A stretch of DNA of 64,000 nt from Gammaproteobacteria bacterium (GTDB lineage Bacteria; Pseudomonadota; Gammaproteobacteria; SZUA-229). Positions within the stretch are counted from its first letter, which is position 1, and each line of letters starts with the position of its first letter. Below the pieces are notes generated by a model. That model saw nothing but the letters and a program-made list of their open reading frames with translations. It was not told the origin of the DNA and made no database searches. Shown here one piece after another: positions 1-64,000 of the stretch. Where the stretch lies: contig JABDRN010000049.1 of the NCBI GenBank assembly GCA_013041745.1, forward strand, positions 1-64,000, written 5' to 3'. The translations under genes were made by a program, and so were the position numbers.

Positions 1-803
1 TCTTCGACACCGCGTCCAGGCGCCCAGTCTTTGATGAATTCTTTAGATTCATCTTTTGGTGCGATATTGATGCTATCGAAACCACATTCCTGCAGGATGG
101 CTTCGAGTTCTGTGATCTGTGATGCACCCGCCATACAGCCTGAATACAGGGCCAGGTCATTCCTGATCTCGTCGGGGAGTTCTGTGCTGGCGACCACATC
201 AGAAATAGCAAGACGACCGCCGGGCTTAAGGACACGGAAAGCTTCACTGAATACCTGCTTTTTGTCCGGTGACAGGTTGATGACGCAGTTTGATATGATG
301 ACGTCGATCGCGTCATTTGCTACCGGCATATGTTCGATCTCGCCCAGCCTGAACTCGACATGGTTATATCTTCCCTTATCAGCATTATCACGTGCTTTTG
401 ATATCATCGTCGGCGTCATATCGATACCGATGACCTGCCCGGATTCGCCCGTCTCTGCGGCCGCGAGAAAACAGTCAAAGCCACCACCGCTACCCAGATC
501 CAGTATGGTTTCACCTGTCCTTATACTGGCTATCGCACGCGGGTTGCCGCATCCAAGCCCCATATCGGCACCTAGCGGTACTGTCTCAAGATCATCTTCG
601 CTGTAGCCAAGGCGGGTAGAGACCAGGGTGTTGATAGCGGCATCATCGGAAACACCGCAGCAGCTTGAAGCGGTGCCGCAGCAATCACCTTCATTGCTGG
701 CTTCTGCGACCTGGGAATAGCTCTGCCGAACGTTCTGGCGGATTTCGTCTGCCTGCTTTTGACTTGATGCCTGGTCTGCAGATTGATCTATGGGTTGACT
801 CAT
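1..803 (-). CDS. arsM: Arsenite S-adenosylmethionine methyltransferase (3' end outside window)
   Basis: Methylates trivalent arsenic using S-adenosylmethionine in the cytoplasm; in many bacteria this is the first step to methylated arsenicals or arsenosugars. The first 267 residues are visible. A Cys-rich N-terminus (DCCGTASSCCG, about residues 38-48) is followed by the SAM-binding motif ILDLGSGGGFDC and by cysteines in SNCVINL and YSGCMAGA, which match the conserved arsenic-binding cysteines of ArsM. The ATG at 803 overlaps the arsR stop codon in an ATGA junction, so the two genes are co-transcribed and translationally coupled. The C-terminal part lies beyond base 1. Confidence 0.93.
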   Translation of the reverse strand, partial: MSQPIDQSADQASSQKQADEIRQNVRQSYSQVAEASNEGDCCGTASSCCGVSDDAAINTLVSTRLGYSEDDLETVPLGADMGLGCGNPRAIASIRTGETILDLGSGGGFDCFLAAAETGESGQVIGIDMTPTMISKARDNADKGRYNHVEFRLGEIEHMPVANDAIDVIISNCVINLSPDKKQVFSEAFRVLKPGGRLAISDVVASTELPDEIRNDLALYSGCMAGASQITELEAILQECGFDSINIAPKDESKEFIKDWAPGRGVE

Positions 804-1138
804 AACTGTGCTCCAACTAATTGACTGGAAAAAATATTCTCTAATTGCTTCATGACGTCTGTATTGACCGAGCAATACACCTGTTTACCATCGCGCTGCA
901 TATGTATTAATCCGGCACGATGAAGTTCTTTCAGGTGGTGTGATAGTGTCGAGGCGGCTATGTCTAGCTGAGAATCGAGATCACCGACACAGCAACTGAA
1001 TACTTCGTCACTGGCGCAGCTTGCTCCTGGCGTGCAGCAGCTGGTCAGTATATTGAATATTTTCAGCCGGTGGCTGTTTGCCAGTGCTTTGAATATATCG
1101 ACCAGTTGCTCCGAGTCTATAGTTTTATACTTCGACAT
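800..1138 (-). CDS. arsR: ArsR-family metalloregulatory repressor
   Basis: A 112-aa winged-helix repressor that probably releases its operator when As(III) binds cysteines. The helix-turn-helix lies around AASTLSHHLKELHRAGLI (residues about 61-78), and the wing around MQRDGKQVYCSVN. It carries an unusual cysteine set: SCC near residue 33, a further Cys at 41, and SCCVGDL near 48-54, the last at the position of the ELCVCDL sensor motif of classical ArsR. It is the first gene of an arsR-arsM operon with a 4-bp overlap. A sigma70-like promoter ends only 7 bp before the ATG, so the message may be nearly leaderless. Confidence 0.92.
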   Translation of the reverse strand: MSKYKTIDSEQLVDIFKALANSHRLKIFNILTSCCTPGASCASDEVFSCCVGDLDSQLDIAASTLSHHLKELHRAGLIHMQRDGKQVYCSVNTDVMKQLENIFSSQLVGAQL

Positions 1139-1145
1139 ATTTCGA

Positions 1146-1173
1146 ATTATAGTTATATAAATAATATATGCAA
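1146..1173 (-). promoter_or_regulatory. Putative arsR-arsM promoter
   Basis: Read on the minus strand there is TTGCAT (1173-1168), a 16-bp AT-rich spacer, and a perfect TATAAT (1151-1146). The distance from the -10 box to the arsR ATG is 7 bp, so transcription would begin at or next to the start codon. Autorepression by ArsR would be expected here, but I see no clean operator palindrome. Confidence 0.5.
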
Positions 1174-1270
1174 GTCTTATTTTGCAGTAGTATCATGTGA
1201 CATTACTACAACACTGTTTTTACCGGGCCTGGTCCTCGCCAGGCATACAAAATTAGCGATCGAAATATTC

Positions 1271-1486
1271 ATGGCTCAACTAACCGAAGAAGAAAGACAC
1301 AAGCTGGAAGAGCGTTTGTATGAGTTAAGACAGGAGCACCGTGACCTGGACGATGTGATAAATCGCTTATTGCTGACGCCTGATGTCGAAGAGTTGCAGC
1401 TGAAACGCTTCAAAAAGCGTAAGCTTTTGATAAAAGATACCATTACCCGGCTGGAAGATGCTCTGATTCCAGATATTCTCGCTTGA
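1271..1486 (+). CDS. YdcH-family (DUF465) small coiled-coil protein
   Basis: A 71-aa highly charged, helical protein that starts MAQLTEEERHKLEERLYELR and contains a KRFKKRKLLIKDTI segment, matching the short YdcH/DUF465 family. The molecular function of that family is not established. The open frame extends upstream into the arsR region, but the ATG at 1271 gives the family-typical length and N-terminus. It is a single gene, divergent from arsR-arsM, and converges on the glycosyltransferase gene at 1577. No membrane or signal segment is present. Confidence 0.8.
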   Translation: MAQLTEEERHKLEERLYELRQEHRDLDDVINRLLLTPDVEELQLKRFKKRKLLIKDTITRLEDALIPDILA

Positions 1487-1576
1487 CCATCGCTCGGTTG
1501 TACCGGCTTTATTGCAGCATATTTATTGCCGTCAACTAGAACTGCTGAGTGCCCTGTTGTTACCGAATAGATAAAG

Positions 1577-2257
1577 CTATCTGATCTCAGAAAAAAAGGG
1601 GTGGTCATTTGCCACGGGCAGTTTTAATTCATGCCTGGTCTGTATCGCTGCGACTCGGTACAGGCTGCGCCAGATACCCATTTTGATAAACTTGCGCGGA
1701 TCGGTTCTGGCATATGAATCTAGTATTACCGGCGTGGTTTCTTTTACCAGCTTTTCACAAAAGTAGATATCTTCCATTATTTTGACCTCTGGAAAGCCAC
1801 CCAGGCGGTCGAATAGCTTACGTTTTATGAACATGGCCTGGTCTCCATAGATGATCTTCGTCTTCAGGCAGCGGCGATTATCCAGAAAGGAGATGAACTT
1901 CAGGCGCCAGTCTTCATCACCGAAAGAGTGCTTGAAGCCGCCAGCCTGATATTGTTCATGGCGCATCATTTCTTTGATAGTGTCCAGCGCATTGGCAGGT
2001 AGCAGGGTGTCGGCATGCAGAAAAAGTAATATGTCACCGTTGGCGATTTTTGCGCCCGCATTGAGTTGCGCTGCACGACCTTTCTCGCTGCTTATGAAGG
2101 TGATGCCAGGGTATCGTTTACAGATATTTTCAGTGTCGTCAGTGCTGCCGCCGTCGACGACTATCACCTCTTCACCAGCGGCTTGCTCGAAAACAGTGGC
2201 GAGTGTTTCTGGCAGCGCTTTCTCTTCATTGAGCGTGGGTATTATGACTGAGAGCAT
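1577..2257 (-). CDS. GT2 glycosyltransferase, TIGR04283-like (arsenosugar type)
   Basis: A 226-aa family 2 glycosyltransferase beginning MLSVIIPTLNEEKALPETL. It shows the nucleotide-sugar site VVDGGSTDDT, the metal-binding region LFLHADTLLP, an acceptor-site GDQAMFIKR and a downstream IMEDIYFCEKL segment. This short GT2 type with FLHADT matches the TIGR04283 group found with arsM in predicted arsenosugar pathways. The start at 2257 is chosen because the family N-terminus begins there; further upstream codons are non-homologous sequence inside the ferritin-like gene. It overlaps that gene by 32 bp, so coupling is likely. Assignment to arsenic metabolism rests on family and proximity to arsM, not on direct evidence. 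Confidence 0.82.
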   Translation of the reverse strand: MLSVIIPTLNEEKALPETLATVFEQAAGEEVIVVDGGSTDDTENICKRYPGITFISSEKGRAAQLNAGAKIANGDILLFLHADTLLPANALDTIKEMMRHEQYQAGGFKHSFGDEDWRLKFISFLDNRRCLKTKIIYGDQAMFIKRKLFDRLGGFPEVKIMEDIYFCEKLVKETTPVILDSYARTDPRKFIKMGIWRSLYRVAAIQTRHELKLPVANDHPFFSEIR

Positions 2258-2870
2258 GGCTATAGATCTGGTCAGGCAGGTTATTTCTGAAATCAGCGAT
2301 ATATTGATCACAGTCTTCATCGAAGAATTCAAACAGGTTCTGCATCGATATCAGCATATCATCGATGACAGCGAGATAGGTCTCTGGCTGGATCGAAATT
2401 ATCGAGGATCGACTTTGCCTGAGATAATCGAGGCCGAACTCATGGTGCGCGTCTTCCTGCGCAAGGATGGCGCGACGTAATTTTTGTAGACCTACTTCAC
2501 GTTGCTTCATGCCGAACTCCAGCCGGGATAGTGCTATTTCCCCCATACCCTCGAGTACGACCTGTAGACCGATAACAGATGAAAGCAGATCATGCTTTGT
2601 ATTGGCCTCATCGAGTAATGCGCCATATAACTCGGTATGCTTTTTTGCCGGCGTATTGACCCCTTTGGGTGCCAGGAATAATATCCCGGACTGGAATGTC
2701 ATGGCATGAAATTTTTCCTGCCGAGATTGCCTTATCAGAAACCGTTTCATCTGCTTGTCATCGATAAGTTTTGCCTGCCTGGCTGAGCAGCGCTGTGCCA
2801 TCTGCTCGCAGCATAGTAAAAATTTTAGATAACGTGCGATATGCTTTTTTTCATCAGCCCCGATGTTCAT
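2226..2870 (-). CDS. Ferritin-like four-helix diiron protein, function unknown
   Basis: A 214-aa protein, almost entirely helical. It contains RQEKFHA (ExxH) near residue 50, EGMGEIALSRLE near 105 and AQEDAHHEFG (ExxH) near 137, a spacing like the carboxylate/histidine ligands of ferritin-like diiron proteins. No signal peptide is seen. It lies between the DUF547 gene (stop 1 bp away) and the glycosyltransferase gene (32-bp overlap), so it is the middle gene of a tight operon. The ATG at 2870 fits the operon spacing; another ATG at 2906 would overlap DUF547 by 35 bp. A role as oxygenase or oxidase in arsenosugar formation is only a guess. Confidence 0.75.
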   Translation of the reverse strand: MNIGADEKKHIARYLKFLLCCEQMAQRCSARQAKLIDDKQMKRFLIRQSRQEKFHAMTFQSGILFLAPKGVNTPAKKHTELYGALLDEANTKHDLLSSVIGLQVVLEGMGEIALSRLEFGMKQREVGLQKLRRAILAQEDAHHEFGLDYLRQSRSSIISIQPETYLAVIDDMLISMQNLFEFFDEDCDQYIADFRNNLPDQIYSHALSHNTHAQ

Positions 2871-2871
2871 A

Positions 2872-3663
2872 TCATTCGTCTGCGGTAACTGTGGGTGGGA
2901 TACCATTTAATGACCAGTCATATTCCATGTATTCGATCTCGTATTCGTTATTGGCCAGGGCAGTGGATACCTGTTGATCATTGACATATAGAGCGAGATA
3001 GTTTTGTACCGTAGCGGAATGTTTGACGAAATCATCTTCGAACCAGTCAAATATTTTGGAGATGTAAGCGATTTTAGCCTGATGGTCGAATCGGTTGCGA
3101 GAGCTGTCATTGATAAACATGATGGCAGCATCTTCCAGCTGTTGTTCCAGTGTGTCTTCCTGGTATACAGTACCGCTTAACTTGGGGCAGGAGGCTGATG
3201 CGCAATTCAGCGCGAAGTGTATGCGTGGCTCTCCAAGCGGTATTATCACATCATGCTCCAGATCGTATAGATTGGTTGTTATACCATTGACGGTGTATTC
3301 AGCATTATAGAAATAGCCGATCTTGCCAAAGAACGATTCTGGTGAGCGACCATCGAGTATTCCTTTTATAGCTAATGCATTATAGGCATTGATCCAGTAA
3401 CTTAGTTCTTCGTTGCTGTTTTGAAACCGCACTGGTTTTTGTAGGTCTGATATGTAACTGTGATAGCTGCTGTCCGCGCTTATACCGGGATAGTTTACAT
3501 CGCCGTCATCGACATATGCTGTGAGTACATCCTGAAACAGATCATGTGACAACGGTTCGATTGCCTGCTCCGCATAGGCAGCGGTGACGGATAACAGTAA
3601 AAGCATATAGAGAGCTTGTAGGTATTTATTCACTATAAGATGGCTGCCAGTTTTAATAATCAA
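2872..3663 (-). CDS. DUF547 domain secreted protein
   Basis: A 263-aa protein with an N-terminal hydrophobic segment (LQALYMLLLLSVTAAYA, cleavage near residue 31) indicating export. The DUF547 core is recognisable from LSYWINAYNALAI, the cysteine motif IHFALNCASASCPKL, and the C-terminal YDWSLN. Biochemical function is unknown; DUF547 genes recur next to arsM/arsS and TIGR04283 glycosyltransferases. It is the first gene of the DUF547 / ferritin-like / glycosyltransferase operon and is divergent from the Nudix gene at 3780, with 116 bp between them that should carry both promoters. Confidence 0.85.
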   Translation of the reverse strand: MIIKTGSHLIVNKYLQALYMLLLLSVTAAYAEQAIEPLSHDLFQDVLTAYVDDGDVNYPGISADSSYHSYISDLQKPVRFQNSNEELSYWINAYNALAIKGILDGRSPESFFGKIGYFYNAEYTVNGITTNLYDLEHDVIIPLGEPRIHFALNCASASCPKLSGTVYQEDTLEQQLEDAAIMFINDSSRNRFDHQAKIAYISKIFDWFEDDFVKHSATVQNYLALYVNDQQVSTALANNEYEIEYMEYDWSLNGIPPTVTADE

Positions 3664-3779
3664 TCATTAGAGAATGTGTATTTGATATACTGCCGTCAGA
3701 GCATTATATATCTGAAATCTGCGATATAGACGATGCAGTTATCAAATGGTTCAATAGAATTAAATAAACGGTATTATTT

Positions 3780-4343
3780 ATGAATTTCTGCTCCGCTTGC
3801 GGTGAAAAAGTAAGTTTTCTGATCCCAGAGGGTGATAACCGGCATCGTTTTGTCTGCACCAGCTGTCATACCATCCATTATGAGAACCCCAAGATCGTCA
3901 CCGGTTGTATACCGGAGTGGCAGGATAAAATATTGTTATGTAAGCGCGCGATCGAACCCAGGTATGGTCTATGGACGCTGCCTGCAGGGTTTATGGAGAA
4001 CAGTGAAACTATCATGCAGGGTGCAGCCAGGGAGACTGCTGAAGAAGCGAATGCCGTGGTGGACAACATGCAGCTATTTTGTGTGTTTAGCATCTCACAC
4101 ATAAACCAGGTCTATACCATGTATCGTGGTGAACTGGTCGGAGGGCACGCCAGTCCCGGTGCTGAGAGTCTCGATGTCGCCCTGTTGTCAGAAGACGAGA
4201 TACCCTGGAAGAAGATCGCGTTTCAAGTCATAAGCGAAACGCTAAGGCTCTATTATAAAGATAAATCATCGGGAAGATTTGTCACGCATTACGGTGATAT
4301 AGTCAGACGTGAAGATGGCTCATTCGAAGTGCACTATTTTTGA
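3780..4343 (+). CDS. Nudix hydrolase with N-terminal zinc ribbon
   Basis: A 187-aa protein with two CxxC pairs (CSAC at 4-7, CTSC at 26-29) forming a zinc ribbon like that of NADH pyrophosphatases. A Nudix box follows: G at GFMENSE, then RETAEEANA, with Asn where the consensus has Gly. It probably hydrolyses a nucleoside diphosphate linked to another moiety (ADP-ribose, NADH or similar); the substrate cannot be read from sequence. It is transcribed alone and converges on the S9 peptidase gene with a 12-bp gap. Confidence 0.9.
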   Translation: MNFCSACGEKVSFLIPEGDNRHRFVCTSCHTIHYENPKIVTGCIPEWQDKILLCKRAIEPRYGLWTLPAGFMENSETIMQGAARETAEEANAVVDNMQLFCVFSISHINQVYTMYRGELVGGHASPGAESLDVALLSEDEIPWKKIAFQVISETLRLYYKDKSSGRFVTHYGDIVRREDGSFEVHYF

Positions 4344-4355
4344 TGTCTTCCGTTA

Positions 4356-6338
4356 TCAGTTTAACTCGATATTCTCTAGCTGTATGTCACCGGTAAAATG
4401 TATTTCGCTTTTTGCTTTGAGGTCAAAGATTAACTGATAAAAGCCCAGTTCATTCTGCAGTGATTGTTTTATGGTCTCCGCCCTTCGAAACCCGTGCTGT
4501 TCTGCTGGATAATACTGTGCTGCAACAGGCAGGCCTTTTCTGCTTATCGCATCAAACATCTTTTCTGCCTGCTCTTTAGGTACCACCCTGTCTTCGATGC
4601 CCTGGAAGAAGATAACGGGGCAGTTCAGTCGTGCGCTATGGTTGATCGGTGAGCGTTGCCGGTATAGTTCCCGTGCTTCAGGATAAGGGCCTACCAGGCG
4701 GTCATTGTAATGTGATTCAAACTTGTGGGTAGCATCAGTAAGACTGGTCAGGTCAGAGATTCCATAATAGCTGGCGCCAGCAGAAAATACATCTTCGAAA
4801 GTGAGCGCTGCCAGCACGGTGAAGCCACCGGCACTACTGCCACGGATGATCAGTTTGTCCTTATCAGCAAGGCTATTAGTGACTGCATGCAGCGCCGCAT
4901 CACAGCAGTCTTCAACATCCAGTACTCCCCATTTACCATCCAGGCGTGACCGGTATCGCCGACCATAACCTGTACTGCCACTGTAATTTACATCGAGCAG
5001 AGCAAAGCCACGTGACGTCCAGAACTGTTTTCTAGCGTCTAGTGCCATACTCGACTGGCCTGTTGGTCCACCATGGCAGATGGTGATCAGAGGCGGAAGC
5101 TCCTCCTCGTCTGCCTGATAATCAGGATTATAAGGAGGGTAGTAATTGGCGTATACGGTCTGTTGGTGCCGGTTGATAAAGCTAATCGCTTCAGCTCTAG
5201 AATAATACTTATTGCTTAGCGGTAACTGGCATGTGGATTTGATGATGTCGGTGCTTGATATCGCAGATGCCGTCTGATCTAAAGTGACCGATACAAGTTG
5301 CGGGAAAGTATCACTGGATGCAGCGATAAAACTGATATTGCCGGCATCGGCAGTGATAGAGTTAAACTCCTGCCAGTCACAGGCCAGGTCATTGAGTTGA
5401 GTCTTACCCGAAGCAGTTAATATGGCCAGGGCTGAACGGCCGTCAGACTGGTAGCAACAGATGATGTCAGTATCGTTGATGAAAGCATAAGTCGATTGCG
5501 CAAAAACCCACTGTGGCAAACCAAACTCTTTCTCTCCGTGAGTGAGCTGCTGGATCTCATCAAAGCTTTCTGATTTGCTGCAGCGATACATGTGCCACCA
5601 GCCGGTTTCATCAGATATGAAATGTAAAATATCCTGTTTTGACCACTGTGGCTGAAATACAGAGATATCATCGCCGCCTGCGACATGTCTTTTATTACTA
5701 AGCTGGCCATCCTTAGTTATATCTGCAATCCAGAGCTGGTTGCCATCCCAGGGCATGTTAGGATGGCGCCACGTCTGCCAGCAGATCTGTAATGCCGCAT
5801 TATTCAGCCTCGGGCTTGCATAAAAATCATTTGTGCTTTCCAGCTCAGTAACGACACCAGTACTGATGTCTATGCTGACGATACTGTTTGTGATCGTTTC
5901 GTTTTCATGTGTTTCGCTTACAGCGAGAAGACGCCGGTTTCTTCTGTCATAGGCGAAATCAGCAAAACGCCTGTTGTCTGCTGTTGTGATACGTTTTATC
6001 TTTTGATTCTCAATGAGGTAGATGTCCTGGTCACTGTCATTTACGAAGAAAATCGTATCATCCTGCACACAGTAACAACCACCACCATATTCATGTACCC
6101 GTGAACGGGCGCTATATGGAGCTGGCAGGATATCGGCAGTTATGCCTTCATGGGATTTGACGATCACACAGCGCCCGCCCTCCTGCGGGCGCCGTTCTAT
6201 ATAGTACAGTGAATCGGCTATCTGTCGAGCTTCATCGATAGATATGCTGTCAGTAACGATCAGATCTGAGGTTATTTTTGATGACCAGCTGCCATAAGAT
6301 GCTTTGTTTGCAGGTTTTTCTTTTTTTGTCTGTGTCAT
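4356..6338 (-). CDS. S9 family prolyl oligopeptidase-like serine peptidase
   Basis: A 660-aa protein with an N-terminal beta-propeller (about residues 40-370) and a C-terminal alpha/beta-hydrolase domain (about 400-645). The catalytic residues are visible: nucleophile Ser in GSSAGGF (about 501), Asp in GIEDRVV (about 580), and His in EQHGF (about 614). The oxyanion-region motif HGGPTGQS is also present. No signal peptide, so it is probably cytoplasmic and cleaves short peptides as acylaminoacyl peptidases or dipeptidyl peptidases do. It is a stand-alone gene; its 5' side is separated from the GGDEF-EAL gene by 167 bp of divergent promoter space. Confidence 0.9.
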   Translation of the reverse strand: MTQTKKEKPANKASYGSWSSKITSDLIVTDSISIDEARQIADSLYYIERRPQEGGRCVIVKSHEGITADILPAPYSARSRVHEYGGGCYCVQDDTIFFVNDSDQDIYLIENQKIKRITTADNRRFADFAYDRRNRRLLAVSETHENETITNSIVSIDISTGVVTELESTNDFYASPRLNNAALQICWQTWRHPNMPWDGNQLWIADITKDGQLSNKRHVAGGDDISVFQPQWSKQDILHFISDETGWWHMYRCSKSESFDEIQQLTHGEKEFGLPQWVFAQSTYAFINDTDIICCYQSDGRSALAILTASGKTQLNDLACDWQEFNSITADAGNISFIAASSDTFPQLVSVTLDQTASAISSTDIIKSTCQLPLSNKYYSRAEAISFINRHQQTVYANYYPPYNPDYQADEEELPPLITICHGGPTGQSSMALDARKQFWTSRGFALLDVNYSGSTGYGRRYRSRLDGKWGVLDVEDCCDAALHAVTNSLADKDKLIIRGSSAGGFTVLAALTFEDVFSAGASYYGISDLTSLTDATHKFESHYNDRLVGPYPEARELYRQRSPINHSARLNCPVIFFQGIEDRVVPKEQAEKMFDAISRKGLPVAAQYYPAEQHGFRRAETIKQSLQNELGFYQLIFDLKAKSEIHFTGDIQLENIELN

Positions 6339-6505
6339 AAATAATTGTCTGAGAGAATGAATTTCATAGAATTTAGTGCTCTAAGAGGCTATTCTAATCA
6401 AGAGTAAACCCTGTTGTCTGCAATACTCGACAAGGTAATTAAAAGCGTTGTTCGATGAGATTTCAAATCGTACCAATCACTGATGAAGATTAAAGGTAAA
6501 AACAC

Positions 6506-9500
6506 GTGTTGTTAGAAATTGCTGGTGCCCTGGTTGCCAGCGGTATTCTGTTATTAATTATCGGAATTTTCATCGCCAGGCAGTACACGCTGCGTGCCAA
6601 GCTGGTCACCGCATTTATGGTGATCGTGCTTGTTTCTCTGGCTGTCCTGGCTGTTCTCGATGGTTATATCATGGGCGAGAACCTGACCGATGGCGCTAAC
6701 AAGGCACTGAGTACAGCGGCGCGGAACTATGCTGATCGTATCGACCAGTTTAACCGGCAGAATTCGCTGTTCCTCAGGACTGAAGCAAACCTGCCAGCGA
6801 TCAACCGTTTCCTGAGATTGAAGGCCGAGCCACCATATAATCGCCAGGCATTACTTGAGATATTACTCGCTTTAAAATCGCGGCAGACAGACATCATCCA
6901 CTCTTATGCGATCTTGAATACCAGTGGCATCAATATACTTGATACGGATTCTGCAAATATTGGTCTCGACGAGAGTAAGTATTCCTATTTTGAGGCGCTC
7001 GTTGGTGAAAGCCGCCTGAGTTCGTTTCGCTCACCGATTATTTTTGAAGAAGACCAGCCCGTCATCGTTTTCAGTAGTGCGATCAATGATCTATCGGGCA
7101 AGCTGATCGGAGTATTAAGGACCAAATATGATGCTGCCATCCTGACCGACCTGCTGGATCGGACCAAGGGCATGGCTGGTCGCGGCTCATTTGCAGTGTT
7201 GCTCGATGAAAATGGTCTTCGCCTGGTTCATGGCCGCCGTAGTGATTTAAAGTACACCCTTGCCAGCCCTGTAAGCGAAGAGGCTCTGCAGCGCCTTAAG
7301 CAGGAGAACAGGGTGCCTCAAAATGCATTCGGTGCTTTCGTAGAGACCGTGGAATGGAGCAGAAAAATATCTTCCGCTAGTTATAGAGAGCCCATCGTAG
7401 AAACGCGGTTCAGTGGGCTGGGCACAGCAATGTTCTCTGCAGCTGTCGTCAGGCTGGAAACCGTGCCCTGGACGATTATCGTGTCACAGCCACAGGAAGT
7501 CTTTCTTGAGCCTGTCGTCGCCCAGGTACAGAGTGCATTTTTACTGGTCGCCATCATCGTCGTCGTCGTGGTCTTGATCGTGATGGCAGCAACTAAATTA
7601 TTGCTCGGTCCGGTGAAACGCCTGACCGCTGTGGTCAGAGAAATATCCGATGGCAACCTGAAGGTAAAAGCCAATGTCGAGGCGGATGATGAGATCGGTG
7701 GCCTGGCGAATGCATTCAATGATATGACGAAAAGTATCAACAGCTTGATCATTGATCTGGAGCAAGAGGTAGGAAGCCATAAACTTACTGCGGAGAACCT
7801 GAACAAATTATCGCAGGCCGTCGAACAAAGCCCGATCTCGATAATGATCACGGATCTGCAGGGTAATATCGAATATGTCAATCCGCAGCTGTGCAAGATA
7901 ACCGGTTATACGGAAGAGGAGCTGATCGGACAAAATCCACGCATACTGAAATCCGGTCACACCCATGAGATCCAGTTTAAAAATTTATGGAATGCGATCA
8001 CTGCTGGTCAGTCATGGACTGGTGAGCTGTATAATAAGAAGAAAAATGGTGACCTGTTCTGGGAGAACGTCACTATTTCTCCGATCAAGAATAAAGAGGG
8101 CAAGAGTACGCATTATCTCGCTGTCAAGGAAGATATCTCTTTACGAAAAGACTATGAAGAACGTCTTTTATACCAGGCGAGTTATGACAAGCTGACCGAT
8201 CTGCCCAACCGTACACTGGCATATGACCGTATACAGCAGGCAATCGTCAATGCTATCCGTGAGAACAGGCATCTCGCTCTGCTGTATATGGATTTTGACC
8301 ATTTCAAGAACATCAACGATACCCTGGGACATGGTGCGGGTGACGAGTTCCTGCAGCATATGGCCGGCAGACTGAAAGCGTGTGTGCGTGACATCGATAC
8401 GGTGGCCAGGCTTGGCGGCGATGAGTTTTTGATCATGCTGGTCGAAGTCGATGATGCCCGCTCAACTGAGAAGACGGCTTTCGAGGATGCAGTAAAAGGT
8501 AAGGCCGAAGAAATATTAAGCCGGGTATCGAAACCATGTGTGGTTCAGGAGATGGAGTTTTCAGTGACAGCGAGTCTCGGTATTTCGATCTTCCCGGTGG
8601 ATGGTGATGATCCTCACATCCTGCTTAAAAACGCTGACACGGCGATGTATCGTAGTAAACGCAAAGGCCGGAATACCTATGAAGTGTTTACCCCGGAGAT
8701 GAGCGATGTAGTAATGAAGCGCGTCGAGATCGATAACAAGTTACGCCATGCACTGGAAGGCGGTGACTTCTACCTGAAATATCAGGCCCTGATGGATGCT
8801 AATTCTGGAAAGATAATCGGTGCTGAAGCACTGATACGCTGGGATGATGAACAGTTAGGCGAGGTCTCACCGGAGGAGTTTGTACCGTTAGCTGAAGAGA
8901 GCGGCCTGATCGTTGAAATCGGCAACTGGGTGATGGATACAGCTCTCGCCGATGTAAAAAAATGGCGAGAGAGTTCGGATCATGAAGATTTTTACATCGC
9001 GATCAATCTTTCCAGCCGGCAGTTCAGAGGTAAGGATATGGTAAAGACGATATCGGACTACCTGAAAAAATATGACTTGCCCGGGGAGTGCCTGGAGCTG
9101 GAGATTACCGAGCGCCTGTTGATGAAAGATGTGCCTCACGTGATGGCGATATTGAACCAGTTTAAAGAGATGGGTATCCGCTTATCGATCGATGATTTTG
9201 GAACCGGCTACTCATCGCTGAGTTATCTCAAGCGTTTTCCTTTTGATGTGCTGAAGATCGATAAAGCGTTCGTTTCTGATATCGGTGAAGACCCTGATGA
9301 TACTGCATTATGTGATGCCATCATTGCTATGGCGCACAGCCTCGGTTTGAGCATCATCGGTGAAGGTGTCGAGAACAAGTTCCAGTTCGATTTTTTGCAT
9401 CAGCGCGGTGTTGAGACTATCCAGGGCTACTTTGTCAGTACGCCGATGGTGCAGGAAGAATTCCTTAAGTTCATCGCCATATCAGAGTGGCTGGAGACTA

Positions 9501-9508
9501 CCGGTTAG
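6506..9508 (+). CDS. Membrane sensor GGDEF-EAL cyclic-di-GMP protein with HAMP and PAS
   Basis: A 1000-aa bifunctional c-di-GMP protein. Order: N-terminal membrane helices (about 3-23 and 33-51), a periplasmic cache-like sensor region (about 52-335), a membrane helix (about 340-362), HAMP (about 363-418), PAS (about 435-550, GYTEEELIGQNPRIL), GGDEF (motif near 635) and EAL (about 745-1000). The cyclase motif is intact (RLGGDEF), with an RDID inhibitory I-site five residues before it. The EAL domain keeps EALIRW, INLSSRQ, LEITE, DDFGTGYSS, LKIDK and GEGVE, so both activities are possible. The start is GTG at 6506, with AAAGG upstream. It overlaps the convergent matrixin gene by 4 bp. Confidence 0.95.
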   Translation: MLLEIAGALVASGILLLIIGIFIARQYTLRAKLVTAFMVIVLVSLAVLAVLDGYIMGENLTDGANKALSTAARNYADRIDQFNRQNSLFLRTEANLPAINRFLRLKAEPPYNRQALLEILLALKSRQTDIIHSYAILNTSGINILDTDSANIGLDESKYSYFEALVGESRLSSFRSPIIFEEDQPVIVFSSAINDLSGKLIGVLRTKYDAAILTDLLDRTKGMAGRGSFAVLLDENGLRLVHGRRSDLKYTLASPVSEEALQRLKQENRVPQNAFGAFVETVEWSRKISSASYREPIVETRFSGLGTAMFSAAVVRLETVPWTIIVSQPQEVFLEPVVAQVQSAFLLVAIIVVVVVLIVMAATKLLLGPVKRLTAVVREISDGNLKVKANVEADDEIGGLANAFNDMTKSINSLIIDLEQEVGSHKLTAENLNKLSQAVEQSPISIMITDLQGNIEYVNPQLCKITGYTEEELIGQNPRILKSGHTHEIQFKNLWNAITAGQSWTGELYNKKKNGDLFWENVTISPIKNKEGKSTHYLAVKEDISLRKDYEERLLYQASYDKLTDLPNRTLAYDRIQQAIVNAIRENRHLALLYMDFDHFKNINDTLGHGAGDEFLQHMAGRLKACVRDIDTVARLGGDEFLIMLVEVDDARSTEKTAFEDAVKGKAEEILSRVSKPCVVQEMEFSVTASLGISIFPVDGDDPHILLKNADTAMYRSKRKGRNTYEVFTPEMSDVVMKRVEIDNKLRHALEGGDFYLKYQALMDANSGKIIGAEALIRWDDEQLGEVSPEEFVPLAEESGLIVEIGNWVMDTALADVKKWRESSDHEDFYIAINLSSRQFRGKDMVKTISDYLKKYDLPGECLELEITERLLMKDVPHVMAILNQFKEMGIRLSIDDFGTGYSSLSYLKRFPFDVLKIDKAFVSDIGEDPDDTALCDAIIAMAHSLGLSIIGEGVENKFQFDFLHQRGVETIQGYFVSTPMVQEEFLKFIAISEWLETTG

Positions 9509-10761
9509 CTGCTGTCGCCTGAAGGTTGCTCTCTCGAAAAGTGACGGCCGACGAACAGCAGTGTGAAAATGGCTGCCAGGGTTAGATGTGAGGTACCGCC
9601 GAACAGGTCGGCAAAGCTGTCATCTTCGTCACCTGACGGGATGACCGTGGTTTCGCCATCGATGGCAAAGTCGATGATCTTGGCTTCATTGTTGCTGATA
9701 CTGATGATCTCATCGCTACCCGCCGTGTCTCCCTGAAAGGTTACCTTGGATATCGGGTGCGGATCGAGAAATGATATGTCGTCCTGAGTTAATGCATATG
9801 GCCCCACGCCCGAACCGCCATAGAATAGCGTATTGATCGAATTTACATGCATGGTATAGCTGCCTTCAGGCAGGTGCAGTTTATAGAAGCCCGTTCCCTG
9901 GGTCAGGTAATCAGAGACGATGCTGACGGTCTCGCCTGTTACCGTGTTCTCTACCCAGATATTGGCGCCCAGGATGGGCCTGTTGCTGTCATCGACAAAG
10001 CGTCCCTGTAATATACCAAAATTATTATTGAAATCTGCCGACGGATAAAGCGCCGAAATCGCGCTGATGTCATCCAGGTGCAGGGTTTCCTCGTCTCGGC
10101 ACACGAATGGGTACATCAGCGGGTAAGCAGTGCTATCGCTTGTGCTGCAGATCGATGGAGAGCCAAAGAGTGATTCCTGGTTGTCGATGTCGACCTGTGT
10201 GTGGTCTAGTCCAAGGAAATGGCCGATCTCGTGTGCGATCAATAGCTTGAAAGTGGTCGGCGTCAATCCCAGGTTCTTGCCGTTGATCACGGCATATCCT
10301 TCGCTGAAATAGTTTGCGCCGACAGTGATTATGGATGCTGCGAAGCCGATGGTATTGTCGCTCTGGCCAATACCAAAAAAAGCGTCGATGATCTCGCCGT
10401 TGCTGTCATAAACGATGGGGTTGAGGTTATCATCCTCGTTGAACTCAGTGCCGGCAGTATTTGGTAGGTAGCTTTCATAGTTTGACAGGTCTATGTCAAC
10501 ATCGATCAGTGTTTGATCGACGATCAGGTTTACGGTAGAGGTGCTGACCTCGTTCCATAACTGAAAGGCATCCAGTACAAGTGCATCTGCCGCAGCATTA
10601 GACAGTATGCCGAGCTCTCCGCTCTCGATATGTAGGGTGATACTCGGATTCTGATAAGTGGCCGGGGTAGTACCTGCTGGGCCTTCGAGCACTAACGGAC
10701 CACCCGCGATAGACAGGCTGCTGTATGCAAGTATTGAGAATAGGAAACAGTGTTTAAACAT
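9505..10761 (-). CDS. Secreted matrixin-like zinc metalloprotease with C-terminal anchor
   Basis: A 418-aa exported protein: signal peptide MFKHCFLFSILAYSSLSIAG, then a zinc protease domain with HEIGHFLGLDHT (three zinc ligands and catalytic Glu), and after it a Met in YPLMYPF that could be the Met-turn. A carboxypeptidase-regulatory-like beta domain follows (ILGANIWVENTVTGE). The tail has an acidic stretch, then GG, a hydrophobic helix (LTLAAIFTLLFVG) and basic residues, resembling a C-terminal sorting or anchor signal of the GlyGly-CTERM kind. The start at 10761 is chosen because it yields the signal peptide and sits 10 bp after the upstream gene's stop. It is probably co-transcribed with the small secreted protein before it. 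Confidence 0.85.
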   Translation of the reverse strand: MFKHCFLFSILAYSSLSIAGGPLVLEGPAGTTPATYQNPSITLHIESGELGILSNAAADALVLDAFQLWNEVSTSTVNLIVDQTLIDVDIDLSNYESYLPNTAGTEFNEDDNLNPIVYDSNGEIIDAFFGIGQSDNTIGFAASIITVGANYFSEGYAVINGKNLGLTPTTFKLLIAHEIGHFLGLDHTQVDIDNQESLFGSPSICSTSDSTAYPLMYPFVCRDEETLHLDDISAISALYPSADFNNNFGILQGRFVDDSNRPILGANIWVENTVTGETVSIVSDYLTQGTGFYKLHLPEGSYTMHVNSINTLFYGGSGVGPYALTQDDISFLDPHPISKVTFQGDTAGSDEIISISNNEAKIIDFAIDGETTVIPSGDEDDSFADLFGGTSHLTLAAIFTLLFVGRHFSREQPSGDSS

Positions 10762-10771
10762 GGTTACAGGT

Positions 10772-11341
10772 TCAGGGCGCATTGTATGCACGAACGGTAT
10801 TGATGAAATCTGCAAGCCGCGACTGTGTCGGCTTGTCTGCGCGGACAGCGAGAGGCAACTGAATATCGCTGGCTCTGGTCTGTGGCTGTATCGAGAGGTT
10901 GCTACCGCTGATAACGACTGGTTCATTATTAATGATCGTTACCGAAAAGCTGCCCTGGTGCAGGCCCAGCGGACTACTAAACCCGAGAGAAGAGCCTTCA
11001 GGTAAAAACACCACGTATTTATTGCCAGTCTGAAACTCTGGGACGCCATGGATTACCAGTCGAGTATTAGTTGCTTTGTGATGCCCGCCGATCTGCTTGA
11101 TAGTATGTGTCTCAGCGGCACTGCCCTTGATCAGGTCGATGATCTTAAACTCGGTAAAAGTAGCGATATGGCCGCTATCATCATCTTTTTTTACTTCATT
11201 GCTTATAACCTCAGCATAGATGATCAGGCTGGCGCGTGTCGAAAGCTGTTCCAGCGTCAAGGGTAGAACACTTGTGGCTGATGCTGTCGGCAGCACTAGA
11301 AAATGTAAGGCCAGGCCGATCAGGAATAAACAGGCTCTCAT
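10772..11341 (-). CDS. Small secreted protein paired with matrixin-like protease
   Basis: A 189-aa protein with signal peptide MRACLFLIGLALHFLVLPTASA. The mature part is predicted mostly beta, with an IIYAEVISNEVKKD segment, a KIIDLIKGS segment and a FQTGNKYVVFLPEG segment that recall short conserved proteins found beside bacterial matrixins. I cannot name a family with certainty. The gene ends 10 bp before the protease start, so the two form an operon; a role as partner, inhibitor or chaperone is inferred only from this arrangement. A similar pairing of a small secreted protein with a matrixin-like protease occurs at 59754-62074. Confidence 0.75.
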   Translation of the reverse strand: MRACLFLIGLALHFLVLPTASATSVLPLTLEQLSTRASLIIYAEVISNEVKKDDDSGHIATFTEFKIIDLIKGSAAETHTIKQIGGHHKATNTRLVIHGVPEFQTGNKYVVFLPEGSSLGFSSPLGLHQGSFSVTIINNEPVVISGSNLSIQPQTRASDIQLPLAVRADKPTQSRLADFINTVRAYNAP

Positions 11342-11543
11342 CAGGCCTGTCCCTGCAAGTTGTTCAGTAAATATTCTAGAAAACAGTTGCTTAGCATAAT
11401 ATCGTTGGTGTGAGTTTTGTTGTTTGTAACATACTATTTTGACAGAAACTAAAAAACAACGTTCCTGCTCAGTATTAATATATAGCAGTTGAATATGTAT
11501 TCTGTGGTTTTTTTATTCACTATGCGGTAGTCAAGCTGCGTGT

Positions 11544-12089
11544 TTACTCCGAACAGCCATCGCTGCTCAATTGGCCGCTGCTGAGCAGTTCCTCAGTAAA
11601 GCCGAATTTTGATGGCTCAGTTAAACGTTGCGTGTAGATGATACCGTCGAGATGGTCACACTCATGCTGCACCACCCTTGCGTGAAAGCCGCTGGCGTCA
11701 ACATCGATGGCATTGCCGGCAGCGTCAAAGCCGCTGTAGCGGATATGCTTGTATCGTGAGACTACACCGCGCATGCCTGGGACGCTCAAACAGCCTTCCC
11801 AGCCCTGTTCCATTTCATCACTGATTTTGATGATCTGCGGATTGATCAGTATCGTTCTGGGAACAGCGCTGATATCCGGATAGCGGGGGTTGTCATCGAA
11901 GCCAAATATGACGACGCGTAGCCCTATACCTATCTGTGGTGCTGCCAGGCCGGCGCCATCTTGCGCGGCCATGGTATCAAACATATCTTCGATCAGCATG
12001 TCGAGTTCGGCACTATTGAAGTCAGTGACTTCGCTTGCGACCTGTAATAATCGTGGGTCGCCCAGTCGTAAAACGGGTCGTATAGCCAT
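11544..12089 (-). CDS. def: Peptide deformylase
   Basis: Removes the N-terminal formyl group from nascent proteins; cytoplasmic metalloenzyme. All three signature motifs are present: GLAAPQIG (about 45-52), EGCLSVPG (about 96-103) with the metal-ligand Cys, and QHECDHLDG (about 138-146) with the two His ligands and catalytic Glu. Length 181 aa is normal. It is not followed by fmt as in many genomes; it stands alone and is divergent from the antitoxin-like gene at 12187. Upstream of its stop end, 11342-11543 holds no gene I can support. Confidence 0.95.
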
Positions 12090-12124
12090 GATTTTTCTTG
12101 TGGTTATTGAAAAAGTGGTTCTAT

Positions 12125-12148
12125 GTTAAAATTGTCTCTGATTTTAAC
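12125..12148. promoter_or_regulatory. Perfect inverted repeat, candidate operator
   Basis: GTTAAAAT (12125-12132) and ATTTTAAC (12141-12148) are exact inverted copies separated by 8 bp. They lie in the 97-bp gap between the divergent deformylase and MbcA/ParS-like genes. The 16-bp centre-to-centre spacing suits a dimeric helix-turn-helix protein, so this may be the autoregulatory site of the downstream gene product. Function is inferred. Confidence 0.5.
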
Positions 12149-12155
12149 TGTTTTA

Positions 12156-12173
12156 ATGAAGCGATTGCTTCAT
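12156..12173. promoter_or_regulatory. Perfect 7-bp stem inverted repeat before antitoxin-like gene
   Basis: ATGAAGC (12156-12162) and GCTTCAT (12167-12173) flank GATT and lie 13 bp before the ATG at 12187. It could be a second operator or an mRNA hairpin close to the ribosome-binding region. No clear Shine-Dalgarno is visible between the hairpin and the start codon. Confidence 0.4.
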
Positions 12174-12186
12174 CTATCTAGATATT

Positions 12187-12591
12187 ATGACTGCAATTAG
12201 CCCGGAACAAAACCTTCAACGTACACAAAAAGTGATGAAAGCACTTGATGATTGGGGCCTCAGCGGCGAACAGATCCTTGCTGTGCTTGATTTTCCTGAA
12301 ACGGAGCGTAGCCGCCACCTGGTGAAATACCGTAAAGACACGCCGTTTCCAGATGATGAAAAAGTCGCGCAAAGAGTCGTGTTTCTACTGGGTATTATCG
12401 ATGCCCTGCGTACGACTTATCCGAGAAACTTGCAGATGGGGGCCCGCTGGATGGCATCTCCACACGTACGGCTAAACAATCGCTGCCCATTGCAGGCGAT
12501 GCTGGAAGATGGTGAAACCGGTGTCGTCGCCGTGCTATCTGAGCTGGATTGCGCTTATGCATGGGAGCTGAGCGGTTCTAACATCAATTAA
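12187..12591 (+). CDS. Orphan Xre/MbcA/ParS-type (DUF2384) antitoxin-like protein
   Basis: A 134-aa protein. The N-terminal half looks like an Xre-type DNA-binding domain (WGLSGEQILAVLDFP, then HLVKYRKDTPFPDD). The C-terminal half matches the MbcA/ParS toxin-binding domain (GARWMASPHVRLN, then CPLQAMLEDGETGVVAVLSEL). In known systems such proteins neutralise a RES-domain toxin encoded in the same operon. No RES gene or any other ORF follows: 12592-12647 is empty and the next gene is on the other strand. It may be a solitary regulator or a remnant. Two inverted repeats precede it. Confidence 0.78.
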   Translation: MTAISPEQNLQRTQKVMKALDDWGLSGEQILAVLDFPETERSRHLVKYRKDTPFPDDEKVAQRVVFLLGIIDALRTTYPRNLQMGARWMASPHVRLNNRCPLQAMLEDGETGVVAVLSELDCAYAWELSGSNIN

Positions 12592-12647
12592 TGAGACCAC
12601 TATTTAAACTCACAGGCTGTGGCTATTAAAAACCCTGGTTCTTCGTT

Positions 12648-12971
12648 CTAGCCGCTAATCTTGATATTGCCAAACGGATTATGGCTCTGAACATTGACCA
12701 CGATAGTCTCTTCCAGTGGCAACTCATTAGCATCGATGTGCGGCTGAAGTTGCTCGCAGATCTGTAATATCGTGGTCATGCCCTGACGGTTGGCATCTGA
12801 CTCATCCAGTTTATGGATCTCATTGATGAGTGTTTTTATGAATTCCTGAAAGCTCTGAGACTGTTGCTGCAGATTTAGAATTCTGAAATCGGCTTTAAAG
12901 CTCAGGTGTATCTCTCGACCACCGCTATCGTTATCTAAAACGCCAATATTAAGTGGGCCTGTTATCTCCAT
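12648..12971 (-). CDS. Conserved-looking hypothetical protein, 107 aa
   Basis: I do not recognise a family. The protein has no signal or membrane segment, with a beta-rich start (MEITGPLNIGVLDNDSGG), a central helix (QQQSQSFQEFIKTLINEIHKL) and a C-terminal LPLEETIVVNVQSHN. It begins 7 bp after the stop of the TerB-DnaJ gene, so it is probably the second gene of that operon and may work with the co-chaperone. Codon use resembles its neighbours. Confidence 0.6.
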   Translation of the reverse strand: MEITGPLNIGVLDNDSGGREIHLSFKADFRILNLQQQSQSFQEFIKTLINEIHKLDESDANRQGMTTILQICEQLQPHIDANELPLEETIVVNVQSHNPFGNIKISG

Positions 12972-12978
12972 CTCTCAC

Positions 12979-13740
12979 CTATAAATTTTTCTTGATTAAG
13001 TCATACGCCTTACGTATTTCCTGTGTTTTTTCGGTTGCCAGCTGTATCATTTCATCTGGCAGGCCTTTCGCCACCAGTTTGTCGGGATGGTGCTGGCTCA
13101 TCAGGCGGCGATAGGCTTTTTTGACCTCGGATTCGCTGCTACCTTTATTGATCCCAAGTATCTCATACGCCTGGTCTAGTGTTAATCTGTCACTCGCACT
13201 GGCATCGGCAGCATTCTCCATATTGAACAGGTGTTCGATATGGCTGCGTGAGAATCCGAGTATTTCACCGATCGTGAACAGGATGCTTTTTTCGCTGGCA
13301 TCAACTTTACCATCCGCCAGTGCTGTGGCTATCTGGATCTCGATAAACATCTGTATCAGGTTACGCCGGCCATGGCATTCTTTCTTGAACTGATGCAGTA
13401 CCGCCTGTAGCGGAAAATCTGCTGACTTGCCCTGCTCGAAGAATTTGATCGCTGCTTTACGCTGCTCTGCAGACAGTTGCATCTGAGTCATGATGTTCTT
13501 CGCAGAGGCGATCTCCTGCGGACTGACGTGGCCATCAGCTTTGGCGACATGTCCCATAACTGAAAACGTCGTGGTGAAGAAAGCGGCCTGCACACGCTCC
13601 TGGTTACCGGCATCAAACTGGTCTCCCATCTTGATACCTCGGTCGAAATTGCCGCCGAGAGCTGCGCCGATGATGGCACCGAGTGGTCCGCCAAAGACAT
13701 ACCCCAAAGTACCGCCGATAAATGTGCCCCACCAGGCCAT
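12979..13740 (-). CDS. djlA: DjlA-type TerB/J-domain co-chaperone
   Basis: A 253-aa protein. A glycine-rich N-terminal segment (TLGYVFGGPLGAIIGAALGG, residues about 11-30) could insert in the membrane; a TerB-like helical domain follows (about 48-170, with GHVAKADGHVSPQEI and ALADGKVDASE); and a C-terminal J domain (about 184-250) contains the HPD motif in QHHPDKL. This is the arrangement of DjlA, which stimulates DnaK ATPase at the inner membrane. It is followed by the 107-aa gene in the same operon. The J domain is intact. Confidence 0.88.
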   Translation of the reverse strand: MAWWGTFIGGTLGYVFGGPLGAIIGAALGGNFDRGIKMGDQFDAGNQERVQAAFFTTTFSVMGHVAKADGHVSPQEIASAKNIMTQMQLSAEQRKAAIKFFEQGKSADFPLQAVLHQFKKECHGRRNLIQMFIEIQIATALADGKVDASEKSILFTIGEILGFSRSHIEHLFNMENAADASASDRLTLDQAYEILGINKGSSESEVKKAYRRLMSQHHPDKLVAKGLPDEMIQLATEKTQEIRKAYDLIKKNL

Positions 13741-13854
13741 CAGTCTTTCTCCAAGTAAATTTTTATGCTGAATTCTACCATTAAAAAACAGCCCGCCTCG
13801 AGTATTACCCTGCTTAAGTTCCTTGTCCGCTGGCTATGCTGATTATCAGAACGT

Positions 13855-14436
13855 TTATTTTTGTAGAGCGTTGATGTGCAGGGCAAGCTGGTCGAGCATC
13901 TGTTCGGTAGTTTCTGTTTCCAGCAAAAGTTGTTTCTCTTTGTTGCTGATGGGGAGCAACTCTCCGAGGCGGTAACAGATGTCGGCAGAATTATCAAAAT
14001 CAACCTTGTCCCTGTAACGGCCAGCGAAAGGGTGTTGTAATAGCTGTTTCAATGTATCCGATAAGGGCTTGAATGTATCGGGTACTATCGCATTGTCATC
14101 AAGTGTCGAATAAAGTGGCGAGGCTTCGGCGAGCAGAAGGCCATCATCCCTTACCGAGCTATTGGATAATCTAGCGCGATATCTTGCCTGTATAGTGATG
14201 CCTAGTAGCCCATTGTTTAAAGATTCCCAGTCAATGATCTCAACATAACAGCCGGTACTGTAAATCTGAGGTGTGGTACCCACTTCCTTGCCTTCGCTTA
14301 TCAGTACTACGACAAAACCCGTCTGTTGTTTCATGCAGTCTGTAACCATGTTCAGGTAACGCTGCTCGAATATCTGCAAGGGCAAAATACTGCCTGGAAA
14401 GAGCACGGTATTTAATGGAAATAGAGCATGTTTCAT
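13855..14436 (-). CDS. LON substrate-binding domain protein
   Basis: A 193-aa protein consisting only of the N-terminal LON domain: ALFPLNTVLFPGSILPLQIFE followed by RYLNMVTDC and a VLISEGKEVG strand, then a helical C-terminal part. It has no ATPase or protease domain, so it is not a Lon protease. Proteins of this type are widespread in gammaproteobacteria and presumed to bind proteins or act as adaptors. It lies upstream of djlA on the same strand with 114 bp between, so co-transcription is possible but not evident. Confidence 0.85.
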   Translation of the reverse strand: MKHALFPLNTVLFPGSILPLQIFEQRYLNMVTDCMKQQTGFVVVLISEGKEVGTTPQIYSTGCYVEIIDWESLNNGLLGITIQARYRARLSNSSVRDDGLLLAEASPLYSTLDDNAIVPDTFKPLSDTLKQLLQHPFAGRYRDKVDFDNSADICYRLGELLPISNKEKQLLLETETTEQMLDQLALHINALQK

Positions 14437-14525
14437 AGATTATCAGCGCAGAATGATATGATATTTGTTTACCATTTATCTAGTATTATGCCTGAATAGA
14501 ATCATGAGTTAATAGCACGTTTTTT

Positions 14526-15461
14526 ATGGCTAAAACACCCATCAACTTCAAACATCAGTCGGTACGTGATCTGGCATGGGCGATATCAAGTCCGCCTCTG
14601 ATCTCACAGCCACAGAGCCCGAGTATATGGCCAGACAGCCGCTGGTACCAGCAGGCCTATCAGCAGAGGCTGTCATGGCTGGATGCGGTTGATCAGGATC
14701 CTGCAGAGTTCGAAGAACTGTTGTCCAGTCAAAAGGACCGGCGGCTGGGTAAATATTTTGAAACACTATGGTTGTACTGGATCAGACACCATCCACGCTA
14801 TCAGCTGGTCGAAAACAATCTACAGGTGATCATCGACGGTGAGACCCTTGGTGAGATTGATTTTATCGTGTTCGATAATGTAACCGGCAGGACCATGCAT
14901 TGGGAGCTGGCGGTTAAATTCTATTTAGGTGTCGGCGATACACGGCTAATGGTCAACTGGCATGGCCCTAATCTCCGTGACAGGCTTGATATAAAGTTCT
15001 CACATCTGCAGCATCGGCAAAGCGTCATCAGTAAGGACCAGCGCGTTGCAGGCTGGTTAAAACAACGTGATATATGTATTGATCAGTGCCTGGTTATTTT
15101 AAAAGGTCGGTTATATTACCCATGGCATGAGACGGCTAACTTATTGCAGAGCGGTGCTTCTCTGGCAGCGATTTCACCCGCAGTATGCTCCCCTGATCAT
15201 GAATCAGGTCTCTGGATGAGGCAGAAACAACTGGACCAGGCGTTCGATAGCCAGGCATGTTTTTTACCACTAATTAATACTGGCTGGCTGGAAAGAATAT
15301 CGACAACGAGTGTAAAGAAACCAATATCAATAAAAGGCATTAATGAGACTGTGTCTAATAAAATATGGCGTCTCCCGCTTCATGTACAGTGTGTTAACCC
15401 TTGTCACAGCTGGGATAGAGCCTTTATTACCGGCGATGAGTGGCCGCAAATAGACACATGA
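14526..15461 (+). CDS. DUF1853 family protein
   Basis: A 311-aa cytoplasmic protein. The family pattern is seen in VRDLAWAISSPPL at the N-terminus, then LGKYFETLWLYW and GEIDFIVFD, and TMHWELAVKFYLG near residues 124-136. The FIVFD and WELAVKFYL segments recall a restriction-endonuclease-like fold (E/D and ExK-like residues), but I know of no proven activity for DUF1853. It is divergent from the LON-domain gene with 89 bp between them, and is followed 53 bp later by the Fur-family gene. Confidence 0.85.
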   Translation: MAKTPINFKHQSVRDLAWAISSPPLISQPQSPSIWPDSRWYQQAYQQRLSWLDAVDQDPAEFEELLSSQKDRRLGKYFETLWLYWIRHHPRYQLVENNLQVIIDGETLGEIDFIVFDNVTGRTMHWELAVKFYLGVGDTRLMVNWHGPNLRDRLDIKFSHLQHRQSVISKDQRVAGWLKQRDICIDQCLVILKGRLYYPWHETANLLQSGASLAAISPAVCSPDHESGLWMRQKQLDQAFDSQACFLPLINTGWLERISTTSVKKPISIKGINETVSNKIWRLPLHVQCVNPCHSWDRAFITGDEWPQIDT

Positions 15462-15502
15462 CATATTTGCAGGTTTGCGGTTCCATTTTTCAATAGATTG
15501 GT

Positions 15503-15508
15503 TATAAT
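15503..15508 (+). promoter_or_regulatory. Perfect -10 box directly before fur-like gene
   Basis: TATAAT lies 6 bp before the ATG at 15515, with only a weak -35 candidate (TTCCAT) 17 bp upstream. If used, the transcript would start at or just inside the ATG, giving a leaderless message or translation from the internal ATG at 15566. Confidence 0.4.
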
Positions 15509-15514
15509 ACAGGC

Positions 15515-15943
15515 ATGAAAACTCTTAATATAAATTTCCCACTTGAGCGTAGCGAAGTTGTTTCGATGCTACAGCACTATAAAATTTCACCTACTCGCCA
15601 ACGTGTAGAAATCGCAGAATTTTTATTCAAGCGCCCTCAGCACCTGTCAGCAGAAAAGATTCTTGATGGTGTAACACGTGAAGGCAACCGTGTATCACGT
15701 GCCACGGTTTATAACACCATGGGCCTGTTTGCCAACAAAGGGGTGGTGCGTGAAGTACTGATCGACCGAGAGCGGGTCTTCTATGATTCAAATCCTGAAG
15801 TACATCAACACCTTTATAATATTGATACCGGCGAATTAACAGATATCTATGATGCAGAAGTCGATATGATTGCCGAGCCATCTCTGCCGGAAGGCTTAAA
15901 GATTGTTGATACTGATGTCGTTTTTAAAGTGACATCAAAATAG
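15515..15943 (+). CDS. Fur-superfamily repressor, Irr/PerR-like (lacks CxxC zinc motif)
   Basis: A 142-aa metalloregulator. The winged helix is clear: ISPTRQRVEIAEFLF, HLSAEKILDGV, and recognition helix VSRATVYNTMGLFANKGVV. In the dimerisation domain the histidine site is kept as EVHQHL, but the structural-zinc CxxC of classical Fur is absent (YNIDTGEL at that place) and there are no C-terminal cysteine pairs. This matches Irr- or PerR-like members that sense iron, heme or peroxide. Immediately downstream, and convergent, are the DUF3501 / Fe-S / rubrerythrin genes, which are plausible targets. The start could instead be the ATG at 15566. Confidence 0.85.
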   Translation: MKTLNINFPLERSEVVSMLQHYKISPTRQRVEIAEFLFKRPQHLSAEKILDGVTREGNRVSRATVYNTMGLFANKGVVREVLIDRERVFYDSNPEVHQHLYNIDTGELTDIYDAEVDMIAEPSLPEGLKIVDTDVVFKVTSK

Positions 15944-15972
15944 ATTTACCCTGGTACATCTCAGGGTATTAA

Positions 15973-16009
15973 AAAAAGCCTGCTCGTGCCTGGTATGAGC
16001 AGGCTTTTT
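15973..16009. terminator. Bidirectional terminator between fur-like and DUF3501 genes
   Basis: AAAAAGCCTGCTC (15973-15985) pairs perfectly with GAGCAGGCTTTTT (15997-16009). A/T runs on both flanks make it usable from either strand, serving the convergent fur-like gene and the DUF3501 gene. Confidence 0.9.
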
Positions 16010-16033
16010 ACGTTATGGGCTTAGTGCTTGCTG

Positions 16034-16618
16034 TTAATCCAGGTCTGCTGCCAGTGAGTCACGGATATTTGAAGCGATGGGGCTGACTATCGACTGGTAA
16101 TTATCATGATCGACCCCGGCTGAGATAGCCGCGCCGCTTTTGACGGCAGCTTTCATATCGTCATCCAGCTCATAACGCATGAAATGGACAGCCGACGTCT
16201 TGTCTTCGGTATCTCGTTCCAGGTCTTCATCGGCGATAGCAAAGATCTTATCGAAGCCGTCGACCTGCATCCAGATCTTGTGCTCGATGCCGATAAGCTG
16301 TGCGAGCTGCTTCTGGCGTTGTTCGACATCGGGATACTGTATCAGCATGGTAGCTTTCCAGTTGCTGCCATCCGGAATTAAAGGGTTGTATGCATCCAGT
16401 TCTTCTTCGATACCGGCGGCATCGAATATTTTTTCAGCTTTTAGCATCTCCTGTACCTGGTATTGCATGATGAGCCGATCTTCGAACATCATCATTACGT
16501 TATCACCCAGTTCGAGACGGCGGTTTTTCTTGTGCGCCATGACCTTCTTGCGGTAGTCATCACGCATCTCGAGGTAGTCTTCCAGGCTGTACAGCTCTTT
16601 TCGTGTCAGTTTTTGCAT
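16034..16618 (-). CDS. DUF3501 family protein
   Basis: A 194-aa cytoplasmic protein, beginning MQKLTRKELYSLEDYLEMRD, with the family segment NVMMMFEDRLIMQYQVQEML and a C-terminal MRYELDDDMKAAVKSGAA. Function unknown. DUF3501 genes are typically found directly after a CCG-domain Fe-S protein and rubrerythrin, exactly as here: its ATG is 27 bp after the stop of the Fe-S gene. This suggests a role in the same peroxide or iron stress module. No cysteines or cofactor motifs are visible. Confidence 0.88.
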   Translation of the reverse strand: MQKLTRKELYSLEDYLEMRDDYRKKVMAHKKNRRLELGDNVMMMFEDRLIMQYQVQEMLKAEKIFDAAGIEEELDAYNPLIPDGSNWKATMLIQYPDVEQRQKQLAQLIGIEHKIWMQVDGFDKIFAIADEDLERDTEDKTSAVHFMRYELDDDMKAAVKSGAAISAGVDHDNYQSIVSPIASNIRDSLAADLD

Positions 16619-16645
16619 GTGCTTGATTACTATGTGGTGGATTAG

Positions 16646-17974
16646 TTAAATATCATAGGCTCTGCGTACCAGTGAAATCGGATGTTCCGGTTTGCTGCCA
16701 TCAGCCAGTCCTGCCTCGATATGATGCCCGGCCATGGCGCAGTCACTGGTATAGACGTCGGCACCGCTCTGTTTGACGCGGTTAACCACGGGCTTGCAAA
16801 TTTTCATCGCCGTATCATGACACTCGCTCTTGAACGTGTAAGTGCCGTCATGACCAGAGCAGCGTTCGATAGGTAAGACTTCAGTATCAGGGATCAGTTC
16901 CAGCGTATCTCGTGTTTTCATACCGATGCGCTGTACACGTTGATGACAGGCGACATGGTAGGAAATTTTGCCCAGTGGTTTTTTGAAGTCGGTGTTCAGT
17001 TTGCCGGCCTTATGACGCAGCATGAGGTATTCGAAAGGATCGAACATGGCCTGTTGCACCTTGATCACATCCGCATCATTCGGGAACATCAATGGTAGTT
17101 CCTGTTTGAACATCAGCGTACAGGAGGGGATCGGTGTGACGATATCCCAGCCGTCATCGACCAGTTTTGCCATGATCTTTATGTTGTTGTCTTTCAGGCG
17201 GGTAACCGTATCCAGGTCACCGAGCTCCAGTTTGGGCATGCCGCAGCACTGGGCCCCCTGTATCAGCTGTACCTGCAGTCCGTTATGTTCAAAAACCCTG
17301 ATCAGGTCTTCGCCGATATGGGGCTCGTTATAATTACCGTAACAGGTTGAAAATAGTGCTACTTTACCCGTGGTGCTATCGGTTGCTTCGGCAGTATTAT
17401 CTGCCGGAGTATGTTTACGGTTACGCTTGACCAGTGTATTGGAGACATATTTAGGCAACAGAGAATCCGGGTGTATGCCCAGTGTCTTATCCAGCAGGCT
17501 GCGGCTGATGCCATTATTGTTAACCGCGTTCACCGTCTGCGTGATTATGGGTATCGTAGCAAGTTTGCCCAGGGTATCGGTCGAGGTGAGCAAGTTATCA
17601 CGTTTTTTGGTATCACCATTCTTAAATTTTATCGCTTTGGCACGTAACATCACATGCGGGAAATCCAGGTTCCATTCATGAGGTGGAACATAGGGGCATT
17701 TCGTCAGGTAACACAGGTCGCACAGATAGCAGTCATCGACCACTTTCCAGTAATCTTTTTTATCGACGCCGTCGACCTCCATGGTGTCTGACTCATCGAC
17801 AAGATCGAACAGGGTAGGGAAAGAGCCACATAAGCTGACACAACGGCGACAGCCATGACAGATATCGAAAACGCGTTCCATCTCTGCAAATAATTTATCT
17901 TCGTCCCAAAATTCAGGGGTGTCCTGTCCCAGGGGATGTCTGGTGGGGGCTTCTAAGCTACCTTCTCTGGCCAT
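16646..17974 (-). CDS. GlpC/HdrB-like Fe-S protein with two CCG domains
   Basis: A 442-aa electron-transfer protein. Near the N-terminus are two 4Fe-4S motifs: CHGCRRCVSLC (about 38-48) and CYLCDLCYLTKCP (about 82-94; the last gap is four residues, one more than usual). Two CCG-type domains follow: one with STCYGNYNEPHIG and QCCGMPKLELG, the other with HVACHQRVQRIG and ERCSGHDGTY, where the expected CCG is CSG. It resembles GlpC and heterodisulfide-reductase HdrB/D subunits, but no glpA/glpB or hdr genes are adjacent. Position between rubrerythrin and DUF3501 suggests it feeds electrons to rubrerythrin. Confidence 0.88.
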   Translation of the reverse strand: MAREGSLEAPTRHPLGQDTPEFWDEDKLFAEMERVFDICHGCRRCVSLCGSFPTLFDLVDESDTMEVDGVDKKDYWKVVDDCYLCDLCYLTKCPYVPPHEWNLDFPHVMLRAKAIKFKNGDTKKRDNLLTSTDTLGKLATIPIITQTVNAVNNNGISRSLLDKTLGIHPDSLLPKYVSNTLVKRNRKHTPADNTAEATDSTTGKVALFSTCYGNYNEPHIGEDLIRVFEHNGLQVQLIQGAQCCGMPKLELGDLDTVTRLKDNNIKIMAKLVDDGWDIVTPIPSCTLMFKQELPLMFPNDADVIKVQQAMFDPFEYLMLRHKAGKLNTDFKKPLGKISYHVACHQRVQRIGMKTRDTLELIPDTEVLPIERCSGHDGTYTFKSECHDTAMKICKPVVNRVKQSGADVYTSDCAMAGHHIEAGLADGSKPEHPISLVRRAYDI

Positions 17975-18002
17975 GATCTTCTCTTATTAGTTATATAGTT
18001 AA

Positions 18003-18039
18003 AAAAGGCCAGACCCGGATTTCGCCAGGCTGGCCTTTT
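18003..18039 (-). terminator. Intrinsic terminator between rubrerythrin and Fe-S genes
   Basis: On the minus strand AAAAGGCCAG (18039-18030) pairs with CTGGCC (18012-18007) and continues into a T run reaching 18001, downstream of the rubrerythrin stop at 18075 and before the Fe-S gene start at 17974. It would cut transcription after rubrerythrin, letting only read-through or a separate promoter supply the two downstream genes. Confidence 0.8.
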
Positions 18040-18074
18040 ATATGGACGTATTAAACCTATACGCGGGAACCCGC

Positions 18075-18491
18075 TTAGTCCATGTTATCCAGTGCTTTCT
18101 GGAAACGGTTAGCGTGTGAGCGCTCTGCTTTGGCTAATGTTTCAAACCAGTCAGCAATCTCGTCGAAACCTTCGTCACGGGCAGTTTTAGCCATTCCCGG
18201 GTACATATCAGTATACTCATGAGTTTCACCAGCAATTGATGCTTTCAGGTTTTCGTTGGTGCTGCCGATCGGTAAGCCGGTAGCTGGATCGCCAGTTTCT
18301 TCCAGATATTCAAGGTGGCCGTGTGCATGACCGGTTTCACCTTCCGCAGTCGAACGGAATACAGCAGATACGTCGTTGTAACCTTCAACATCAGCTTTTG
18401 CAGCAAAGTAAAGGTAACGGCGGTTTGCCTGAGATTCACCAGCGAAGGCGTCTTTCAGATTCTGTTCAGTTTTACTATCTTTTAAGCCCAT
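18075..18491 (-). CDS. Rubrerythrin, diiron domain only
   Basis: A 138-aa ferritin-like diiron peroxidase that reduces hydrogen peroxide to water in the cytoplasm. Diiron ligands appear in [16 protein letters not shown] (about 15-30), [16 protein letters not shown] (about 49-64), [10 protein letters not shown] (about 85-94) and [12 protein letters not shown] (about 122-133). The C-terminal rubredoxin domain of classical rubrerythrin is missing, since no CxxC pairs are present, so an external electron donor is needed. A GGAGAG Shine-Dalgarno precedes the ATG. It heads the rubrerythrin / Fe-S / DUF3501 gene set. Confidence 0.93.
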
Positions 18492-18553
18492 CTCATCTCT
18501 CCTAAGTTAGGGTTAGTCTAAAAAGTGTGTGCAGAGTCTACACTAATTTTTTG

Positions 18554-18568
18554 TTAGATTAATTCTAA
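18554..18568. promoter_or_regulatory. ICE-like palindrome over rubrerythrin -10 box
   Basis: TTAGA-N5-TCTAA (15 bp) covers the -10 hexamer. It resembles the published iron-control-element pattern (TTTAGAA...TTCTAAA) bound by Irr-type regulators, and an Irr/PerR-like regulator is encoded 2.6 kb away. A protein bound here would block RNA polymerase. The match is by eye and one base from ideal symmetry. Confidence 0.5.
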
Positions 18569-18590
18569 ATTGACAGGATTGTCATGTCAA
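18562..18590 (-). promoter_or_regulatory. Rubrerythrin sigma70 promoter
   Basis: On the minus strand: consensus TTGACA (18590-18585), exactly 17 bp of spacer, then TAGAAT (18567-18562). The start of transcription would fall near 18555, giving a leader of roughly 64 nt. The spacer also contains the short palindrome TGACA-N4-TGTCA. Confidence 0.78.
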
Positions 18591-18751
18591 GTGAATAATC
18601 TTTATCTACTGCTGAATGGCCATAAGACCTGTCATCAGCACCATACAGATCTGAATTATTAAAAACAATTCATCGCATAATTTATGGTGTATTGATATCG
18701 ACAATATCTTATCATTCGGGTTCGCCGATTTTTATTACATTGAGGATTCCG

Positions 18752-20158
18752 ATGACACGCGAAGTAGATGTTGCCATTCTAGGGGCGGGCAGTGCAGGAC
18801 TGTTTGCATTATCACAGGTTAAACGTGAGACCGATAATTACGTGCTGATCAACGGTGGCGAGCTGGGTACTACCTGTGCGCGCGTCGGCTGCATGCCGTC
18901 CAAGGTGCTGATCCAGGTGGCAGAGGACTTCCACCGTAAAAGTATATTTGATCGTCATGGTATCGATGGTGCAGAAGAGCTTTCAGTAGATATACCGGCA
19001 AGTATGGAGCATGTTCAGGATCTGCGTGATATGTTTGTTGATCGAACATTAGGCGTGACCGACGGGCTCGACGAAGAGCATCTGATCGATGGTTATGCAA
19101 AATTTATCTCTAATGATACGGTGGAAGTCAACGGTGAGCAGATCAAGGCGAAAAGCATCGTTATCGCTACCGGTTCTACACCCGTCGTAGCAGATGCATG
19201 GCAGGCATTTTCTGACGATATCATCACCACTGATGAGTTTTTCGAGCTGGAAGATCTGCCATCTTCAATGGCTGTCATCGGGCTCGGATCCATCGGATTA
19301 GAGATCGGTCAATCGCTGCACCGTCTCGGCATCAACGTAACCGCAGTTGATCAGCTGCATAACGTCGCCAAGCTTGATGATGACAAGGTCAATGACGTAG
19401 CGATAGCTACCATCGGAAAGGAGTTTCCGCTATGGCTGGGTGAGGCCGCTACACTGGAAAAAGTTGAGGACGGTATAAAGGTCAGCGCCGGTGACAACGA
19501 GTCAGTCGTCGATAAGGTCTTGGCCAGCCTCGGCCGCAGACCAAACCTCGGCAGTCTGAATCTGCAGGCAACGGATATCAGGCTGGATGAGCATGGCATC
19601 CCTGAATATGATTCGCTAACCATGCAAGTTGGTGATCTGCCGATCTATATCGCGGGCGATGTCAACATGGATCGCCCTTTATTGCATGAAGCCGGGCATG
19701 AGGGCCGAGTTGCCGGTTATAACGCTATGCAGCACGCATTAAATGGCGAGGTCGAAAAATTTAAACGCAAAGCGGCCCTCGCTATCACTTTCTGTGACCC
19801 TAATATTGCTACCGCAGGTGCACAACTGTCCGAGTTGAATGAAAGTGAAATTGCTATCGGTGAGATCCAGTTTGCACCGGTTGGGCGCGCGCTTATCATG
19901 GGTAAGAACAGGGGGCTGCTGAGGCTCTATGTGCAGAAGTCCGATGGATTACTGTTAGGCGCATGTATGTGTTGTGTTAAAGCCGAGAACCTGGCTCATC
20001 TCATCGCCTGGTCGATCCAGAATGGTATGACCGTGTTCGATATGCTGAAGATGCCGTTTTATCATCCTGTTATCGAAGAGGCGCTGCAGGCTGCGCTCTA
20101 TAATGTGCTGTCAGAGCTGGATATCAAGCAGGATCTGGTCGAGCTGGAGAGGTTGTAA
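18752..20158 (+). CDS. Dihydrolipoyl dehydrogenase-like flavoprotein disulfide reductase
   Basis: A 468-aa FAD- and NAD(P)H-dependent oxidoreductase. It shows the FAD site LGAGSAGLFAL, the redox-active pair in TCARVGCMPSK (CxxxxC), the pyridine-nucleotide site IGLGSIGLEIG, the second FAD motif YIAGDVNMDRP and the catalytic HPVIEE near the C-terminus. The ATG at 18752 has TGAGGA upstream and starts with the FAD-binding strand; upstream codons do not fit the family. No 2-oxoacid dehydrogenase subunits are nearby, so it may act alone as a disulfide or quinone reductase. It is divergent from rubrerythrin and could share its regulation or supply it with electrons. Confidence 0.88.
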   Translation: MTREVDVAILGAGSAGLFALSQVKRETDNYVLINGGELGTTCARVGCMPSKVLIQVAEDFHRKSIFDRHGIDGAEELSVDIPASMEHVQDLRDMFVDRTLGVTDGLDEEHLIDGYAKFISNDTVEVNGEQIKAKSIVIATGSTPVVADAWQAFSDDIITTDEFFELEDLPSSMAVIGLGSIGLEIGQSLHRLGINVTAVDQLHNVAKLDDDKVNDVAIATIGKEFPLWLGEAATLEKVEDGIKVSAGDNESVVDKVLASLGRRPNLGSLNLQATDIRLDEHGIPEYDSLTMQVGDLPIYIAGDVNMDRPLLHEAGHEGRVAGYNAMQHALNGEVEKFKRKAALAITFCDPNIATAGAQLSELNESEIAIGEIQFAPVGRALIMGKNRGLLRLYVQKSDGLLLGACMCCVKAENLAHLIAWSIQNGMTVFDMLKMPFYHPVIEEALQAALYNVLSELDIKQDLVELERL

Positions 20159-20174
20159 AGAAAACAGCAGTGTT

Positions 20175-20243
20175 GTCATCTCGACCAGGGGGAGAGATCT
20201 TACATGCTCGAGGTTGTAGACCTCTCCCGCCGGTCGAGATGAC
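20175..20243. repeat. Long palindromic intergenic element (REP-like)
   Basis: GTCATCTCGACC (20175-20186) is exactly complementary to GGTCGAGATGAC (20232-20243); inside, GGGGGAGAG pairs with CCTCTCCC (20221-20228). The layout GTCATCTCGACC...GGAGAGATCT is like dispersed palindromes known from many bacterial genomes. Here it sits between convergent genes and could also end transcription of both. Confidence 0.7.
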
Positions 20244-20253
20244 GATCAAGGAA

Positions 20254-20826
20254 TTAGTGCTTGCTGGTTTTTTCTAACAGGCTCTCATGCAGCGGCATAC
20301 CATTTTTAGAAATCTGCCTGTATGCAGCACGGCTGCCGGTCTCCTGCCACAGATCCATCGCTGTAATTGGCTGCATTGCCGGTGTGCTGAACTGGCGGAT
20401 AGTCTGCAACAGGTCCATCAAAAGGATAAAACTTTCTGCAAGCTGATGGTATAGGTCGGCAATTCCCTGTTGCGTTACCGTGCTGATATGGTGATAGGCA
20501 GAGCGACCGAGGTCAACATAATAGCTGACATCGACCTGTCTTTTTGCTGCTGAAGCCGGGTATAGACCTGACACCAGCAGGCACTGGTCACCGATGTCAC
20601 GCAGATGTTCGCTGCGTAGCTTGTTTGGCAGGCGGTGTGACTTCAGGTAATCGATAGCGAGGGCTTGAGTGTTAAGTTGCTGATTTTTTGTGAACCGCAT
20701 CAGTGTGAACACCAGGTAGCTTTGCATGGCCTCATCGAGATGGCAGCCATAGTCCTGTTCCGCCTCCTGCACCAGGGTATGCCACTGGCACAGTTCAGAT
20801 GAATCTAAGATGAATTTTTTACTCAT
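20254..20826 (-). CDS. Conserved-looking hypothetical protein, 190 aa
   Basis: No family recognised with confidence. It is a helical cytoplasmic protein (MSKKFILDSSELCQWHTL at the start; HLDEAMQSYLVFTLMRFT; then LYPASAAKRQVDVSYYVDLG; then LYHQLAESFILLMDLLQTI). No catalytic motifs or membrane segments are seen. It is single, convergent with the flavoprotein gene across the palindromic element, and divergent from glyQ with 146 bp between. The start ATG at 20826 is preceded by GAGAGGAT, a usable ribosome-binding site. Confidence 0.7.
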   Translation of the reverse strand: MSKKFILDSSELCQWHTLVQEAEQDYGCHLDEAMQSYLVFTLMRFTKNQQLNTQALAIDYLKSHRLPNKLRSEHLRDIGDQCLLVSGLYPASAAKRQVDVSYYVDLGRSAYHHISTVTQQGIADLYHQLAESFILLMDLLQTIRQFSTPAMQPITAMDLWQETGSRAAYRQISKNGMPLHESLLEKTSKH

Positions 20827-20972
20827 GTTTCCATCCTCTCGCTAAAAATAGATGAGTTTTTGAGCATTTATTAAAATTGTTGCTCTAGTTATAGCCCTTT
20901 TTAATGCTAAACGCCAAGGAAAAGCTGACTTGGGTTATACTTCGCACTTTATTTTAAGATAAGAATTTTTAC

Positions 20973-21899
20973 ATGGCTTACGACGTTTCGACATTCCAGG
21001 GACTCATCTTCGCGGTGCAGGATTACTGGCAAAAACAGGGCTGTGCCGTGCTGCAGCCGCTCGATATGGAGGTGGGTGCAGGCACCTTTCACCCGGCAAC
21101 TTTTTTACGGGCGATCGGTCCCGAGCCATGGCGCTCAGCCTACGTGCAACCGTGCCGCCGTCCGACCGATGGTCGTTATGGCGAAAACCCAAATCGGCTG
21201 CAACACTACTATCAGTTCCAGGTAGTATTGAAGCCTTCTCCGGATGATATCCAGCAGCTGTACCTGGGCTCGCTGGAGGCACTGGGATTCGACCTGCTGG
21301 AACATGACGTTCGCTTTGTCGAAGATAACTGGGAGTCGCCGACACTGGGTGCCTGGGGGTTGGGCTGGGAGGTCTGGCTGAATGGCATGGAAGTGACCCA
21401 GTTTACCTATTTTCAGCAGGTGGGTGGACTGGAGTGCCGGCCGGTGACCGGTGAGATAACCTATGGCCTCGAGCGTCTGGCGATGTACCTGCAGGAAAAA
21501 GAAAGCGTATTTGACCTGATCTGGACGCGCGGCCCACAGGGCGATGTCACCTATGGCGATGTGTTCCATCAAAATGAGGTCGAGATGTCTACCTACAATT
21601 TTGAGCAGGCAGATACTGAAATACTGTTCAAGCTGTTCGACGACTGTGAGTCTGAAAGTCAGCGACTGATCGAGCTGGGTCTGCCGCTGCCGGCGTATGA
21701 GCTGGTGTTAAAGGCATCACACGCCTTCAACCTGCTCGATGCCAGGCATGCTATCTCGGTGACCGAGCGGCAGCGATTCATCTTGCGGGTGCGTACCCTG
21801 TCAAGGGCGGTTGCGCAGGCTTACTATGATTCACGCGAAGCCCTGGGCTTTCCGATCGGTAACGCCGGTGCGCAAGCAGCGAAGGGAGATGTAGCATGA
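20973..21899 (+). CDS. glyQ: Glycyl-tRNA synthetase alpha subunit
   Basis: Catalytic subunit of the tetrameric alpha2beta2 enzyme that charges tRNA-Gly. The sequence is highly conserved: [20 protein letters not shown] at the start, [20 protein letters not shown] (motif 2 region) and [12 protein letters not shown] (motif 3). Length 308 aa is standard. Its stop overlaps the glyS start by 4 bp (ATGA), so the subunits are translationally coupled. Confidence 0.98.
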
Positions 21900-23980
21900 G
21901 TACCGATAAGGTAAAGAATTTATTGATAGAGCTGGGTACCGAAGAGCTGCCGCCAAAAGCTCTGCAGAAGCTGTCGCAGTCGTTTACTGCGGGAATCGTC
22001 AATGGACTGAACAAAGCCGGCTTTGATATTGACGAATTTGAATCATTTGCTTCACCAAGAAGGTTGGCAGTATTGATCAGAGATGTTGCTTCATCACAGC
22101 CAGATCGAGAAGTCGAGCGCAAGGGGCCAAGTCTGAAGGCGGCCTATGATGCTGATGGCAATCCGACCAAAGCGGTCATGGGTTTCGCCAGATCCTGCGG
22201 TGTCGAAGTCGATGCGCTACAACAGCAGGAAACTGACAAAGGCGTCTGGCTGGTATTTAAAGCCACGGAAAAAGGTCAGGCTTTATCTGCTCTGATCGAA
22301 GATATCATCAATCAGTCACTATCTCAGCTGCCGATACCAAAACGCATGCGCTGGGGTAGTTATGATGCTGAATTCGTGCGCCCGGTGCACTGGCTGGTAT
22401 TGATGCATGGTGATGAAGTCATCGATGCCGAAGTCCTCGGGCTCAAGTCTTCAGCGAAAACTTTTGGTCATCGTTTTCATGCTCCGCAAGCGATCACTCT
22501 AAACAGTGCAGATGAATACCAGGATAAACTCCTGTCAGAAGGTTTTGTTATCGCTGACTTTGAGCAGAGAAAACTAAGTATAGAAAAACAGGTTGTCGAG
22601 GCCGTTGAGAAGCTCGATGCTGAGGCGATAATCGATGAAACATTGCTCGATGAAGTGACCGCTCTGAACGAGTGGCCGGTTGCCGTTGCTGGCGAGTTTG
22701 ATGAGATATTCCTCGATGTCCCGGCTGAAGCCTTGATCAAGACCATGCAGGATAACCAGAAGTATTTTCCTGTGCGGGATGGTAATGCAAAGTTGAAAAA
22801 CTATTTCATTACCATCAGCAATATAGAGAGTAAATCGCCCGGGAAAGTAAAACAAGGTAATGAACGTGTCGTTCGCCCGCGTCTGGCAGATGCAAAATTT
22901 TTCTGGGAGCAGGATCAAAAACAGCCGCTGGAGTCATTTAATAGTGCACTGGAAACGGTCGTATTCCAGAAAAAACTTGGCACTATCGCAGACAAGACAA
23001 GACGCGTTACCCGCCTGGCTGAATCTATTGCGAAACAGCTTGGTGCTGATACGGAGTATGTAAGCCGAGCTGCACTATTGAGCAAGTGCGACCTGATGAC
23101 CGATATGGTCGGTGAGTTTGCCTCACTACAGGGCGTCATGGGTAAACGCTACGCACAGAAGGCGGGAGAGGCTGATGAAGTCGCTGCAGCGCTCGATGAG
23201 CAGTACATGCCGCGTGGCGCCAGTGATGACACCGCGAGTACCATGACCGGGCAGATCCTTTCTATCAGTGACAAGCTCGACACCCTGGTCGGTATTTTTG
23301 CTATCGGTCAGAAACCTACCGGTGAAAAAGATCCCTATGCGTTGCGCAGGGCATCGCTCGGAATTTTACGCACGGTCATCGAGCGTAGACTTGATCTTGA
23401 TCTGAAGCAGCTTATCGCAGAGTCTGCTGCACTGCTCAAAGATAAGGTGGATGCCAGTGAAGCAGAGGCCGAAGTATTCGACTATATGATAGAACGCCTG
23501 CGCGCTTACTATATCGATCGCGATGTCAGTACAGATGTTTTCGATGCGGTATCAGCACTATCACCATCGCGGCCACTGGACTTTGATCAGCGCATCAAGG
23601 CGGTCACAGCTTTCCGTAAACTTGCTGAAGCGGAAAGTCTGGCAGCTGCAAATAAGCGTGTTGCCAATATCCTGAAGAAATCAGCAGCCGATAGTGCGGC
23701 TTCGGTCGATGAGAGTCTGTTATCAGAGGATGCTGAAAAAACACTGTACCATTCATTGACGGCTTTAAGCCAGACGGTAGAGCCGATGTTTGAATCCGGT
23801 GATTATGAGAATGCCTTGAGTGAGCTGTCTTCATTGCGTGACCCGGTCGATGCGTTTTTTGACTCGGTCATGGTGATGGCTGATGATGACGCGATCAAGA
23901 ATAATCGAATAGCATTATTGAATTCGATGAACCAGCTGTTCCTGCGTGCAGCAGACTTGTCTCGCCTGCACCAGTCATAG
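21896..23980 (+). CDS. glyS: Glycyl-tRNA synthetase beta subunit
   Basis: The 694-aa tRNA-recognition subunit of the bacterial glycyl-tRNA synthetase. Recognised from [15 protein letters not shown] at the N-terminus, [16 protein letters not shown] and [25 protein letters not shown], and [17 protein letters not shown]. The C-terminal anticodon-binding-type domain is present. It starts with ATG overlapping glyQ and is followed 25 bp later by gmhB, so this operon continues. Confidence 0.98.
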
Positions 23981-24005
23981 GCACCGAGTAAACGGTCGAT
24001 ATCAC

Positions 24006-24545
24006 ATGAAGCTAATAGTACTAGATCGAGATGGTGTGATAAATCATGATTCTGATGCATATATCAAAAGCAAGGAAGAATGGCTGCCTATCGACGGCAG
24101 TCTGGAAGCCATCGCGCGTTTGAACCATGGCGGTTACACCGTGGTGGTCGCGAGTAACCAGTCAGGTCTGGCCAGGGGGTATTTTGATATCGAGGCTCTG
24201 TCGTCCATGCACAGGAAAATGGACCAGATGCTGGAGAAGATCGGCGGCCGCGTGGATGCGGTCTTCTACTGCCCGCATGGCCCCGATGATGGCTGTACCT
24301 GCAGGAAACCCAGGCCCGGTATGTTATTGGAGATAGGTCAGCGTTTTAATGTCTCGCTAAAAGATGTTGTTTTTATCGGTGATAGTATCTCTGATATCAA
24401 AGCCGCGAGTAATGCAAATGCGAAAGCGGTGCTTGTCCGCACAGGTAAAGGTGTAAAAGCAGAAAAGATATTGCAGACAGAATGCAAGGCTGATGTCCCG
24501 GTATATGATGATCTGAGCGCTGCCGTAACGGCAATACTTCTGTAA
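24006..24545 (+). CDS. gmhB: D-glycero-beta-D-manno-heptose-1,7-bisphosphate 7-phosphatase
   Basis: A 179-aa HAD-superfamily phosphatase of the ADP-heptose pathway for lipopolysaccharide core. The nucleophile/acid pair is in LDRDGVIN, motif II in ASNQSG, the zinc loop in YCPHGPDDGCTCRKPRPG, and motif IV in FIGDSISDIKAA. The start at 24006 is chosen because MKLIVLDRDG is the family N-terminus. It sits between glyS and plsC, an order common in gammaproteobacteria. Confidence 0.95.
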   Translation: MKLIVLDRDGVINHDSDAYIKSKEEWLPIDGSLEAIARLNHGGYTVVVASNQSGLARGYFDIEALSSMHRKMDQMLEKIGGRVDAVFYCPHGPDDGCTCRKPRPGMLLEIGQRFNVSLKDVVFIGDSISDIKAASNANAKAVLVRTGKGVKAEKILQTECKADVPVYDDLSAAVTAILL

Positions 24546-24562
24546 CTATTACATTGACTCTT

Positions 24563-25309
24563 ATGCAATCAATTCCCGTCTTATATATCCGATCCTTATT
24601 ATTCTGGATAGGATTCATCTTAAATACCGCTGTCTTCGGCACAGCAGTGGTGCTGCTGTTTTTTACGCCTTCATCTTTTCGTTTACAGATCGCCAGGATA
24701 TGGTCGCATGTAAATAATTTTCTATTGAAAGTTTTCTGCGGCATAGATTTTACTGTCGAGGGTAAAGAGAATCTTGACCTGGATACCGCGATCATACTGA
24801 GCAAACATCAGTCGACCTGGGAGACGCTGGCGCTGCACTCTTTTACCCCGAGCGTGCACTGGGTATTCAAACGTGAACTGATGTATATCCCTGTCTTCGG
24901 CTGGGCACTGGCGTTAACAGACCCGATAGCGATCAACCGTGGCACCGGAAGAGTGGCGGTGAAGCAGCTGTTAAGTGAAGGCACAAAAAAACTCAATGAC
25001 GGCAAGTGGATGGTGCTGTTCCCGGAAGGTACCCGTACCGCACCGGGCAAAACACATAAATATAAAATTGGCGGTGCCCTTCTGGCTGAAAAGAGCGGTT
25101 ACCCTGTTATACCTATCGCGCACAATGCTGGTGAGTTCTGGCCCAGGCACAGTTTTATCAAGTGGCCGGGTACAATCAGTGTGGTCATCGGGCCTGCGAT
25201 CGAGACAAAGGGACGCCTGGCTGATGATATAAACGAAGAAGTTTATAACTGGATAGAGAGCAAGATGAAAGATATCAGTGATGAGTCTCGCTGGAACCGT
25301 AAAATTTAA
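24563..25309 (+). CDS. plsC: 1-acyl-sn-glycerol-3-phosphate acyltransferase
   Basis: Makes phosphatidic acid from lysophosphatidic acid at the inner membrane. A strong N-terminal membrane segment (residues about 8-40) is followed by the acyltransferase motifs KHQSTWETLAL (HX4E, in place of the usual HX4D), GWALALTDPIAINR, FPEGTRTAPG and a YPVIPIAHNAG segment. About 248 aa. The ATG at 24563 is preferred; an in-frame TTG at 24554 would add three residues. It overlaps the convergent TatD-type gene by 4 bp. The Glu variant is often seen in this subgroup, so activity is probably retained. Confidence 0.9.
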   Translation: MQSIPVLYIRSLLFWIGFILNTAVFGTAVVLLFFTPSSFRLQIARIWSHVNNFLLKVFCGIDFTVEGKENLDLDTAIILSKHQSTWETLALHSFTPSVHWVFKRELMYIPVFGWALALTDPIAINRGTGRVAVKQLLSEGTKKLNDGKWMVLFPEGTRTAPGKTHKYKIGGALLAEKSGYPVIPIAHNAGEFWPRHSFIKWPGTISVVIGPAIETKGRLADDINEEVYNWIESKMKDISDESRWNRKI

Positions 25310-26103
25310 GGGATATCGAATAAAGCTCTTGCATTGGACGTTGTTTGCAAAGCGATAGTTTCAGCTGGCTGTTTTCTTAATCCAGAAATAACGTCGAGAG
25401 TATTCAGCAGGTAGGCTGGCTCATTTCTTTTCTGCTGGTTTATCTTATCCGGCTGGTCCGGGGCATCTGTTTCAAGCAGTAAAGAAGTCAAGGGTATCTC
25501 TTTAGCGACCCTCCTGATCTTGCTGGCATTATCATAACTCACGCTTCCGCCCAGGCTGATATAAAAGTTCAGATCGATAAGTTGCCTGGCCTGTTCCAGG
25601 CTGCCAGAGTAGCTATGGATCATCCCTCTCAGGGAGTTATTTTTTTTTATTAGCTGTATGACGGTTTCTGTTGCTCTGACCGAATGGATTACGACCGGTA
25701 GTCGAGCATCGGCCGCAATACCTAGCTGCGTTTCAAAGAAATACAGTTGCGTCTTTTTATCAGCTTGTCGAGGACGAAAGTCGAGACCACATTCACCGAC
25801 AGCTATCGGCCTGTTGATATCGATGTAATCTATGAGCGCTTCGATATCTGGTCTGTTCTTTTCGCAAACCCAGTAAGGATGCAGGCCATAACATGGATGT
25901 AAACGAGGTTGGCCAGGCGGTTGTTCCCCAGTGTCTGCTGAGCACAGGTCTTTGATTCTGTCCCAGTGAATTCTCTCTGTGCCGGGAATAATGATGTCGC
26001 TGATATCGTTTGCGTATGCTCGCTGCATGACTTCTGCCCTGTCGTTATCAAACGCCTCGAAGTCCAGGTGGCAATGTGTGTCAATCAATGGCGGGGCAGA
26101 CAT
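25306..26103 (-). CDS. TatD-family metal-dependent hydrolase
   Basis: A 265-aa TIM-barrel deoxyribonuclease of the TatD family. The metal ligands are conserved: DTHCHLDF (residues 8-15), GECGLDF, HSVRA, MIHSYSG and LETDAPD. Such enzymes degrade DNA ends or act in DNA quality control; the specific substrate is not visible. The start ATG at 26103 gives the family-typical MSAPPLIDTHCH; an upstream ATG at 26139 would add 12 non-homologous residues. Upstream lie the tandem repeats at 26172. Confidence 0.9.
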   Translation of the reverse strand: MSAPPLIDTHCHLDFEAFDNDRAEVMQRAYANDISDIIIPGTERIHWDRIKDLCSADTGEQPPGQPRLHPCYGLHPYWVCEKNRPDIEALIDYIDINRPIAVGECGLDFRPRQADKKTQLYFFETQLGIAADARLPVVIHSVRATETVIQLIKKNNSLRGMIHSYSGSLEQARQLIDLNFYISLGGSVSYDNASKIRRVAKEIPLTSLLLETDAPDQPDKINQQKRNEPAYLLNTLDVISGLRKQPAETIALQTTSNARALFDIP

Positions 26104-26171
26104 GGGTATTAGTCTATACCGTAAATGAAAATGGTGCACGCGAGCGTGTCTAATACTTCATGGGTGCGCCG

Positions 26172-26324
26172 CACCACCATCCCTGGCTCCTTGAGACATA
26201 CCTTCCATCCGTGGACATTCGTCTCACCACCATCCCTGGCTCCTTGAGACATACCGTCCATCCATGGACATTCGTCTCACCGCCCTCCCTGGCTCCTTGA
26301 GACATACCGTCCATCCATGGACAT
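26172..26324. repeat. Three-copy 53-bp tandem repeat
   Basis: Two complete copies (26172-26224, 26225-26277) and one truncated copy (26278-26324) repeat with an exact 53-bp period, seen from CCCTGGCTCC at 26181, 26234 and 26287. Each unit contains nested inverted repeats: outer GAGAC/GTCTC (the outer right arm is lacking in the last copy) and inner GTCCAT-CC-ATGGAC (wobble pairing in copy 1). The copies are contiguous with no spacers. They sit between the TatD-type gene and the phosphoribulokinase terminator. Confidence 0.92.
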
Positions 26325-26327
26325 AAA

Positions 26328-26351
26328 AAAGGCCGGTAAAGACCGGCCTTT
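26328..26351 (-). terminator. Phosphoribulokinase terminator
   Basis: AAAGGCCGGT (26328-26337) pairs with ACCGGCCTTT (26342-26351) with a 4-nt loop. On the minus strand it is followed by a T run (26329-26324), 22 bp past the phosphoribulokinase stop at 26374. Confidence 0.9.
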
Positions 26352-26373
26352 AATATAGAGTCAAAAAAACTGA

Positions 26374-27240
26374 TTATTTTTTAGACTTTTCGATCATCTG
26401 GTGGATGATAGGTGTAAGTATGAGTTCCATAGCAAAGCCCATCTTGCCGCCAGGTACCACGATGGTGTTACGGCGTGACATGAATGAGTGAGGAATCATA
26501 TCCAGCAGGTCAGGGAACTTGATATTGAATTTTTCTGGTTCCTTGAAACGGATCACGATAAAGCTCTCGTCAGGTGTCGGGATATCACGCGCGATAAAAG
26601 GATTCGAGGTATCTACAGTAGCGATTCGCTGGAAGTTGATGTCGGTGCGTGAGAACTGTGGGGTGATATATTTTACATAGTCATGCATGCGACGCAGGAT
26701 GGTATCAACGATCACTTCTTCAGTATAGCCGCGCTCGGCATTATCACGGTGAATCTTCTGGATCCATTCGAGGTTGACACTTGGCACCACGCCGACCAGC
26801 AGGTCAACATGTTTGGCCACGTCAACTTCATCAGTTGCAACACCACCGTGCAGGCCTTCGTAGAACATGATGTCCGAACCAGACTTGATATCTTCCCATG
26901 GTGTGAACTGTCCTGGAGTTAAGCCCTCGTAAGGGGCTGCTTCTTCATCGCTGTGCAGGTATAGGCGTTTTTTACCGCCACCGGTCTCACCGTAGGTCTT
27001 GAACAGTTCTTCCAGTTTGTCGAAAAGATTGGCTTCGGCGCCGAAGTGACTGAAATTCTTGTCACCTTTCGCCATGGCCTCTTTCATCTCTGCACGATCA
27101 TAACGGTGAAAACTGTCACCCTCGATGATTACAGGTTCAATTTTTTCACGGATAAAGATTTGCTCGAAGGCATGTTTGACTGTTGAGGTGCCTGCTCCAG
27201 ATGAACCGGTAACAACAACAATGGGGTGTTTCTGAGACAT
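26374..27240 (-). CDS. prk: Phosphoribulokinase
   Basis: A 288-aa kinase that phosphorylates ribulose 5-phosphate to ribulose 1,5-bisphosphate, the CO2 acceptor in the Calvin cycle. The P-loop GSSGAGTSTV (residues 12-21), substrate residues DSFHRYDR, and EGLHGGV (Walker B region) are those of the proteobacterial class I enzyme; C-terminal FPDLLDMIPHSFMSRRN is also typical. A GGAG ribosome-binding site precedes the ATG. No RubisCO or other cbb gene is in the window, so autotrophy is suggested but unproven; PrkB paralogues also occur in heterotrophs. Confidence 0.95.
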   Translation of the reverse strand: MSQKHPIVVVTGSSGAGTSTVKHAFEQIFIREKIEPVIIEGDSFHRYDRAEMKEAMAKGDKNFSHFGAEANLFDKLEELFKTYGETGGGKKRLYLHSDEEAAPYEGLTPGQFTPWEDIKSGSDIMFYEGLHGGVATDEVDVAKHVDLLVGVVPSVNLEWIQKIHRDNAERGYTEEVIVDTILRRMHDYVKYITPQFSRTDINFQRIATVDTSNPFIARDIPTPDESFIVIRFKEPEKFNIKFPDLLDMIPHSFMSRRNTIVVPGGKMGFAMELILTPIIHQMIEKSKK

Positions 27241-27476
27241 GATTAATTCTCCAAATTACATAAATTCTGTGTGACAGGCAGTGGTATGACCAGGCGCTGC
27301 GCTGAAAAAAGTGCGCTATTGTACTCTTTTTCGGCTCATTATAGAAATGAGTGAAATCAATTAAAGGCTAAAAAACCATGATTTAGCAGAGAAGAATACT
27401 TTGAGTCGTATGCCTTAACTGCGAGATCAGAGATAAAGTTATTTAAAACAATGTGTTAACGACGGCCTGGTTGTCG

Positions 27477-28172
27477 CTACAGTTTTTCATAAATCAGGTC
27501 CCAGACGCCATGTCCTAGTCTGATGCCGCGACGTTCAAACTTGGTCTCACAACGTGCTCCCCGGGTTTTGGAGTAATTACCTTGGCCGGAAATATTGCGA
27601 AAACGGTCGCTATTATCCATTTCTTCCAGCATCTGCTCGGCATAATGCTGCCAGTCGGTAGCCATGTGAAAGAAGCCACCCGTTTTCAACTTTTGATTCA
27701 CCAGTTCGATAAATGCAGGTTTCATGATTCGGCGTTTATGGTGCCGTTTCTTATGCCAGGGATCAGGAAAAAACAGCTGTAGCTGTGTTATCGATGCATC
27801 GGCTATCTGTTGTTGCAGTACTTCCACAGCATCATGTCGTATCACTCTTATATTATGAACATCGCGAGTTTGGGCTTCATGGATCAGGTGGCCAACGCCG
27901 GGAGCATGGACTTCGATACCGATAAAGTTGTATTGCGGTTGGGTTATGGCCTGTTGTAGCAGCGATTCGCCATTGCCAAATCCGATCTCGAGTATGACTT
28001 CATTGTCATTGTCGAACAGGGTTTTAAAATCCAGCAATTGTTCGCAGTAATCGATTCCATAATCCTGCCAGTGGTTCTGCAGTGCACTCTGTTGTGCGGC
28101 AGTCAGCCGTCCCTGTCTCAGTACAAAGCTTTTTATTTCGCGATGCCGATTCTGCGAGTTTTCAGTGGACAC
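27477..28172 (-). CDS. trmB: tRNA (guanine46-N7)-methyltransferase
   Basis: A 231-aa SAM-dependent enzyme that makes m7G46 in the tRNA variable loop. Shows EIGFGNGES (SAM motif I), IGIEVHAPGVG, FPDPWHKKRHHKRR (the family signature) and TDWQHYAEQML near residues 175-185. It begins 21 bp after the thiG stop, giving the thiS-thiG-trmB order common in gammaproteobacteria. No separate promoter is evident. Confidence 0.97.
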   Translation of the reverse strand: MSTENSQNRHREIKSFVLRQGRLTAAQQSALQNHWQDYGIDYCEQLLDFKTLFDNDNEVILEIGFGNGESLLQQAITQPQYNFIGIEVHAPGVGHLIHEAQTRDVHNIRVIRHDAVEVLQQQIADASITQLQLFFPDPWHKKRHHKRRIMKPAFIELVNQKLKTGGFFHMATDWQHYAEQMLEEMDNSDRFRNISGQGNYSKTRGARCETKFERRGIRLGHGVWDLIYEKL

Positions 28173-28193
28173 AGTAAAGCCTGGGGTGTGACT

Positions 28194-28988
28194 CTAGAAG
28201 AAGGTTCCTTCGATAGGTGATGATGCAGAAGCGAAACGTTTCTTCGGCATACGTCCGGCAAGATAGGCCTCACGTCCGCCTTCGATCGCTTTTTTCATCG
28301 CTGAAGCCATCAATACCGGGTTTTGAGCAGCGGCTATCGCCGTGTTCATCAGGATGCCATCACAACCCAGTTCCATCGCTATTGCAGCATCGGATGCGGT
28401 ACCGACACCGGCATCGACGAGTATCGGTACCTCGGCATTTTCGATGATGGTCAGGATATTGTAGGGATTGCGTATACCGAGACCGGAGCCGATAGGCGCT
28501 GCCAAAGGCATCACGGCGACACAGCCGATCCTTTCCAGTTCTTTAGCGATCAAAGGGTCATCGTTGGTGTAAACCATGACATCGAAACCATCATCTACCA
28601 GGATCTGTGCCGCCTTCAGTGTCTGTATCGCATCTGGGAACAGGGTTTTTTCGTCACCCAGAACTTCCAGTTTGACAAGTTTGTGCCCATCGAGGAGTTC
28701 GCGTGCCAGTCTACAGGTCCGTACTGCGTCATCGACCGTGTAGCAGCCCGCGGTATTTGGCAACAGGGTATATCTATCGGAGGGTAAAATATCCAGTAGA
28801 TTTGGTTCATCAGGATTTTGTCCGATATTGGTCCTGCGTATCGCGATGGTGATGATTTCAGCACCGCTGGCCTCCAGTGCGAGTTGCGTTTCTTCATTGT
28901 CTTTGTACTTACCGGTGCCAACCAGTAAACGTGAATTATAGGTTTTGCCGGCGATCTCCAGCGGTTTGTTTGGGGGGGTGTCAGGCAT
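28194..28988 (-). CDS. thiG: Thiazole synthase
   Basis: A 264-aa TIM-barrel enzyme that forms the thiazole phosphate of thiamine from deoxyxylulose 5-phosphate, dehydroglycine and ThiS thiocarboxylate. Typical segments: LLVGTGKYK at the start, [69 protein letters not shown] and [19 protein letters not shown]. The start at 28988 fits the family; upstream codons are in the thiS-thiG spacer. With ThiO elsewhere in the window supplying dehydroglycine, the aerobic branch is present. Confidence 0.97.
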
Positions 28989-29121
28989 GGCGTTTTTTAC
29001 TTCTTGATTAATTGTGGCTTGATTAAATATGGTTTGATATGTCAGCAATGAACATCAGCAGGCGCCATTTTACTCGATTTTACCCGTCAGCGATGCACTA
29101 CTTGCTGCCCGGTCGAATAGA

Positions 29122-29328
29122 TTACTGGCCACCGCCGATGGCCTGTACGATCTCGACATTATCTTTTTCGTTGAGAGTATGATCTGAAAAGCTGCTTCGT
29201 GGAACGATTTGTTGATTGATCTCAACGGCAAGTCTTTTTTCAGATAGGTCCAGCTCTTCCAGGAGTTGCGACACGCTGATATTGTTCTTGACCTGTTTGT
29301 CACTGCCATTTAAAACGATTGTAATCAT
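29122..29328 (-). CDS. thiS: Sulfur carrier protein ThiS
   Basis: A 68-aa ubiquitin-like protein that carries sulfur as a C-terminal thiocarboxylate for thiazole synthesis. The family pattern is visible in VSQLLEELDLSEKRLAVEIN and VPRSSF. It ends IGGGQ rather than at the usual glycine pair, leaving one Gln after the glycines, which might need removal or be tolerated. It is the first gene of thiS-thiG-trmB. I looked for a TPP riboswitch in 29329-29506 and saw none. Confidence 0.93.
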   Translation of the reverse strand: MITIVLNGSDKQVKNNISVSQLLEELDLSEKRLAVEINQQIVPRSSFSDHTLNEKDNVEIVQAIGGGQ

Positions 29329-29506
29329 TGGATTTTTTCTCGAACGGTACTCTTTTTATGTCATTTAGACATAACAAAGGTGAAAATCAAAAATATTGTG
29401 CTATAAATTTATCAAATCATTTTATTAGTCTAAGTACACGTGGTTAGTCACTATCATTTTAATATATGCAAGGTTGCAGCGTGTAGAAATAATGTGGAAT
29501 AAGTTT

Positions 29507-30550
29507 ATGTCGAAGCGGTTGTATGTATTTATATTATGTTTCCTGAGTTTTAATGCTTTCGCAGTGGGTGATAACCCGTTCGCTAAAAATGATGTGCTGA
29601 CAGTGGGTAAAGATGTCGCCTGGAATATAGATAAAAAAGCAAAGCTGGCTACAAAAACAGCAGTGAACAAAGGTACCTACTATCACCTGAGATTTGATAA
29701 CAAGCAGCTAAAGCTGTCCATCACCAGTGATGCCGCTGGTAACAGGCCGAAAAGTTTTAATCAGCTGGAAGTAAAAGATGTCAGCATCGATGGCAAGCAG
29801 TCCTCATTATTCAAATGGTGTCTGGCTAACCAGGAGCGTCATAAGCGGTTCCTGCAACAGGGCCTGCAGGTTAAAAAAGGCGTCTGTGCCATTGACGGTA
29901 CCGCTGGCTCATTCATCATCAAGTTAAACAAAGACACACTGGTCGCTCTGCAGAAGGGCTCCAGACTGACCGTCATGCTCAAGCCATTTCGTACTCCGCT
30001 CGAGCTGAAATATGATATCAGTGACTTCAATGACATGTATGTGGCATTGAATGCCAGGCCGGCACCTGTTGTGGCGGCACCTGTTGCGGCAGTAGCTGTT
30101 CCAGCAGCAAAGGCGCCAGCAGCTGTGAAACCGAAGAAGAAATGCTGGGCGGGCGCACCACCTGCATATAAAAATATTAAATCAGTCGGCTATGACTGTG
30201 ATGATGCTTCGTCCAAGATGAAAGCTGAGAATGAAGTGGCAAGACTGGTCAACCAGGAAAAAGAAAAGCAGCGCAAGCTGGCGGCAGAGAAAGAGAAACA
30301 GCGCAAGCTGGCTGAAGAGCAGAAGCAGAAGGAGCTGGCTGCAAAGTTAAAAGAAGAAGAACGGCTACAGGCTGAAGCTGCGGCTATTGCTGCCAGCCAG
30401 GCGAAACAGGCACAGATCGATAGCGAGATAACACAGAAGATGGTAAGCGTCTGTGAAAAATACTGGAGCAAAGGCGAGCACCGCTGTTATTGTCAGAAAT
30501 ATATCGATCATGCACCGGCAAGCATTCAGGCGAGTTCAACCTGTAAATGA
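29507..30550 (+). CDS. Secreted coiled-coil protein of unknown function
   Basis: A 347-aa protein with signal peptide MSKRLYVFILCFLSFNAFAV. The mature N-terminal domain (about 20-185) contains two cysteines (FKWCLANQ, KKGVCAID). A Pro/Ala/Val linker (about 187-212) follows, then a charged coiled coil (about 235-300) with a duplicated EKEKQRKLA segment, and a small four-Cys tail (SVCEKYWSKGEHRCYCQKYI, ending SSTCK). No family recognised. The ATG at 29507 has GTGGA upstream; ATGs at 29492 and 29474 are also possible. It is monocistronic, with its own terminator at 30597. Confidence 0.72.
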   Translation: MSKRLYVFILCFLSFNAFAVGDNPFAKNDVLTVGKDVAWNIDKKAKLATKTAVNKGTYYHLRFDNKQLKLSITSDAAGNRPKSFNQLEVKDVSIDGKQSSLFKWCLANQERHKRFLQQGLQVKKGVCAIDGTAGSFIIKLNKDTLVALQKGSRLTVMLKPFRTPLELKYDISDFNDMYVALNARPAPVVAAPVAAVAVPAAKAPAAVKPKKKCWAGAPPAYKNIKSVGYDCDDASSKMKAENEVARLVNQEKEKQRKLAAEKEKQRKLAEEQKQKELAAKLKEEERLQAEAAAIAASQAKQAQIDSEITQKMVSVCEKYWSKGEHRCYCQKYIDHAPASIQASSTCK

Positions 30551-30596
30551 TGTTCAGATGAATTAGGTTTAACCTGCAGGTTTATTTCTGTAATAT

Positions 30597-30621
30597 AAAG
30601 CAACGTCCTTACGTTGCTTTT
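30597..30621 (+). terminator. Terminator after coiled-coil secreted protein gene
   Basis: AAAGCAACG (30597-30605) pairs with CGTTGCTTT (30612-30620), continuing into a T run to 30623. It ends just 8 bp before the ATG of the mscS-type gene, so that gene's ribosome-binding site is in or next to the hairpin's 3' arm. Confidence 0.85.
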
Positions 30622-30628
30622 TTATGCC

Positions 30629-32359
30629 ATGAATAAAATTATAAAATCTGGTTATTTCCTCGTTCTTATTTATCTCCTGTTATCGGGAGTCGCATTTGGG
30701 GCTGATGAAGAACTAGCAGATGAAGAGGAACCGTCAGAGTCAGTAACAGAAGAACAGGTAATTGCACCGACACTCAAAGAACTGCCACCGGCGCCAACAA
30801 TAAAAGATGTGGCAGAAAAGCAGCAGGCGGAAGAAGCCACTCTTAAGAAACTGATCGATGCACCGGTCGCTGGGCCTTATGATGAACACAACCGGTCTAC
30901 ACCGCGTTCCAGCCTGATAGCGTTAGCACTCGCTGTCAAAGATAAAGATTATGAGCGCGCCGTCAATTATCTCGATCTAAGAAATCTGCCTTTCTCCCTT
31001 GAAGAAGAATTGAACGGTCAGGACCTGGTGAGGAAACTGGTCATCGTGGCGAATCGGGCGATGTCGATCGATTTTGAGGATTTGAGTGATGATCCACTGG
31101 GGCACCTGGATGATAGCCTGCCGAAATACCGTGATCGAGTCACCACCGTGAAGACGAAAGAAGGCCCGGTCGATATCCTGATGCAGCGCGTGCCACGCGG
31201 TGATGGTGTCTTCGTGTGGAAGATTTCCAATGCTACCGTCGCTATCATTCCGAGACTGGATGATGAATTCGGTTACGGCATTATTGGTAATCGCTTGTCA
31301 GAGATTTTCCCGCATTATGTTGTTTTCGGATTTGAAGTCTGGCAGATCGTGATGATGATTGGCCTGTTGGTCGTCGGATATGCCATCGCTTACCTCATCA
31401 CCTTTATCATCGTGAAGATTCTCCAGATCAACGAGCGCTTCAACAAAGAGAGGTTGCAGAAGTTTGTTGTTGGTCCGCTGCGGTTTCTTATAATGGTAAT
31501 ATTTTTCCGCGCTACCTTTGACATGATTGCGCCCTCACTGGTCGCACGTGCATTATTTGAAGCACAAACTTTTCTCTTAATCGCCATTGTCTGGGTAATG
31601 CTTGGTGTCGTCGATGTGGTCATCGCCCGCTTCGCAGACCGTATGATGAAAAATGGTCAGCATGATGCCGTCGTATTGTTAAGGCCAGCTGCAACCGGAA
31701 TAAAGCTCATTATCATTATGATAGCGATCGTGTCCTGGATGGATAATTTAGGTTACGAAGTGACGACTATACTGGCGGGTCTGGGTGTCGGTGGCGTGGC
31801 GGTTGCCCTGGCAGCGCAGAAATCCCTGGAGAACCTGATCGGCTCAATCACTATTTATGCTTCCCAACCAGTACATGTAGGTGACTTCTGTAAATTTGGA
31901 GAAACGCTAGGCACCGTCCAAGAGATCGGTTTGCGTGCGACCCAGCTGCGTACTCTGGGTCGTACCGTCGTGCATGTGCCGAATGCGTTATTTGCTGCAG
32001 GTGCGATTGAGAATTTGACCCAACGAGATAAGATCCTGTATCGCACACGTCTGCGGCTCTCATATAAAGATACGCCTGAGCAGGTCAGGCAGGTGTTGGC
32101 AAAGATCCGGGAGTTAATCGAACAGCATGAATATATCGATGAAGAGAGTTCACGAGTCCGCTTTATAGAATTTGGTGAGTACGCGCAGGAACTGGAACTG
32201 TTTGTTTATATCAAAACCATGGATTTTGCCGAATATCTTGAACAGGTTGAGGATGTCAATCTAAAGATAAGTGATGTTATTGAATCTGCTGGAGCTCACT
32301 TGACGGTGCCGGTGAAAAATATCAACTTAAAACAACCCTCCGAATTGCCCGCTACATAA
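30629..32359 (+). CDS. MscS-family mechanosensitive channel
   Basis: A 576-aa inner-membrane channel. N-terminal signal sequence (KSGYFLVLIYLLLSGVAFGA), an acidic periplasmic region to about residue 230, several membrane helices (about 240-375), then the pore-lining helix GLGVGGVAVALAAQKSLENL (about 383-402), and the MscS beta and alpha/beta cytoplasmic domains (VGDFCKFGETLGTVQEIGLR). The long N-terminal part makes it a larger MscS homologue, not E. coli-type MscS (286 aa). The start is ATG at 30629, right after the terminator of the previous gene. It is followed directly by thiO. Confidence 0.9.
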   Translation: MNKIIKSGYFLVLIYLLLSGVAFGADEELADEEEPSESVTEEQVIAPTLKELPPAPTIKDVAEKQQAEEATLKKLIDAPVAGPYDEHNRSTPRSSLIALALAVKDKDYERAVNYLDLRNLPFSLEEELNGQDLVRKLVIVANRAMSIDFEDLSDDPLGHLDDSLPKYRDRVTTVKTKEGPVDILMQRVPRGDGVFVWKISNATVAIIPRLDDEFGYGIIGNRLSEIFPHYVVFGFEVWQIVMMIGLLVVGYAIAYLITFIIVKILQINERFNKERLQKFVVGPLRFLIMVIFFRATFDMIAPSLVARALFEAQTFLLIAIVWVMLGVVDVVIARFADRMMKNGQHDAVVLLRPAATGIKLIIIMIAIVSWMDNLGYEVTTILAGLGVGGVAVALAAQKSLENLIGSITIYASQPVHVGDFCKFGETLGTVQEIGLRATQLRTLGRTVVHVPNALFAAGAIENLTQRDKILYRTRLRLSYKDTPEQVRQVLAKIRELIEQHEYIDEESSRVRFIEFGEYAQELELFVYIKTMDFAEYLEQVEDVNLKISDVIESAGAHLTVPVKNINLKQPSELPAT

Positions 32360-32377
32360 TTGAGAAAACCGAAACAG

Positions 32378-33466
32378 ATGTCAGATTGTATTATTGTTGG
32401 CGGCGGCGTCATAGGATTATTGACCGCACGCCAGTTATTCTTGGAAGGAGTGGATGTCCTGCTTCTGGAGAAAGGTCCGCTCGGTGGTGAGTCATCCTGG
32501 GCAGGTGGCGGCATCGTCTCACCGCTCTACCCATGGCGATATGATGATGCCGTCAATGTACTGGCAGAGCGCAGTAAGAAAATTTACCCTGAACTGACAA
32601 AAGCGCTACTTGAAGAAACCGGGCAAGACTGCGAGTTTATAAACTCGGGTCTGTTTACTGTTATTGATCATGGCCAGGATGAGATACTCGCCTGGGCCGA
32701 CAACTGGTCGCTTGCAGCCAGCTATATCGACGATATTAAAACTATTCACGACATCGAAAGTGCCGTCGGTGATGTGGTAGATAAGGGGATCTGGATGCCT
32801 GATATCATGCAGATAAGAAACCCGAAACTGGTTAAAGCGCTGAAAGCCTCATTTGATCATCTATCGATTCCGTACCGGCAGCAGTCTCCCGTTGAAGAGA
32901 TAATCGTAGAAAATAATAAAGTCACGGGTGTGCGTACTCGGCAGCAGACATACCTGGCAGATAAGGTGGTCATAGCCAGCGGCGCATGGAGTGCGCAATT
33001 TAGTGCGACTGAATCATGCGTCGATGTGCTGCCCGTTAAAGGCCAGATGATTATGTACAAGGGAGAGCCTGACCTGGTGAAACGCATCGTGCTGTCCGAA
33101 GGACATTATGTTATCCCGCGTAAAGATGGGCGCATATTGGCGGGCAGTACGCTGGAAAAGATCGGTTTTGATAAGTCGGTCTCGACCGACGCACTGGATG
33201 AATTACATGAAGCAGCGGTAGAACTGGTGCCGCTGCTGAATGATCTGCCTGTGGAGAGGCAGTGGGCCGGACTCAGGCCGGGTACCGAAAAGGGTATACC
33301 TTATATATGTCAGCATGATGATGTAGAAGGTTTGTATGTGCATGCAGGCCATTTCAGAAATGGTATCGTGCTCGGCGCAGCATCGGCGGAGCTTATGGCC
33401 GATATAGTGACAGGTCGTGAAACCAGATGTGATGTGACGCCTTACACTATGCGGGCCGCACATTAA
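32378..33466 (+). CDS. thiO: Glycine oxidase ThiO
   Basis: A 362-aa FAD enzyme that oxidises glycine to iminoglycine (dehydroglycine) for thiazole synthesis under aerobic conditions. It shows the FAD-binding IIVGGGVIGLLTARQL, GGESSWAGGGIVSPLYPW (typical of ThiO), VVIASGAWSA, LPVKGQMI and YVIPRKDGRILAGST, and WAGLRPGTEKGIPYI near the C-terminus. The start ATG at 32378 matches the family; an in-frame TTG at 32360, directly after the mscS stop, would add six residues. Coupled transcription with mscS is likely. The genes it serves, thiS and thiG, are 3 kb away on the other strand. Confidence 0.92.
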   Translation: MSDCIIVGGGVIGLLTARQLFLEGVDVLLLEKGPLGGESSWAGGGIVSPLYPWRYDDAVNVLAERSKKIYPELTKALLEETGQDCEFINSGLFTVIDHGQDEILAWADNWSLAASYIDDIKTIHDIESAVGDVVDKGIWMPDIMQIRNPKLVKALKASFDHLSIPYRQQSPVEEIIVENNKVTGVRTRQQTYLADKVVIASGAWSAQFSATESCVDVLPVKGQMIMYKGEPDLVKRIVLSEGHYVIPRKDGRILAGSTLEKIGFDKSVSTDALDELHEAAVELVPLLNDLPVERQWAGLRPGTEKGIPYICQHDDVEGLYVHAGHFRNGIVLGAASAELMADIVTGRETRCDVTPYTMRAAH

Positions 33467-33472
33467 TTGATC

Positions 33473-33517
33473 GGGGTCAGAGGCAGGCTTGTCTTTTTGT
33501 TTACCGTCTCTGACCCC
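33473..33517. repeat. GGGGTCAGAG inverted repeat after thiO
   Basis: GGGGTCAGAG (33473-33482) is perfectly inverted as CTCTGACCCC (33508-33517). The GGGGTCAGA core is like repeats associated with REP-type elements and IS200-like transposases in gammaproteobacteria. No transposase is near. It may act as the thiO terminator; the tRNA gene begins 12 bp later. Confidence 0.7.
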
Positions 33518-33528
33518 TTGTTTTTCTT

Positions 33529-33604
33529 GCCGGAATAGCTCAGTCGGTAGAGCAGCTCATTCGTAATGAGAAGGTCGGAGGTTCGATTCCTCTTTCCGGC
33601 ACCA
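33529..33604 (+). tRNA. tRNA-Thr (anticodon CGT)
   Basis: A 76-nt cloverleaf with encoded CCA. Acceptor GCCGGAA pairs with TTCCGGC, discriminator A at 33601; D arm GCTC...GAGC; anticodon loop TTCGTAA with CGT anticodon reading ACG; T arm GGAGGTTCGATTCCTC. It closely follows the layout of E. coli thrW. It stands alone between thiO and ppa. Confidence 0.96.
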
Positions 33605-33658
33605 TATTTATCTAAAAGATCAGCTAGCCTTTATAAGACTCTGATTATTATCGGTTAT

Positions 33659-34207
33659 TTAGAAGTTAGGCTTGACCGGTGCGTTCTTGTACATCTCCAC
33701 GCTGGACATGATCTCTTCCCTGGCATCATCGATATCGCCCCAGCCTTCAACCCGGACCCACTTGCCTTCATCCAGGTCCTTATAGTGTTCAAAGAAATGC
33801 GCGATCTGATCGAGCAACATGGGCGGCATATCGTCCTTGGTCATGGCAGAACGGTATGACTTGCACAGTTTGTCGATCGGCACAGCCAGGATCTTGGCGT
33901 CATCACCAGACTCATCGGTCATCTTCAATACACCGACAGGGCGGCACTGGATGACAGAGCCGGCGATCAGCGGTACAGGTGTGGTAACCAGGACATCGAC
34001 GGGATCGCCGTCTTTCGACAGGGTGTGAGGTACATAGCCATAGTTGCATGGGTAATGCATGGCAGTACTCATGAAGCGGTCTACAAACATGGCGCCGGTG
34101 TCTTTATCGACTTCGTATTTTACCGGATCACTGTGTGCCGGTATCTCGATAATCACGTTAATTTCGTCAGGCACGTTGTTGCCCGAGCTGACCCTGTCTA
34201 GATTCAT
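33659..34207 (-). CDS. ppa: Inorganic pyrophosphatase (family I)
   Basis: A 182-aa cytoplasmic enzyme that hydrolyses pyrophosphate and drives biosynthetic reactions. Conserved metal and substrate residues are in [44 protein letters not shown] (split across residues about 50-74), KILAVPIDK and [15 protein letters not shown]. The ATG at 34207 gives the family start; upstream in-frame codons lie in AT-rich promoter sequence. It is a single gene, divergent from the pilus operon with 247 bp between. Confidence 0.95.
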
Positions 34208-34454
34208 AATTCTCTCTTTATAAGTTTTAACTAATATAGATTGTATATTATTTTTTCGTACCCTGCTTATTATGCCTTTATATTGGACTAAACTGTTGTT
34301 ATCAAGATAAAAAATGTTAAAAAACGGATATAAAAAAAGCTGTGTACGATAACAAAGCAACCATCTCAGGCAGAAATTTGCCATTTATCCGCTATAAATA
34401 CCGCTCCGTCGTTATCTTCTGGCAATTCAAAACAACTGGTCTTAAATTAGAGTC

Positions 34455-35039
34455 ATGAAAAAGTTCTCCGGATTTACGCTGATCGAACTGATGATAACGT
34501 TGTTTATCGTTGGCATACTGCTGGCTGTAGGTGTGCCGTCGATGAAGACCTTTATGCAGAGCAATCAGCTTGTTGCCTCAACCAATGAACTTATCTCGGC
34601 GCTTCATGTGGCGCGTAGTGAAGCCATCAAGCTGAATGCCAGGGTGAGTATCTGTGAGAGCAGCGATGGTAAGACCTGTGATACTACCGGCAGCTGGAAA
34701 GAGGGCTGGATTGTTTTTGTTGATACTAATGGTGACCTGGCTAATACCGGTGCACCCTGTGCGGCGCCAAATACAGACTGTCTGCTGCGCATACATGATG
34801 GCTTTACTGATAACCAGCTGACGGTTGCCGGTGTCGATGCCAACGCTGCAGCTATTAACTCTTTTACCTTTACATCGCGAGGTCTGCCAAAAGCGGTTAA
34901 CGGTGCTCCGCAGTCGGGTGTTTTTAGTATCTGCAGCCTGGATAGCGGCGGTAATACTATCGGCTCTCGAGCAGTGGTATTAAGTTTATTCGGCAGGGTG
35001 CGGGTGTCAGACAATCCGGCGGTGATGTCATGTCCATAA
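34455..35039 (+). CDS. fimT: Minor pseudopilin FimT/GspH family
   Basis: A 194-aa type IV pilus minor pilin. The short leader ends at G, then FTLIELMITLFIVG forms the start of the N-terminal helix with Glu5, for cleavage and methylation by PilD. The GspH/FimT domain follows (ASTNELISALHVARSEAIKL, RVSICES), with cysteine pairs near 72-80 and 107-115. First gene of a pilus assembly operon; its stop overlaps pilV by 10 bp. The promoter is expected in 34208-34454. Confidence 0.88.
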   Translation: MKKFSGFTLIELMITLFIVGILLAVGVPSMKTFMQSNQLVASTNELISALHVARSEAIKLNARVSICESSDGKTCDTTGSWKEGWIVFVDTNGDLANTGAPCAAPNTDCLLRIHDGFTDNQLTVAGVDANAAAINSFTFTSRGLPKAVNGAPQSGVFSICSLDSGGNTIGSRAVVLSLFGRVRVSDNPAVMSCP

Positions 35040-35551
35040 TTCAGTCAAAAATCATGAATAAACGTATTCGCTTCAGACGTAACGAGCTTGGATTCACCCT
35101 GCTTGAAGCATTAATCAGCTTTTTGATCTTATCTATCGGTATGCTGGGTATTGCTTCCTTGCAGGCAATCTCACTAAAAGCGGGTAAAACCTCGGTGTAC
35201 GGATCTGTTGCCATGATGAAAGTCGATGAACTGTTTGAGAGCATGCGTGCAAATCCTTCGGCACTTGCTTCCTACACGGGTGCCGGTACCAACAATGCCT
35301 GCACCGGCGTGATCGAGTGTACCGAGGCGCAGCTGGCGCAGGATGATGTTTACTGGTGGAAGCAGAATTTAAAAGCGGGTTTGCCCGGCACGGTGACCAC
35401 GGCGGTAACGGTAACACCTGCCGTTGCACCATCAAAGATGGCGACGGTAAAAATTGATGTCAGCTGGAAAGAGCGTAAGAAAGACGCAGAAACCAGTGTC
35501 GATAAAACTTATACCACCACGGCAAATATTTGCACTGAGATCCCATGTTGA
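35030..35551 (+). CDS. pilV: Type IV pilus minor pilin PilV
   Basis: A 173-aa minor pilin with the leader ending RNELG, then FTLLEALISFLILSIGMLGI, typical of PilV. The downstream segment AMMKVDELFESMRANPSAL also matches the family. Such proteins form the initiating complex at the pilus tip with PilW, PilX and PilY1. The ATG at 35030 overlaps fimT; a second ATG at 35054 would shorten the leader to 12 residues before the Gly and may be the real start. Confidence 0.87.
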   Translation: MSIIQSKIMNKRIRFRRNELGFTLLEALISFLILSIGMLGIASLQAISLKAGKTSVYGSVAMMKVDELFESMRANPSALASYTGAGTNNACTGVIECTEAQLAQDDVYWWKQNLKAGLPGTVTTAVTVTPAVAPSKMATVKIDVSWKERKKDAETSVDKTYTTTANICTEIPC

Positions 35552-36549
35552 AGGTTGATGTGATGATAAATAAAAAACAATCATACGGTTTCTCGCTGGT
35601 CGAATTGCTGGTGGCGATGGCTGTTGGCCTGATTATCGTGAGCGGTGCTTTTGGTTTACATTCAGGAACACGTAAAACGCAGGCCATCAATGAGATGCAG
35701 ATGAACATGGTGGCGGATGCACGGTTTGCTATCGAGATGATCGCCTATGATCTGCGTCATGCAGGTATGTGGGGTGGTACCAATAAAGACAGTCTGATCG
35801 ACTGTAAATCAACAGACACTGCCTGCACTTCGACTGCAACGGGCGATGCGCCGCCGTCTTCGGTTGCCGGCGACTGTGCAGTGGGCTGGTATTACGACCT
35901 GTCACTACCGGTGTTTGCAACCGATGGCAGTGCGGGTAACCCTTATGCTGCCACCTGTATACCTGGCAGTGAGCAATACATGGCCGGCACAGACTTACTG
36001 GAAATACGTTATGCCGACTCGAATGTACCGGCGGCTCTGCTCGGTGGTCAGGCATACATACGAAGCAATTTTATCAATGGCCGTATTTTTATCGGTAGTC
36101 CAGCACCGATAATCCCGTCCTATGATCCTAATCCATTGACCTTGAACCATGAATTACATGCTTATGTTTATTATATAAGTGACTATACCGATGCAATCGG
36201 TGATGGTATCCCATCATTGCGTCGTGTCGCCCTGGTCAATGGGCCGCAGCTGCAGAACCAGATGCTGGCATCTGGCGTGACAGACCTGCAGGTGCAATTT
36301 GGTGAGGATGTTAATAATGACCAGTTGATCGATCGTTATGTCGATCCTGATGATGTCACTGACTGGGCCAGCGTCTATGCAGCCAAGGTCTGGCTGTTAT
36401 TGCGTTCAGATGAGAGACAGCTAGGTGTTGATACTGCAAAGTCTTTCTCCATGGCCGGTGCCCCTGCGGTGACATATGGCGGCCAGGATGATTATCGTTA
36501 CTTTATGGTGACCAGTGTGGTGAATCTAAGAAACCTTAGGCAGCTCTAA
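35545..36549 (+). CDS. pilW: Type IV pilus minor pilin PilW
   Basis: A 334-aa minor pilin. The prepilin motif YGFSLVELLVAMAVGLIIVSG lies at residues about 14-34, followed by the PilW signature MVADARFAIEMIAYDLRHAG. Several cysteines (DCKSTDTACTS, GDCAVGW) probably form disulfides in the periplasm. It overlaps pilV by 7 bp; the ATG at 35563 is an alternative start. Part of the fimT-pilV-pilW-pilX-pilY1-pilE operon. Confidence 0.88.
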   Translation: MLKVDVMINKKQSYGFSLVELLVAMAVGLIIVSGAFGLHSGTRKTQAINEMQMNMVADARFAIEMIAYDLRHAGMWGGTNKDSLIDCKSTDTACTSTATGDAPPSSVAGDCAVGWYYDLSLPVFATDGSAGNPYAATCIPGSEQYMAGTDLLEIRYADSNVPAALLGGQAYIRSNFINGRIFIGSPAPIIPSYDPNPLTLNHELHAYVYYISDYTDAIGDGIPSLRRVALVNGPQLQNQMLASGVTDLQVQFGEDVNNDQLIDRYVDPDDVTDWASVYAAKVWLLLRSDERQLGVDTAKSFSMAGAPAVTYGGQDDYRYFMVTSVVNLRNLRQL

Positions 36550-36568
36550 TAGCTTGTGCGAGAAATTT

Positions 36569-37045
36569 ATGTCTTTATCTATACGAAAAATTGATCATCA
36601 ACATCGCGCTAGGCAGCGCGGTTTTGTCCTGGTCCTGGCGCTGGTTCTACTGGCCGTGCTAACCCTGATCGGTGTCTCATCGATGCAGCGTGCCAATATG
36701 GAATTGAAAGCAACCGCAAATTCGCAGCAGCATCAGATTGCTTTCAATGCCGTGCAATCTCTTCTCGAGTTTGCCATTTCAGATACCGGTGCGTCTTCAG
36801 TCGACTATCAAACCACAGACCCAACACCGCAGGTGGTGACTACTAGCCTGGCGAATGCTTCTAATCTTTCTGGTTCGGTGGTATACAGCGGCTGTTCAGT
36901 TGGTGTTGGCAGCAGCCTGGAAGAAGGCAAGGGATTTAGTTATAACTTTTTTAATATAGACGGCACCGGGTCAAATAAAACCGGCACGTCGACTTCGTTA
37001 CAGACACAGGGAATTCGTTTTCCCGCAGCGGCCTGTTCCAACTAG
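36569..37045 (+). CDS. pilX: Type IV pilus minor pilin PilX
   Basis: A 158-aa minor pilin with leader ending RQRG and a hydrophobic helix FVLVLALVLLAVLTLIGVSS. As in many PilX proteins, the Glu at position 5 of the mature helix is missing. The segment QRANMELKATANSQQHQIAF matches the family. The start ATG at 36569 is preferred to an in-frame TTG at 36554. It is 19 bp after pilW and 36 bp before the next gene. Confidence 0.85.
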   Translation: MSLSIRKIDHQHRARQRGFVLVLALVLLAVLTLIGVSSMQRANMELKATANSQQHQIAFNAVQSLLEFAISDTGASSVDYQTTDPTPQVVTTSLANASNLSGSVVYSGCSVGVGSSLEEGKGFSYNFFNIDGTGSNKTGTSTSLQTQGIRFPAAACSN

Positions 37046-37081
37046 CGGCCGTAATAGTCACACGGTTTAGAGGATAAGATT

Positions 37082-37411
37082 ATGCAGATATTTAAGAGAA
37101 TCACATGTCATTTGTTGACGCTTTTTGTGCTTGTTTTCAGTTTGAACGTGGTCGCAGAAGAGGCGCCATTCAGGGTGTTTGAAACAGAGTCATTGAGTAT
37201 AAAGCTGTCTAACGATGGCACCGGTATCGTCAAAGATATCCACTGTGGCGGCTGTGATTTTAATTATGTGAAAATCACGCCGGCTTCAAAAGCCAGTATC
37301 AACGGCAAAGAGGTCAGTATTATGCAGGCAAGGGAGCGTGCCGGCAAGTTTGTCATGGTTTCATTTAATCCGGAAACGCAGGAAGTGCAATATATCCGTT
37401 GGTCCGAATAA
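37082..37411 (+). CDS. Small secreted protein inside pilus operon
   Basis: A 109-aa protein not recognised as a known Pil component. It has a signal peptide (CHLLTLFVLVFSLNVVAEE, cleavage near 26) and no prepilin motif, so it is exported by Sec, not assembled as a pilin. The mature part is about 83 residues and contains HCGGCDFNYVKITP, a CxxC pair near residues 57-60. It lies 36 bp after pilX and 48 bp before pilY1, on the same strand, and so is surely in the operon. A role in PilY1 folding or pilus assembly is a guess from place and CxxC. Confidence 0.75.
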   Translation: MQIFKRITCHLLTLFVLVFSLNVVAEEAPFRVFETESLSIKLSNDGTGIVKDIHCGGCDFNYVKITPASKASINGKEVSIMQARERAGKFVMVSFNPETQEVQYIRWSE

Positions 37412-37459
37412 GGATAGTCAGTGTTACTGGCTAGATAGAATTACAGGTCGAGGTTTGTC

Positions 37460-40400
37460 ATGAAAAATTTTCATCAATTAAAAGCGGTTTTAGCGGGGTT
37501 GTTGTTCAGCAGTGCGGTCGTGCCTGTTGCTACGGCCGAGGATATCGAAATTTATACCAGCCTGGGTGCGAGCGGAACAACGTCGAACCCCAATATCATG
37601 TTCATCGTAGATACTTCGGGCAGCATGGGGACAAAGTCCTGGGTGAAAGAGTCCTACGATTCCTCGAAAACCTACTCTAATACCAGTGGCACCAGCTGCG
37701 CATCCAATGGTATCTATTTTACCGAAACCGGCAAGCTGCCTGATTGTTCGACCTCTACCGATTATTTCAACCGTTCCGCCCTGGCCTGTGATCACGCAGT
37801 GGTCGGCTATACAGCGCTGGGCACCAAGATATCACCGCCACAGGACGGCTCTCTGTTGATGATCGGCACCTACTCTGACCAGCTGGCGCAGTTTGACTCT
37901 ACCAAGAAGAAGTGGCGGGAAGTGAAGATTGGCACCACTGCCGAGCGCGGTTATGAAGTGGAATGTTTTTCAGACAGCGGCAACACCACGGCAAACGGCA
38001 ACAATAAGGAATATATAAAAGATGGCGGTACCGGTTACACGGGAACCGTTCCTGCCGATCCTAAAGTGCCGCACCCGGTCTGGTCGGGCGGTGCCGGCAA
38101 CCTGCAGCTGTTCGACGGTAACTATATCAATTATCTTAATGACGGCACGGTGCCCCTGGTTGAAAAATCCTATCTCGAACAGGTCAAGTCTGCCGTCGAG
38201 GTCATGGTGCGTGGTAATACCCGGGTCGATATCGGCCTGATGCGATTCGATTCAAAAACTCAGTCAAACGGCGGCGCCATACAGTATCCGATCCTCGATG
38301 TCGGCGCCGATCGTAATGACTTCTTTACACGTTTGAAGACCCTGCAGGATGACAGCTACACGCCGTTGTCCGAGGTCTATTATGAAGCGCTGTTGTATTT
38401 TGGCGGTAAGACGGCCGACTTCAGTAAGCTGGCAAACCCTGGCAACCAGGTGACCTCGAAGACCATGATGAGTGGCGGCAAGCTTTTCCGCTCGCCGATC
38501 TCGTCGACCTGTGATAAGAACTATATCGTTCTGTTAAGTGACGGCCAGCCGACAAAAGACGACCTGAATGCAACCCGTAAAAGCGTGCTCACAGGCTTTA
38601 ATGGCGGCTCATGCAGTACCGATATTACTACCGACGCCTGGGACGATAACCGTGACGCCAATAAATCGGACACATCGACGATCGATAATTGTCTGGATGA
38701 ACTGGCCGAGTGGGCGTATACCAATGACGTGGCTGAGGTTGCCTCGGTGAAAGCGCATGACGGCGCGCAGCATATCACCACGCATACCATCGGTTTCGAG
38801 CTGTCCGATGCAGGGGCAGTTACCCTGATGAAAGATACCGCGAAAAAAGGCGGTGGTGATTTCTACCCGGCTAAAAGTGAAGCTGAGCTGATAGATATTT
38901 TCAATAAGATCATCGCCAGCACGCTGCAGGTCAATACCACCTTTTCATCGCCGGCGGTATCTGTAAACGCTTTCAACCGCTCGACCCATCTGGATAACCT
39001 GTACTTTACCCTGTTCAAACCGGGTGAAGGAAACCACTGGGATGGCAACCTGAAGAAATACAAGCTCGCTACAGCTATCGACCCGGTAACGAAAGAAAAA
39101 ACACCTTTCATTGCTGACAAGTTAGGCAATAAAGCGGTTGACCCTTCGACCGGCTTCTTTGGTGATACCTCGATGAGTTTCTGGACTACGGGGGCCGCCG
39201 ACGGTAAAGAGGTCAGTGCCGGTGGTGCAGTCAATGCGCTTACTACTACCAGGAATGTCTATACCTTTACCGGTGGTTACACAGCGAGTAGCGGTGTTTA
39301 TACACCCTCTAACAAGGTGTTGACATCTACTTCTAATGCCATGGATAAAGCCAATGCAAGTTTGACCGATGCGCTGCTGGATATCACTGGCTATCCTGAA
39401 ATCGTAACAGGTACGCCTTATCGTGAAACCCTGCTTGACTGGGCTTCTGGTCTGGATGCCTTGAGTGAATACGGTAGTGCTAATACCTATACCGATGTGC
39501 GCCCGCAGATGGGTGATCCACTGCATGCTGAACCGGCACTGGTGCAGTACGGCGGTACACTCACTGTTCCTGATATGGTGGCATATGTCGCTACCAATGA
39601 CGGATACCTGCATGCCTATGATGTTGATGATGGCAAGGAGATCTTCTCCTTTGTTCCGCAGGAACTGTTACCCGATTTACAGATAGCCATGGAAAATAAC
39701 GGTGGCAGCAAGTTATATGGGCTGGATGGCAGTGTCGTCGCCTGGGTTAATGATGTTGGCAAAGACGGCTCAATCGATGCCAGCGCCGGTGACCATGTCT
39801 ATCTTTATGTCAGCATGAGACGCGGTGGTAAAAATATCTATGCGCTGGATGTGACTGACAGAACCGACCCGCAACTTTTATGGGTGATCAAAGGTGGTAC
39901 CGGGGCTTATACTGAACTGGGTGATACCTGGTCAACCGTCAATGTCGAAAAAGTAAAAGACGGTGCTGCAGAAAAAACGGTACTGATCTTTGGTGGCGGT
40001 TATGACGAGACCCAGGATAATGCGCTGGTGAGAACTCCCGATTCTGTCGGCCGTACTGTATATATCGCCGATGCTGTAACCGGTGCGCGTTTATGGTCTG
40101 GTGGTAAAGATGGTGCTTCACCGACCACAGATATGGAATACAGTATTCCTGCGCGTGTGAAACCTCTCGACATCAGTGGTGACGGTTATGTCGACCGTCT
40201 CTATGTGGCAGATGTTGGTGGCCAGATATTCCGCTATGACATCAACAATACCAATGGCAGTTCGCTGGCCAGTTCGATAACCGGTGGCCGTATCCTGGAT
40301 ATCGCCGGCTCTGCTGATATCGATGCACGTCGTTTTTATTACCCGCCTGATGTGGCGCTGGTAGATGCGCCTGATGGTAAATATCATGGTCTGATCATGT

Positions 40401-40990
40401 CGACAGGTTTTCGGGCGCACCCTCTGAATGATGTCATTCGTGATCGTATCTATATGGTAAAAGACAGGAATACCAGTCTGACTTCAACCTATACTACGCT
40501 AACAGAGTCTGATCTGCATGATGCAACAGACAATCTCGCCGGCGGTAATGGTGCAGATGAAGCGGCGAGAGATGCTGAAAAAGCAAATATCGCTGCTGCT
40601 GAAGGCTGGTACATAGACCTGGATGATGAGAATAATCCGGGTACCTGGATCGGTGAAAAAGGACTGTCTGAGCCGTTGATCCTGGAAGGGGTCGCGATCG
40701 TATCGACCTATACGCCAAATACGTTTGCCGCTACCAACAGTTGCGAGCCAAATATTGGCGGTGGTAAAGTTTTCTTCCTGGATATCCTGGATGCAACACC
40801 GGCGTATCCAAGCAACCTGGACCTGAGGCCGGAACGTCACCAGAAACTGGTTCGCGGAGGTATTCCACCAACACCTAACGTTATTATTACTAAAGGTGGT
40901 GAACCGACTTTATGTATTGGTACAGAGTGCCAGTCAGCAGAATTTGGTCTCGGTGTTCGTAAAACTTACTGGTTCGAGGTAGAGAAATAA
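37460..40990 (+). CDS. pilY1: Type IV pilus tip/adhesin protein PilY1
   Basis: A 1176-aa exported protein (signal peptide about 1-26). The N-terminal von Willebrand A-type domain carries the MIDAS motif in FIVDTSGSMG (about 47-56) and LLSDGQPT. The C-terminal part (about 680-1150) is a PilY1 beta-propeller with VAYVATNDGYLHAYDVDDG, LYVSMRRGGKNIYALD and a calcium-binding loop DISGDGYVD (about 903-911). PilY1 sits at the pilus tip with the minor pilins and controls extension, adhesion and surface sensing. Its stop codon shares one base with the pilE start (TAATG). Confidence 0.95.
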   Translation: MKNFHQLKAVLAGLLFSSAVVPVATAEDIEIYTSLGASGTTSNPNIMFIVDTSGSMGTKSWVKESYDSSKTYSNTSGTSCASNGIYFTETGKLPDCSTSTDYFNRSALACDHAVVGYTALGTKISPPQDGSLLMIGTYSDQLAQFDSTKKKWREVKIGTTAERGYEVECFSDSGNTTANGNNKEYIKDGGTGYTGTVPADPKVPHPVWSGGAGNLQLFDGNYINYLNDGTVPLVEKSYLEQVKSAVEVMVRGNTRVDIGLMRFDSKTQSNGGAIQYPILDVGADRNDFFTRLKTLQDDSYTPLSEVYYEALLYFGGKTADFSKLANPGNQVTSKTMMSGGKLFRSPISSTCDKNYIVLLSDGQPTKDDLNATRKSVLTGFNGGSCSTDITTDAWDDNRDANKSDTSTIDNCLDELAEWAYTNDVAEVASVKAHDGAQHITTHTIGFELSDAGAVTLMKDTAKKGGGDFYPAKSEAELIDIFNKIIASTLQVNTTFSSPAVSVNAFNRSTHLDNLYFTLFKPGEGNHWDGNLKKYKLATAIDPVTKEKTPFIADKLGNKAVDPSTGFFGDTSMSFWTTGAADGKEVSAGGAVNALTTTRNVYTFTGGYTASSGVYTPSNKVLTSTSNAMDKANASLTDALLDITGYPEIVTGTPYRETLLDWASGLDALSEYGSANTYTDVRPQMGDPLHAEPALVQYGGTLTVPDMVAYVATNDGYLHAYDVDDGKEIFSFVPQELLPDLQIAMENNGGSKLYGLDGSVVAWVNDVGKDGSIDASAGDHVYLYVSMRRGGKNIYALDVTDRTDPQLLWVIKGGTGAYTELGDTWSTVNVEKVKDGAAEKTVLIFGGGYDETQDNALVRTPDSVGRTVYIADAVTGARLWSGGKDGASPTTDMEYSIPARVKPLDISGDGYVDRLYVADVGGQIFRYDINNTNGSSLASSITGGRILDIAGSADIDARRFYYPPDVALVDAPDGKYHGLIMSTGFRAHPLNDVIRDRIYMVKDRNTSLTSTYTTLTESDLHDATDNLAGGNGADEAARDAEKANIAAAEGWYIDLDDENNPGTWIGEKGLSEPLILEGVAIVSTYTPNTFAATNSCEPNIGGGKVFFLDILDATPAYPSNLDLRPERHQKLVRGGIPPTPNVIITKGGEPTLCIGTECQSAEFGLGVRKTYWFEVEK

Positions 40991-41391
40991 TGAATAATAA
41001 TAAAGGGTTTACCCTGGTCGAATTAATGATAGTGATTGCCATCATCGGTATCCTGGCTGCGGTCGCTTACCCGGCTTATACCAGTTCGGTAAAAAAAGCC
41101 AACCGGGCTGATGCGATCGATTCTTTATTGACGCTAGCATCACGCATGGAAGAGTATTACATGAATAATGATACTTACGCAGGGGCAACGATAAATGCCG
41201 CCGGTACCGGTACAGTGGGAAGTAATAAGACATCGGATGATCTGTATACTTTATCCATTACCTCTGCGACGGCATATGCGTATTCGTTGACTGCGACACC
41301 GAAAACGACTGATTCAGAGTGCGGCAACTTGACCATGAATTCACTGGGCCAAAAAGGAACCAGCATCGGTACGGTGGATGCCTGCTGGTAA
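40990..41391 (+). CDS. pilE: Type IV pilin PilE
   Basis: A 133-aa pilin with leader MNNNKG, then FTLVELMIVIAIIGILAAVA with Glu5, and PAYTSSVKKANRADAIDSLL. Two C-terminal cysteines (DSECGNL and DACW) form the D-loop disulfide. PilE of this type, after pilY1, is usually a minor pilin, not the major subunit PilA. Last gene of the operon, translationally coupled to pilY1; it ends 12 bp from the convergent ispH gene. Confidence 0.92.
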   Translation: MNNNKGFTLVELMIVIAIIGILAAVAYPAYTSSVKKANRADAIDSLLTLASRMEEYYMNNDTYAGATINAAGTGTVGSNKTSDDLYTLSITSATAYAYSLTATPKTTDSECGNLTMNSLGQKGTSIGTVDACW

Positions 41392-41403
41392 TTATTAAAG
41401 CGC

Positions 41404-42339
41404 TTAACTTCGCAGTTCTTTAGGCAACTGGAAATGAACATTTTCAGTTGCCTTTTCATTGGTGATGATGCTGGTATCGAACAGTTCTTCTAGGCTTGAG
41501 ATCACTTCCTGAACCAGCACTTCCGGTGCCGAGGCGCCAGCAGTAACACCGATCGACCTCGCCCCATCGAACCAGCTGTGGTCGATATCATCGGCACCGT
41601 CGATCAGGTATGCATTCACCTTCTTGTTCTCGGCCAGCTCGCGCAGACGGTTTGAGTTAGAGCTGTTGGCCGAACCGATGACCAGGAACACGTCGACTTC
41701 ATCGGCTATCTGTCTTACGGCATCCTGCCGATTCTGGGTGGCGTAACAGATGTCATCTTTACGGGGACCACTGATATCAGGGAATTTTTTGCGTAAGGCA
41801 TCGATGATGTTTTTGGTATCATCAACCGATAGTGTAGTCTGGGTGACATAGGCCAGGGCATCAGGATTTTTTACTTCAAGCCGTTCGATATCTTCCACGG
41901 TTTCGACCAGGTAGATCTCACTGTCAGGATTTGACTGGTACTGTCCCAGGGTGCCTTCCACCTCAGGGTGGCCGGCATGGCCGATGAGTATCACATCTTC
42001 GGTGTTTTTCTCATGGCGGGCGACTTCCAGGTGGACCTTGGTTACCAGCGGGCAGGTCGCATCAAAGATGCGAAGCTTGCGCTGCTCTGCTTCTTTGCGC
42101 ACTTTTTGTGAGACGCCATGGGCGCTGAATATGACCGTGGCGCCATCAGGGATCTCATCGAGTTCTTCGACGAATATCGCGCCTTTCTTTCTCAGGTCGC
42201 TGACCACGTAACGGTTATGCACGACTTCGTGGCGTACATAGATGGGCGCAGAAAAGATCTCCAGTGCACGCTCGACGATCTCGATGGCTCGGTCTACACC
42301 GGCACAGAAGCCACGCGGATTGGCGAGATAGATATTCAT
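41404..42339 (-). CDS. ispH: 4-hydroxy-3-methylbut-2-enyl diphosphate reductase
   Basis: A 311-aa 4Fe-4S enzyme for the last step of the non-mevalonate isoprenoid pathway, making IPP and DMAPP. The three cluster cysteines are in [12 protein letters not shown] (Cys12), [12 protein letters not shown] (about 96) and [13 protein letters not shown] (about 196). Substrate motifs YVRHEVVHN and [10 protein letters not shown] are also present. It is the last gene of the murJ-ribF-ileS-lspA-fkpB-ispH run and starts 8 bp after fkpB. Confidence 0.97.
41422..41456 (+). terminator. Pilus operon terminator inside the 3' end of ispH
   Basis: AGGCAACTG (41422-41430) pairs with CAGTTGCCT (41445-41453), with extra AAAT/ATTT pairing in the loop, and TTTT follows at 41453-41456. 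It lies 31 bp past the pilE stop but within the C-terminal codons of the convergent ispH gene. Confidence 0.7.
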
Positions 42340-42347
42340 CGTGCGGT

Positions 42348-42800
42348 TTATTTTATCTCCGCTTGCGCGTTGTTAACACCCAGGATATCGACCGTGAAGA
42401 CGATCTGCTGTCCCGCCAGTGGGTGGTTGAAATCGATCTCTGCCATGCCGTCTTTTATGCTGAGCACAGTACCGGGTATCTCGCCATCATCCGGTGATTC
42501 GAAAGAATAGGATATCCCTACTTCTGGTGGCAGCTCTTCGGGGAAATCCGATAGTGGCATATCGTGGATATTTTCTTCATTGCGTACTCCGAAGCCCTGT
42601 TCCGCAGTCAGCGTCAGTGTCTGCTTCTCGCCTTCTTTCAAACCAAACAGGGCGAGCTCCATGCCTTCTGTTACCTCGCCGTTGCCCATGTTGATCTCGA
42701 CCGGCTCATCATCGAAACTGCTCTCGATCAAGGTGCCGTTGGTCAATGCGATACTGTAATGCATCAGTATCAGGCTATGCATGTTTATTTCTTCGCTCAT
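42348..42800 (-). CDS. fkpB: FKBP-type peptidyl-prolyl isomerase (SlpA/FkpB)
   Basis: A 150-aa SlyD-like isomerase/chaperone. FKBP segments are seen in [20 protein letters not shown] and [18 protein letters not shown], with the insert-in-flap region between. There is no His-rich tail, which separates it from SlyD. It is 1 bp from the lspA stop, in the standard lspA-fkpB-ispH order. The ATG at 42800 could be replaced by one at 42782 ([13 protein letters not shown]), which is closer to the family N-terminus. Confidence 0.92.
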
Positions 42801-42801
42801 A

Positions 42802-43290
42802 TCAATCGTTCCTGCTTCGCCTGGTTTCCATGATCATGTCCAGAATCAGTAATCCAGCGCCAACGGTTATCGCTGAATCTGCGATATTGAATGCTGGAAA
42901 ATAATAGCTGGAATAATAGAGCTGAATGAAATCGACAACTTCCCCGGTAAGTGCGCGGTCGATAAGGTTGCCTATAGCGCCGCCGAGGATAAGCGTGATC
43001 GCGATCTGAAGGATATGGTTATGCTTCTGCTCCTCATCGTTCGATAGCTGCTTTAACCAGAATAACAGGAAGATACTGATAACGGTCGACAGCCCGGTGA
43101 ATAATATCCGCTGCCAGCCTCCTGCGTCACTGAGGAAACTGAACGCTGCCCCCCTGTTATACATCAGGGTGAAATTGAAGAAACCGGGTATCACTGCAAC
43201 AGGCTTATGCAGCAGCAGTTCCGCCTCGGCGAAATATTTGGTCAGTTGGTCCAGCACGACTGTCAATACTGAAATCCATAACCACTTCAT
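42802..43290 (-). CDS. lspA: Lipoprotein signal peptidase
   Basis: A 162-aa inner-membrane aspartyl protease that cleaves the signal peptide of prolipoproteins. Four membrane helices are visible. The two catalytic aspartates lie in GNLIDRALTGEVVDFI (about 107-122) and FNIADSAITVG (about 134-144). It follows ileS with a 24-bp gap and precedes fkpB. Several lipoproteins in the window (for example at 55709 and 57969) would be substrates. Confidence 0.97.
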   Translation of the reverse strand: MKWLWISVLTVVLDQLTKYFAEAELLLHKPVAVIPGFFNFTLMYNRGAAFSFLSDAGGWQRILFTGLSTVISIFLLFWLKQLSNDEEQKHNHILQIAITLILGGAIGNLIDRALTGEVVDFIQLYYSSYYFPAFNIADSAITVGAGLLILDMIMETRRSRND

Positions 43291-43314
43291 GATCTTTACC
43301 TGCCGCCTGTGGTG

Positions 43315-46143
43315 CTATGCGAAATAGCGCTGTTCGCCGTCGCCGGCAACATTTTCTACACAGCGGCCACAGAGTTCGGGGTGTTCAGCATTGTTGCCGA
43401 CATCTTCTCTGTGGTGCCAGCAACGAACGCATTTAGCCTGTTCTGAGGCAGATACCCTGATCCTGATCGTCTGTCCGCTCTCGATAGTCGCTTCGATACA
43501 GCTGTCATCGGCCTGCTCCAGGCTGTTGACGCTTGCTTCGGAAGTGATCAATACGAAACGTAACTCCTGTTGCAGCGACTCGAGGTCGGCTCGAAGGCTC
43601 TCGTCAACAAAAAGCGTCACTGTCGCGTCGAGTGAAGAACCGATGGTCTTGTCGGCGCGTAGTGCTTCCAGCTCTTTACTAACCGCGGCGCGGACTTCGA
43701 GAACGGTTTGCCAGAACGCCATGTTCATCTTTTCACTGTCGTCGAGTTCTGATAATTCGCCATACCAGTTTTCCAGTAATACCGACTGGCTGCGCTGCCC
43801 GGGTATCGATTTCCACAGCTCATCCGCGGTAAAGCTCAATATCGGTGCCATCCAGCGGCACATCGCTTCAGCGATGTGATACAGCGCCGTCTGCGCGGAG
43901 CGGCGGGCGATACTGTCACTCTGCGTGGTGTACTGACGGTCCTTGATGATGTCGAGGTAGAAGCCGCCGAGATCAACGGTACAGAAATGTTGCAGCTTCT
44001 GGTGGATCAGGTGGAAGTTGAAGTCCTTGTATGCCGCCACCACCTCTTTCTGTATCTCCAGGGTCCTGGCGATCGCCCAGCGGTCGAGTGACAGCAGTTC
44101 AGCATTATCCAGTTTATCGCTGGCAGGGTCGAAACCATTCAGGTTGGCGAGTAAGAAACGGGCGGTGTTCCTTATGCGGCGATAAGAGTCGGCGCTGCGT
44201 TTGAGTATCTCATCGGATACTGTCATCTCGTTGCTGTAATCGCTGCCTGCGACCCAGAGCCGTAAGATGTCAGCACCCAGGGTACCGACGATCTTTTGTG
44301 GTGCCACTACGTTGCCCAGGGATTTCGACATTTTCTTGCCCTGTGCATCGACGGTGAAACCGTGAGTCAATACCTTTTTATACGGTGCCACACCATTCAT
44401 CGCGGTCGAGGTCAGCAGGGATGACTGGAACCAGCCTCGGTGCTGATCAGATCCTTCGAGGTAGAGGTCGGCAGGGAATGTAAGCTTGTCACGATGGTTT
44501 AAAACACAGGCATGGGTGACACCGGAGTCGAACCAGACATCGAGCGTGTCCGTTGTTTTTTCATAGTGTTCGGCATCATCGCCCAGCAGCTCGCCGGCCT
44601 CCAATGAAAACCAGGCTTCGATGCCCTGTTGTTCTATTTTTTCAGCGACCTGTTCGATCAGTGTCGCGGTGTTCGGATGCAGCTCGCCAGTTTCCTTATG
44701 GACGAATAAGGTTATCGGCGTACCCCAGGTACGCTGCCTGGAGATACACCAGTCAGGCCGGTTGCGAACCATGCTTTCGATACGCGCCTGTCCCCAGTCA
44801 GGTAGCCAGGTGGTCTGCTTGATCGCTTTGTCTGCAAGTTCTCTCAGGCCGGCCTGGTCCATGCTGATGAACCACTGCGGTGTGGCGCGAAAGATGATCG
44901 GGGTCTTGTGCCGCCAGCAGCAGGGATAACTGTGCTGCATTTTCTCATGCTTGAGCAGGACATGGTTCTCCTCGAGTTTCTCGATGACCAGGGGGTTGGC
45001 CTTGCTCACATGGACGCCGGCGAATAACTCTGTGTCCGGCTGGAATAAACCGTTAGCAGCGACCGGGTTATAGACCTCCAGCCCGTAGCGGCTGCCGACT
45101 ATAAAGTCATCCTGGCCATGCCCCGGTGCAGTATGAACAGCACCGGTACCGGTTTCTGTGGTGACGTGGTCGCCCAGGATGATCGGCACCTGTTTGTCAT
45201 ACAACGGATGTTTCACCTGCAGGTTTTCCAGTACCTGGCCCTGGCAGCTGGCGAGGCGTTGTGTCCTGTCGAAACCGTAACGAGCGAGGGCGCTGTCTGC
45301 CAGTGAACTCTCAAGGATAAGGCGGGCAGGTCCGTGCGCGGTTTCGACCTGGATCAGTTCATAGCTGAAATCCGGGTGCAGGGCGACTGCCTGGTTGGCT
45401 GGCAAGGTCCACGGGGTAGTGGTCCAGATAACTGCGTTGATATGGCCCTGGCCGTCGCTGCAGCCGAAAGCCTTCTCGAAATCGCTATCGTTGACTGCGC
45501 GAAACATGACATCGATAGCCGGTGATTCCTTGTCCTGGTACTCGACTTCGGCTTCTGCCAGTGCCGAACCGCAGTCCAGGCACCAGTGTACCGGTTTGCT
45601 GCCCTGATGGAGGTGGCCATTTTCGATGATCTTGCCCAGGCTGCGAACGATATTGGCCTCGAACTGGTAGTCCATGGTGAGGTAAGGTTCGTCCCAGTCT
45701 CCCAGTATGCCCAGGCGGATGAAGTCAGTGCGCTGACCATCGACCTGTTTTGCCGCATATTGCCGGCATTTCTCACGAAACGTTTTGGCATCGACCTTGT
45801 TGCCTGCCTTGCCGACTTTTTTCTCCACAACCAGCTCGATCGGCAGGCCGTGACAGTCCCAGCCGGGTACGTAGCGGGCATCATAACCATCGATGGTGTG
45901 ACTCTTTACGATGATATCCTTCAATATCTTGTTTACAGCATGGCCGATGTGGATATCACCATTGGCGTAGGGCGGGCCATCATGCAAGACGAAGGTAGGA
46001 CGGCCGTCACTGGTTTCACGGATCTTTTGATACAGGCCAGAATCCTGCCATTGCTTGAGCATTTCTGGTTCGCGATTGGCGAGGTTGCCGCGCATCGGGA
46101 AATCGGTATCGGGAAGATTGAGTGTTGCTTTGTAGTCGGTCAT
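43315..46143 (-). CDS. ileS: Isoleucyl-tRNA synthetase
   Basis: A 942-aa class I synthetase. The HIGH-type motif is [11 protein letters not shown] (about 63-73), the KMSKS motif [10 protein letters not shown] (about 605-614), and a C-terminal zinc-binding region holds [12 protein letters not shown] and LCGRCVENV. The editing domain (about 200-390) is intact, with [13 protein letters not shown]. The N-terminus, [20 protein letters not shown], is canonical for the bacterial enzyme. It lies 75 bp after ribF. Confidence 0.98.
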
Positions 46144-46218
46144 AAAAGTCAGTGATTTGTTATATGTAAGCAGATGGCAGCTCGGGCCTGAAGGGTCAGC
46201 ATTAGCCCATGTGCTTTC

Positions 46219-47172
46219 TTACTGTGTCATATCTGTTTCTAAAAGTTTTCTAGCCTGTTCGCAATCAAGTTTAATCTGTTGTTTTAAATCATCAAAGGTA
46301 TCAAATTTCTTCTCATCACGGATCTTGTGCTGGAAGGTAACGCATACCCGTTCACCATAGATGGTCTGCTCGAAGTCAAACAGATGGACTTCCAGCTGTA
46401 CATGTTTGCCATCGACGGTAGGCCTGCGGCCCACGTTCGCGATACCTGCAATATCACCGTGTTTCTGGCTGTGCATGGTAACAGAATATACCCCATGAAG
46501 TGGCGTTTCTGCGCGCCTTAAATGGATATTCGCGGTCGGAAAACCGATCGTTCTACCAAGTTTTGCGCCATGATTTATATGACCGCAGATCTGGTAGTCG
46601 CGCCCCAGCATCTTGTCGGCATCATCGAGACGGTTATCGATCAGTGCCTGCCGGATCAGCGAGCTGCTGACACGTTGCTCATCGATACAGTGTGATTCGA
46701 TGCTGCTGACGGCAAACTGGTGTTTTTCTCCGAATTCTTTCAACAGCGCAAAGTCACCCTGGCGGTCGTTGCCAAAACGAAAATCATCGCCGATGATTAC
46801 CGATCTTATGCTGAGTTTGTCGACCAGGATGTTTTCGATGAAGTCAGCTGCGCTCATACTGGCCAGGCTGTGGTTGAAATTTAAAAACATCAGGTATTCC
46901 GGCCGTATGGTCGATGGGAATCCGCTCAGTACCCGTATTTTTTCATTCCTGTTCATCAGCCGTGCTGCGCTCAGGTTATCTTTGGCAAAATATTCTCGCG
47001 GCAATGGTTCAAATGTCATCAGGCAGCGGTGTGTATCCAGCCGTTTTGCTTCGCTGTTCAACTGTTCCAGCATTTTCTGATGGCCAAGATGCAGGCCATC
47101 AAAGTTGCCAATGGTAATGACACTGTCCTGATGTTTTTTCTGGCAGTTGTGCAGGCCGCGGATGATTTGCAT
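46219..47172 (-). CDS. ribF: Bifunctional riboflavin kinase / FAD synthetase
   Basis: A 317-aa enzyme that makes FMN and FAD from riboflavin. The N-terminal nucleotidyltransferase has TIGNFDGLHLGHQKML (about 21-36) and VIIGDDFRFGNDRQGD. The C-terminal kinase has LGRTIGFPTANIHLR, GVYSV and LEVHLFDF. Order murJ-ribF-ileS is standard for gammaproteobacteria. No FMN riboswitch is present. Confidence 0.96.
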   Translation of the reverse strand: MQIIRGLHNCQKKHQDSVITIGNFDGLHLGHQKMLEQLNSEAKRLDTHRCLMTFEPLPREYFAKDNLSAARLMNRNEKIRVLSGFPSTIRPEYLMFLNFNHSLASMSAADFIENILVDKLSIRSVIIGDDFRFGNDRQGDFALLKEFGEKHQFAVSSIESHCIDEQRVSSSLIRQALIDNRLDDADKMLGRDYQICGHINHGAKLGRTIGFPTANIHLRRAETPLHGVYSVTMHSQKHGDIAGIANVGRRPTVDGKHVQLEVHLFDFEQTIYGERVCVTFQHKIRDEKKFDTFDDLKQQIKLDCEQARKLLETDMTQ

Positions 47173-47260
47173 GTCGAAATAACTGGGTAAATGCTAAAAG
47201 GTCATATCCTACCAGATATGATGCGGTAACTGACCGTTATGGATGATTTATCAGCTTGAT

Positions 47261-48820
47261 CTAGTTGGCTTTTCTAAGCTGATCCGGGCGTATTCCCTGT
47301 AACCAGAGCATGATGAAATAGGTCGTGGCTGCGGAGACTATGATCACGGCGAGATTGCTCAGGCGATCGATTAATTGCCACTGGCTCCATTGAGATGCAT
47401 TGGGGTTAAGCCAGATAACGATAGCCGCCATGGCAGTCGTCGCGATGATGATACGAAAAATCCAGGCTGGCCAGTCGCTCTGAGGAGAAAAGATATTCGT
47501 CTCACGCAGGCCGCTGTATAAGAGTATGGCATTGATATAAGCAGATAAGCTGGTCGCGAGTGCCAGGCCGATATGTGGTGCTTCATAATCCAGCATGACC
47601 AGCGGTACTACAAAAGCGATATTCATCACCATATTGCATACCATGGCGATGATACCTATGCGCACCGGGGTGCGGGTATCCTGCCTGGCATAATACCCCG
47701 GTGCCAGTATCTTGATGACGATCAGTGCAGGCAGTCCGAGCATATAGGCCATCAGGCTCAGGCTTGACATGTAGGTGTCACTGGCGGTGAATTTTCCGTA
47801 TTCGAACAGTGAAGACAATATCGGTGCTGCCATGATAAACAGGCCAACACAGGCCGGGATGGTGATCAATGTGACCAGTCTGAGCGCCCAGTTAAGGGTC
47901 TGGTTGAACTGTTGCGATGAGGCCCGCGCATGCTGTTGTGACAGGGTGGGTAATATCACAGTGGCGATGGCGATACCTAATACTCCGAGAGGAAATTCCA
48001 GTAGCCGGTCTGAGTAATACAGCCAGGTGACACTGCCCGAGATCAGGAAAGAAGCGATGACCGTGTCCAGCAGCAAGTTGATCTGCGCAACCGATGAGCC
48101 GAAAATAGCCGGAATCATCAGTCGGACAATCTTCTTGATGCCTTTATGCCCGCGCTTTATCTTCGGCGCCGGCATCAGGCCAAGCTTTATCAGGGATGGA
48201 AACTGTATCAGCAGTTGTGCGAGACCGGCTATAGCTACCCCCCACGCCAGTGCCATCAGCGGCTCGTCGAAATACGGCGCCAGGAAAAAAGCAGAAGAAA
48301 TCAGGCAGATATTCAGCAGTACCGGGGTGAATGCTGGAATGGCAAACTGGTGGTAGCTGTTCAGGATGCCGCCGGCAAAAGCCACCAGTGCGATGAAGAA
48401 GATGTAAGGAAAGGTGATCCGCAGCAGGTCTGCGGTCAGTTGCAGCTGAGCCGCGTCTTTTGAAAATCCGGGGGCGAAGACATAGACCATGAGCGGGGCA
48501 AACAGCATACCCAGGAGTGACAGTGCCAGTAAAAAGCCGCCCAGTGTACCGGCAACATGATCGACCAGGTCTTTTAATGCCTGTTTGCTGTGTTTTTCCC
48601 TGTATTCGGCCAGTACTGGTACAAAAGCCAGTGAAAATGCACCTTCACCGAACAGGCGACGCATGAAATTAGGGATTTTAAAGGCGACCAGGAAGGCATC
48701 GGTGCCGCCCGAGGCACCAAAGATAGTGGCTAGCGTGATATCACGTAACAGCCCGAAAACCCTTGATAAAAGCGTCATTCCACCGACGGTGAAGGTGGAT
48801 CGCAGTAGTCTTTTGCTCAG
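47261..48820 (-). CDS. murJ: Lipid II flippase MurJ (start codon probably CTG)
   Basis: Flips lipid II across the inner membrane for peptidoglycan synthesis; 14 membrane helices. Recognised from TLLSRVFGLLRDITLATIFG, DAFLVAFKIPNFMRRLFGEG and FSLAFVPVLAEYR. The proposed start CTG at 48820 gives the family-like N-terminus (M)SKRLLRSTFTV, 519 aa, and has GGAG 7 bp upstream. Other in-frame starts are TTG at 48928 and 48895, which extend into the rpsT promoter region, and none have such a ribosome-binding site. The outer boundary of the open frame is 48928. Confidence 0.93.
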   Translation of the reverse strand: MSKRLLRSTFTVGGMTLLSRVFGLLRDITLATIFGASGGTDAFLVAFKIPNFMRRLFGEGAFSLAFVPVLAEYREKHSKQALKDLVDHVAGTLGGFLLALSLLGMLFAPLMVYVFAPGFSKDAAQLQLTADLLRITFPYIFFIALVAFAGGILNSYHQFAIPAFTPVLLNICLISSAFFLAPYFDEPLMALAWGVAIAGLAQLLIQFPSLIKLGLMPAPKIKRGHKGIKKIVRLMIPAIFGSSVAQINLLLDTVIASFLISGSVTWLYYSDRLLEFPLGVLGIAIATVILPTLSQQHARASSQQFNQTLNWALRLVTLITIPACVGLFIMAAPILSSLFEYGKFTASDTYMSSLSLMAYMLGLPALIVIKILAPGYYARQDTRTPVRIGIIAMVCNMVMNIAFVVPLVMLDYEAPHIGLALATSLSAYINAILLYSGLRETNIFSPQSDWPAWIFRIIIATTAMAAIVIWLNPNASQWSQWQLIDRLSNLAVIIVSAATTYFIMLWLQGIRPDQLRKAN

Positions 48821-48921
48821 GGTTTTCTCCGATATTGGTTGATTGCGAGATTGTACCCGTTGCCTGCTTAATTCTAAACCTCTATTTGCCTTCAAATTTA
48901 TCGCTAAAGCACTAAATTTAT

Positions 48922-48950
48922 TTGACAAACTGCTTCAAAACAGGCATCCT
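48922..48950 (+). promoter_or_regulatory. rpsT promoter
   Basis: A consensus TTGACA (48922-48927), a 17-bp spacer and CATCCT (48945-48950), followed by the GC-rich discriminator ACGCGC typical of stringently controlled ribosomal genes. It lies 32 bp before the rpsT start codon. Confidence 0.7.
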
Positions 48951-48982
48951 ACGCGCTCTTTTTTTCAAGACGGTTTAAAACA

Positions 48983-49246
48983 GTGGCAAATACAGCTTCA
49001 GCAAAAAAACGCGCCAGGCAGGCAGAGATTCATCGCTCACGTAATGTCGGTGTGCGTTCAATGATGCGTACATACATCAAGAAAGTTTATTATGCGATAG
49101 AAGCCGGTGATAAAGCCGCAGCAGAAGCAGCATATAAAGAAGCGACACCAGTGATTGACCGTGTTGCTGGCAAGGGTCTGATCCATGCCAATAAGGCAGC
49201 ACGTACCAAGAGCCGCATGAATAATAATATTCGTTCGATGGCCTAA
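48983..49246 (+). CDS. rpsT: 30S ribosomal protein S20
   Basis: An 87-aa basic protein of the small ribosomal subunit. Starts with the canonical [20 protein letters not shown] and ends with [20 protein letters not shown] near the C-terminus. Monocistronic, with a promoter at 48922 and a strong terminator at 49271. It is divergent from murJ, the usual arrangement in gammaproteobacteria. Confidence 0.98.
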
Positions 49247-49270
49247 GTCTTAGGTACACCTTGAACCAGG

Positions 49271-49302
49271 AAGCCGGGCTGATTTATCAGCCCGGCTTTT
49301 TT
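49271..49302 (+). terminator. rpsT terminator
   Basis: AAGCCGGGCTGAT (49271-49283) pairs perfectly with ATCAGCCCGGCTT (49286-49298) and runs into T's to 49302, 25 bp past the rpsT stop. Confidence 0.95.
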
Positions 49303-49344
49303 ATTGGATTCGGCTTTGTTATCCGTCGACCGCGTGCTTATCAA

Positions 49345-49833
49345 CTAACCTAGCAGGGTTTCTTTTGCCTGGTTGATCTGTGCTGCCAGGTAATCTGAGC
49401 CGCCACGATCGGGGTGGATCTTCTGCATCATACGGCGATGCGCTTCGATCACGTCCTCCCTGGTGTAATCAGCTTTGAGACCAAGCACTTCCAGTGCCTG
49501 CTGTCGACTCATTGCCTGTTTTGCGCCGCTCGGCGGCACCTGGCTGTTCTCCTGGGTATATTGCTGCCCCGGCTTCTGGAACAGGCGGCTGACCAGTGGC
49601 AGGTACCTGAGCAGTTGCATGGCACGAGGTAATAATGCTACCAGGCCGGCGATCGCTGCCGTGATCACATTGAGGTGTCCGGTGACAGCGAGTAATGCAA
49701 GCGTCACGAGGATGCCGATGACGATGCTCCAGAAAATCATCTTCTTGCGCTCTTCACCGCTGGCACGTGTTATCTTATGCCAGAGGATCAGGGCGATAGC
49801 CGCTACCGCGATGAGGATTATTATACGAGCCAT
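49345..49833 (-). CDS. Small membrane-anchored J-domain protein
   Basis: A 162-aa protein with an N-terminal membrane helix (IIILIAVAAIALILW, about 4-18), a second hydrophobic region (about 35-70) and a short C-terminal J-like domain with KIHPDRGGSDYLAAQINQAK (about 136-155), including the HPD motif needed to stimulate DnaK. The layout recalls the Tim14/Pam18-like J-proteins of proteobacteria. The client is unknown. It is a single gene, convergent with rpsT. Confidence 0.85.
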   Translation of the reverse strand: MARIIILIAVAAIALILWHKITRASGEERKKMIFWSIVIGILVTLALLAVTGHLNVITAAIAGLVALLPRAMQLLRYLPLVSRLFQKPGQQYTQENSQVPPSGAKQAMSRQQALEVLGLKADYTREDVIEAHRRMMQKIHPDRGGSDYLAAQINQAKETLLG

Positions 49834-49959
49834 ATTATCTGCTGGTTATTATCAGTGCGCAGTATTTTGGTGTATTTTGAATATACTTGCTAGTGGATAT
49901 TGGCGTGCGCTTCACTCTATGGTCAAATGCACTGTTTTTAATATTAGTCCTGGATAATA

Positions 49960-50445
49960 ATGATGAAAAAATTAGTCTGTATTTTAACTTTGATGGTCAT
50001 GAGCTCGGCTGCTAGTGCAGAAGGGGCCCTCGATGCACAGCGCATCTATCTTGGCGGCGGCCTCGGTTTTAACAGTTTGCCTGGTTATGGCAGTGCGCGC
50101 GGTTTCCAGTTTTTTGGCGGCTATGACTTTGCATTCAAGCTGAACGATGATATTTCATCTGCGCTCGAAATAGGTTACATGGATACTGGTGATTTTGACC
50201 AGTATAAAGGCCCTGGCAGTAATGAAGATGTGAAGGGTCTCTGGGCGGCGATGCTTGAATCTGTACCGTTGTCGAGTAAAACCGATATGCTGGTACGCCT
50301 CGGTTATGATTTTGGTGATGATGACGGCGTCCTGCTGGGTACCGGTATGCAGTATAAATTCACCACTAAAGTCGCTATGCGTATGGAATATATCGCGCGC
50401 CAGAATGTGAACGCGCTGCAGGCAAACGTATTATTTCATTTCTAG
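49960..50445 (+). CDS. Putative outer-membrane beta-barrel protein, 161 aa
   Basis: Signal peptide MMKKLVCILTLMVMSSAASA, then short alternating strands (RIYLGGGLGFNSLPG, GFQFFGGYDFAFKL, SSALEIGYMDTGDF, MLVRLGYDFGDDDG, VAMRMEYIARQN), ending in a C-terminal aromatic (VLFHF) as in OmpA- or OmpX-like barrels. About eight strands are possible. No specific function can be read. ATG at 49960 or 49963. It lies in a single-gene unit before the DUF924 gene. Confidence 0.75.
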   Translation: MMKKLVCILTLMVMSSAASAEGALDAQRIYLGGGLGFNSLPGYGSARGFQFFGGYDFAFKLNDDISSALEIGYMDTGDFDQYKGPGSNEDVKGLWAAMLESVPLSSKTDMLVRLGYDFGDDDGVLLGTGMQYKFTTKVAMRMEYIARQNVNALQANVLFHF

Positions 50446-50502
50446 TCCTGGTCTTGCTGCTTTCATATACAGGTTTGACAGCGGCCCGACAATAAATGTT
50501 TG

Positions 50503-51108
50503 ATGACTAACCGCATAGAGGACATCCTGCACTTCTGGTTCGGTGCCTTTCCGACGCCGTATACTGCAGATGCGACCAAATATGACATGTGGTTTAAAAA
50601 CGGTGCCGCTTACGACAGCGAGATCTTTATAAACTTTGGTGTCGATTATGACAGGGCGGTCAACGGCGAACTGGATCACTGGGTTGATTCTTATCGTGGT
50701 CGCCTGGCATTGATCATATTGCTGGACCAGTTTTCGCGCCATATCCATCGTGGTACGGCACAGGCGTTCTCGCAGGATGAAAAAGCGCAGGCACTATGCA
50801 CCGATGGTATCGGTGCCGGGGATGATAGCAGGTGCCACGCCGTAGAGCGCAGTTTCTTTTATCTTCCGCTAGAGCACGCTGAAGATATCGAAAAACAGGA
50901 ACTCAGTGTCAGGGCGTTTACGCAACTGGTCCAGGATGTGCCAGAGGAGTACCGCAAACCGTTCGAGTCAAGCCTGAGTTTTGCCAGGAGTCATCACTAT
51001 GTGATCGAAAAATTCGGACGCTTCCCCGAGCTTAATGAAATACTTGAGCGCGACAGTACGGCAGAAGAAATCGAGTTTATCGCCAGCGGAAAGTATTCGT
51101 TTCTGTAA
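50503..51108 (+). CDS. DUF924 family protein
   Basis: A 201-aa helical protein, recognised from IEDILHFWFGAFP, the segment GRLALIILLDQFSRHIHRGT and FFYLPLEHAED. DUF924 proteins adopt a TPR-like fold and have no known reaction. The ATG at 50503 follows a possible TTG at 50500. It converges on the acyl-CoA ligase gene with a 1-bp gap. Confidence 0.88.
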   Translation: MTNRIEDILHFWFGAFPTPYTADATKYDMWFKNGAAYDSEIFINFGVDYDRAVNGELDHWVDSYRGRLALIILLDQFSRHIHRGTAQAFSQDEKAQALCTDGIGAGDDSRCHAVERSFFYLPLEHAEDIEKQELSVRAFTQLVQDVPEEYRKPFESSLSFARSHHYVIEKFGRFPELNEILERDSTAEEIEFIASGKYSFL

Positions 51109-51109
51109 C

Positions 51110-52786
51110 TCAGGTACCGGTAATATACTGTTCGCGTAGTTCACGCCGCAATATTTTACCGACATTGGTCTTCGGCAGCTCTTCGGTAAATACGATCGAT
51201 TTAGGGATTTTGTAGCTGGTCAGGCTCTCACGGCAATATTCACGCAGAGCCTCTTCAGTCAATGCGTTATCTTTTTTCACCACGACGGCCATCACCACTT
51301 CGCCACTGTGTTCATCAGGTTTTCCGATGACGCCGACCTCGAGTACTCCCGGGTGGGATGCGATAACATCTTCGACCTCATTTGGGAACACATTGAATCC
51401 TGAGACCAGGATCATGTCTTTCTTACGGTCGACGATCTGGACAAAGCCGTCCTCATCCATGAAGCCGATATCACCGGTATGTAACCAGCCATCATTGCTC
51501 AGGATGTTTGATGTCTCTTTCGGACGTTGCCAGTAACCCTGCATCACCTGCGGGCCGCGTACGCATATCTCGCCATGTTCACCCAGTGCAACCTCGTTCC
51601 AGTCATCATCCTGCATGGAGACTTCTGTCGATGATATCGGCAGGCCTATCTTGCCGTTGAACTCTTTCAGGTCCATCGGATTTATGCAGGCAGCGGGCGA
51701 GGTCTCTGTCAGGCCATAGGCTTCGATCAGCGTGGTGCCGGTTATTTCCTTCCAGCGTTCTGCAACACCGCGCTGTACCGCCATACCGCCACCGAGGGCA
51801 AACTGGAATTTAGAAAAATCGATGGTCTTAAAATCAGGGTCATTTAACAGGCCGTTGAACAAGGTATTGACGCCGGTGAGGACATTGAACTCGGTGGCTT
51901 TCAGTTCCTTGACGAAGCCTTTTATATCGCGAGGATTGGTGATCAGGTAATTGCACCAGCCATAACGCATGAAGGTGAGGCAGTTCGCTGTCAGGGAAAA
52001 GATATGATACAGCGGCAGAGCAGTGATGATGGTGCCTTTATCATGGCCGATAAAATCGTCGATCCAGGCTGACGCCTGCAGCATATTGGCGACCATGTTC
52101 CTGTTGGTCAAAACAGCGCCTTTAGATACACCTGTGGTGCCACCGGTGTATTGTAAAAAAGCGATGTCCTGGTGATTGGTCTGAACTGTCTCGAAATGAT
52201 GCTGAGCGCCGAGCTTCAATGCTTTGTTAAAGGGTACGGCATGTTCCAGGCGGAAAGCCGGTACCATTTTTTTGATATATTTGACAACGGTATTGATGAT
52301 GAAACCTTTCAGCGGTGACAGCATGTCCCCCATCCTGGTGGTGATGACATGCTCTACCGGGGTTTCATCGATGACCTCTTGCAGTACGTGTGCGAAATTC
52401 TCAACGATTATAATCGCCTTCGCGCCTGAGTCATTCAGCTGATGCTTCAGTTCACGGGTGGTGTAGAGAGGGTTGGTGTTGACTACTACCAGGCCGGCGC
52501 GAAGGATGCCGAATATCGCGATCGGATTCTGTAGCAGGTTAGGCATCATCACCGCGACACGATCGCCTTTTTCAAGGCCGAGTTCGTTTTTCAGGTATGA
52601 GCCTAGCTGCGCGGTATAGTTGTCTACTTCTTTATAAGATAGCGTAGTTCCGAAGTTAGTGTAGGCGAGCCGTTCACTGTACTTGGCGATGCTGGTGTCA
52701 AAGATGTCGGCGACAGAAGAGAACTCGTTTATATCGATCTCTTCTACTATTCCTTTAGGGTAACTTTTTAACCAGGGTTTCTGCAT
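51110..52786 (-). CDS. fadD: Long-chain fatty acid-CoA ligase
   Basis: A 558-aa ANL-superfamily enzyme that activates fatty acids to acyl-CoA. The ATP-binding P-loop YTGGTTGVSKG (about 210-220), the EAYGLTETSPAA motif, GWLHTGDIGFMDEDGF and the C-terminal catalytic lysine region LPKTNVGKILRRELR are all present. Typical N-terminus MQKPWLKSYPKGIVEEI of FadD. It is a single gene; 80 bp separate it from the TRAP permease upstream. Confidence 0.95.
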   Translation of the reverse strand: MQKPWLKSYPKGIVEEIDINEFSSVADIFDTSIAKYSERLAYTNFGTTLSYKEVDNYTAQLGSYLKNELGLEKGDRVAVMMPNLLQNPIAIFGILRAGLVVVNTNPLYTTRELKHQLNDSGAKAIIIVENFAHVLQEVIDETPVEHVITTRMGDMLSPLKGFIINTVVKYIKKMVPAFRLEHAVPFNKALKLGAQHHFETVQTNHQDIAFLQYTGGTTGVSKGAVLTNRNMVANMLQASAWIDDFIGHDKGTIITALPLYHIFSLTANCLTFMRYGWCNYLITNPRDIKGFVKELKATEFNVLTGVNTLFNGLLNDPDFKTIDFSKFQFALGGGMAVQRGVAERWKEITGTTLIEAYGLTETSPAACINPMDLKEFNGKIGLPISSTEVSMQDDDWNEVALGEHGEICVRGPQVMQGYWQRPKETSNILSNDGWLHTGDIGFMDEDGFVQIVDRKKDMILVSGFNVFPNEVEDVIASHPGVLEVGVIGKPDEHSGEVVMAVVVKKDNALTEEALREYCRESLTSYKIPKSIVFTEELPKTNVGKILRRELREQYITGT

Positions 52787-52866
52787 CTCGTATCTCCGTA
52801 CTAGTGACGATATGACAATTGGATAAGAATAACGCTATCAGTTCAACTTTTCATCATATTTATTCT

Positions 52867-54123
52867 TTATTTCCACCACAATGAAAGTTCAGGAATATAA
52901 GTGATCATTAATAACCAGATGAGCATGATCAGCAGGTAGGGCAGGGTAGATTTGAATAGCGTGACGATGGTTTTATTGAAGCGCTGGCTTGCGATAAACA
53001 GGTTGATGCCTACCGGAGGTGTCGAATAACCGATTTCGAGGTTGGCCAGAAAGATGATTCCGAGGTGTATCGGATCGACACCATAACGGGATGCAAGCGG
53101 CAGTATCAGCGGTACCACGACGATGATTGCAGAGAAGATGTCCATCATGGCTCCGACCAGCAACAGGAACAGGTTCAGCAGCAGTAAAAATTCAAGCGGG
53201 CTGGTGATGTGGTCCTCTATGGCCGCAAGTAACTTCATCGGCAGCTGTGCATCGATCATCAGGTTGGTCATACCGAGCGCGACCAGTAATATCGCCAGCA
53301 GGCTGCCGAACAGTACGCAGGTTTCAACCAGTAATCCGAAGAACTGCGTACGAAGATCGATCTCTCTATAAATAAAGACTTCAACGATGATGACGTAGGC
53401 GGCGGTTACCGCCGCGGCCTCCATGATGGAGACGAAGCCACCGAATATGCCGATAACCACGCCAGCCGGCAAGAACAGGTCCCAGGCGCTTCCCTTTGCT
53501 GCTGTCAGCAGGGTGTTGATATCGAATTTATGTCTAACCACGTGGCTGCGATTACCGTGCACCATGCTGTAGGCCGAGAGCATAAGGATCAGCAGTACAC
53601 CTGGAACGAGTCCGGCAAAAAACATTTTTTCGATACTGACCCCGGCGACGATACCGTAGACGAGGATGGCCAGGCTGGGCGGAAACAGTAAGCCCAACGA
53701 GCCTGACGTGGTGAGCAGGCCTAAGGAAAAGTTCTCTTTATAGCCCTCGCCCCTGAGGATAGGGTATAGCAGGCCACCGAGTGCGAGTATGGTTACGCCC
53801 GACGCACCTGAGAAGGTGGTAAAAAAAGCACAGGCGCCGATGGTAACGATGGCAAGACCGCCCGGCATCCAGCCGAATGCGGCACGATAAAAATCGACCA
53901 GCCTGCGTGGTGCGCCACCGCTCGACATGAGAACACCGGCAAAAGTGAAAAGCGGGATGGCGATCATATTAGGTGAGGCGGCAAGCCGGTGCATCTCTAT
54001 GATGATGATATCGGGGCTGATGTCGGCACTGAAGCTGGCCAGGATGGCGCCTGCAGCGATTACCGTAAACAGTGGTGCGCCGACCAATGCGATGACGATC
54101 AGTAGGATAGTGGCTGCAATCAT
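52867..54123 (-). CDS. dctM: TRAP transporter large membrane subunit
   Basis: A 418-aa protein with about 12 membrane helices, the substrate-translocating DctM subunit. Recognised from AASPNMIAIPLFTFAGVLMS, FSGASGVTILALGGLLYP and the C-terminal LGIIFLANLEIGYSTPPVG. It works with DctQ and DctP to import an organic acid or similar solute using a sodium gradient. Its ATG overlaps the dctQ stop by 4 bp. Confidence 0.94.
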   Translation of the reverse strand: MIAATILLIVIALVGAPLFTVIAAGAILASFSADISPDIIIIEMHRLAASPNMIAIPLFTFAGVLMSSGGAPRRLVDFYRAAFGWMPGGLAIVTIGACAFFTTFSGASGVTILALGGLLYPILRGEGYKENFSLGLLTTSGSLGLLFPPSLAILVYGIVAGVSIEKMFFAGLVPGVLLILMLSAYSMVHGNRSHVVRHKFDINTLLTAAKGSAWDLFLPAGVVIGIFGGFVSIMEAAAVTAAYVIIVEVFIYREIDLRTQFFGLLVETCVLFGSLLAILLVALGMTNLMIDAQLPMKLLAAIEDHITSPLEFLLLLNLFLLLVGAMMDIFSAIIVVVPLILPLASRYGVDPIHLGIIFLANLEIGYSTPPVGINLFIASQRFNKTIVTLFKSTLPYLLIMLIWLLMITYIPELSLWWK

Positions 54124-54581
54124 GGGCGCGGCTTTTTAAAACAGATCAGCAGGAAGTGCAGGCTGAGAAGGCCAAAGCCAAACGGATAGATAAGGTTGAA
54201 AGGAAGTGCCCAGCGTTCATTAGCAGGTGCGTACTGCCACTCGTCCATAAAGAAGATACCGGCGTAGTAACTCATCATCAGGCAGACGATGGCAGAGAAC
54301 AGGGACAGCGGGCAGCGCAGCAGTGATATCTGCCGTTCACTCATAATAACTGTCAGCGCATCTATCTTGATATGCCTCAGTTTTGAGGTGGCGAGAACAG
54401 CACCCATGGCACCGCAGATGATGAGCAGGTTGCGGTTGATGATCTCGATTTCTGCATAACCGAAGTCGAGTACGTTGCGGGTAAATATCTGAAACAGTGA
54501 AAGTGCCAGCAATAAAAACAGGCTGGCCGCTGCGATAATACTTTCAACTTTGACCAGGTTCTTTTCGAATCTTTCAAGCAC
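54120..54581 (-). CDS. dctQ: TRAP transporter small membrane subunit
   Basis: A 153-aa four-helix membrane protein of the DctQ family (VESIIAAASLFLLLALSLFQ near the start, then DFGYAEIEIINRNLLIICG, and TSKLRHIKIDAL). It links the binding protein to the DctM channel. Between dctP (27 bp) and dctM (4-bp overlap), in the standard PQM order. Confidence 0.92.
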   Translation of the reverse strand: MLERFEKNLVKVESIIAAASLFLLLALSLFQIFTRNVLDFGYAEIEIINRNLLIICGAMGAVLATSKLRHIKIDALTVIMSERQISLLRCPLSLFSAIVCLMMSYYAGIFFMDEWQYAPANERWALPFNLIYPFGFGLLSLHFLLICFKKPRP

Positions 54582-54608
54582 TACTTTTCCTGGTGAAACT
54601 TTATGAGA

Positions 54609-55718
54609 TTACTCGGATTTGACGGGCGCTGCAGCCGGTTCATCGTTCGTTTCTGTTTCCTGCTTATGGCGATACGCTGCCAGCAACTCTTTTGTTTTGG
54701 CGAACATACTGGCAGGGATGTAATCAGTCTTTTCGAGATATGCGGCGGCATCGTCCCGCATCTTTAGCATCTCAGCCATATCGACATCATCCCAGTCGAG
54801 CATAAATTTGATGCCGTTCTTCTCGAGAAGCCCGATACTCTTTATGTTGGCTTCTCGCGCATTGAGCCGGATATCATCAGCCATTTTTTTGCCTGTAGTT
54901 TTTAACAGTTGTTGCAGGTCAGCAGGCAGCTTGTCGTAGAAACGGTTGCTGACGATGACACCGCCGATCGCATTGGTGAGTGGAATATGGCTGGCATACT
55001 TGAGTTTGGTATACCACTGCAGAGCGATAGCGCCGAAGGTTGAGGTATATACGGTATCGATACTACCGTGCTTTGCAGATAGCTGGGTATACACATCCAT
55101 TATCGAAAGCGGTATCGGGTTGATGTCAGCCGCTTTGAAGAAGGCTTCGCCCAGCGGGTCGCCCTGCCACAACCAGATGCGCTGTTGTTTTATGGCGTCG
55201 ATCGAAGTCAGTGGTTGAGTCGAGAAAAAATGGATGAAGCCGACTTCCGGCCAGCCCAGCAGTTCAAAACCGTTGCGGCGAAAACCGGTCTCCAGGTCAG
55301 GCATGAGCAACTCACGTACGTGATCAGACTCTTCGGTACTCTTGAACAGGAATGGCATCTCGAGGACACGTGCCGGCGAGTAGATGCGACCGATGCCATA
55401 ACCGGTGAACATGCCGCCATGCAGCTGACCTTTGCGTATCTTGCGCAGCACGTCTGGTTCGTCACCCATGACGCCACCGGAATACATCTTGAATATTATT
55501 CGGCCCTGGCTTTTCTCCTCGACTTCTTTTACCCAGTCGTCCAGTAGTTTTGACCAGGCGGTGCCGGTCGGCATCAGGGTGGCAAACTTCAGAGTATAGA
55601 CTTCTTCTGCTACGAGCGACTGGCTGCATACCAATAAAACGCCGGTGAAGATCAGCTGCAGCAGTTTTTTACTGGCTGACGGTGTCTTCATGTATGAACA
55701 GAGAAAATTTAAAACCAT
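54609..55718 (-). CDS. dctP: TRAP transporter solute-binding protein DctP
   Basis: A periplasmic solute-binding protein of 369 aa, with signal sequence LLQLIFTGVLLVCSQSLVA and a mature start EEVYTLKFATLMPTGTAWSK. Family segments include VEEKSQGRIIFKMYSGGVMG and VLEMPFLF. The substrate cannot be inferred. The ATG at 55718 has AAGGAAAG before it and overlaps the tatT stop by 10 bp; the ATG at 55691 gives a shorter leader but lacks a ribosome-binding site. Confidence 0.92.
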   Translation of the reverse strand: MVLNFLCSYMKTPSASKKLLQLIFTGVLLVCSQSLVAEEVYTLKFATLMPTGTAWSKLLDDWVKEVEEKSQGRIIFKMYSGGVMGDEPDVLRKIRKGQLHGGMFTGYGIGRIYSPARVLEMPFLFKSTEESDHVRELLMPDLETGFRRNGFELLGWPEVGFIHFFSTQPLTSIDAIKQQRIWLWQGDPLGEAFFKAADINPIPLSIMDVYTQLSAKHGSIDTVYTSTFGAIALQWYTKLKYASHIPLTNAIGGVIVSNRFYDKLPADLQQLLKTTGKKMADDIRLNAREANIKSIGLLEKNGIKFMLDWDDVDMAEMLKMRDDAAAYLEKTDYIPASMFAKTKELLAAYRHKQETETNDEPAAAPVKSE

Positions 55719-56590
55719 TGACTTTCCTTGTTAAGTAATAGTTTTGCCTTGCGCTTGGATATCTGGTTCAGCATAGTGGCTTCAGGATACAGATCTTCTG
55801 GAGCGTCAATAATTTTAGTCAGGCGGTCGTGAAAGTCTTTTTGATCGAGTTTTTGCCGTGACAGGTACTGTGCCTGTAATAGATCGGCAACCAGTAATTT
55901 GCCGTCGGTGATTTCTCTGGCTTTATCAAAATGCTGCTCAGACTTTTCGAAGTTGCCACCCAGTGTCGGCGCGCGTGATCCATAATATACGCCGAAGTAC
56001 ATATGAGCACTGCCGAAGTAAAAGGTCTCGTCCAGCTCGAGAACACGCTGCATCATGGCGGTGGGTTTCGGTAGTTGCATCAGCCTTTCTGTGTCATCAC
56101 GGTTCAGATCGATTAATTTAGCCCAGTTCATCGCGGTCCAGAACAGGGTGGCGACTTCATCTTTACCGAGCTTCTGCAGCTGTTGTTCAAACTCAGCGAA
56201 GGATTGATTCTCAGGATCTTTCAAACCTTGTAATTGCAGAGCGATCAGGCCGTGGTCGAGGCCGCGCAGGTAGAACTTCTCTGCCCGATTGATATCGCTG
56301 TCTTCATTGAAGCCATAGGAGATACCGTAATAAGCCTGTGCAGCATAACTATGGAGCCGAGCATTTTCGGGATCAAGCTGGATCATGCCATTTAGCATGC
56401 TGATATTGGCAGGCAATGAATCTTCTGCAAGTTGCAGGTCGGGCTCCTGAAGCAGTGCATCCATACCGCCTTCGATCATCGGTAGCGAAGCGTCTACCAT
56501 CATCTTATTCATCGAGCAGGCAGATAATGAAAGAAAGATCAGTAGACTGGTGAAGATTTTAATAGTCGGGGGTATGTGCATCGTTTTCAT
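55709..56590 (-). CDS. TRAP transporter TatT-type lipoprotein (T component)
   Basis: A 293-aa lipoprotein with lipobox LSLSACS (Cys about residue 25) and a helical TPR-like remainder (ANISMLNGMIQLDPENARLH, then FLRGLDHG-like and LFWTAMNWAKLIDLNRDD), matching the TatT family encoded with some TRAP transporters. It is thought to form a periplasmic hub that binds DctP. It is the first gene of tatT-dctP-dctQ-dctM, translationally overlapped with dctP. Confidence 0.85.
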   Translation of the reverse strand: MKTMHIPPTIKIFTSLLIFLSLSACSMNKMMVDASLPMIEGGMDALLQEPDLQLAEDSLPANISMLNGMIQLDPENARLHSYAAQAYYGISYGFNEDSDINRAEKFYLRGLDHGLIALQLQGLKDPENQSFAEFEQQLQKLGKDEVATLFWTAMNWAKLIDLNRDDTERLMQLPKPTAMMQRVLELDETFYFGSAHMYFGVYYGSRAPTLGGNFEKSEQHFDKAREITDGKLLVADLLQAQYLSRQKLDQKDFHDRLTKIIDAPEDLYPEATMLNQISKRKAKLLLNKESQWF

Positions 56591-56664
56591 GTTTTATTAT
56601 CATTTCATAGTGAAATGCCAGAAAAAACCATATATTACACGCGTTTATTGACTTAACAAAGTGT

Positions 56665-57894
56665 CTAGTAAAAAAACAGGTAACCGGCAAAAATAGCTGT
56701 GCTGATACCGGCGAGGTCGGCCAGCAGGGCACAGGCGAGGGCATGGCGAACTTTCTTGATACCGACGCTGCCAAAGTACACTGCAAGTACATAGAAGGTG
56801 GTCTCGGTACTGCCCTGCATGATCGCTGAAACCGTTGCGGCGAAGGAGTCGACGCCATGCGTATTCATGGTCTCCAGCATCATGGCGCGCGCACCACTGC
56901 CGCTCAGCGGCTTCATGAATGCCGTCGGCAATGCCTGTACGAAGTCAGTATTGAAACCCAGCAGGGTAAACAGGTTAGAGAAGATGGCCAGCAGGCCATC
57001 GAGTACGCCACTGCTACGCAGCAGTCCTATAGCTACCAGCATGGCAAGCAGATATGGGATCAGCCGGATAGCGATTTCAAATCCCTGTTTTGCGCCCTCG
57101 ATGAAAGCATCATAGACATCGATTTTTTTATACCAGCCGGCGCCCAGGAAGAGCATGATGATACTGAATAAAATAAAGTTGCCGAGCAGGCTTGAGGTCT
57201 GTGCCATCTGCTCGGCCGGCAATGACACGAGAGAACTGGCGAGCGCGGCGAGCAGGATGGCAAAGCCGGTAAAATAGAGTGCGATGGTCTTATCAAGCAG
57301 ATTTATTTTCTGCACATAGGCCACAGCTAGCAGGCCGGTCAATGTTGAGGCGCAGGTTGCCATCAAGATAGGCAGAAAAACAGCGGTCGGATCTGATGAG
57401 CCCTGCTGTGCGCGATACATAAATATAGTCACCGGTAATAATGTTACGGCAGAGGTATTGAGTACCAGGAACAGTATCTGGGCATTACTGGCGCTGTCTT
57501 TTTCAGGATTGAGTGCCTGTAGATCCTGCATAGCTTTCAGGCCCATCGGCGTGGCAGCATTATCCAGCCCCAGGATGTTGGCTGCGATATTCATGGTGAT
57601 GCTGCCATGCGAGGGATGGTCTCTAGGGACGTCCGGCATCAGCTTTAAGAATAGTGGTTCCAGAAATCGCGACAATAGCTGTACCATGCCTGCCCGTTCG
57701 GCGATCTTGAAAAAACCTAACCACAGAGCAAGTACGCCGATCAGTCCGATAGCGATCTCGACACTGAGAGCGGCCATGTCAAAAGTGGACTGTATGAGTA
57801 AGGAAAAGATCTCGGCCTGACCATTGATCAGCCATTGATAGCAGGCACTGATAAATGAAACTGCAAAGAAAGCAAACCAGAGATGTGTCAGCAT
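56665..57894 (-). CDS. Fused SpmA-SpmB nucleoside-recognition membrane protein
   Basis: A 409-aa membrane protein that joins an SpmA-like N-terminal half (AIGLIGVLALWLGFFKIAER, NILGLDNAATPMGLKAM) with an SpmB-like C-terminal half (EGAKQGFEIAIRLIPYLLAM, STETTFYVLAVYFGSVGI, KVRHALACALLADLAG). In spore formers these are two proteins; the fusion is common in non-sporulating proteobacteria, where the function is not known. It may be a transporter. It lies 74 bp upstream of tatT and on the same strand, so may share a transcript with the TRAP genes. Confidence 0.88.
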   Translation of the reverse strand: MLTHLWFAFFAVSFISACYQWLINGQAEIFSLLIQSTFDMAALSVEIAIGLIGVLALWLGFFKIAERAGMVQLLSRFLEPLFLKLMPDVPRDHPSHGSITMNIAANILGLDNAATPMGLKAMQDLQALNPEKDSASNAQILFLVLNTSAVTLLPVTIFMYRAQQGSSDPTAVFLPILMATCASTLTGLLAVAYVQKINLLDKTIALYFTGFAILLAALASSLVSLPAEQMAQTSSLLGNFILFSIIMLFLGAGWYKKIDVYDAFIEGAKQGFEIAIRLIPYLLAMLVAIGLLRSSGVLDGLLAIFSNLFTLLGFNTDFVQALPTAFMKPLSGSGARAMMLETMNTHGVDSFAATVSAIMQGSTETTFYVLAVYFGSVGIKKVRHALACALLADLAGISTAIFAGYLFFY

Positions 57895-57968
57895 GATTTG
57901 TGGTCAGTGATTGTATATTGGTCAGGTTCGGTATTGACAGACGTTTTCGTTAGTCGGAGTATAAACAG

Positions 57969-58568
57969 ATGGCGGAGTTATATACAAACCTTAAATTTGA
58001 TGCGTGCCTGATGGCGCTGCTGAGGCGACCATTTATCTTTCTGGCTGTGTTGTCGCTAGCAGCCTGTAGTGTAAATGATACAAAAGATGAAAATTCGACA
58101 TTCTATGCGATCCCCGTTGGTTCTGTGTTGAAGCTCAACCAGGACGTGACTATTAATGCTAATCAGGTCGCGATTTATATACAGGATGGCCGTATCATGC
58201 CTTACCGGGAAGTAGAAAAATATTATCCAAACTGTAAGTTTGAGATATATGCCATCAGTGAACAGCCGAGGACGGTCAAAGCGGATGATTTCAAAATTGT
58301 TAAAGTACAGGATGAGATTGAGTCATCATCATTAAAAGAAAAGACACAGCTGGCGTCTCGTGGTGGCGTTTTCATGTTCGGCATGCTGGACAGGAGTAAT
58401 GTCTTCAATTACGCCACCATGATGTATTTAGAATCTGATAGACAGAAAGACGTTTATCGAATGACCTGCCAGCATTGGGAAGATGTTCGCGATGACAGGC
58501 ATCTATCGATAACGCAGATGCGCAAAGCGATGGGTGACGTTTTTACACTGGTGATAAACGGTGATTGA
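57969..58568 (+). CDS. Hypothetical lipoprotein, 199 aa
   Basis: No family recognised. It has a lipobox at SLAACS after the hydrophobic stretch RRPFIFLAVLSLAAC, so a membrane-anchored lipoprotein with Cys at about residue 33 (or 19 if the ATG at 58011 is used). The 57969 ATG has GGAG upstream. The mature part is predicted mostly beta, with FYAIPVGSVLKLNQDVTI, and then YYPNCKFEIYAIS and YRMTCQHWED, each with a cysteine. Single gene, convergent with the deacetylase-family gene at 58617. Confidence 0.72.
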   Translation: MAELYTNLKFDACLMALLRRPFIFLAVLSLAACSVNDTKDENSTFYAIPVGSVLKLNQDVTINANQVAIYIQDGRIMPYREVEKYYPNCKFEIYAISEQPRTVKADDFKIVKVQDEIESSSLKEKTQLASRGGVFMFGMLDRSNVFNYATMMYLESDRQKDVYRMTCQHWEDVRDDRHLSITQMRKAMGDVFTLVINGD

Positions 58569-58616
58569 CAGAAAGCACCGTGTTCTCTGTATAGCTATGG
58601 TATCAATTTACTTGCT

Positions 58617-59564
58617 TTAGTCTGTCAAAGTATCGAGCACAGCGGTCCAGGCCTTAGCGATGTTGTCATGGTTGTAACCACCGCCGCCCATGGCGAGCAA
58701 TTTACCGCCGCAGTAGCGTTCGGCAATCTCACTTAGACTTTTGGCAGCATGTGTGTGCGCTTTCTCAGAATATTCCATATCGGTGATAGGGTCCGCTGCT
58801 ATGCTGTCAGCACCGCACTGGAATAATATGAATTGTGGCTGGTGTTTTTCCAGGAAGCTTTCTACATGTGACCACATCTTAAAGAACAGTTCGTCGTTTG
58901 ACCTGGGCGGCATCGGGATATTCAGTTTTGTACCAGCCGCCGGACCTTTACCTGTTTCAGTGATGGCACCGGTGCCTGGATACAGGAATCGGCCATCCTC
59001 GTGCATGTCGGCAAAGATCAATCGAGGATCATCTTCAAAACTGTAGAAAACGCCGTCACCATGATGGGCATCGATATCGACATAGGCGACGCGCTTCAGC
59101 TCGTACCTGTTGAGTAATATCTCGATGGCGATGCCGCAATCATTGACCACACAGAAGCCCGCTGCTGTATCACGCCTGGCGTGATGCAGTCCGGCGATTG
59201 GCACGAAGGCGTGTTTGTAGTACCCGTTCATCAGCTGATCGATCGCATCGGCGACACTGCCTGCGACATGGCGCACTGCTTCATACATGCCACTGAAAGC
59301 CGGGGTGTCGCCATTATCGAGATAACCGACGCCAAATTTGGACTGTTCGATCACCTTGTCGATATACTCGGCAGTATGAAATAGCTCCAGTGTCTCTCGT
59401 CCTGTGGTTACGGGTGTCAGTATATCTGTTTTTTTATCCAGCGCCTGCTCACGCAGGGCGCGCTCAAACACATGGTGGCGCTGGGGGCCGAACGGGTGAT
59501 CGTTACCAAAACCATAAGCGGCAAGTTTGTCGCCTAAATATACACAACAGGAATGTGAGGTCAT
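58617..59564 (-). CDS. Histone deacetylase family protein
   Basis: A 315-aa zinc-dependent deacylase of the arginase/deacetylase fold. Catalytic residues are in LHHARRDTAAGFCVVND (His-His region), VAYVDIDAHHGDGVFY (Asp and His zinc ligands), a further Asp region QCGADSIAADP, and MGGGGYN with the catalytic Tyr. It resembles bacterial AcuC / acetylpolyamine amidohydrolase-like enzymes; the substrate (acetyl-lysine protein or acetylpolyamine) is unknown. Cytoplasmic, single gene. Confidence 0.92.
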   Translation of the reverse strand: MTSHSCCVYLGDKLAAYGFGNDHPFGPQRHHVFERALREQALDKKTDILTPVTTGRETLELFHTAEYIDKVIEQSKFGVGYLDNGDTPAFSGMYEAVRHVAGSVADAIDQLMNGYYKHAFVPIAGLHHARRDTAAGFCVVNDCGIAIEILLNRYELKRVAYVDIDAHHGDGVFYSFEDDPRLIFADMHEDGRFLYPGTGAITETGKGPAAGTKLNIPMPPRSNDELFFKMWSHVESFLEKHQPQFILFQCGADSIAADPITDMEYSEKAHTHAAKSLSEIAERYCGGKLLAMGGGGYNHDNIAKAWTAVLDTLTD

Positions 59565-59753
59565 CGATCGATTATTGGGCCTGGTTCATGGTTGTTCGTA
59601 TTATACTGATAGTTATGGGTATTTTTAATGAATATTGTGTTTATTAATGGCTGCTGGCTTAGTGGCATAAGTGTTGCATATCATATCAGGAATGACTTTT
59701 ATCGTTATAAAACTTGTGCCAATAGTGTCCCGGATACTTGTTAACCTGCCAGT

Positions 59754-60419
59754 ATGTATCGAAGATCAATGAAAAAATATATTACCGTTTTTTTATGTTT
59801 TGCGATTTCATTATTGGGTGCGGGTAGTCTCTACGGGCAAAAAATAGTGCTAAGCGGTGCTAACTCCCCGGGTTTCAAGTTCTCTACTACGCCAGCAGGG
59901 GCATTGGCTGATCCCGTACAGCCTGTTATTCATTATCAACAGAACATATCCATGCTGGCAGGAATCGATGACAGGCCAACGCTTAGTGTTTACGGTGATG
60001 GCAGAGTACATGTTCATTATCCCGAGTATATGAAAAAAGCCGGTGATTATGAGATGAAGCTCAGTGAAGATGAAGTTGCTGGCCTTGTTCAGTCATTGCA
60101 TAAAGATGGTGTGCTCGAGTTTGACCAGGATAAAGTAAAAGCGAAGATTCGTAGCGAGAGAAAAGCACTGCGAGAGAGCGGTCAGTTATACGCGATATCG
60201 GATGCTATGGAGACCGTTGTCGATATCAGGCTTGATGAATATCAGAGAGATAAATCGTCCGCTAGCATAAAGAATTTTCACAAACGATTTAAATGGAAAA
60301 ATATCGAGCAGCAAGCGCTACGTTTCAATCAGCAGCGAGAGCTTGTCGATGCACACAGCTCGGTGAAAAATCTGCAGAGGCTGATGCAAGATAGCCGATT
60401 AACGAAGCAGGGACGATGA
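59754..60419 (+). CDS. Small secreted protein paired with second matrixin-like protease
   Basis: A 221-aa exported protein (signal peptide KYITVFLCFAISLLGAGSLY, ATG at 59754 or 59769). No family recognised. The mature part has PTLSVYGDGRVHVHYPEYMK, then a helical MKLSEDEVAGLVQSLHKDGV and a charged C-terminus. It overlaps the protease gene by 4 bp (ATGATG/TGA), so both are translated together. A partner or inhibitor of the protease is plausible but unproven. A related arrangement, though not obviously homologous sequence, is at 10772-11341. Confidence 0.75.
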   Translation: MYRRSMKKYITVFLCFAISLLGAGSLYGQKIVLSGANSPGFKFSTTPAGALADPVQPVIHYQQNISMLAGIDDRPTLSVYGDGRVHVHYPEYMKKAGDYEMKLSEDEVAGLVQSLHKDGVLEFDQDKVKAKIRSERKALRESGQLYAISDAMETVVDIRLDEYQRDKSSASIKNFHKRFKWKNIEQQALRFNQQRELVDAHSSVKNLQRLMQDSRLTKQGR

Positions 60420-62074
60420 TGGGGCAAGTCCAGCCATTCAAGATAATTCTCAGCAGTCTACTGTTTTGTATGACGGGCCCGGTATATGCCGGTGCATATA
60501 TTTTTGCTGGTGAAGATGTTAATGGCGCAGACACCTATGTTGATGTCGTTACGCATCCGAGTACTTATACCGGCTCGGGAGGTACGGTAACGGTAAGGGT
60601 ATGTATCGACCCTGCCAGCCCCAATGCCACTGACATGGCATTTTCCGTGCAGAATAATATTGCCGTTTATAACCAGCTTGCGCCGACAACGGCCAATGTG
60701 AAGCAGGGCGGTGACAACAACATACCTCAGGGACAGCTGGATTTTGAATCGGTAGCACTGCATGAGATCGGACACTGCCTGGGTATGGCGCACATCAATG
60801 CAGCAAGTGAGTCGGGCCTGACGGCAAGCCAGCAGAACTACACCAGGGCAACAGATGGTGTTGATGATGCGTTCGACTTGAATGCCGGCGCTGACGGTGT
60901 CATCGGTTCCAGTGATGATATCCGTGGAGACGATGTCAATTTACTGTGGTTCAGAACGTCTAATAATGACCCTTTCACTATCGATACCGTGGTCGATTCG
61001 ACGACCTATTCGCGTAACCTTTCAGATCTTCCGCCTGGTCACAGCTATGCTGCCAATGCCGACCGCGCCGTTTCAACATTACTCGGTTATGCGAAAACTG
61101 AAGCCGTGATGCAGCAGGGTACATTCTCTGATGAAGCACAGCGTACATTAGGCCACGATGATGTCGCGACATTACGTTATGCAGCCAGTGGTATCGATGA
61201 ACGCGATAGTGGCGGGCCTGGCAACAGGTATAGCCGGGACAATTACACCATTGTTCTGGAGTATGGCGGTATCAGTGATTCAGGCTGTGATATCAGTATG
61301 AGCATAACTTCTACCCCCAGTCTGGCTTTCTGTGAAGTCAGTGGAACCTTTATCGGAGCCGATCATGCACGCATCACCACGGCCAGTATCCAGTTCGGCG
61401 ATGCCTATAACTGGTTTTTTAATACTGACAATACAGCACCGCAGATGGCACTGATCGGTAATCAATATCTTGACGAAGGCGAAAACCTCGTACTGCAGAT
61501 ATCTGCCAGTGATGCCGAAGCTGACGATCTTTCGTATAGCATTAGTGGTTTGCCTGCTTACGCCAGCTTTGTCGATAATGCTGACAATACTGCCACGCTG
61601 ACGCTCGCCCCTGCGCTCGGCGATGCTTCAATGAATTCGATAACAGTCACGGTGAGTGATGATGGTGTTCCGGTATTCAGTGACAGTGAAACATTCGATG
61701 TCGAGGTCATTGCACTCGATACCGATAGTGACGGTATCAGTGATTTTGAAGAGATCACTATCTATTTTACTCTGCCGGACAATGCTGACAGTGATGGGGA
61801 CTATATCGGAGATGGCGAGGAGGTCAACAACGGCAGCGACCCGCTAGATCCACTGTCCTGGCCGAACTATGCTGATGGTGACCTGGCACCTTTGGGTTCA
61901 CCCGATGGGCTTATTAATGCGGCTGACTATCTTATCGCACAGCGAATAGCCATCGGTGATCTGGCAGCGACATCACTTGAGCTATCGCATGGTGACCTGT
62001 ATCCTGCAGGCGCGCCTGACGGCATCATTAATACTTCAGACTTAATTTTGTTATTAAAACTGTTGCAGCAGTAA
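60416..62074 (+). CDS. Secreted matrixin-like metalloprotease with cadherin-like and dockerin-like regions
   Basis: A 552-aa secreted protein: signal peptide (KIILSSLLFCMTGPVYAG), a zinc protease motif HEIGHCLGMAH (about 119-129), and a downstream TEAVMQQG segment that may be the Met-turn. Further on are an Ig/cadherin-like region (NQYLDEGENLVLQISASDAEAD), thrombospondin type-3-like calcium repeats (DTDSDGISDFEE, DNADSDGDYIGDGEE) and two C-terminal dockerin-like calcium loops (GSPDGLINAADYL, GAPDGIINTSDLI). An AGGG ribosome-binding site precedes the ATG. No cohesin partner is in the window. Operon with the small secreted protein before it. Confidence 0.85.
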   Translation: MMGQVQPFKIILSSLLFCMTGPVYAGAYIFAGEDVNGADTYVDVVTHPSTYTGSGGTVTVRVCIDPASPNATDMAFSVQNNIAVYNQLAPTTANVKQGGDNNIPQGQLDFESVALHEIGHCLGMAHINAASESGLTASQQNYTRATDGVDDAFDLNAGADGVIGSSDDIRGDDVNLLWFRTSNNDPFTIDTVVDSTTYSRNLSDLPPGHSYAANADRAVSTLLGYAKTEAVMQQGTFSDEAQRTLGHDDVATLRYAASGIDERDSGGPGNRYSRDNYTIVLEYGGISDSGCDISMSITSTPSLAFCEVSGTFIGADHARITTASIQFGDAYNWFFNTDNTAPQMALIGNQYLDEGENLVLQISASDAEADDLSYSISGLPAYASFVDNADNTATLTLAPALGDASMNSITVTVSDDGVPVFSDSETFDVEVIALDTDSDGISDFEEITIYFTLPDNADSDGDYIGDGEEVNNGSDPLDPLSWPNYADGDLAPLGSPDGLINAADYLIAQRIAIGDLAATSLELSHGDLYPAGAPDGIINTSDLILLLKLLQQ

Positions 62075-62902
62075 TTACAGTTTGCAATTAGCTCGTTGTC
62101 CTTTTCTGACCGCTTCCTGGTAAGCGATATTTGCTCCAGGGATCCTCTCTTTCAACTGACTGATGCGGGTATCGCTGGACGGATGGGTCGACATGAACTC
62201 GGGAGGTGCTGCGCCAGACTGTGACATGTTCTGCCAGAGGGGGACGCTCTGTGCAGGATCAAATCCCGCTTTTGCCATCAGGTCCAGCCCGATCAGGTCA
62301 GCTTCTGATTCATGGCTGCGGCTGAATGGCAGGATGATGCCATATTGCGCGCCCAGCCCCAGTCCAGCGAGGATAAGCGTGCTGTTCTCATTCTGTGTGC
62401 CGCCCAGTACGGCAGTGGCGATACTCAGGCCAGCTTCAGTCGCCATCTGGTTAGAAACCCGTTCATTGCCGTGCTTGGCGATCACATGCGCTACTTCATG
62501 CCCCATTACCGCAGCCAGCTGATCCTGGTTTTTTGCATATTTCAACAGGCCGGTATAAACGCCGATCTTGTAACCGGGCAGGGCGAAGGCATTGGCCTGG
62601 TCATCTTCAAATACCACCACTTCCCACCTTTTGGGATCCGGATTCTGCGCTACATGCGGGATGATCTTATTGGCGATACATAGCACATATTGCTGTATGT
62701 TCTGGTCTTTTGTTATCGGGCTCTGCTGCTTCATCTGTTCAAAACTCTGTGCGCCCATGGCATCCATCTGTTCATCGGGAATCAGCTTCAGCTGGTTCCT
62801 GCCCTCGGGTGATGTTGCACATGACAGCAGTGTGGCACAGCTAAGCGCGGCAACAATTACATTTGTGATATTTTTCGGTGTGATAGAGAAATGAAGGTTC
62901 AT
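62075..62902 (-). CDS. M48 family metalloprotease lipoprotein (LoiP/YcaL-like)
   Basis: A 275-aa zinc protease with lipobox TLLSCATSPEG (Cys about residue 28), so anchored in the outer membrane. Catalytic motif HEVAHVIAKH (about 135-144) and third ligand Glu in SRSHESEADLIG. The final part has THPSSDTRISQLKER, also typical. Members degrade damaged or misfolded envelope proteins. It ends directly at the stop of the dockerin-bearing protease gene (convergent, no gap) and is preceded by the lipase gene, 7 bp upstream, with which it probably shares a transcript. Confidence 0.93.
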   Translation of the reverse strand: MNLHFSITPKNITNVIVAALSCATLLSCATSPEGRNQLKLIPDEQMDAMGAQSFEQMKQQSPITKDQNIQQYVLCIANKIIPHVAQNPDPKRWEVVVFEDDQANAFALPGYKIGVYTGLLKYAKNQDQLAAVMGHEVAHVIAKHGNERVSNQMATEAGLSIATAVLGGTQNENSTLILAGLGLGAQYGIILPFSRSHESEADLIGLDLMAKAGFDPAQSVPLWQNMSQSGAAPPEFMSTHPSSDTRISQLKERIPGANIAYQEAVRKGQRANCKL

Positions 62903-62909
62903 AGTGTTA

Positions 62910-63725
62910 TCAAAATCTGTCGATGATTGAGATTATCGTATCTGCATCCTGTCTTACCAGGAAGTGAGATGTGGGTGTAGTGAAGGTAGATGACCGGCCC
63001 TGCAGTGCCGGCACATTGTTCATGTTCTGGCTGAAGCCCGGCACTAGAGAGTCGCCACTGGCGCCGTTATTGTTTAAACGGATTATCGATGCATAATGGA
63101 TATCGGGATGTGGCTGGCTGTTGAGCCAGTACAGCATGTTTCCAGGTTGCGGGTGGCGCAGGTCGTACATCAGGCCGCGAGAATGTTTAAGTGCATCGTA
63201 ACCGCTGCCGCCGACAAAGCTCTTCACCATGTTGAATGGCCCATGATTAGCGGTTATATCAAGTGCCTGATCGGCACGCCCGGTACCGATATGCGGCGAT
63301 GCGATAGTGATCAGGGCTTTTACATCCTTCAGCTGGTGCCGGATCAGGGTCATACGAGCGACAACACCGCCTGCGGAATGGCCCACCAGGATAATTTTTT
63401 GATCAGCATGGGTTTGCTTGATGATATCGATGATGCTCTTCAGTACGTCAGACTGAGCCATCACCGGGGTTTCAGAGGGCAGGGTAGCAACATAGACCAG
63501 GTTTTTTGCATCGTTGTGGTCTGCAACGAAAAGTTGCGGGCCATAAGCTGAACCCTGAAACATGCCGGCACGAGACCAGCCGCGCTGGTGTAATTCATCG
63601 TTGATGCCTGAGTTTTCCCAGGAATAGGCGTCACCGAGATAACCATGGATCAATAGCATTACATCAGCCTGCGCAGGGCTGCACAGTAATAATAAAGATA
63701 AGATGAAATAGCGGATTAAACTCAT
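62910..63725 (-). CDS. Secreted alpha/beta-hydrolase (lipase/acyltransferase-like)
   Basis: A 271-aa exported hydrolase. Signal peptide SLIRYFILSLLLLCSPAQAD, then VMLLIHGYLGDAYSWE (oxyanion region), the nucleophile elbow VGHSAGGVVARM, an Asp candidate in SGDSLVPGFSQN and the C-terminal His in TSHFLVRQD. It resembles PGAP1-like or triacylglycerol lipase proteins. The substrate is not known. The ATG at 63725 is preferred to one at 63737. It is followed 7 bp later by the M48 protease gene. Confidence 0.85.
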   Translation of the reverse strand: MSLIRYFILSLLLLCSPAQADVMLLIHGYLGDAYSWENSGINDELHQRGWSRAGMFQGSAYGPQLFVADHNDAKNLVYVATLPSETPVMAQSDVLKSIIDIIKQTHADQKIILVGHSAGGVVARMTLIRHQLKDVKALITIASPHIGTGRADQALDITANHGPFNMVKSFVGGSGYDALKHSRGLMYDLRHPQPGNMLYWLNSQPHPDIHYASIIRLNNNGASGDSLVPGFSQNMNNVPALQGRSSTFTTPTSHFLVRQDADTIISIIDRF

Positions 63726-63824
63726 GTTTTTCGTCATGCCTGTCAGGCACTCGGCAACAATGTTAACTTCAGTGTTACTATTTTATAATATTTTCGCAAT
63801 TAGATTGTATATGCAGGATGGGTT

Positions 63825-64000
63825 GTGAATAAAATCGAATTGATACGGTCGCACCAGGCCAGGCTTGGTGCTTGCCGGTTATGTCCGGATATGGTCCCAC
63901 CGGTTATTCTCGGTAAGCCGGTCTGTTCTGAGATATTGCTCGTTGGTCAGGCGCCTGGCGACAGGGAGGGGGAGTTGGGCCGGCCATTTGCCTGGACCGC
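63825..64000 (+). CDS. Uracil-DNA glycosylase family protein (5' part only)
   Basis: Open reading frame from GTG at 63825 to the window end, 58 codons seen. The translation contains ARLGACRLCPDMV and LLVGQAPGDREGELGRPFAW, the glycosylase motif GQAPGDREGELGRPF of the UDG family 4/5-like group, with early cysteines for an Fe-S cluster (CRLC). Such enzymes remove uracil from DNA. No ATG alternative is present nearby, because the ATG at 63811 ends at a stop within six codons. The rest lies outside. Confidence 0.8.
   Translation, partial: MNKIELIRSHQARLGACRLCPDMVPPVILGKPVCSEILLVGQAPGDREGELGRPFAWT

Follow-up and report, generated by a model that had tools for sequence, protein, structure and literature searches.

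A ferritin-like diiron protein (FLP) and a GT2 glycosyltransferase matching TIGR04283 (GT-B) form a real, conserved two-enzyme pair, usually accompanied by a DUF547 protein. The three genes were identified close to arsR and arsM in the window, that is, the whole stretch of 64,000 nucleotides that was analysed. The preferred reading, to which a probability of roughly 0.4 is assigned, is that FLP is an O2-dependent diiron enzyme acting with its coupled GT-B on one small molecule, most likely an organoarsenical derived from ArsM and ArsS, the pair representing a tailoring branch next to the usual arsenosugar route. The relevant features are:

1..803, minus strand: arsM, arsenite methyltransferase, truncated by the contig start (NF008823)
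800..1138, minus strand: arsR, Cys-rich ArsR/SmtB regulator (NF033788); context, separate unit
1274..1486, plus strand: DUF465 small protein, between the trio and arsR; context
1577..2257, minus strand: GT-B, GT2 glycosyltransferase (TIGR04283), assigned by model score, FLP neighbourhood and tree
2226..2870, minus strand: FLP, ferritin-like diiron protein of 214 aa, start ATG at 2870, assigned by ligand alignment
2872..3663, minus strand: DUF547 protein (PF04784; Pfam, above cut-off)
3664..3779, no strand: intergenic region between the trio and the divergent NUDIX gene, upstream of both
3780-4343, plus strand: NUDIX gene, divergent from the trio

Reading of the open reading frames in the window places a single base pair between the stop codon of the DUF547 gene and the FLP ATG at 2870; with the alternative in-frame start at ATG 2906, the two genes would overlap. 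The FLP stop codon ends at 2226 and the ATG of GT-B lies at 2257, yielding an overlap of 32 bp, and a longer GT frame begins with a TTG start at 2332. The arsR product scored 71.4 bits against NF033788 (cut-off 55) and the arsM product 353.5 bits against NF008823 (cut-off 263). These two genes overlap by 4 bp, with arsM running from 803 to the left edge, and lie 0.4 kb beyond the trio on the same strand. The first-pass annotation had described three coupled genes with this spacing and overlap near arsR-arsM, and both coordinates and families agree. The DUF465 gene, on the plus strand, separates the trio from arsRM, which indicates distinct units rather than one simple operon. No motif common to the stretch upstream of the trio (3664-3779) and that upstream of arsR was found that was better than shuffles, and a promoter and terminator scan of the trio upstream stretch remained near shuffle level.

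FLP was detected at E<=1e-20 in 10 of 369 genomes of the class, where weaker matches were mostly long frames and were taken as R2. It was present in two of 54 genomes of the order, the window's own genome included, and in one of 349 genomes of the phylum, again its own. A scan of genome contigs yielded two relatives only, giving a total of 13 genomes from the class, order and phylum sets and the two contig-scan loci. No relatives were found in viral contigs and no matches in plasmids. GT-B adjoins FLP in all 12 testable loci of the 13, which bears out the proposal that the two belong together; the remaining locus, G062, is untestable for GT-B since its contig ends inside FLP. FLP immediately precedes the GT gene in 10 loci resolved to the base, with gaps of -32, -4 (five loci), +1, +2, +9 and +9, the +1 value belonging to G199 and being taken from the displayed stretch. 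This adjacency, together with the gaps, argues that the arrangement is more than chance. Literature searches, in which coverage of subscription journals was thin, returned no paper joining arsenosugar with DUF547 or ferritin-like proteins, none on TIGR04283 and none joining ferritin-like proteins with arsenic, glycosyltransferase and diiron; the pair is thus undescribed in the papers searched.

Several loci depart from or extend this layout. L035 (5447-6870) has FLP spread over two reading frames followed by a GT-B fragment cut by the contig end, which reflects either a disrupted gene or faulty assembly. G272 (L044:5832-7975) has FLP divergent from the GT gene and from a gene for a DUF3047 protein, the latter in the place of DUF547. 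The trio is followed in identical order by genes for a radical SAM/SPASM protein, a small protein that looks exported and a sugar dehydrogenase of the PQQ type in both G166 (L039:4065-8953) and L034 (2849-7775), where the downstream genes of L034 were named by likeness and the small protein of G166 gave a weak polyketide_cyc match. Three f138 FLP loci are preceded by a gene that, judged by eye, resembles a gamma-glutamyltransferase.

The DUF547 protein of the window matched PF04784 with 89.1 bits (cut-off 27), and H149, C154 and C159 were invariant in an alignment of eight rows. From its hydrophobic N-terminus, judged by eye, the protein is probably exported and would act outside the cytoplasm. 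DUF547 adjoins FLP in eight of 13 loci and was not found beside it in the other five (G386, G190, G298, G272 and L035), so it appears dispensable to the FLP/GT-B pair. The association of the DUF547 family with arsenosugar genes, put forward in the first-pass annotation, was not supported: DUF547 adjoins ArsS in only one of 27 ArsS loci scanned (L098-L124, about 1.5 kb on each side, drawn from the 30 best ArsS matches, the other three of which are from FLP genomes). That single locus, G103 (L098:613-3729), has DUF547 right before ArsS, GT-A (the ArsS-linked TIGR04283 glycosyltransferase) and a TIGR04282-like gene, and is without FLP.

The six diiron ligands of FLP, E22, E52-x-x-H55, E107 and E139-x-x-H142, are all present and were invariant in 11 of 11 aligned FLPs, as anticipated for the diiron-type protein of the first-pass annotation. 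The alignments of both FLP and GT omit L045 (the partial FLP of G062) and L035 (the broken frame), so that counts out of 11 refer to the 13 loci minus these two. FLP exceeded the cut-off of no curated model. Its top Pfam match was the R2 subunit of ribonucleotide reductase (E 0.0035; 17.2 bits against a cut-off of 33.6), while the Pfam model for aldehyde-deformylating oxygenase (ADO, PF11266) gave no match to the window protein and 18.7 bits, below the cut-off of 28, to the FLP of G272. Searched against the PDB, a profile of the 11 FLPs matched R2 (6y2n) at E 2e-6 and ADO (5uwz) at E 1.5e-5; the ligand motifs coincided in both alignments, and the one with ADO covered nearly the full length.

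FLP shares its ligand pattern with R2 (NrdB/NrdF), its best profile match, but was rejected as an R2 protein: it has about half the length, falls below the Pfam cut-off and does not conserve the radical tyrosine. The fourth residue after the His of the first ExxH, which we take to be the position of that tyrosine, is Phe in nine of the 11 proteins and Tyr in two. Cyanobacterial ADO is of like size (about 210-230 aa) and its E/ExxH/E/ExxH ligands align with those of FLP over nearly the full length; however, the similarity is weak (profile E 1e-5), Pfam does not detect it in the window protein and the neighbouring gene of FLP encodes a glycosyltransferase. FLP may be described as a putative diiron-type protein weakly resembling R2 and ADO. 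The AlphaFold model, built from two sequences, was poor (pLDDT 48), for which reason the evidence for a four-helix-bundle fold is supportive only. Its longest good structural match was ADO (TMq 0.64, E 0.11), ferritins, Dps and CopM matched at E 0.08 and above, and every match had E>0.05.

The glycosyltransferase of the trio scored 225.6 bits against TIGR04283 (cut-off 182) and resembles GT-A in exceeding the cut-off of this NCBIfam model, in belonging to the GT2 family and in length. The partners of GT-A, however, are ArsS and TIGR04282, whereas GT-B is paired with FLP and falls in a separate clade. When a model of FLP-linked GTs was searched against the 369 class genomes, the best nine matches (>=244 bits) were exactly the nine FLP-adjacent genes and the next scored 217.5 bits; since the FLP-linked GTs are in the model and favour themselves, the tree is the better test. 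In the tree, 10 of 11 FLP-linked GTs, the window copy included, formed one clade (99/98) apart from 29 GT-A sequences (99/96), while copies A and B of G272 were long branches without an assignable position. No FLP was found in 21 GT-A loci (L134-L154), of which 12 had ArsS within about 1.5 kb. By sequence the trio GT therefore lies outside the ArsS-linked branch, in a clade of its own. Its candidacy as the arsS-linked enzyme was rejected, both on this separate placement and on identity, which was 41% to the ArsS-linked copy of its own genome against 52% to its counterpart in the G010 trio. All 11 FLP genomes searched have a second TIGR04283 match besides GT-B, a count that includes G062, whose GT-B is off its contig. 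The term 'arsenosugar glycosyltransferase' is here a family label and no evidence of that step. In passages of PMC13077682, 'arsenosugar biosynthesis glycosyltransferase' serves purely as annotation. Caution is warranted with this name, which falls also on a separate subfamily with different partners.

The first-pass annotation had proposed looking for arsS left of base 1. A position of arsS just outside the window was rejected: base 1 is the start of contig C132, so that arsM is cut and the left side unreadable, and the only arsS over the cut-off in the genome lies inside contig C128. The gene order there is flavoprotein, arsS, TIGR04283 and a TIGR04282-like gene, the last of these named by eye. 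Since one TIGR04283 gene belongs to the arsS operon itself, the trio GT is the second in the genome. The arsM gene beside the trio was the only one found in the assembly at E<=1e-25. G010, of the same genus, has arsM and the trio on different contigs, and no arsM was found at the same threshold in G199, G272, G748 or G749.

A physical link to arsenic genes was observed in G210, where DUF547, FLP, GT-B, PiT, ArsS and ArsM lie in this order on one strand. This cluster, the only one of 13 FLP loci with ArsS in the same gene cluster, resembles the known ArsS-ArsM-GT-TIGR04282 arsenosugar cluster; by contrast, FLP was found in none of the 27 ArsS loci scanned and DUF547 is rare there. The ArsM of G210 (L040:1987-3105) matched best the arsinothricin ArsM model, with 355.9 bits against a cut-off of 500, and was also below the arsenosugar ArsM cut-off. 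In G062 (L045:1-6000), FLP-DUF547 occupies the slot that holds the other ArsS of its sister G210 (L091), flanked by four orthologous genes of 72-86% identity. ArsS was not found in G062 and, as the contig ends inside FLP, may sit in the gap.

Neither ArsS nor ArsM was found in the stretch read at 11 of the 13 FLP loci, at least four of these stretches being shortened by contig ends; at the level of the locus the family thus occurs mainly without these genes, a pattern that the first-pass annotation had named as one that would refute its proposal. At the level of the genome it does not hold for ArsS, which exceeded the cut-off in 12 of 13 FLP genomes. ArsS is nevertheless common, occurring in 185 of the 369 class genomes, and is also carried by FLP-less members of the same families. 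Its co-occurrence with FLP in nine of 10 class genomes (P about 0.01, uncorrected for kinship) is therefore weak and confounded by kinship. The arsenosugar link originally proposed was retained in part, through the G210 operon, the G062 slot and the frequency of ArsS in these genomes, but not as regards the GT, which lies apart from the arsS-linked TIGR04283 enzymes.

Under the preferred reading, FLP would be a soluble diiron enzyme of the R2/ADO kind, an oxygenase or oxidase that depends on O2, lacking the R2 radical tyrosine and translationally coupled to GT-B. Its diiron site argues for O2-dependent oxidation. The two enzymes would act successively on one small molecule, GT-B moving a sugar and FLP oxidising the acceptor or the product, with DUF547 having a presumed periplasmic role. 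The substrate would most likely be an organoarsenical from ArsM and ArsS, and the pair a tailoring branch alongside the ordinary arsenosugar route, in which FLP may oxidise a pathway intermediate. An arsenic role of the pair is plausible, and the odds of an arsenic-bearing substrate are put at roughly even.

The same weight is given to a real FLP/GT-B pair whose substrate contains no arsenic, for instance an envelope glycan or a lipid-linked sugar, on which DUF547 would also act in the periplasm; TIGR04283 would then catch GT-B only as a sister branch. This would be consistent with the separation of GT-B from GT-A, with the second TIGR04283 match in every FLP genome searched and with the absence of arsenic genes from most FLP loci, which instead carry the gamma-glutamyltransferase-like gene (f138) or the radical SAM/SPASM, polyketide_cyc-like and PQQ-type sugar dehydrogenase genes (G166 and L034). 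It accounts less readily for the G210 cluster with ArsS and ArsM, the FLP-DUF547 genes in the ArsS slot of G062 and the presence of ArsS in nearly all FLP genomes.

A coin-toss probability is attached to the nearness of the trio to arsR-arsM being fortuitous, a view compatible with the other explanations whatever the trio does. The intervening plus-strand DUF465 gene, the location of arsM elsewhere in G010 and the lack of an upstream motif in common with arsR are in keeping with chance, whereas the position of the assembly's only detected arsM beside the trio and the ArsM gene in the FLP cluster of G210 speak against it. FLP might alternatively be a non-catalytic partner, iron/O2-responsive or metal-handling, that stabilises or regulates GT-B. 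A small helical protein tightly coupled to a GT would suit such a role, as would the weak model matches to ferritins, Dps and CopM; but the invariance of all six oxygenase-type ligands, the longest structural match to ADO and the profile matches to R2 and ADO make this improbable.

To our knowledge, most of the enzymes that convert the ArsS product to finished arsenosugars and arsenolipids have yet to be assigned, and the link between a diiron enzyme and a single clade of a GT family named for the pathway provides a small, testable gene set. That FLP is a new diiron oxygenase family oxidising an ArsS-derived organoarsenical with a dedicated GT clade is considered rather unlikely; if true, some gammaproteobacteria would possess a second, oxygen-dependent arsenosugar branch with a product yet to be named. 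A lipoamide-dehydrogenase/MerA-like flavoprotein is encoded right before ArsS in three FLP genomes (L046:8185-9612, L090:4372-5787 and L094:849-2264).
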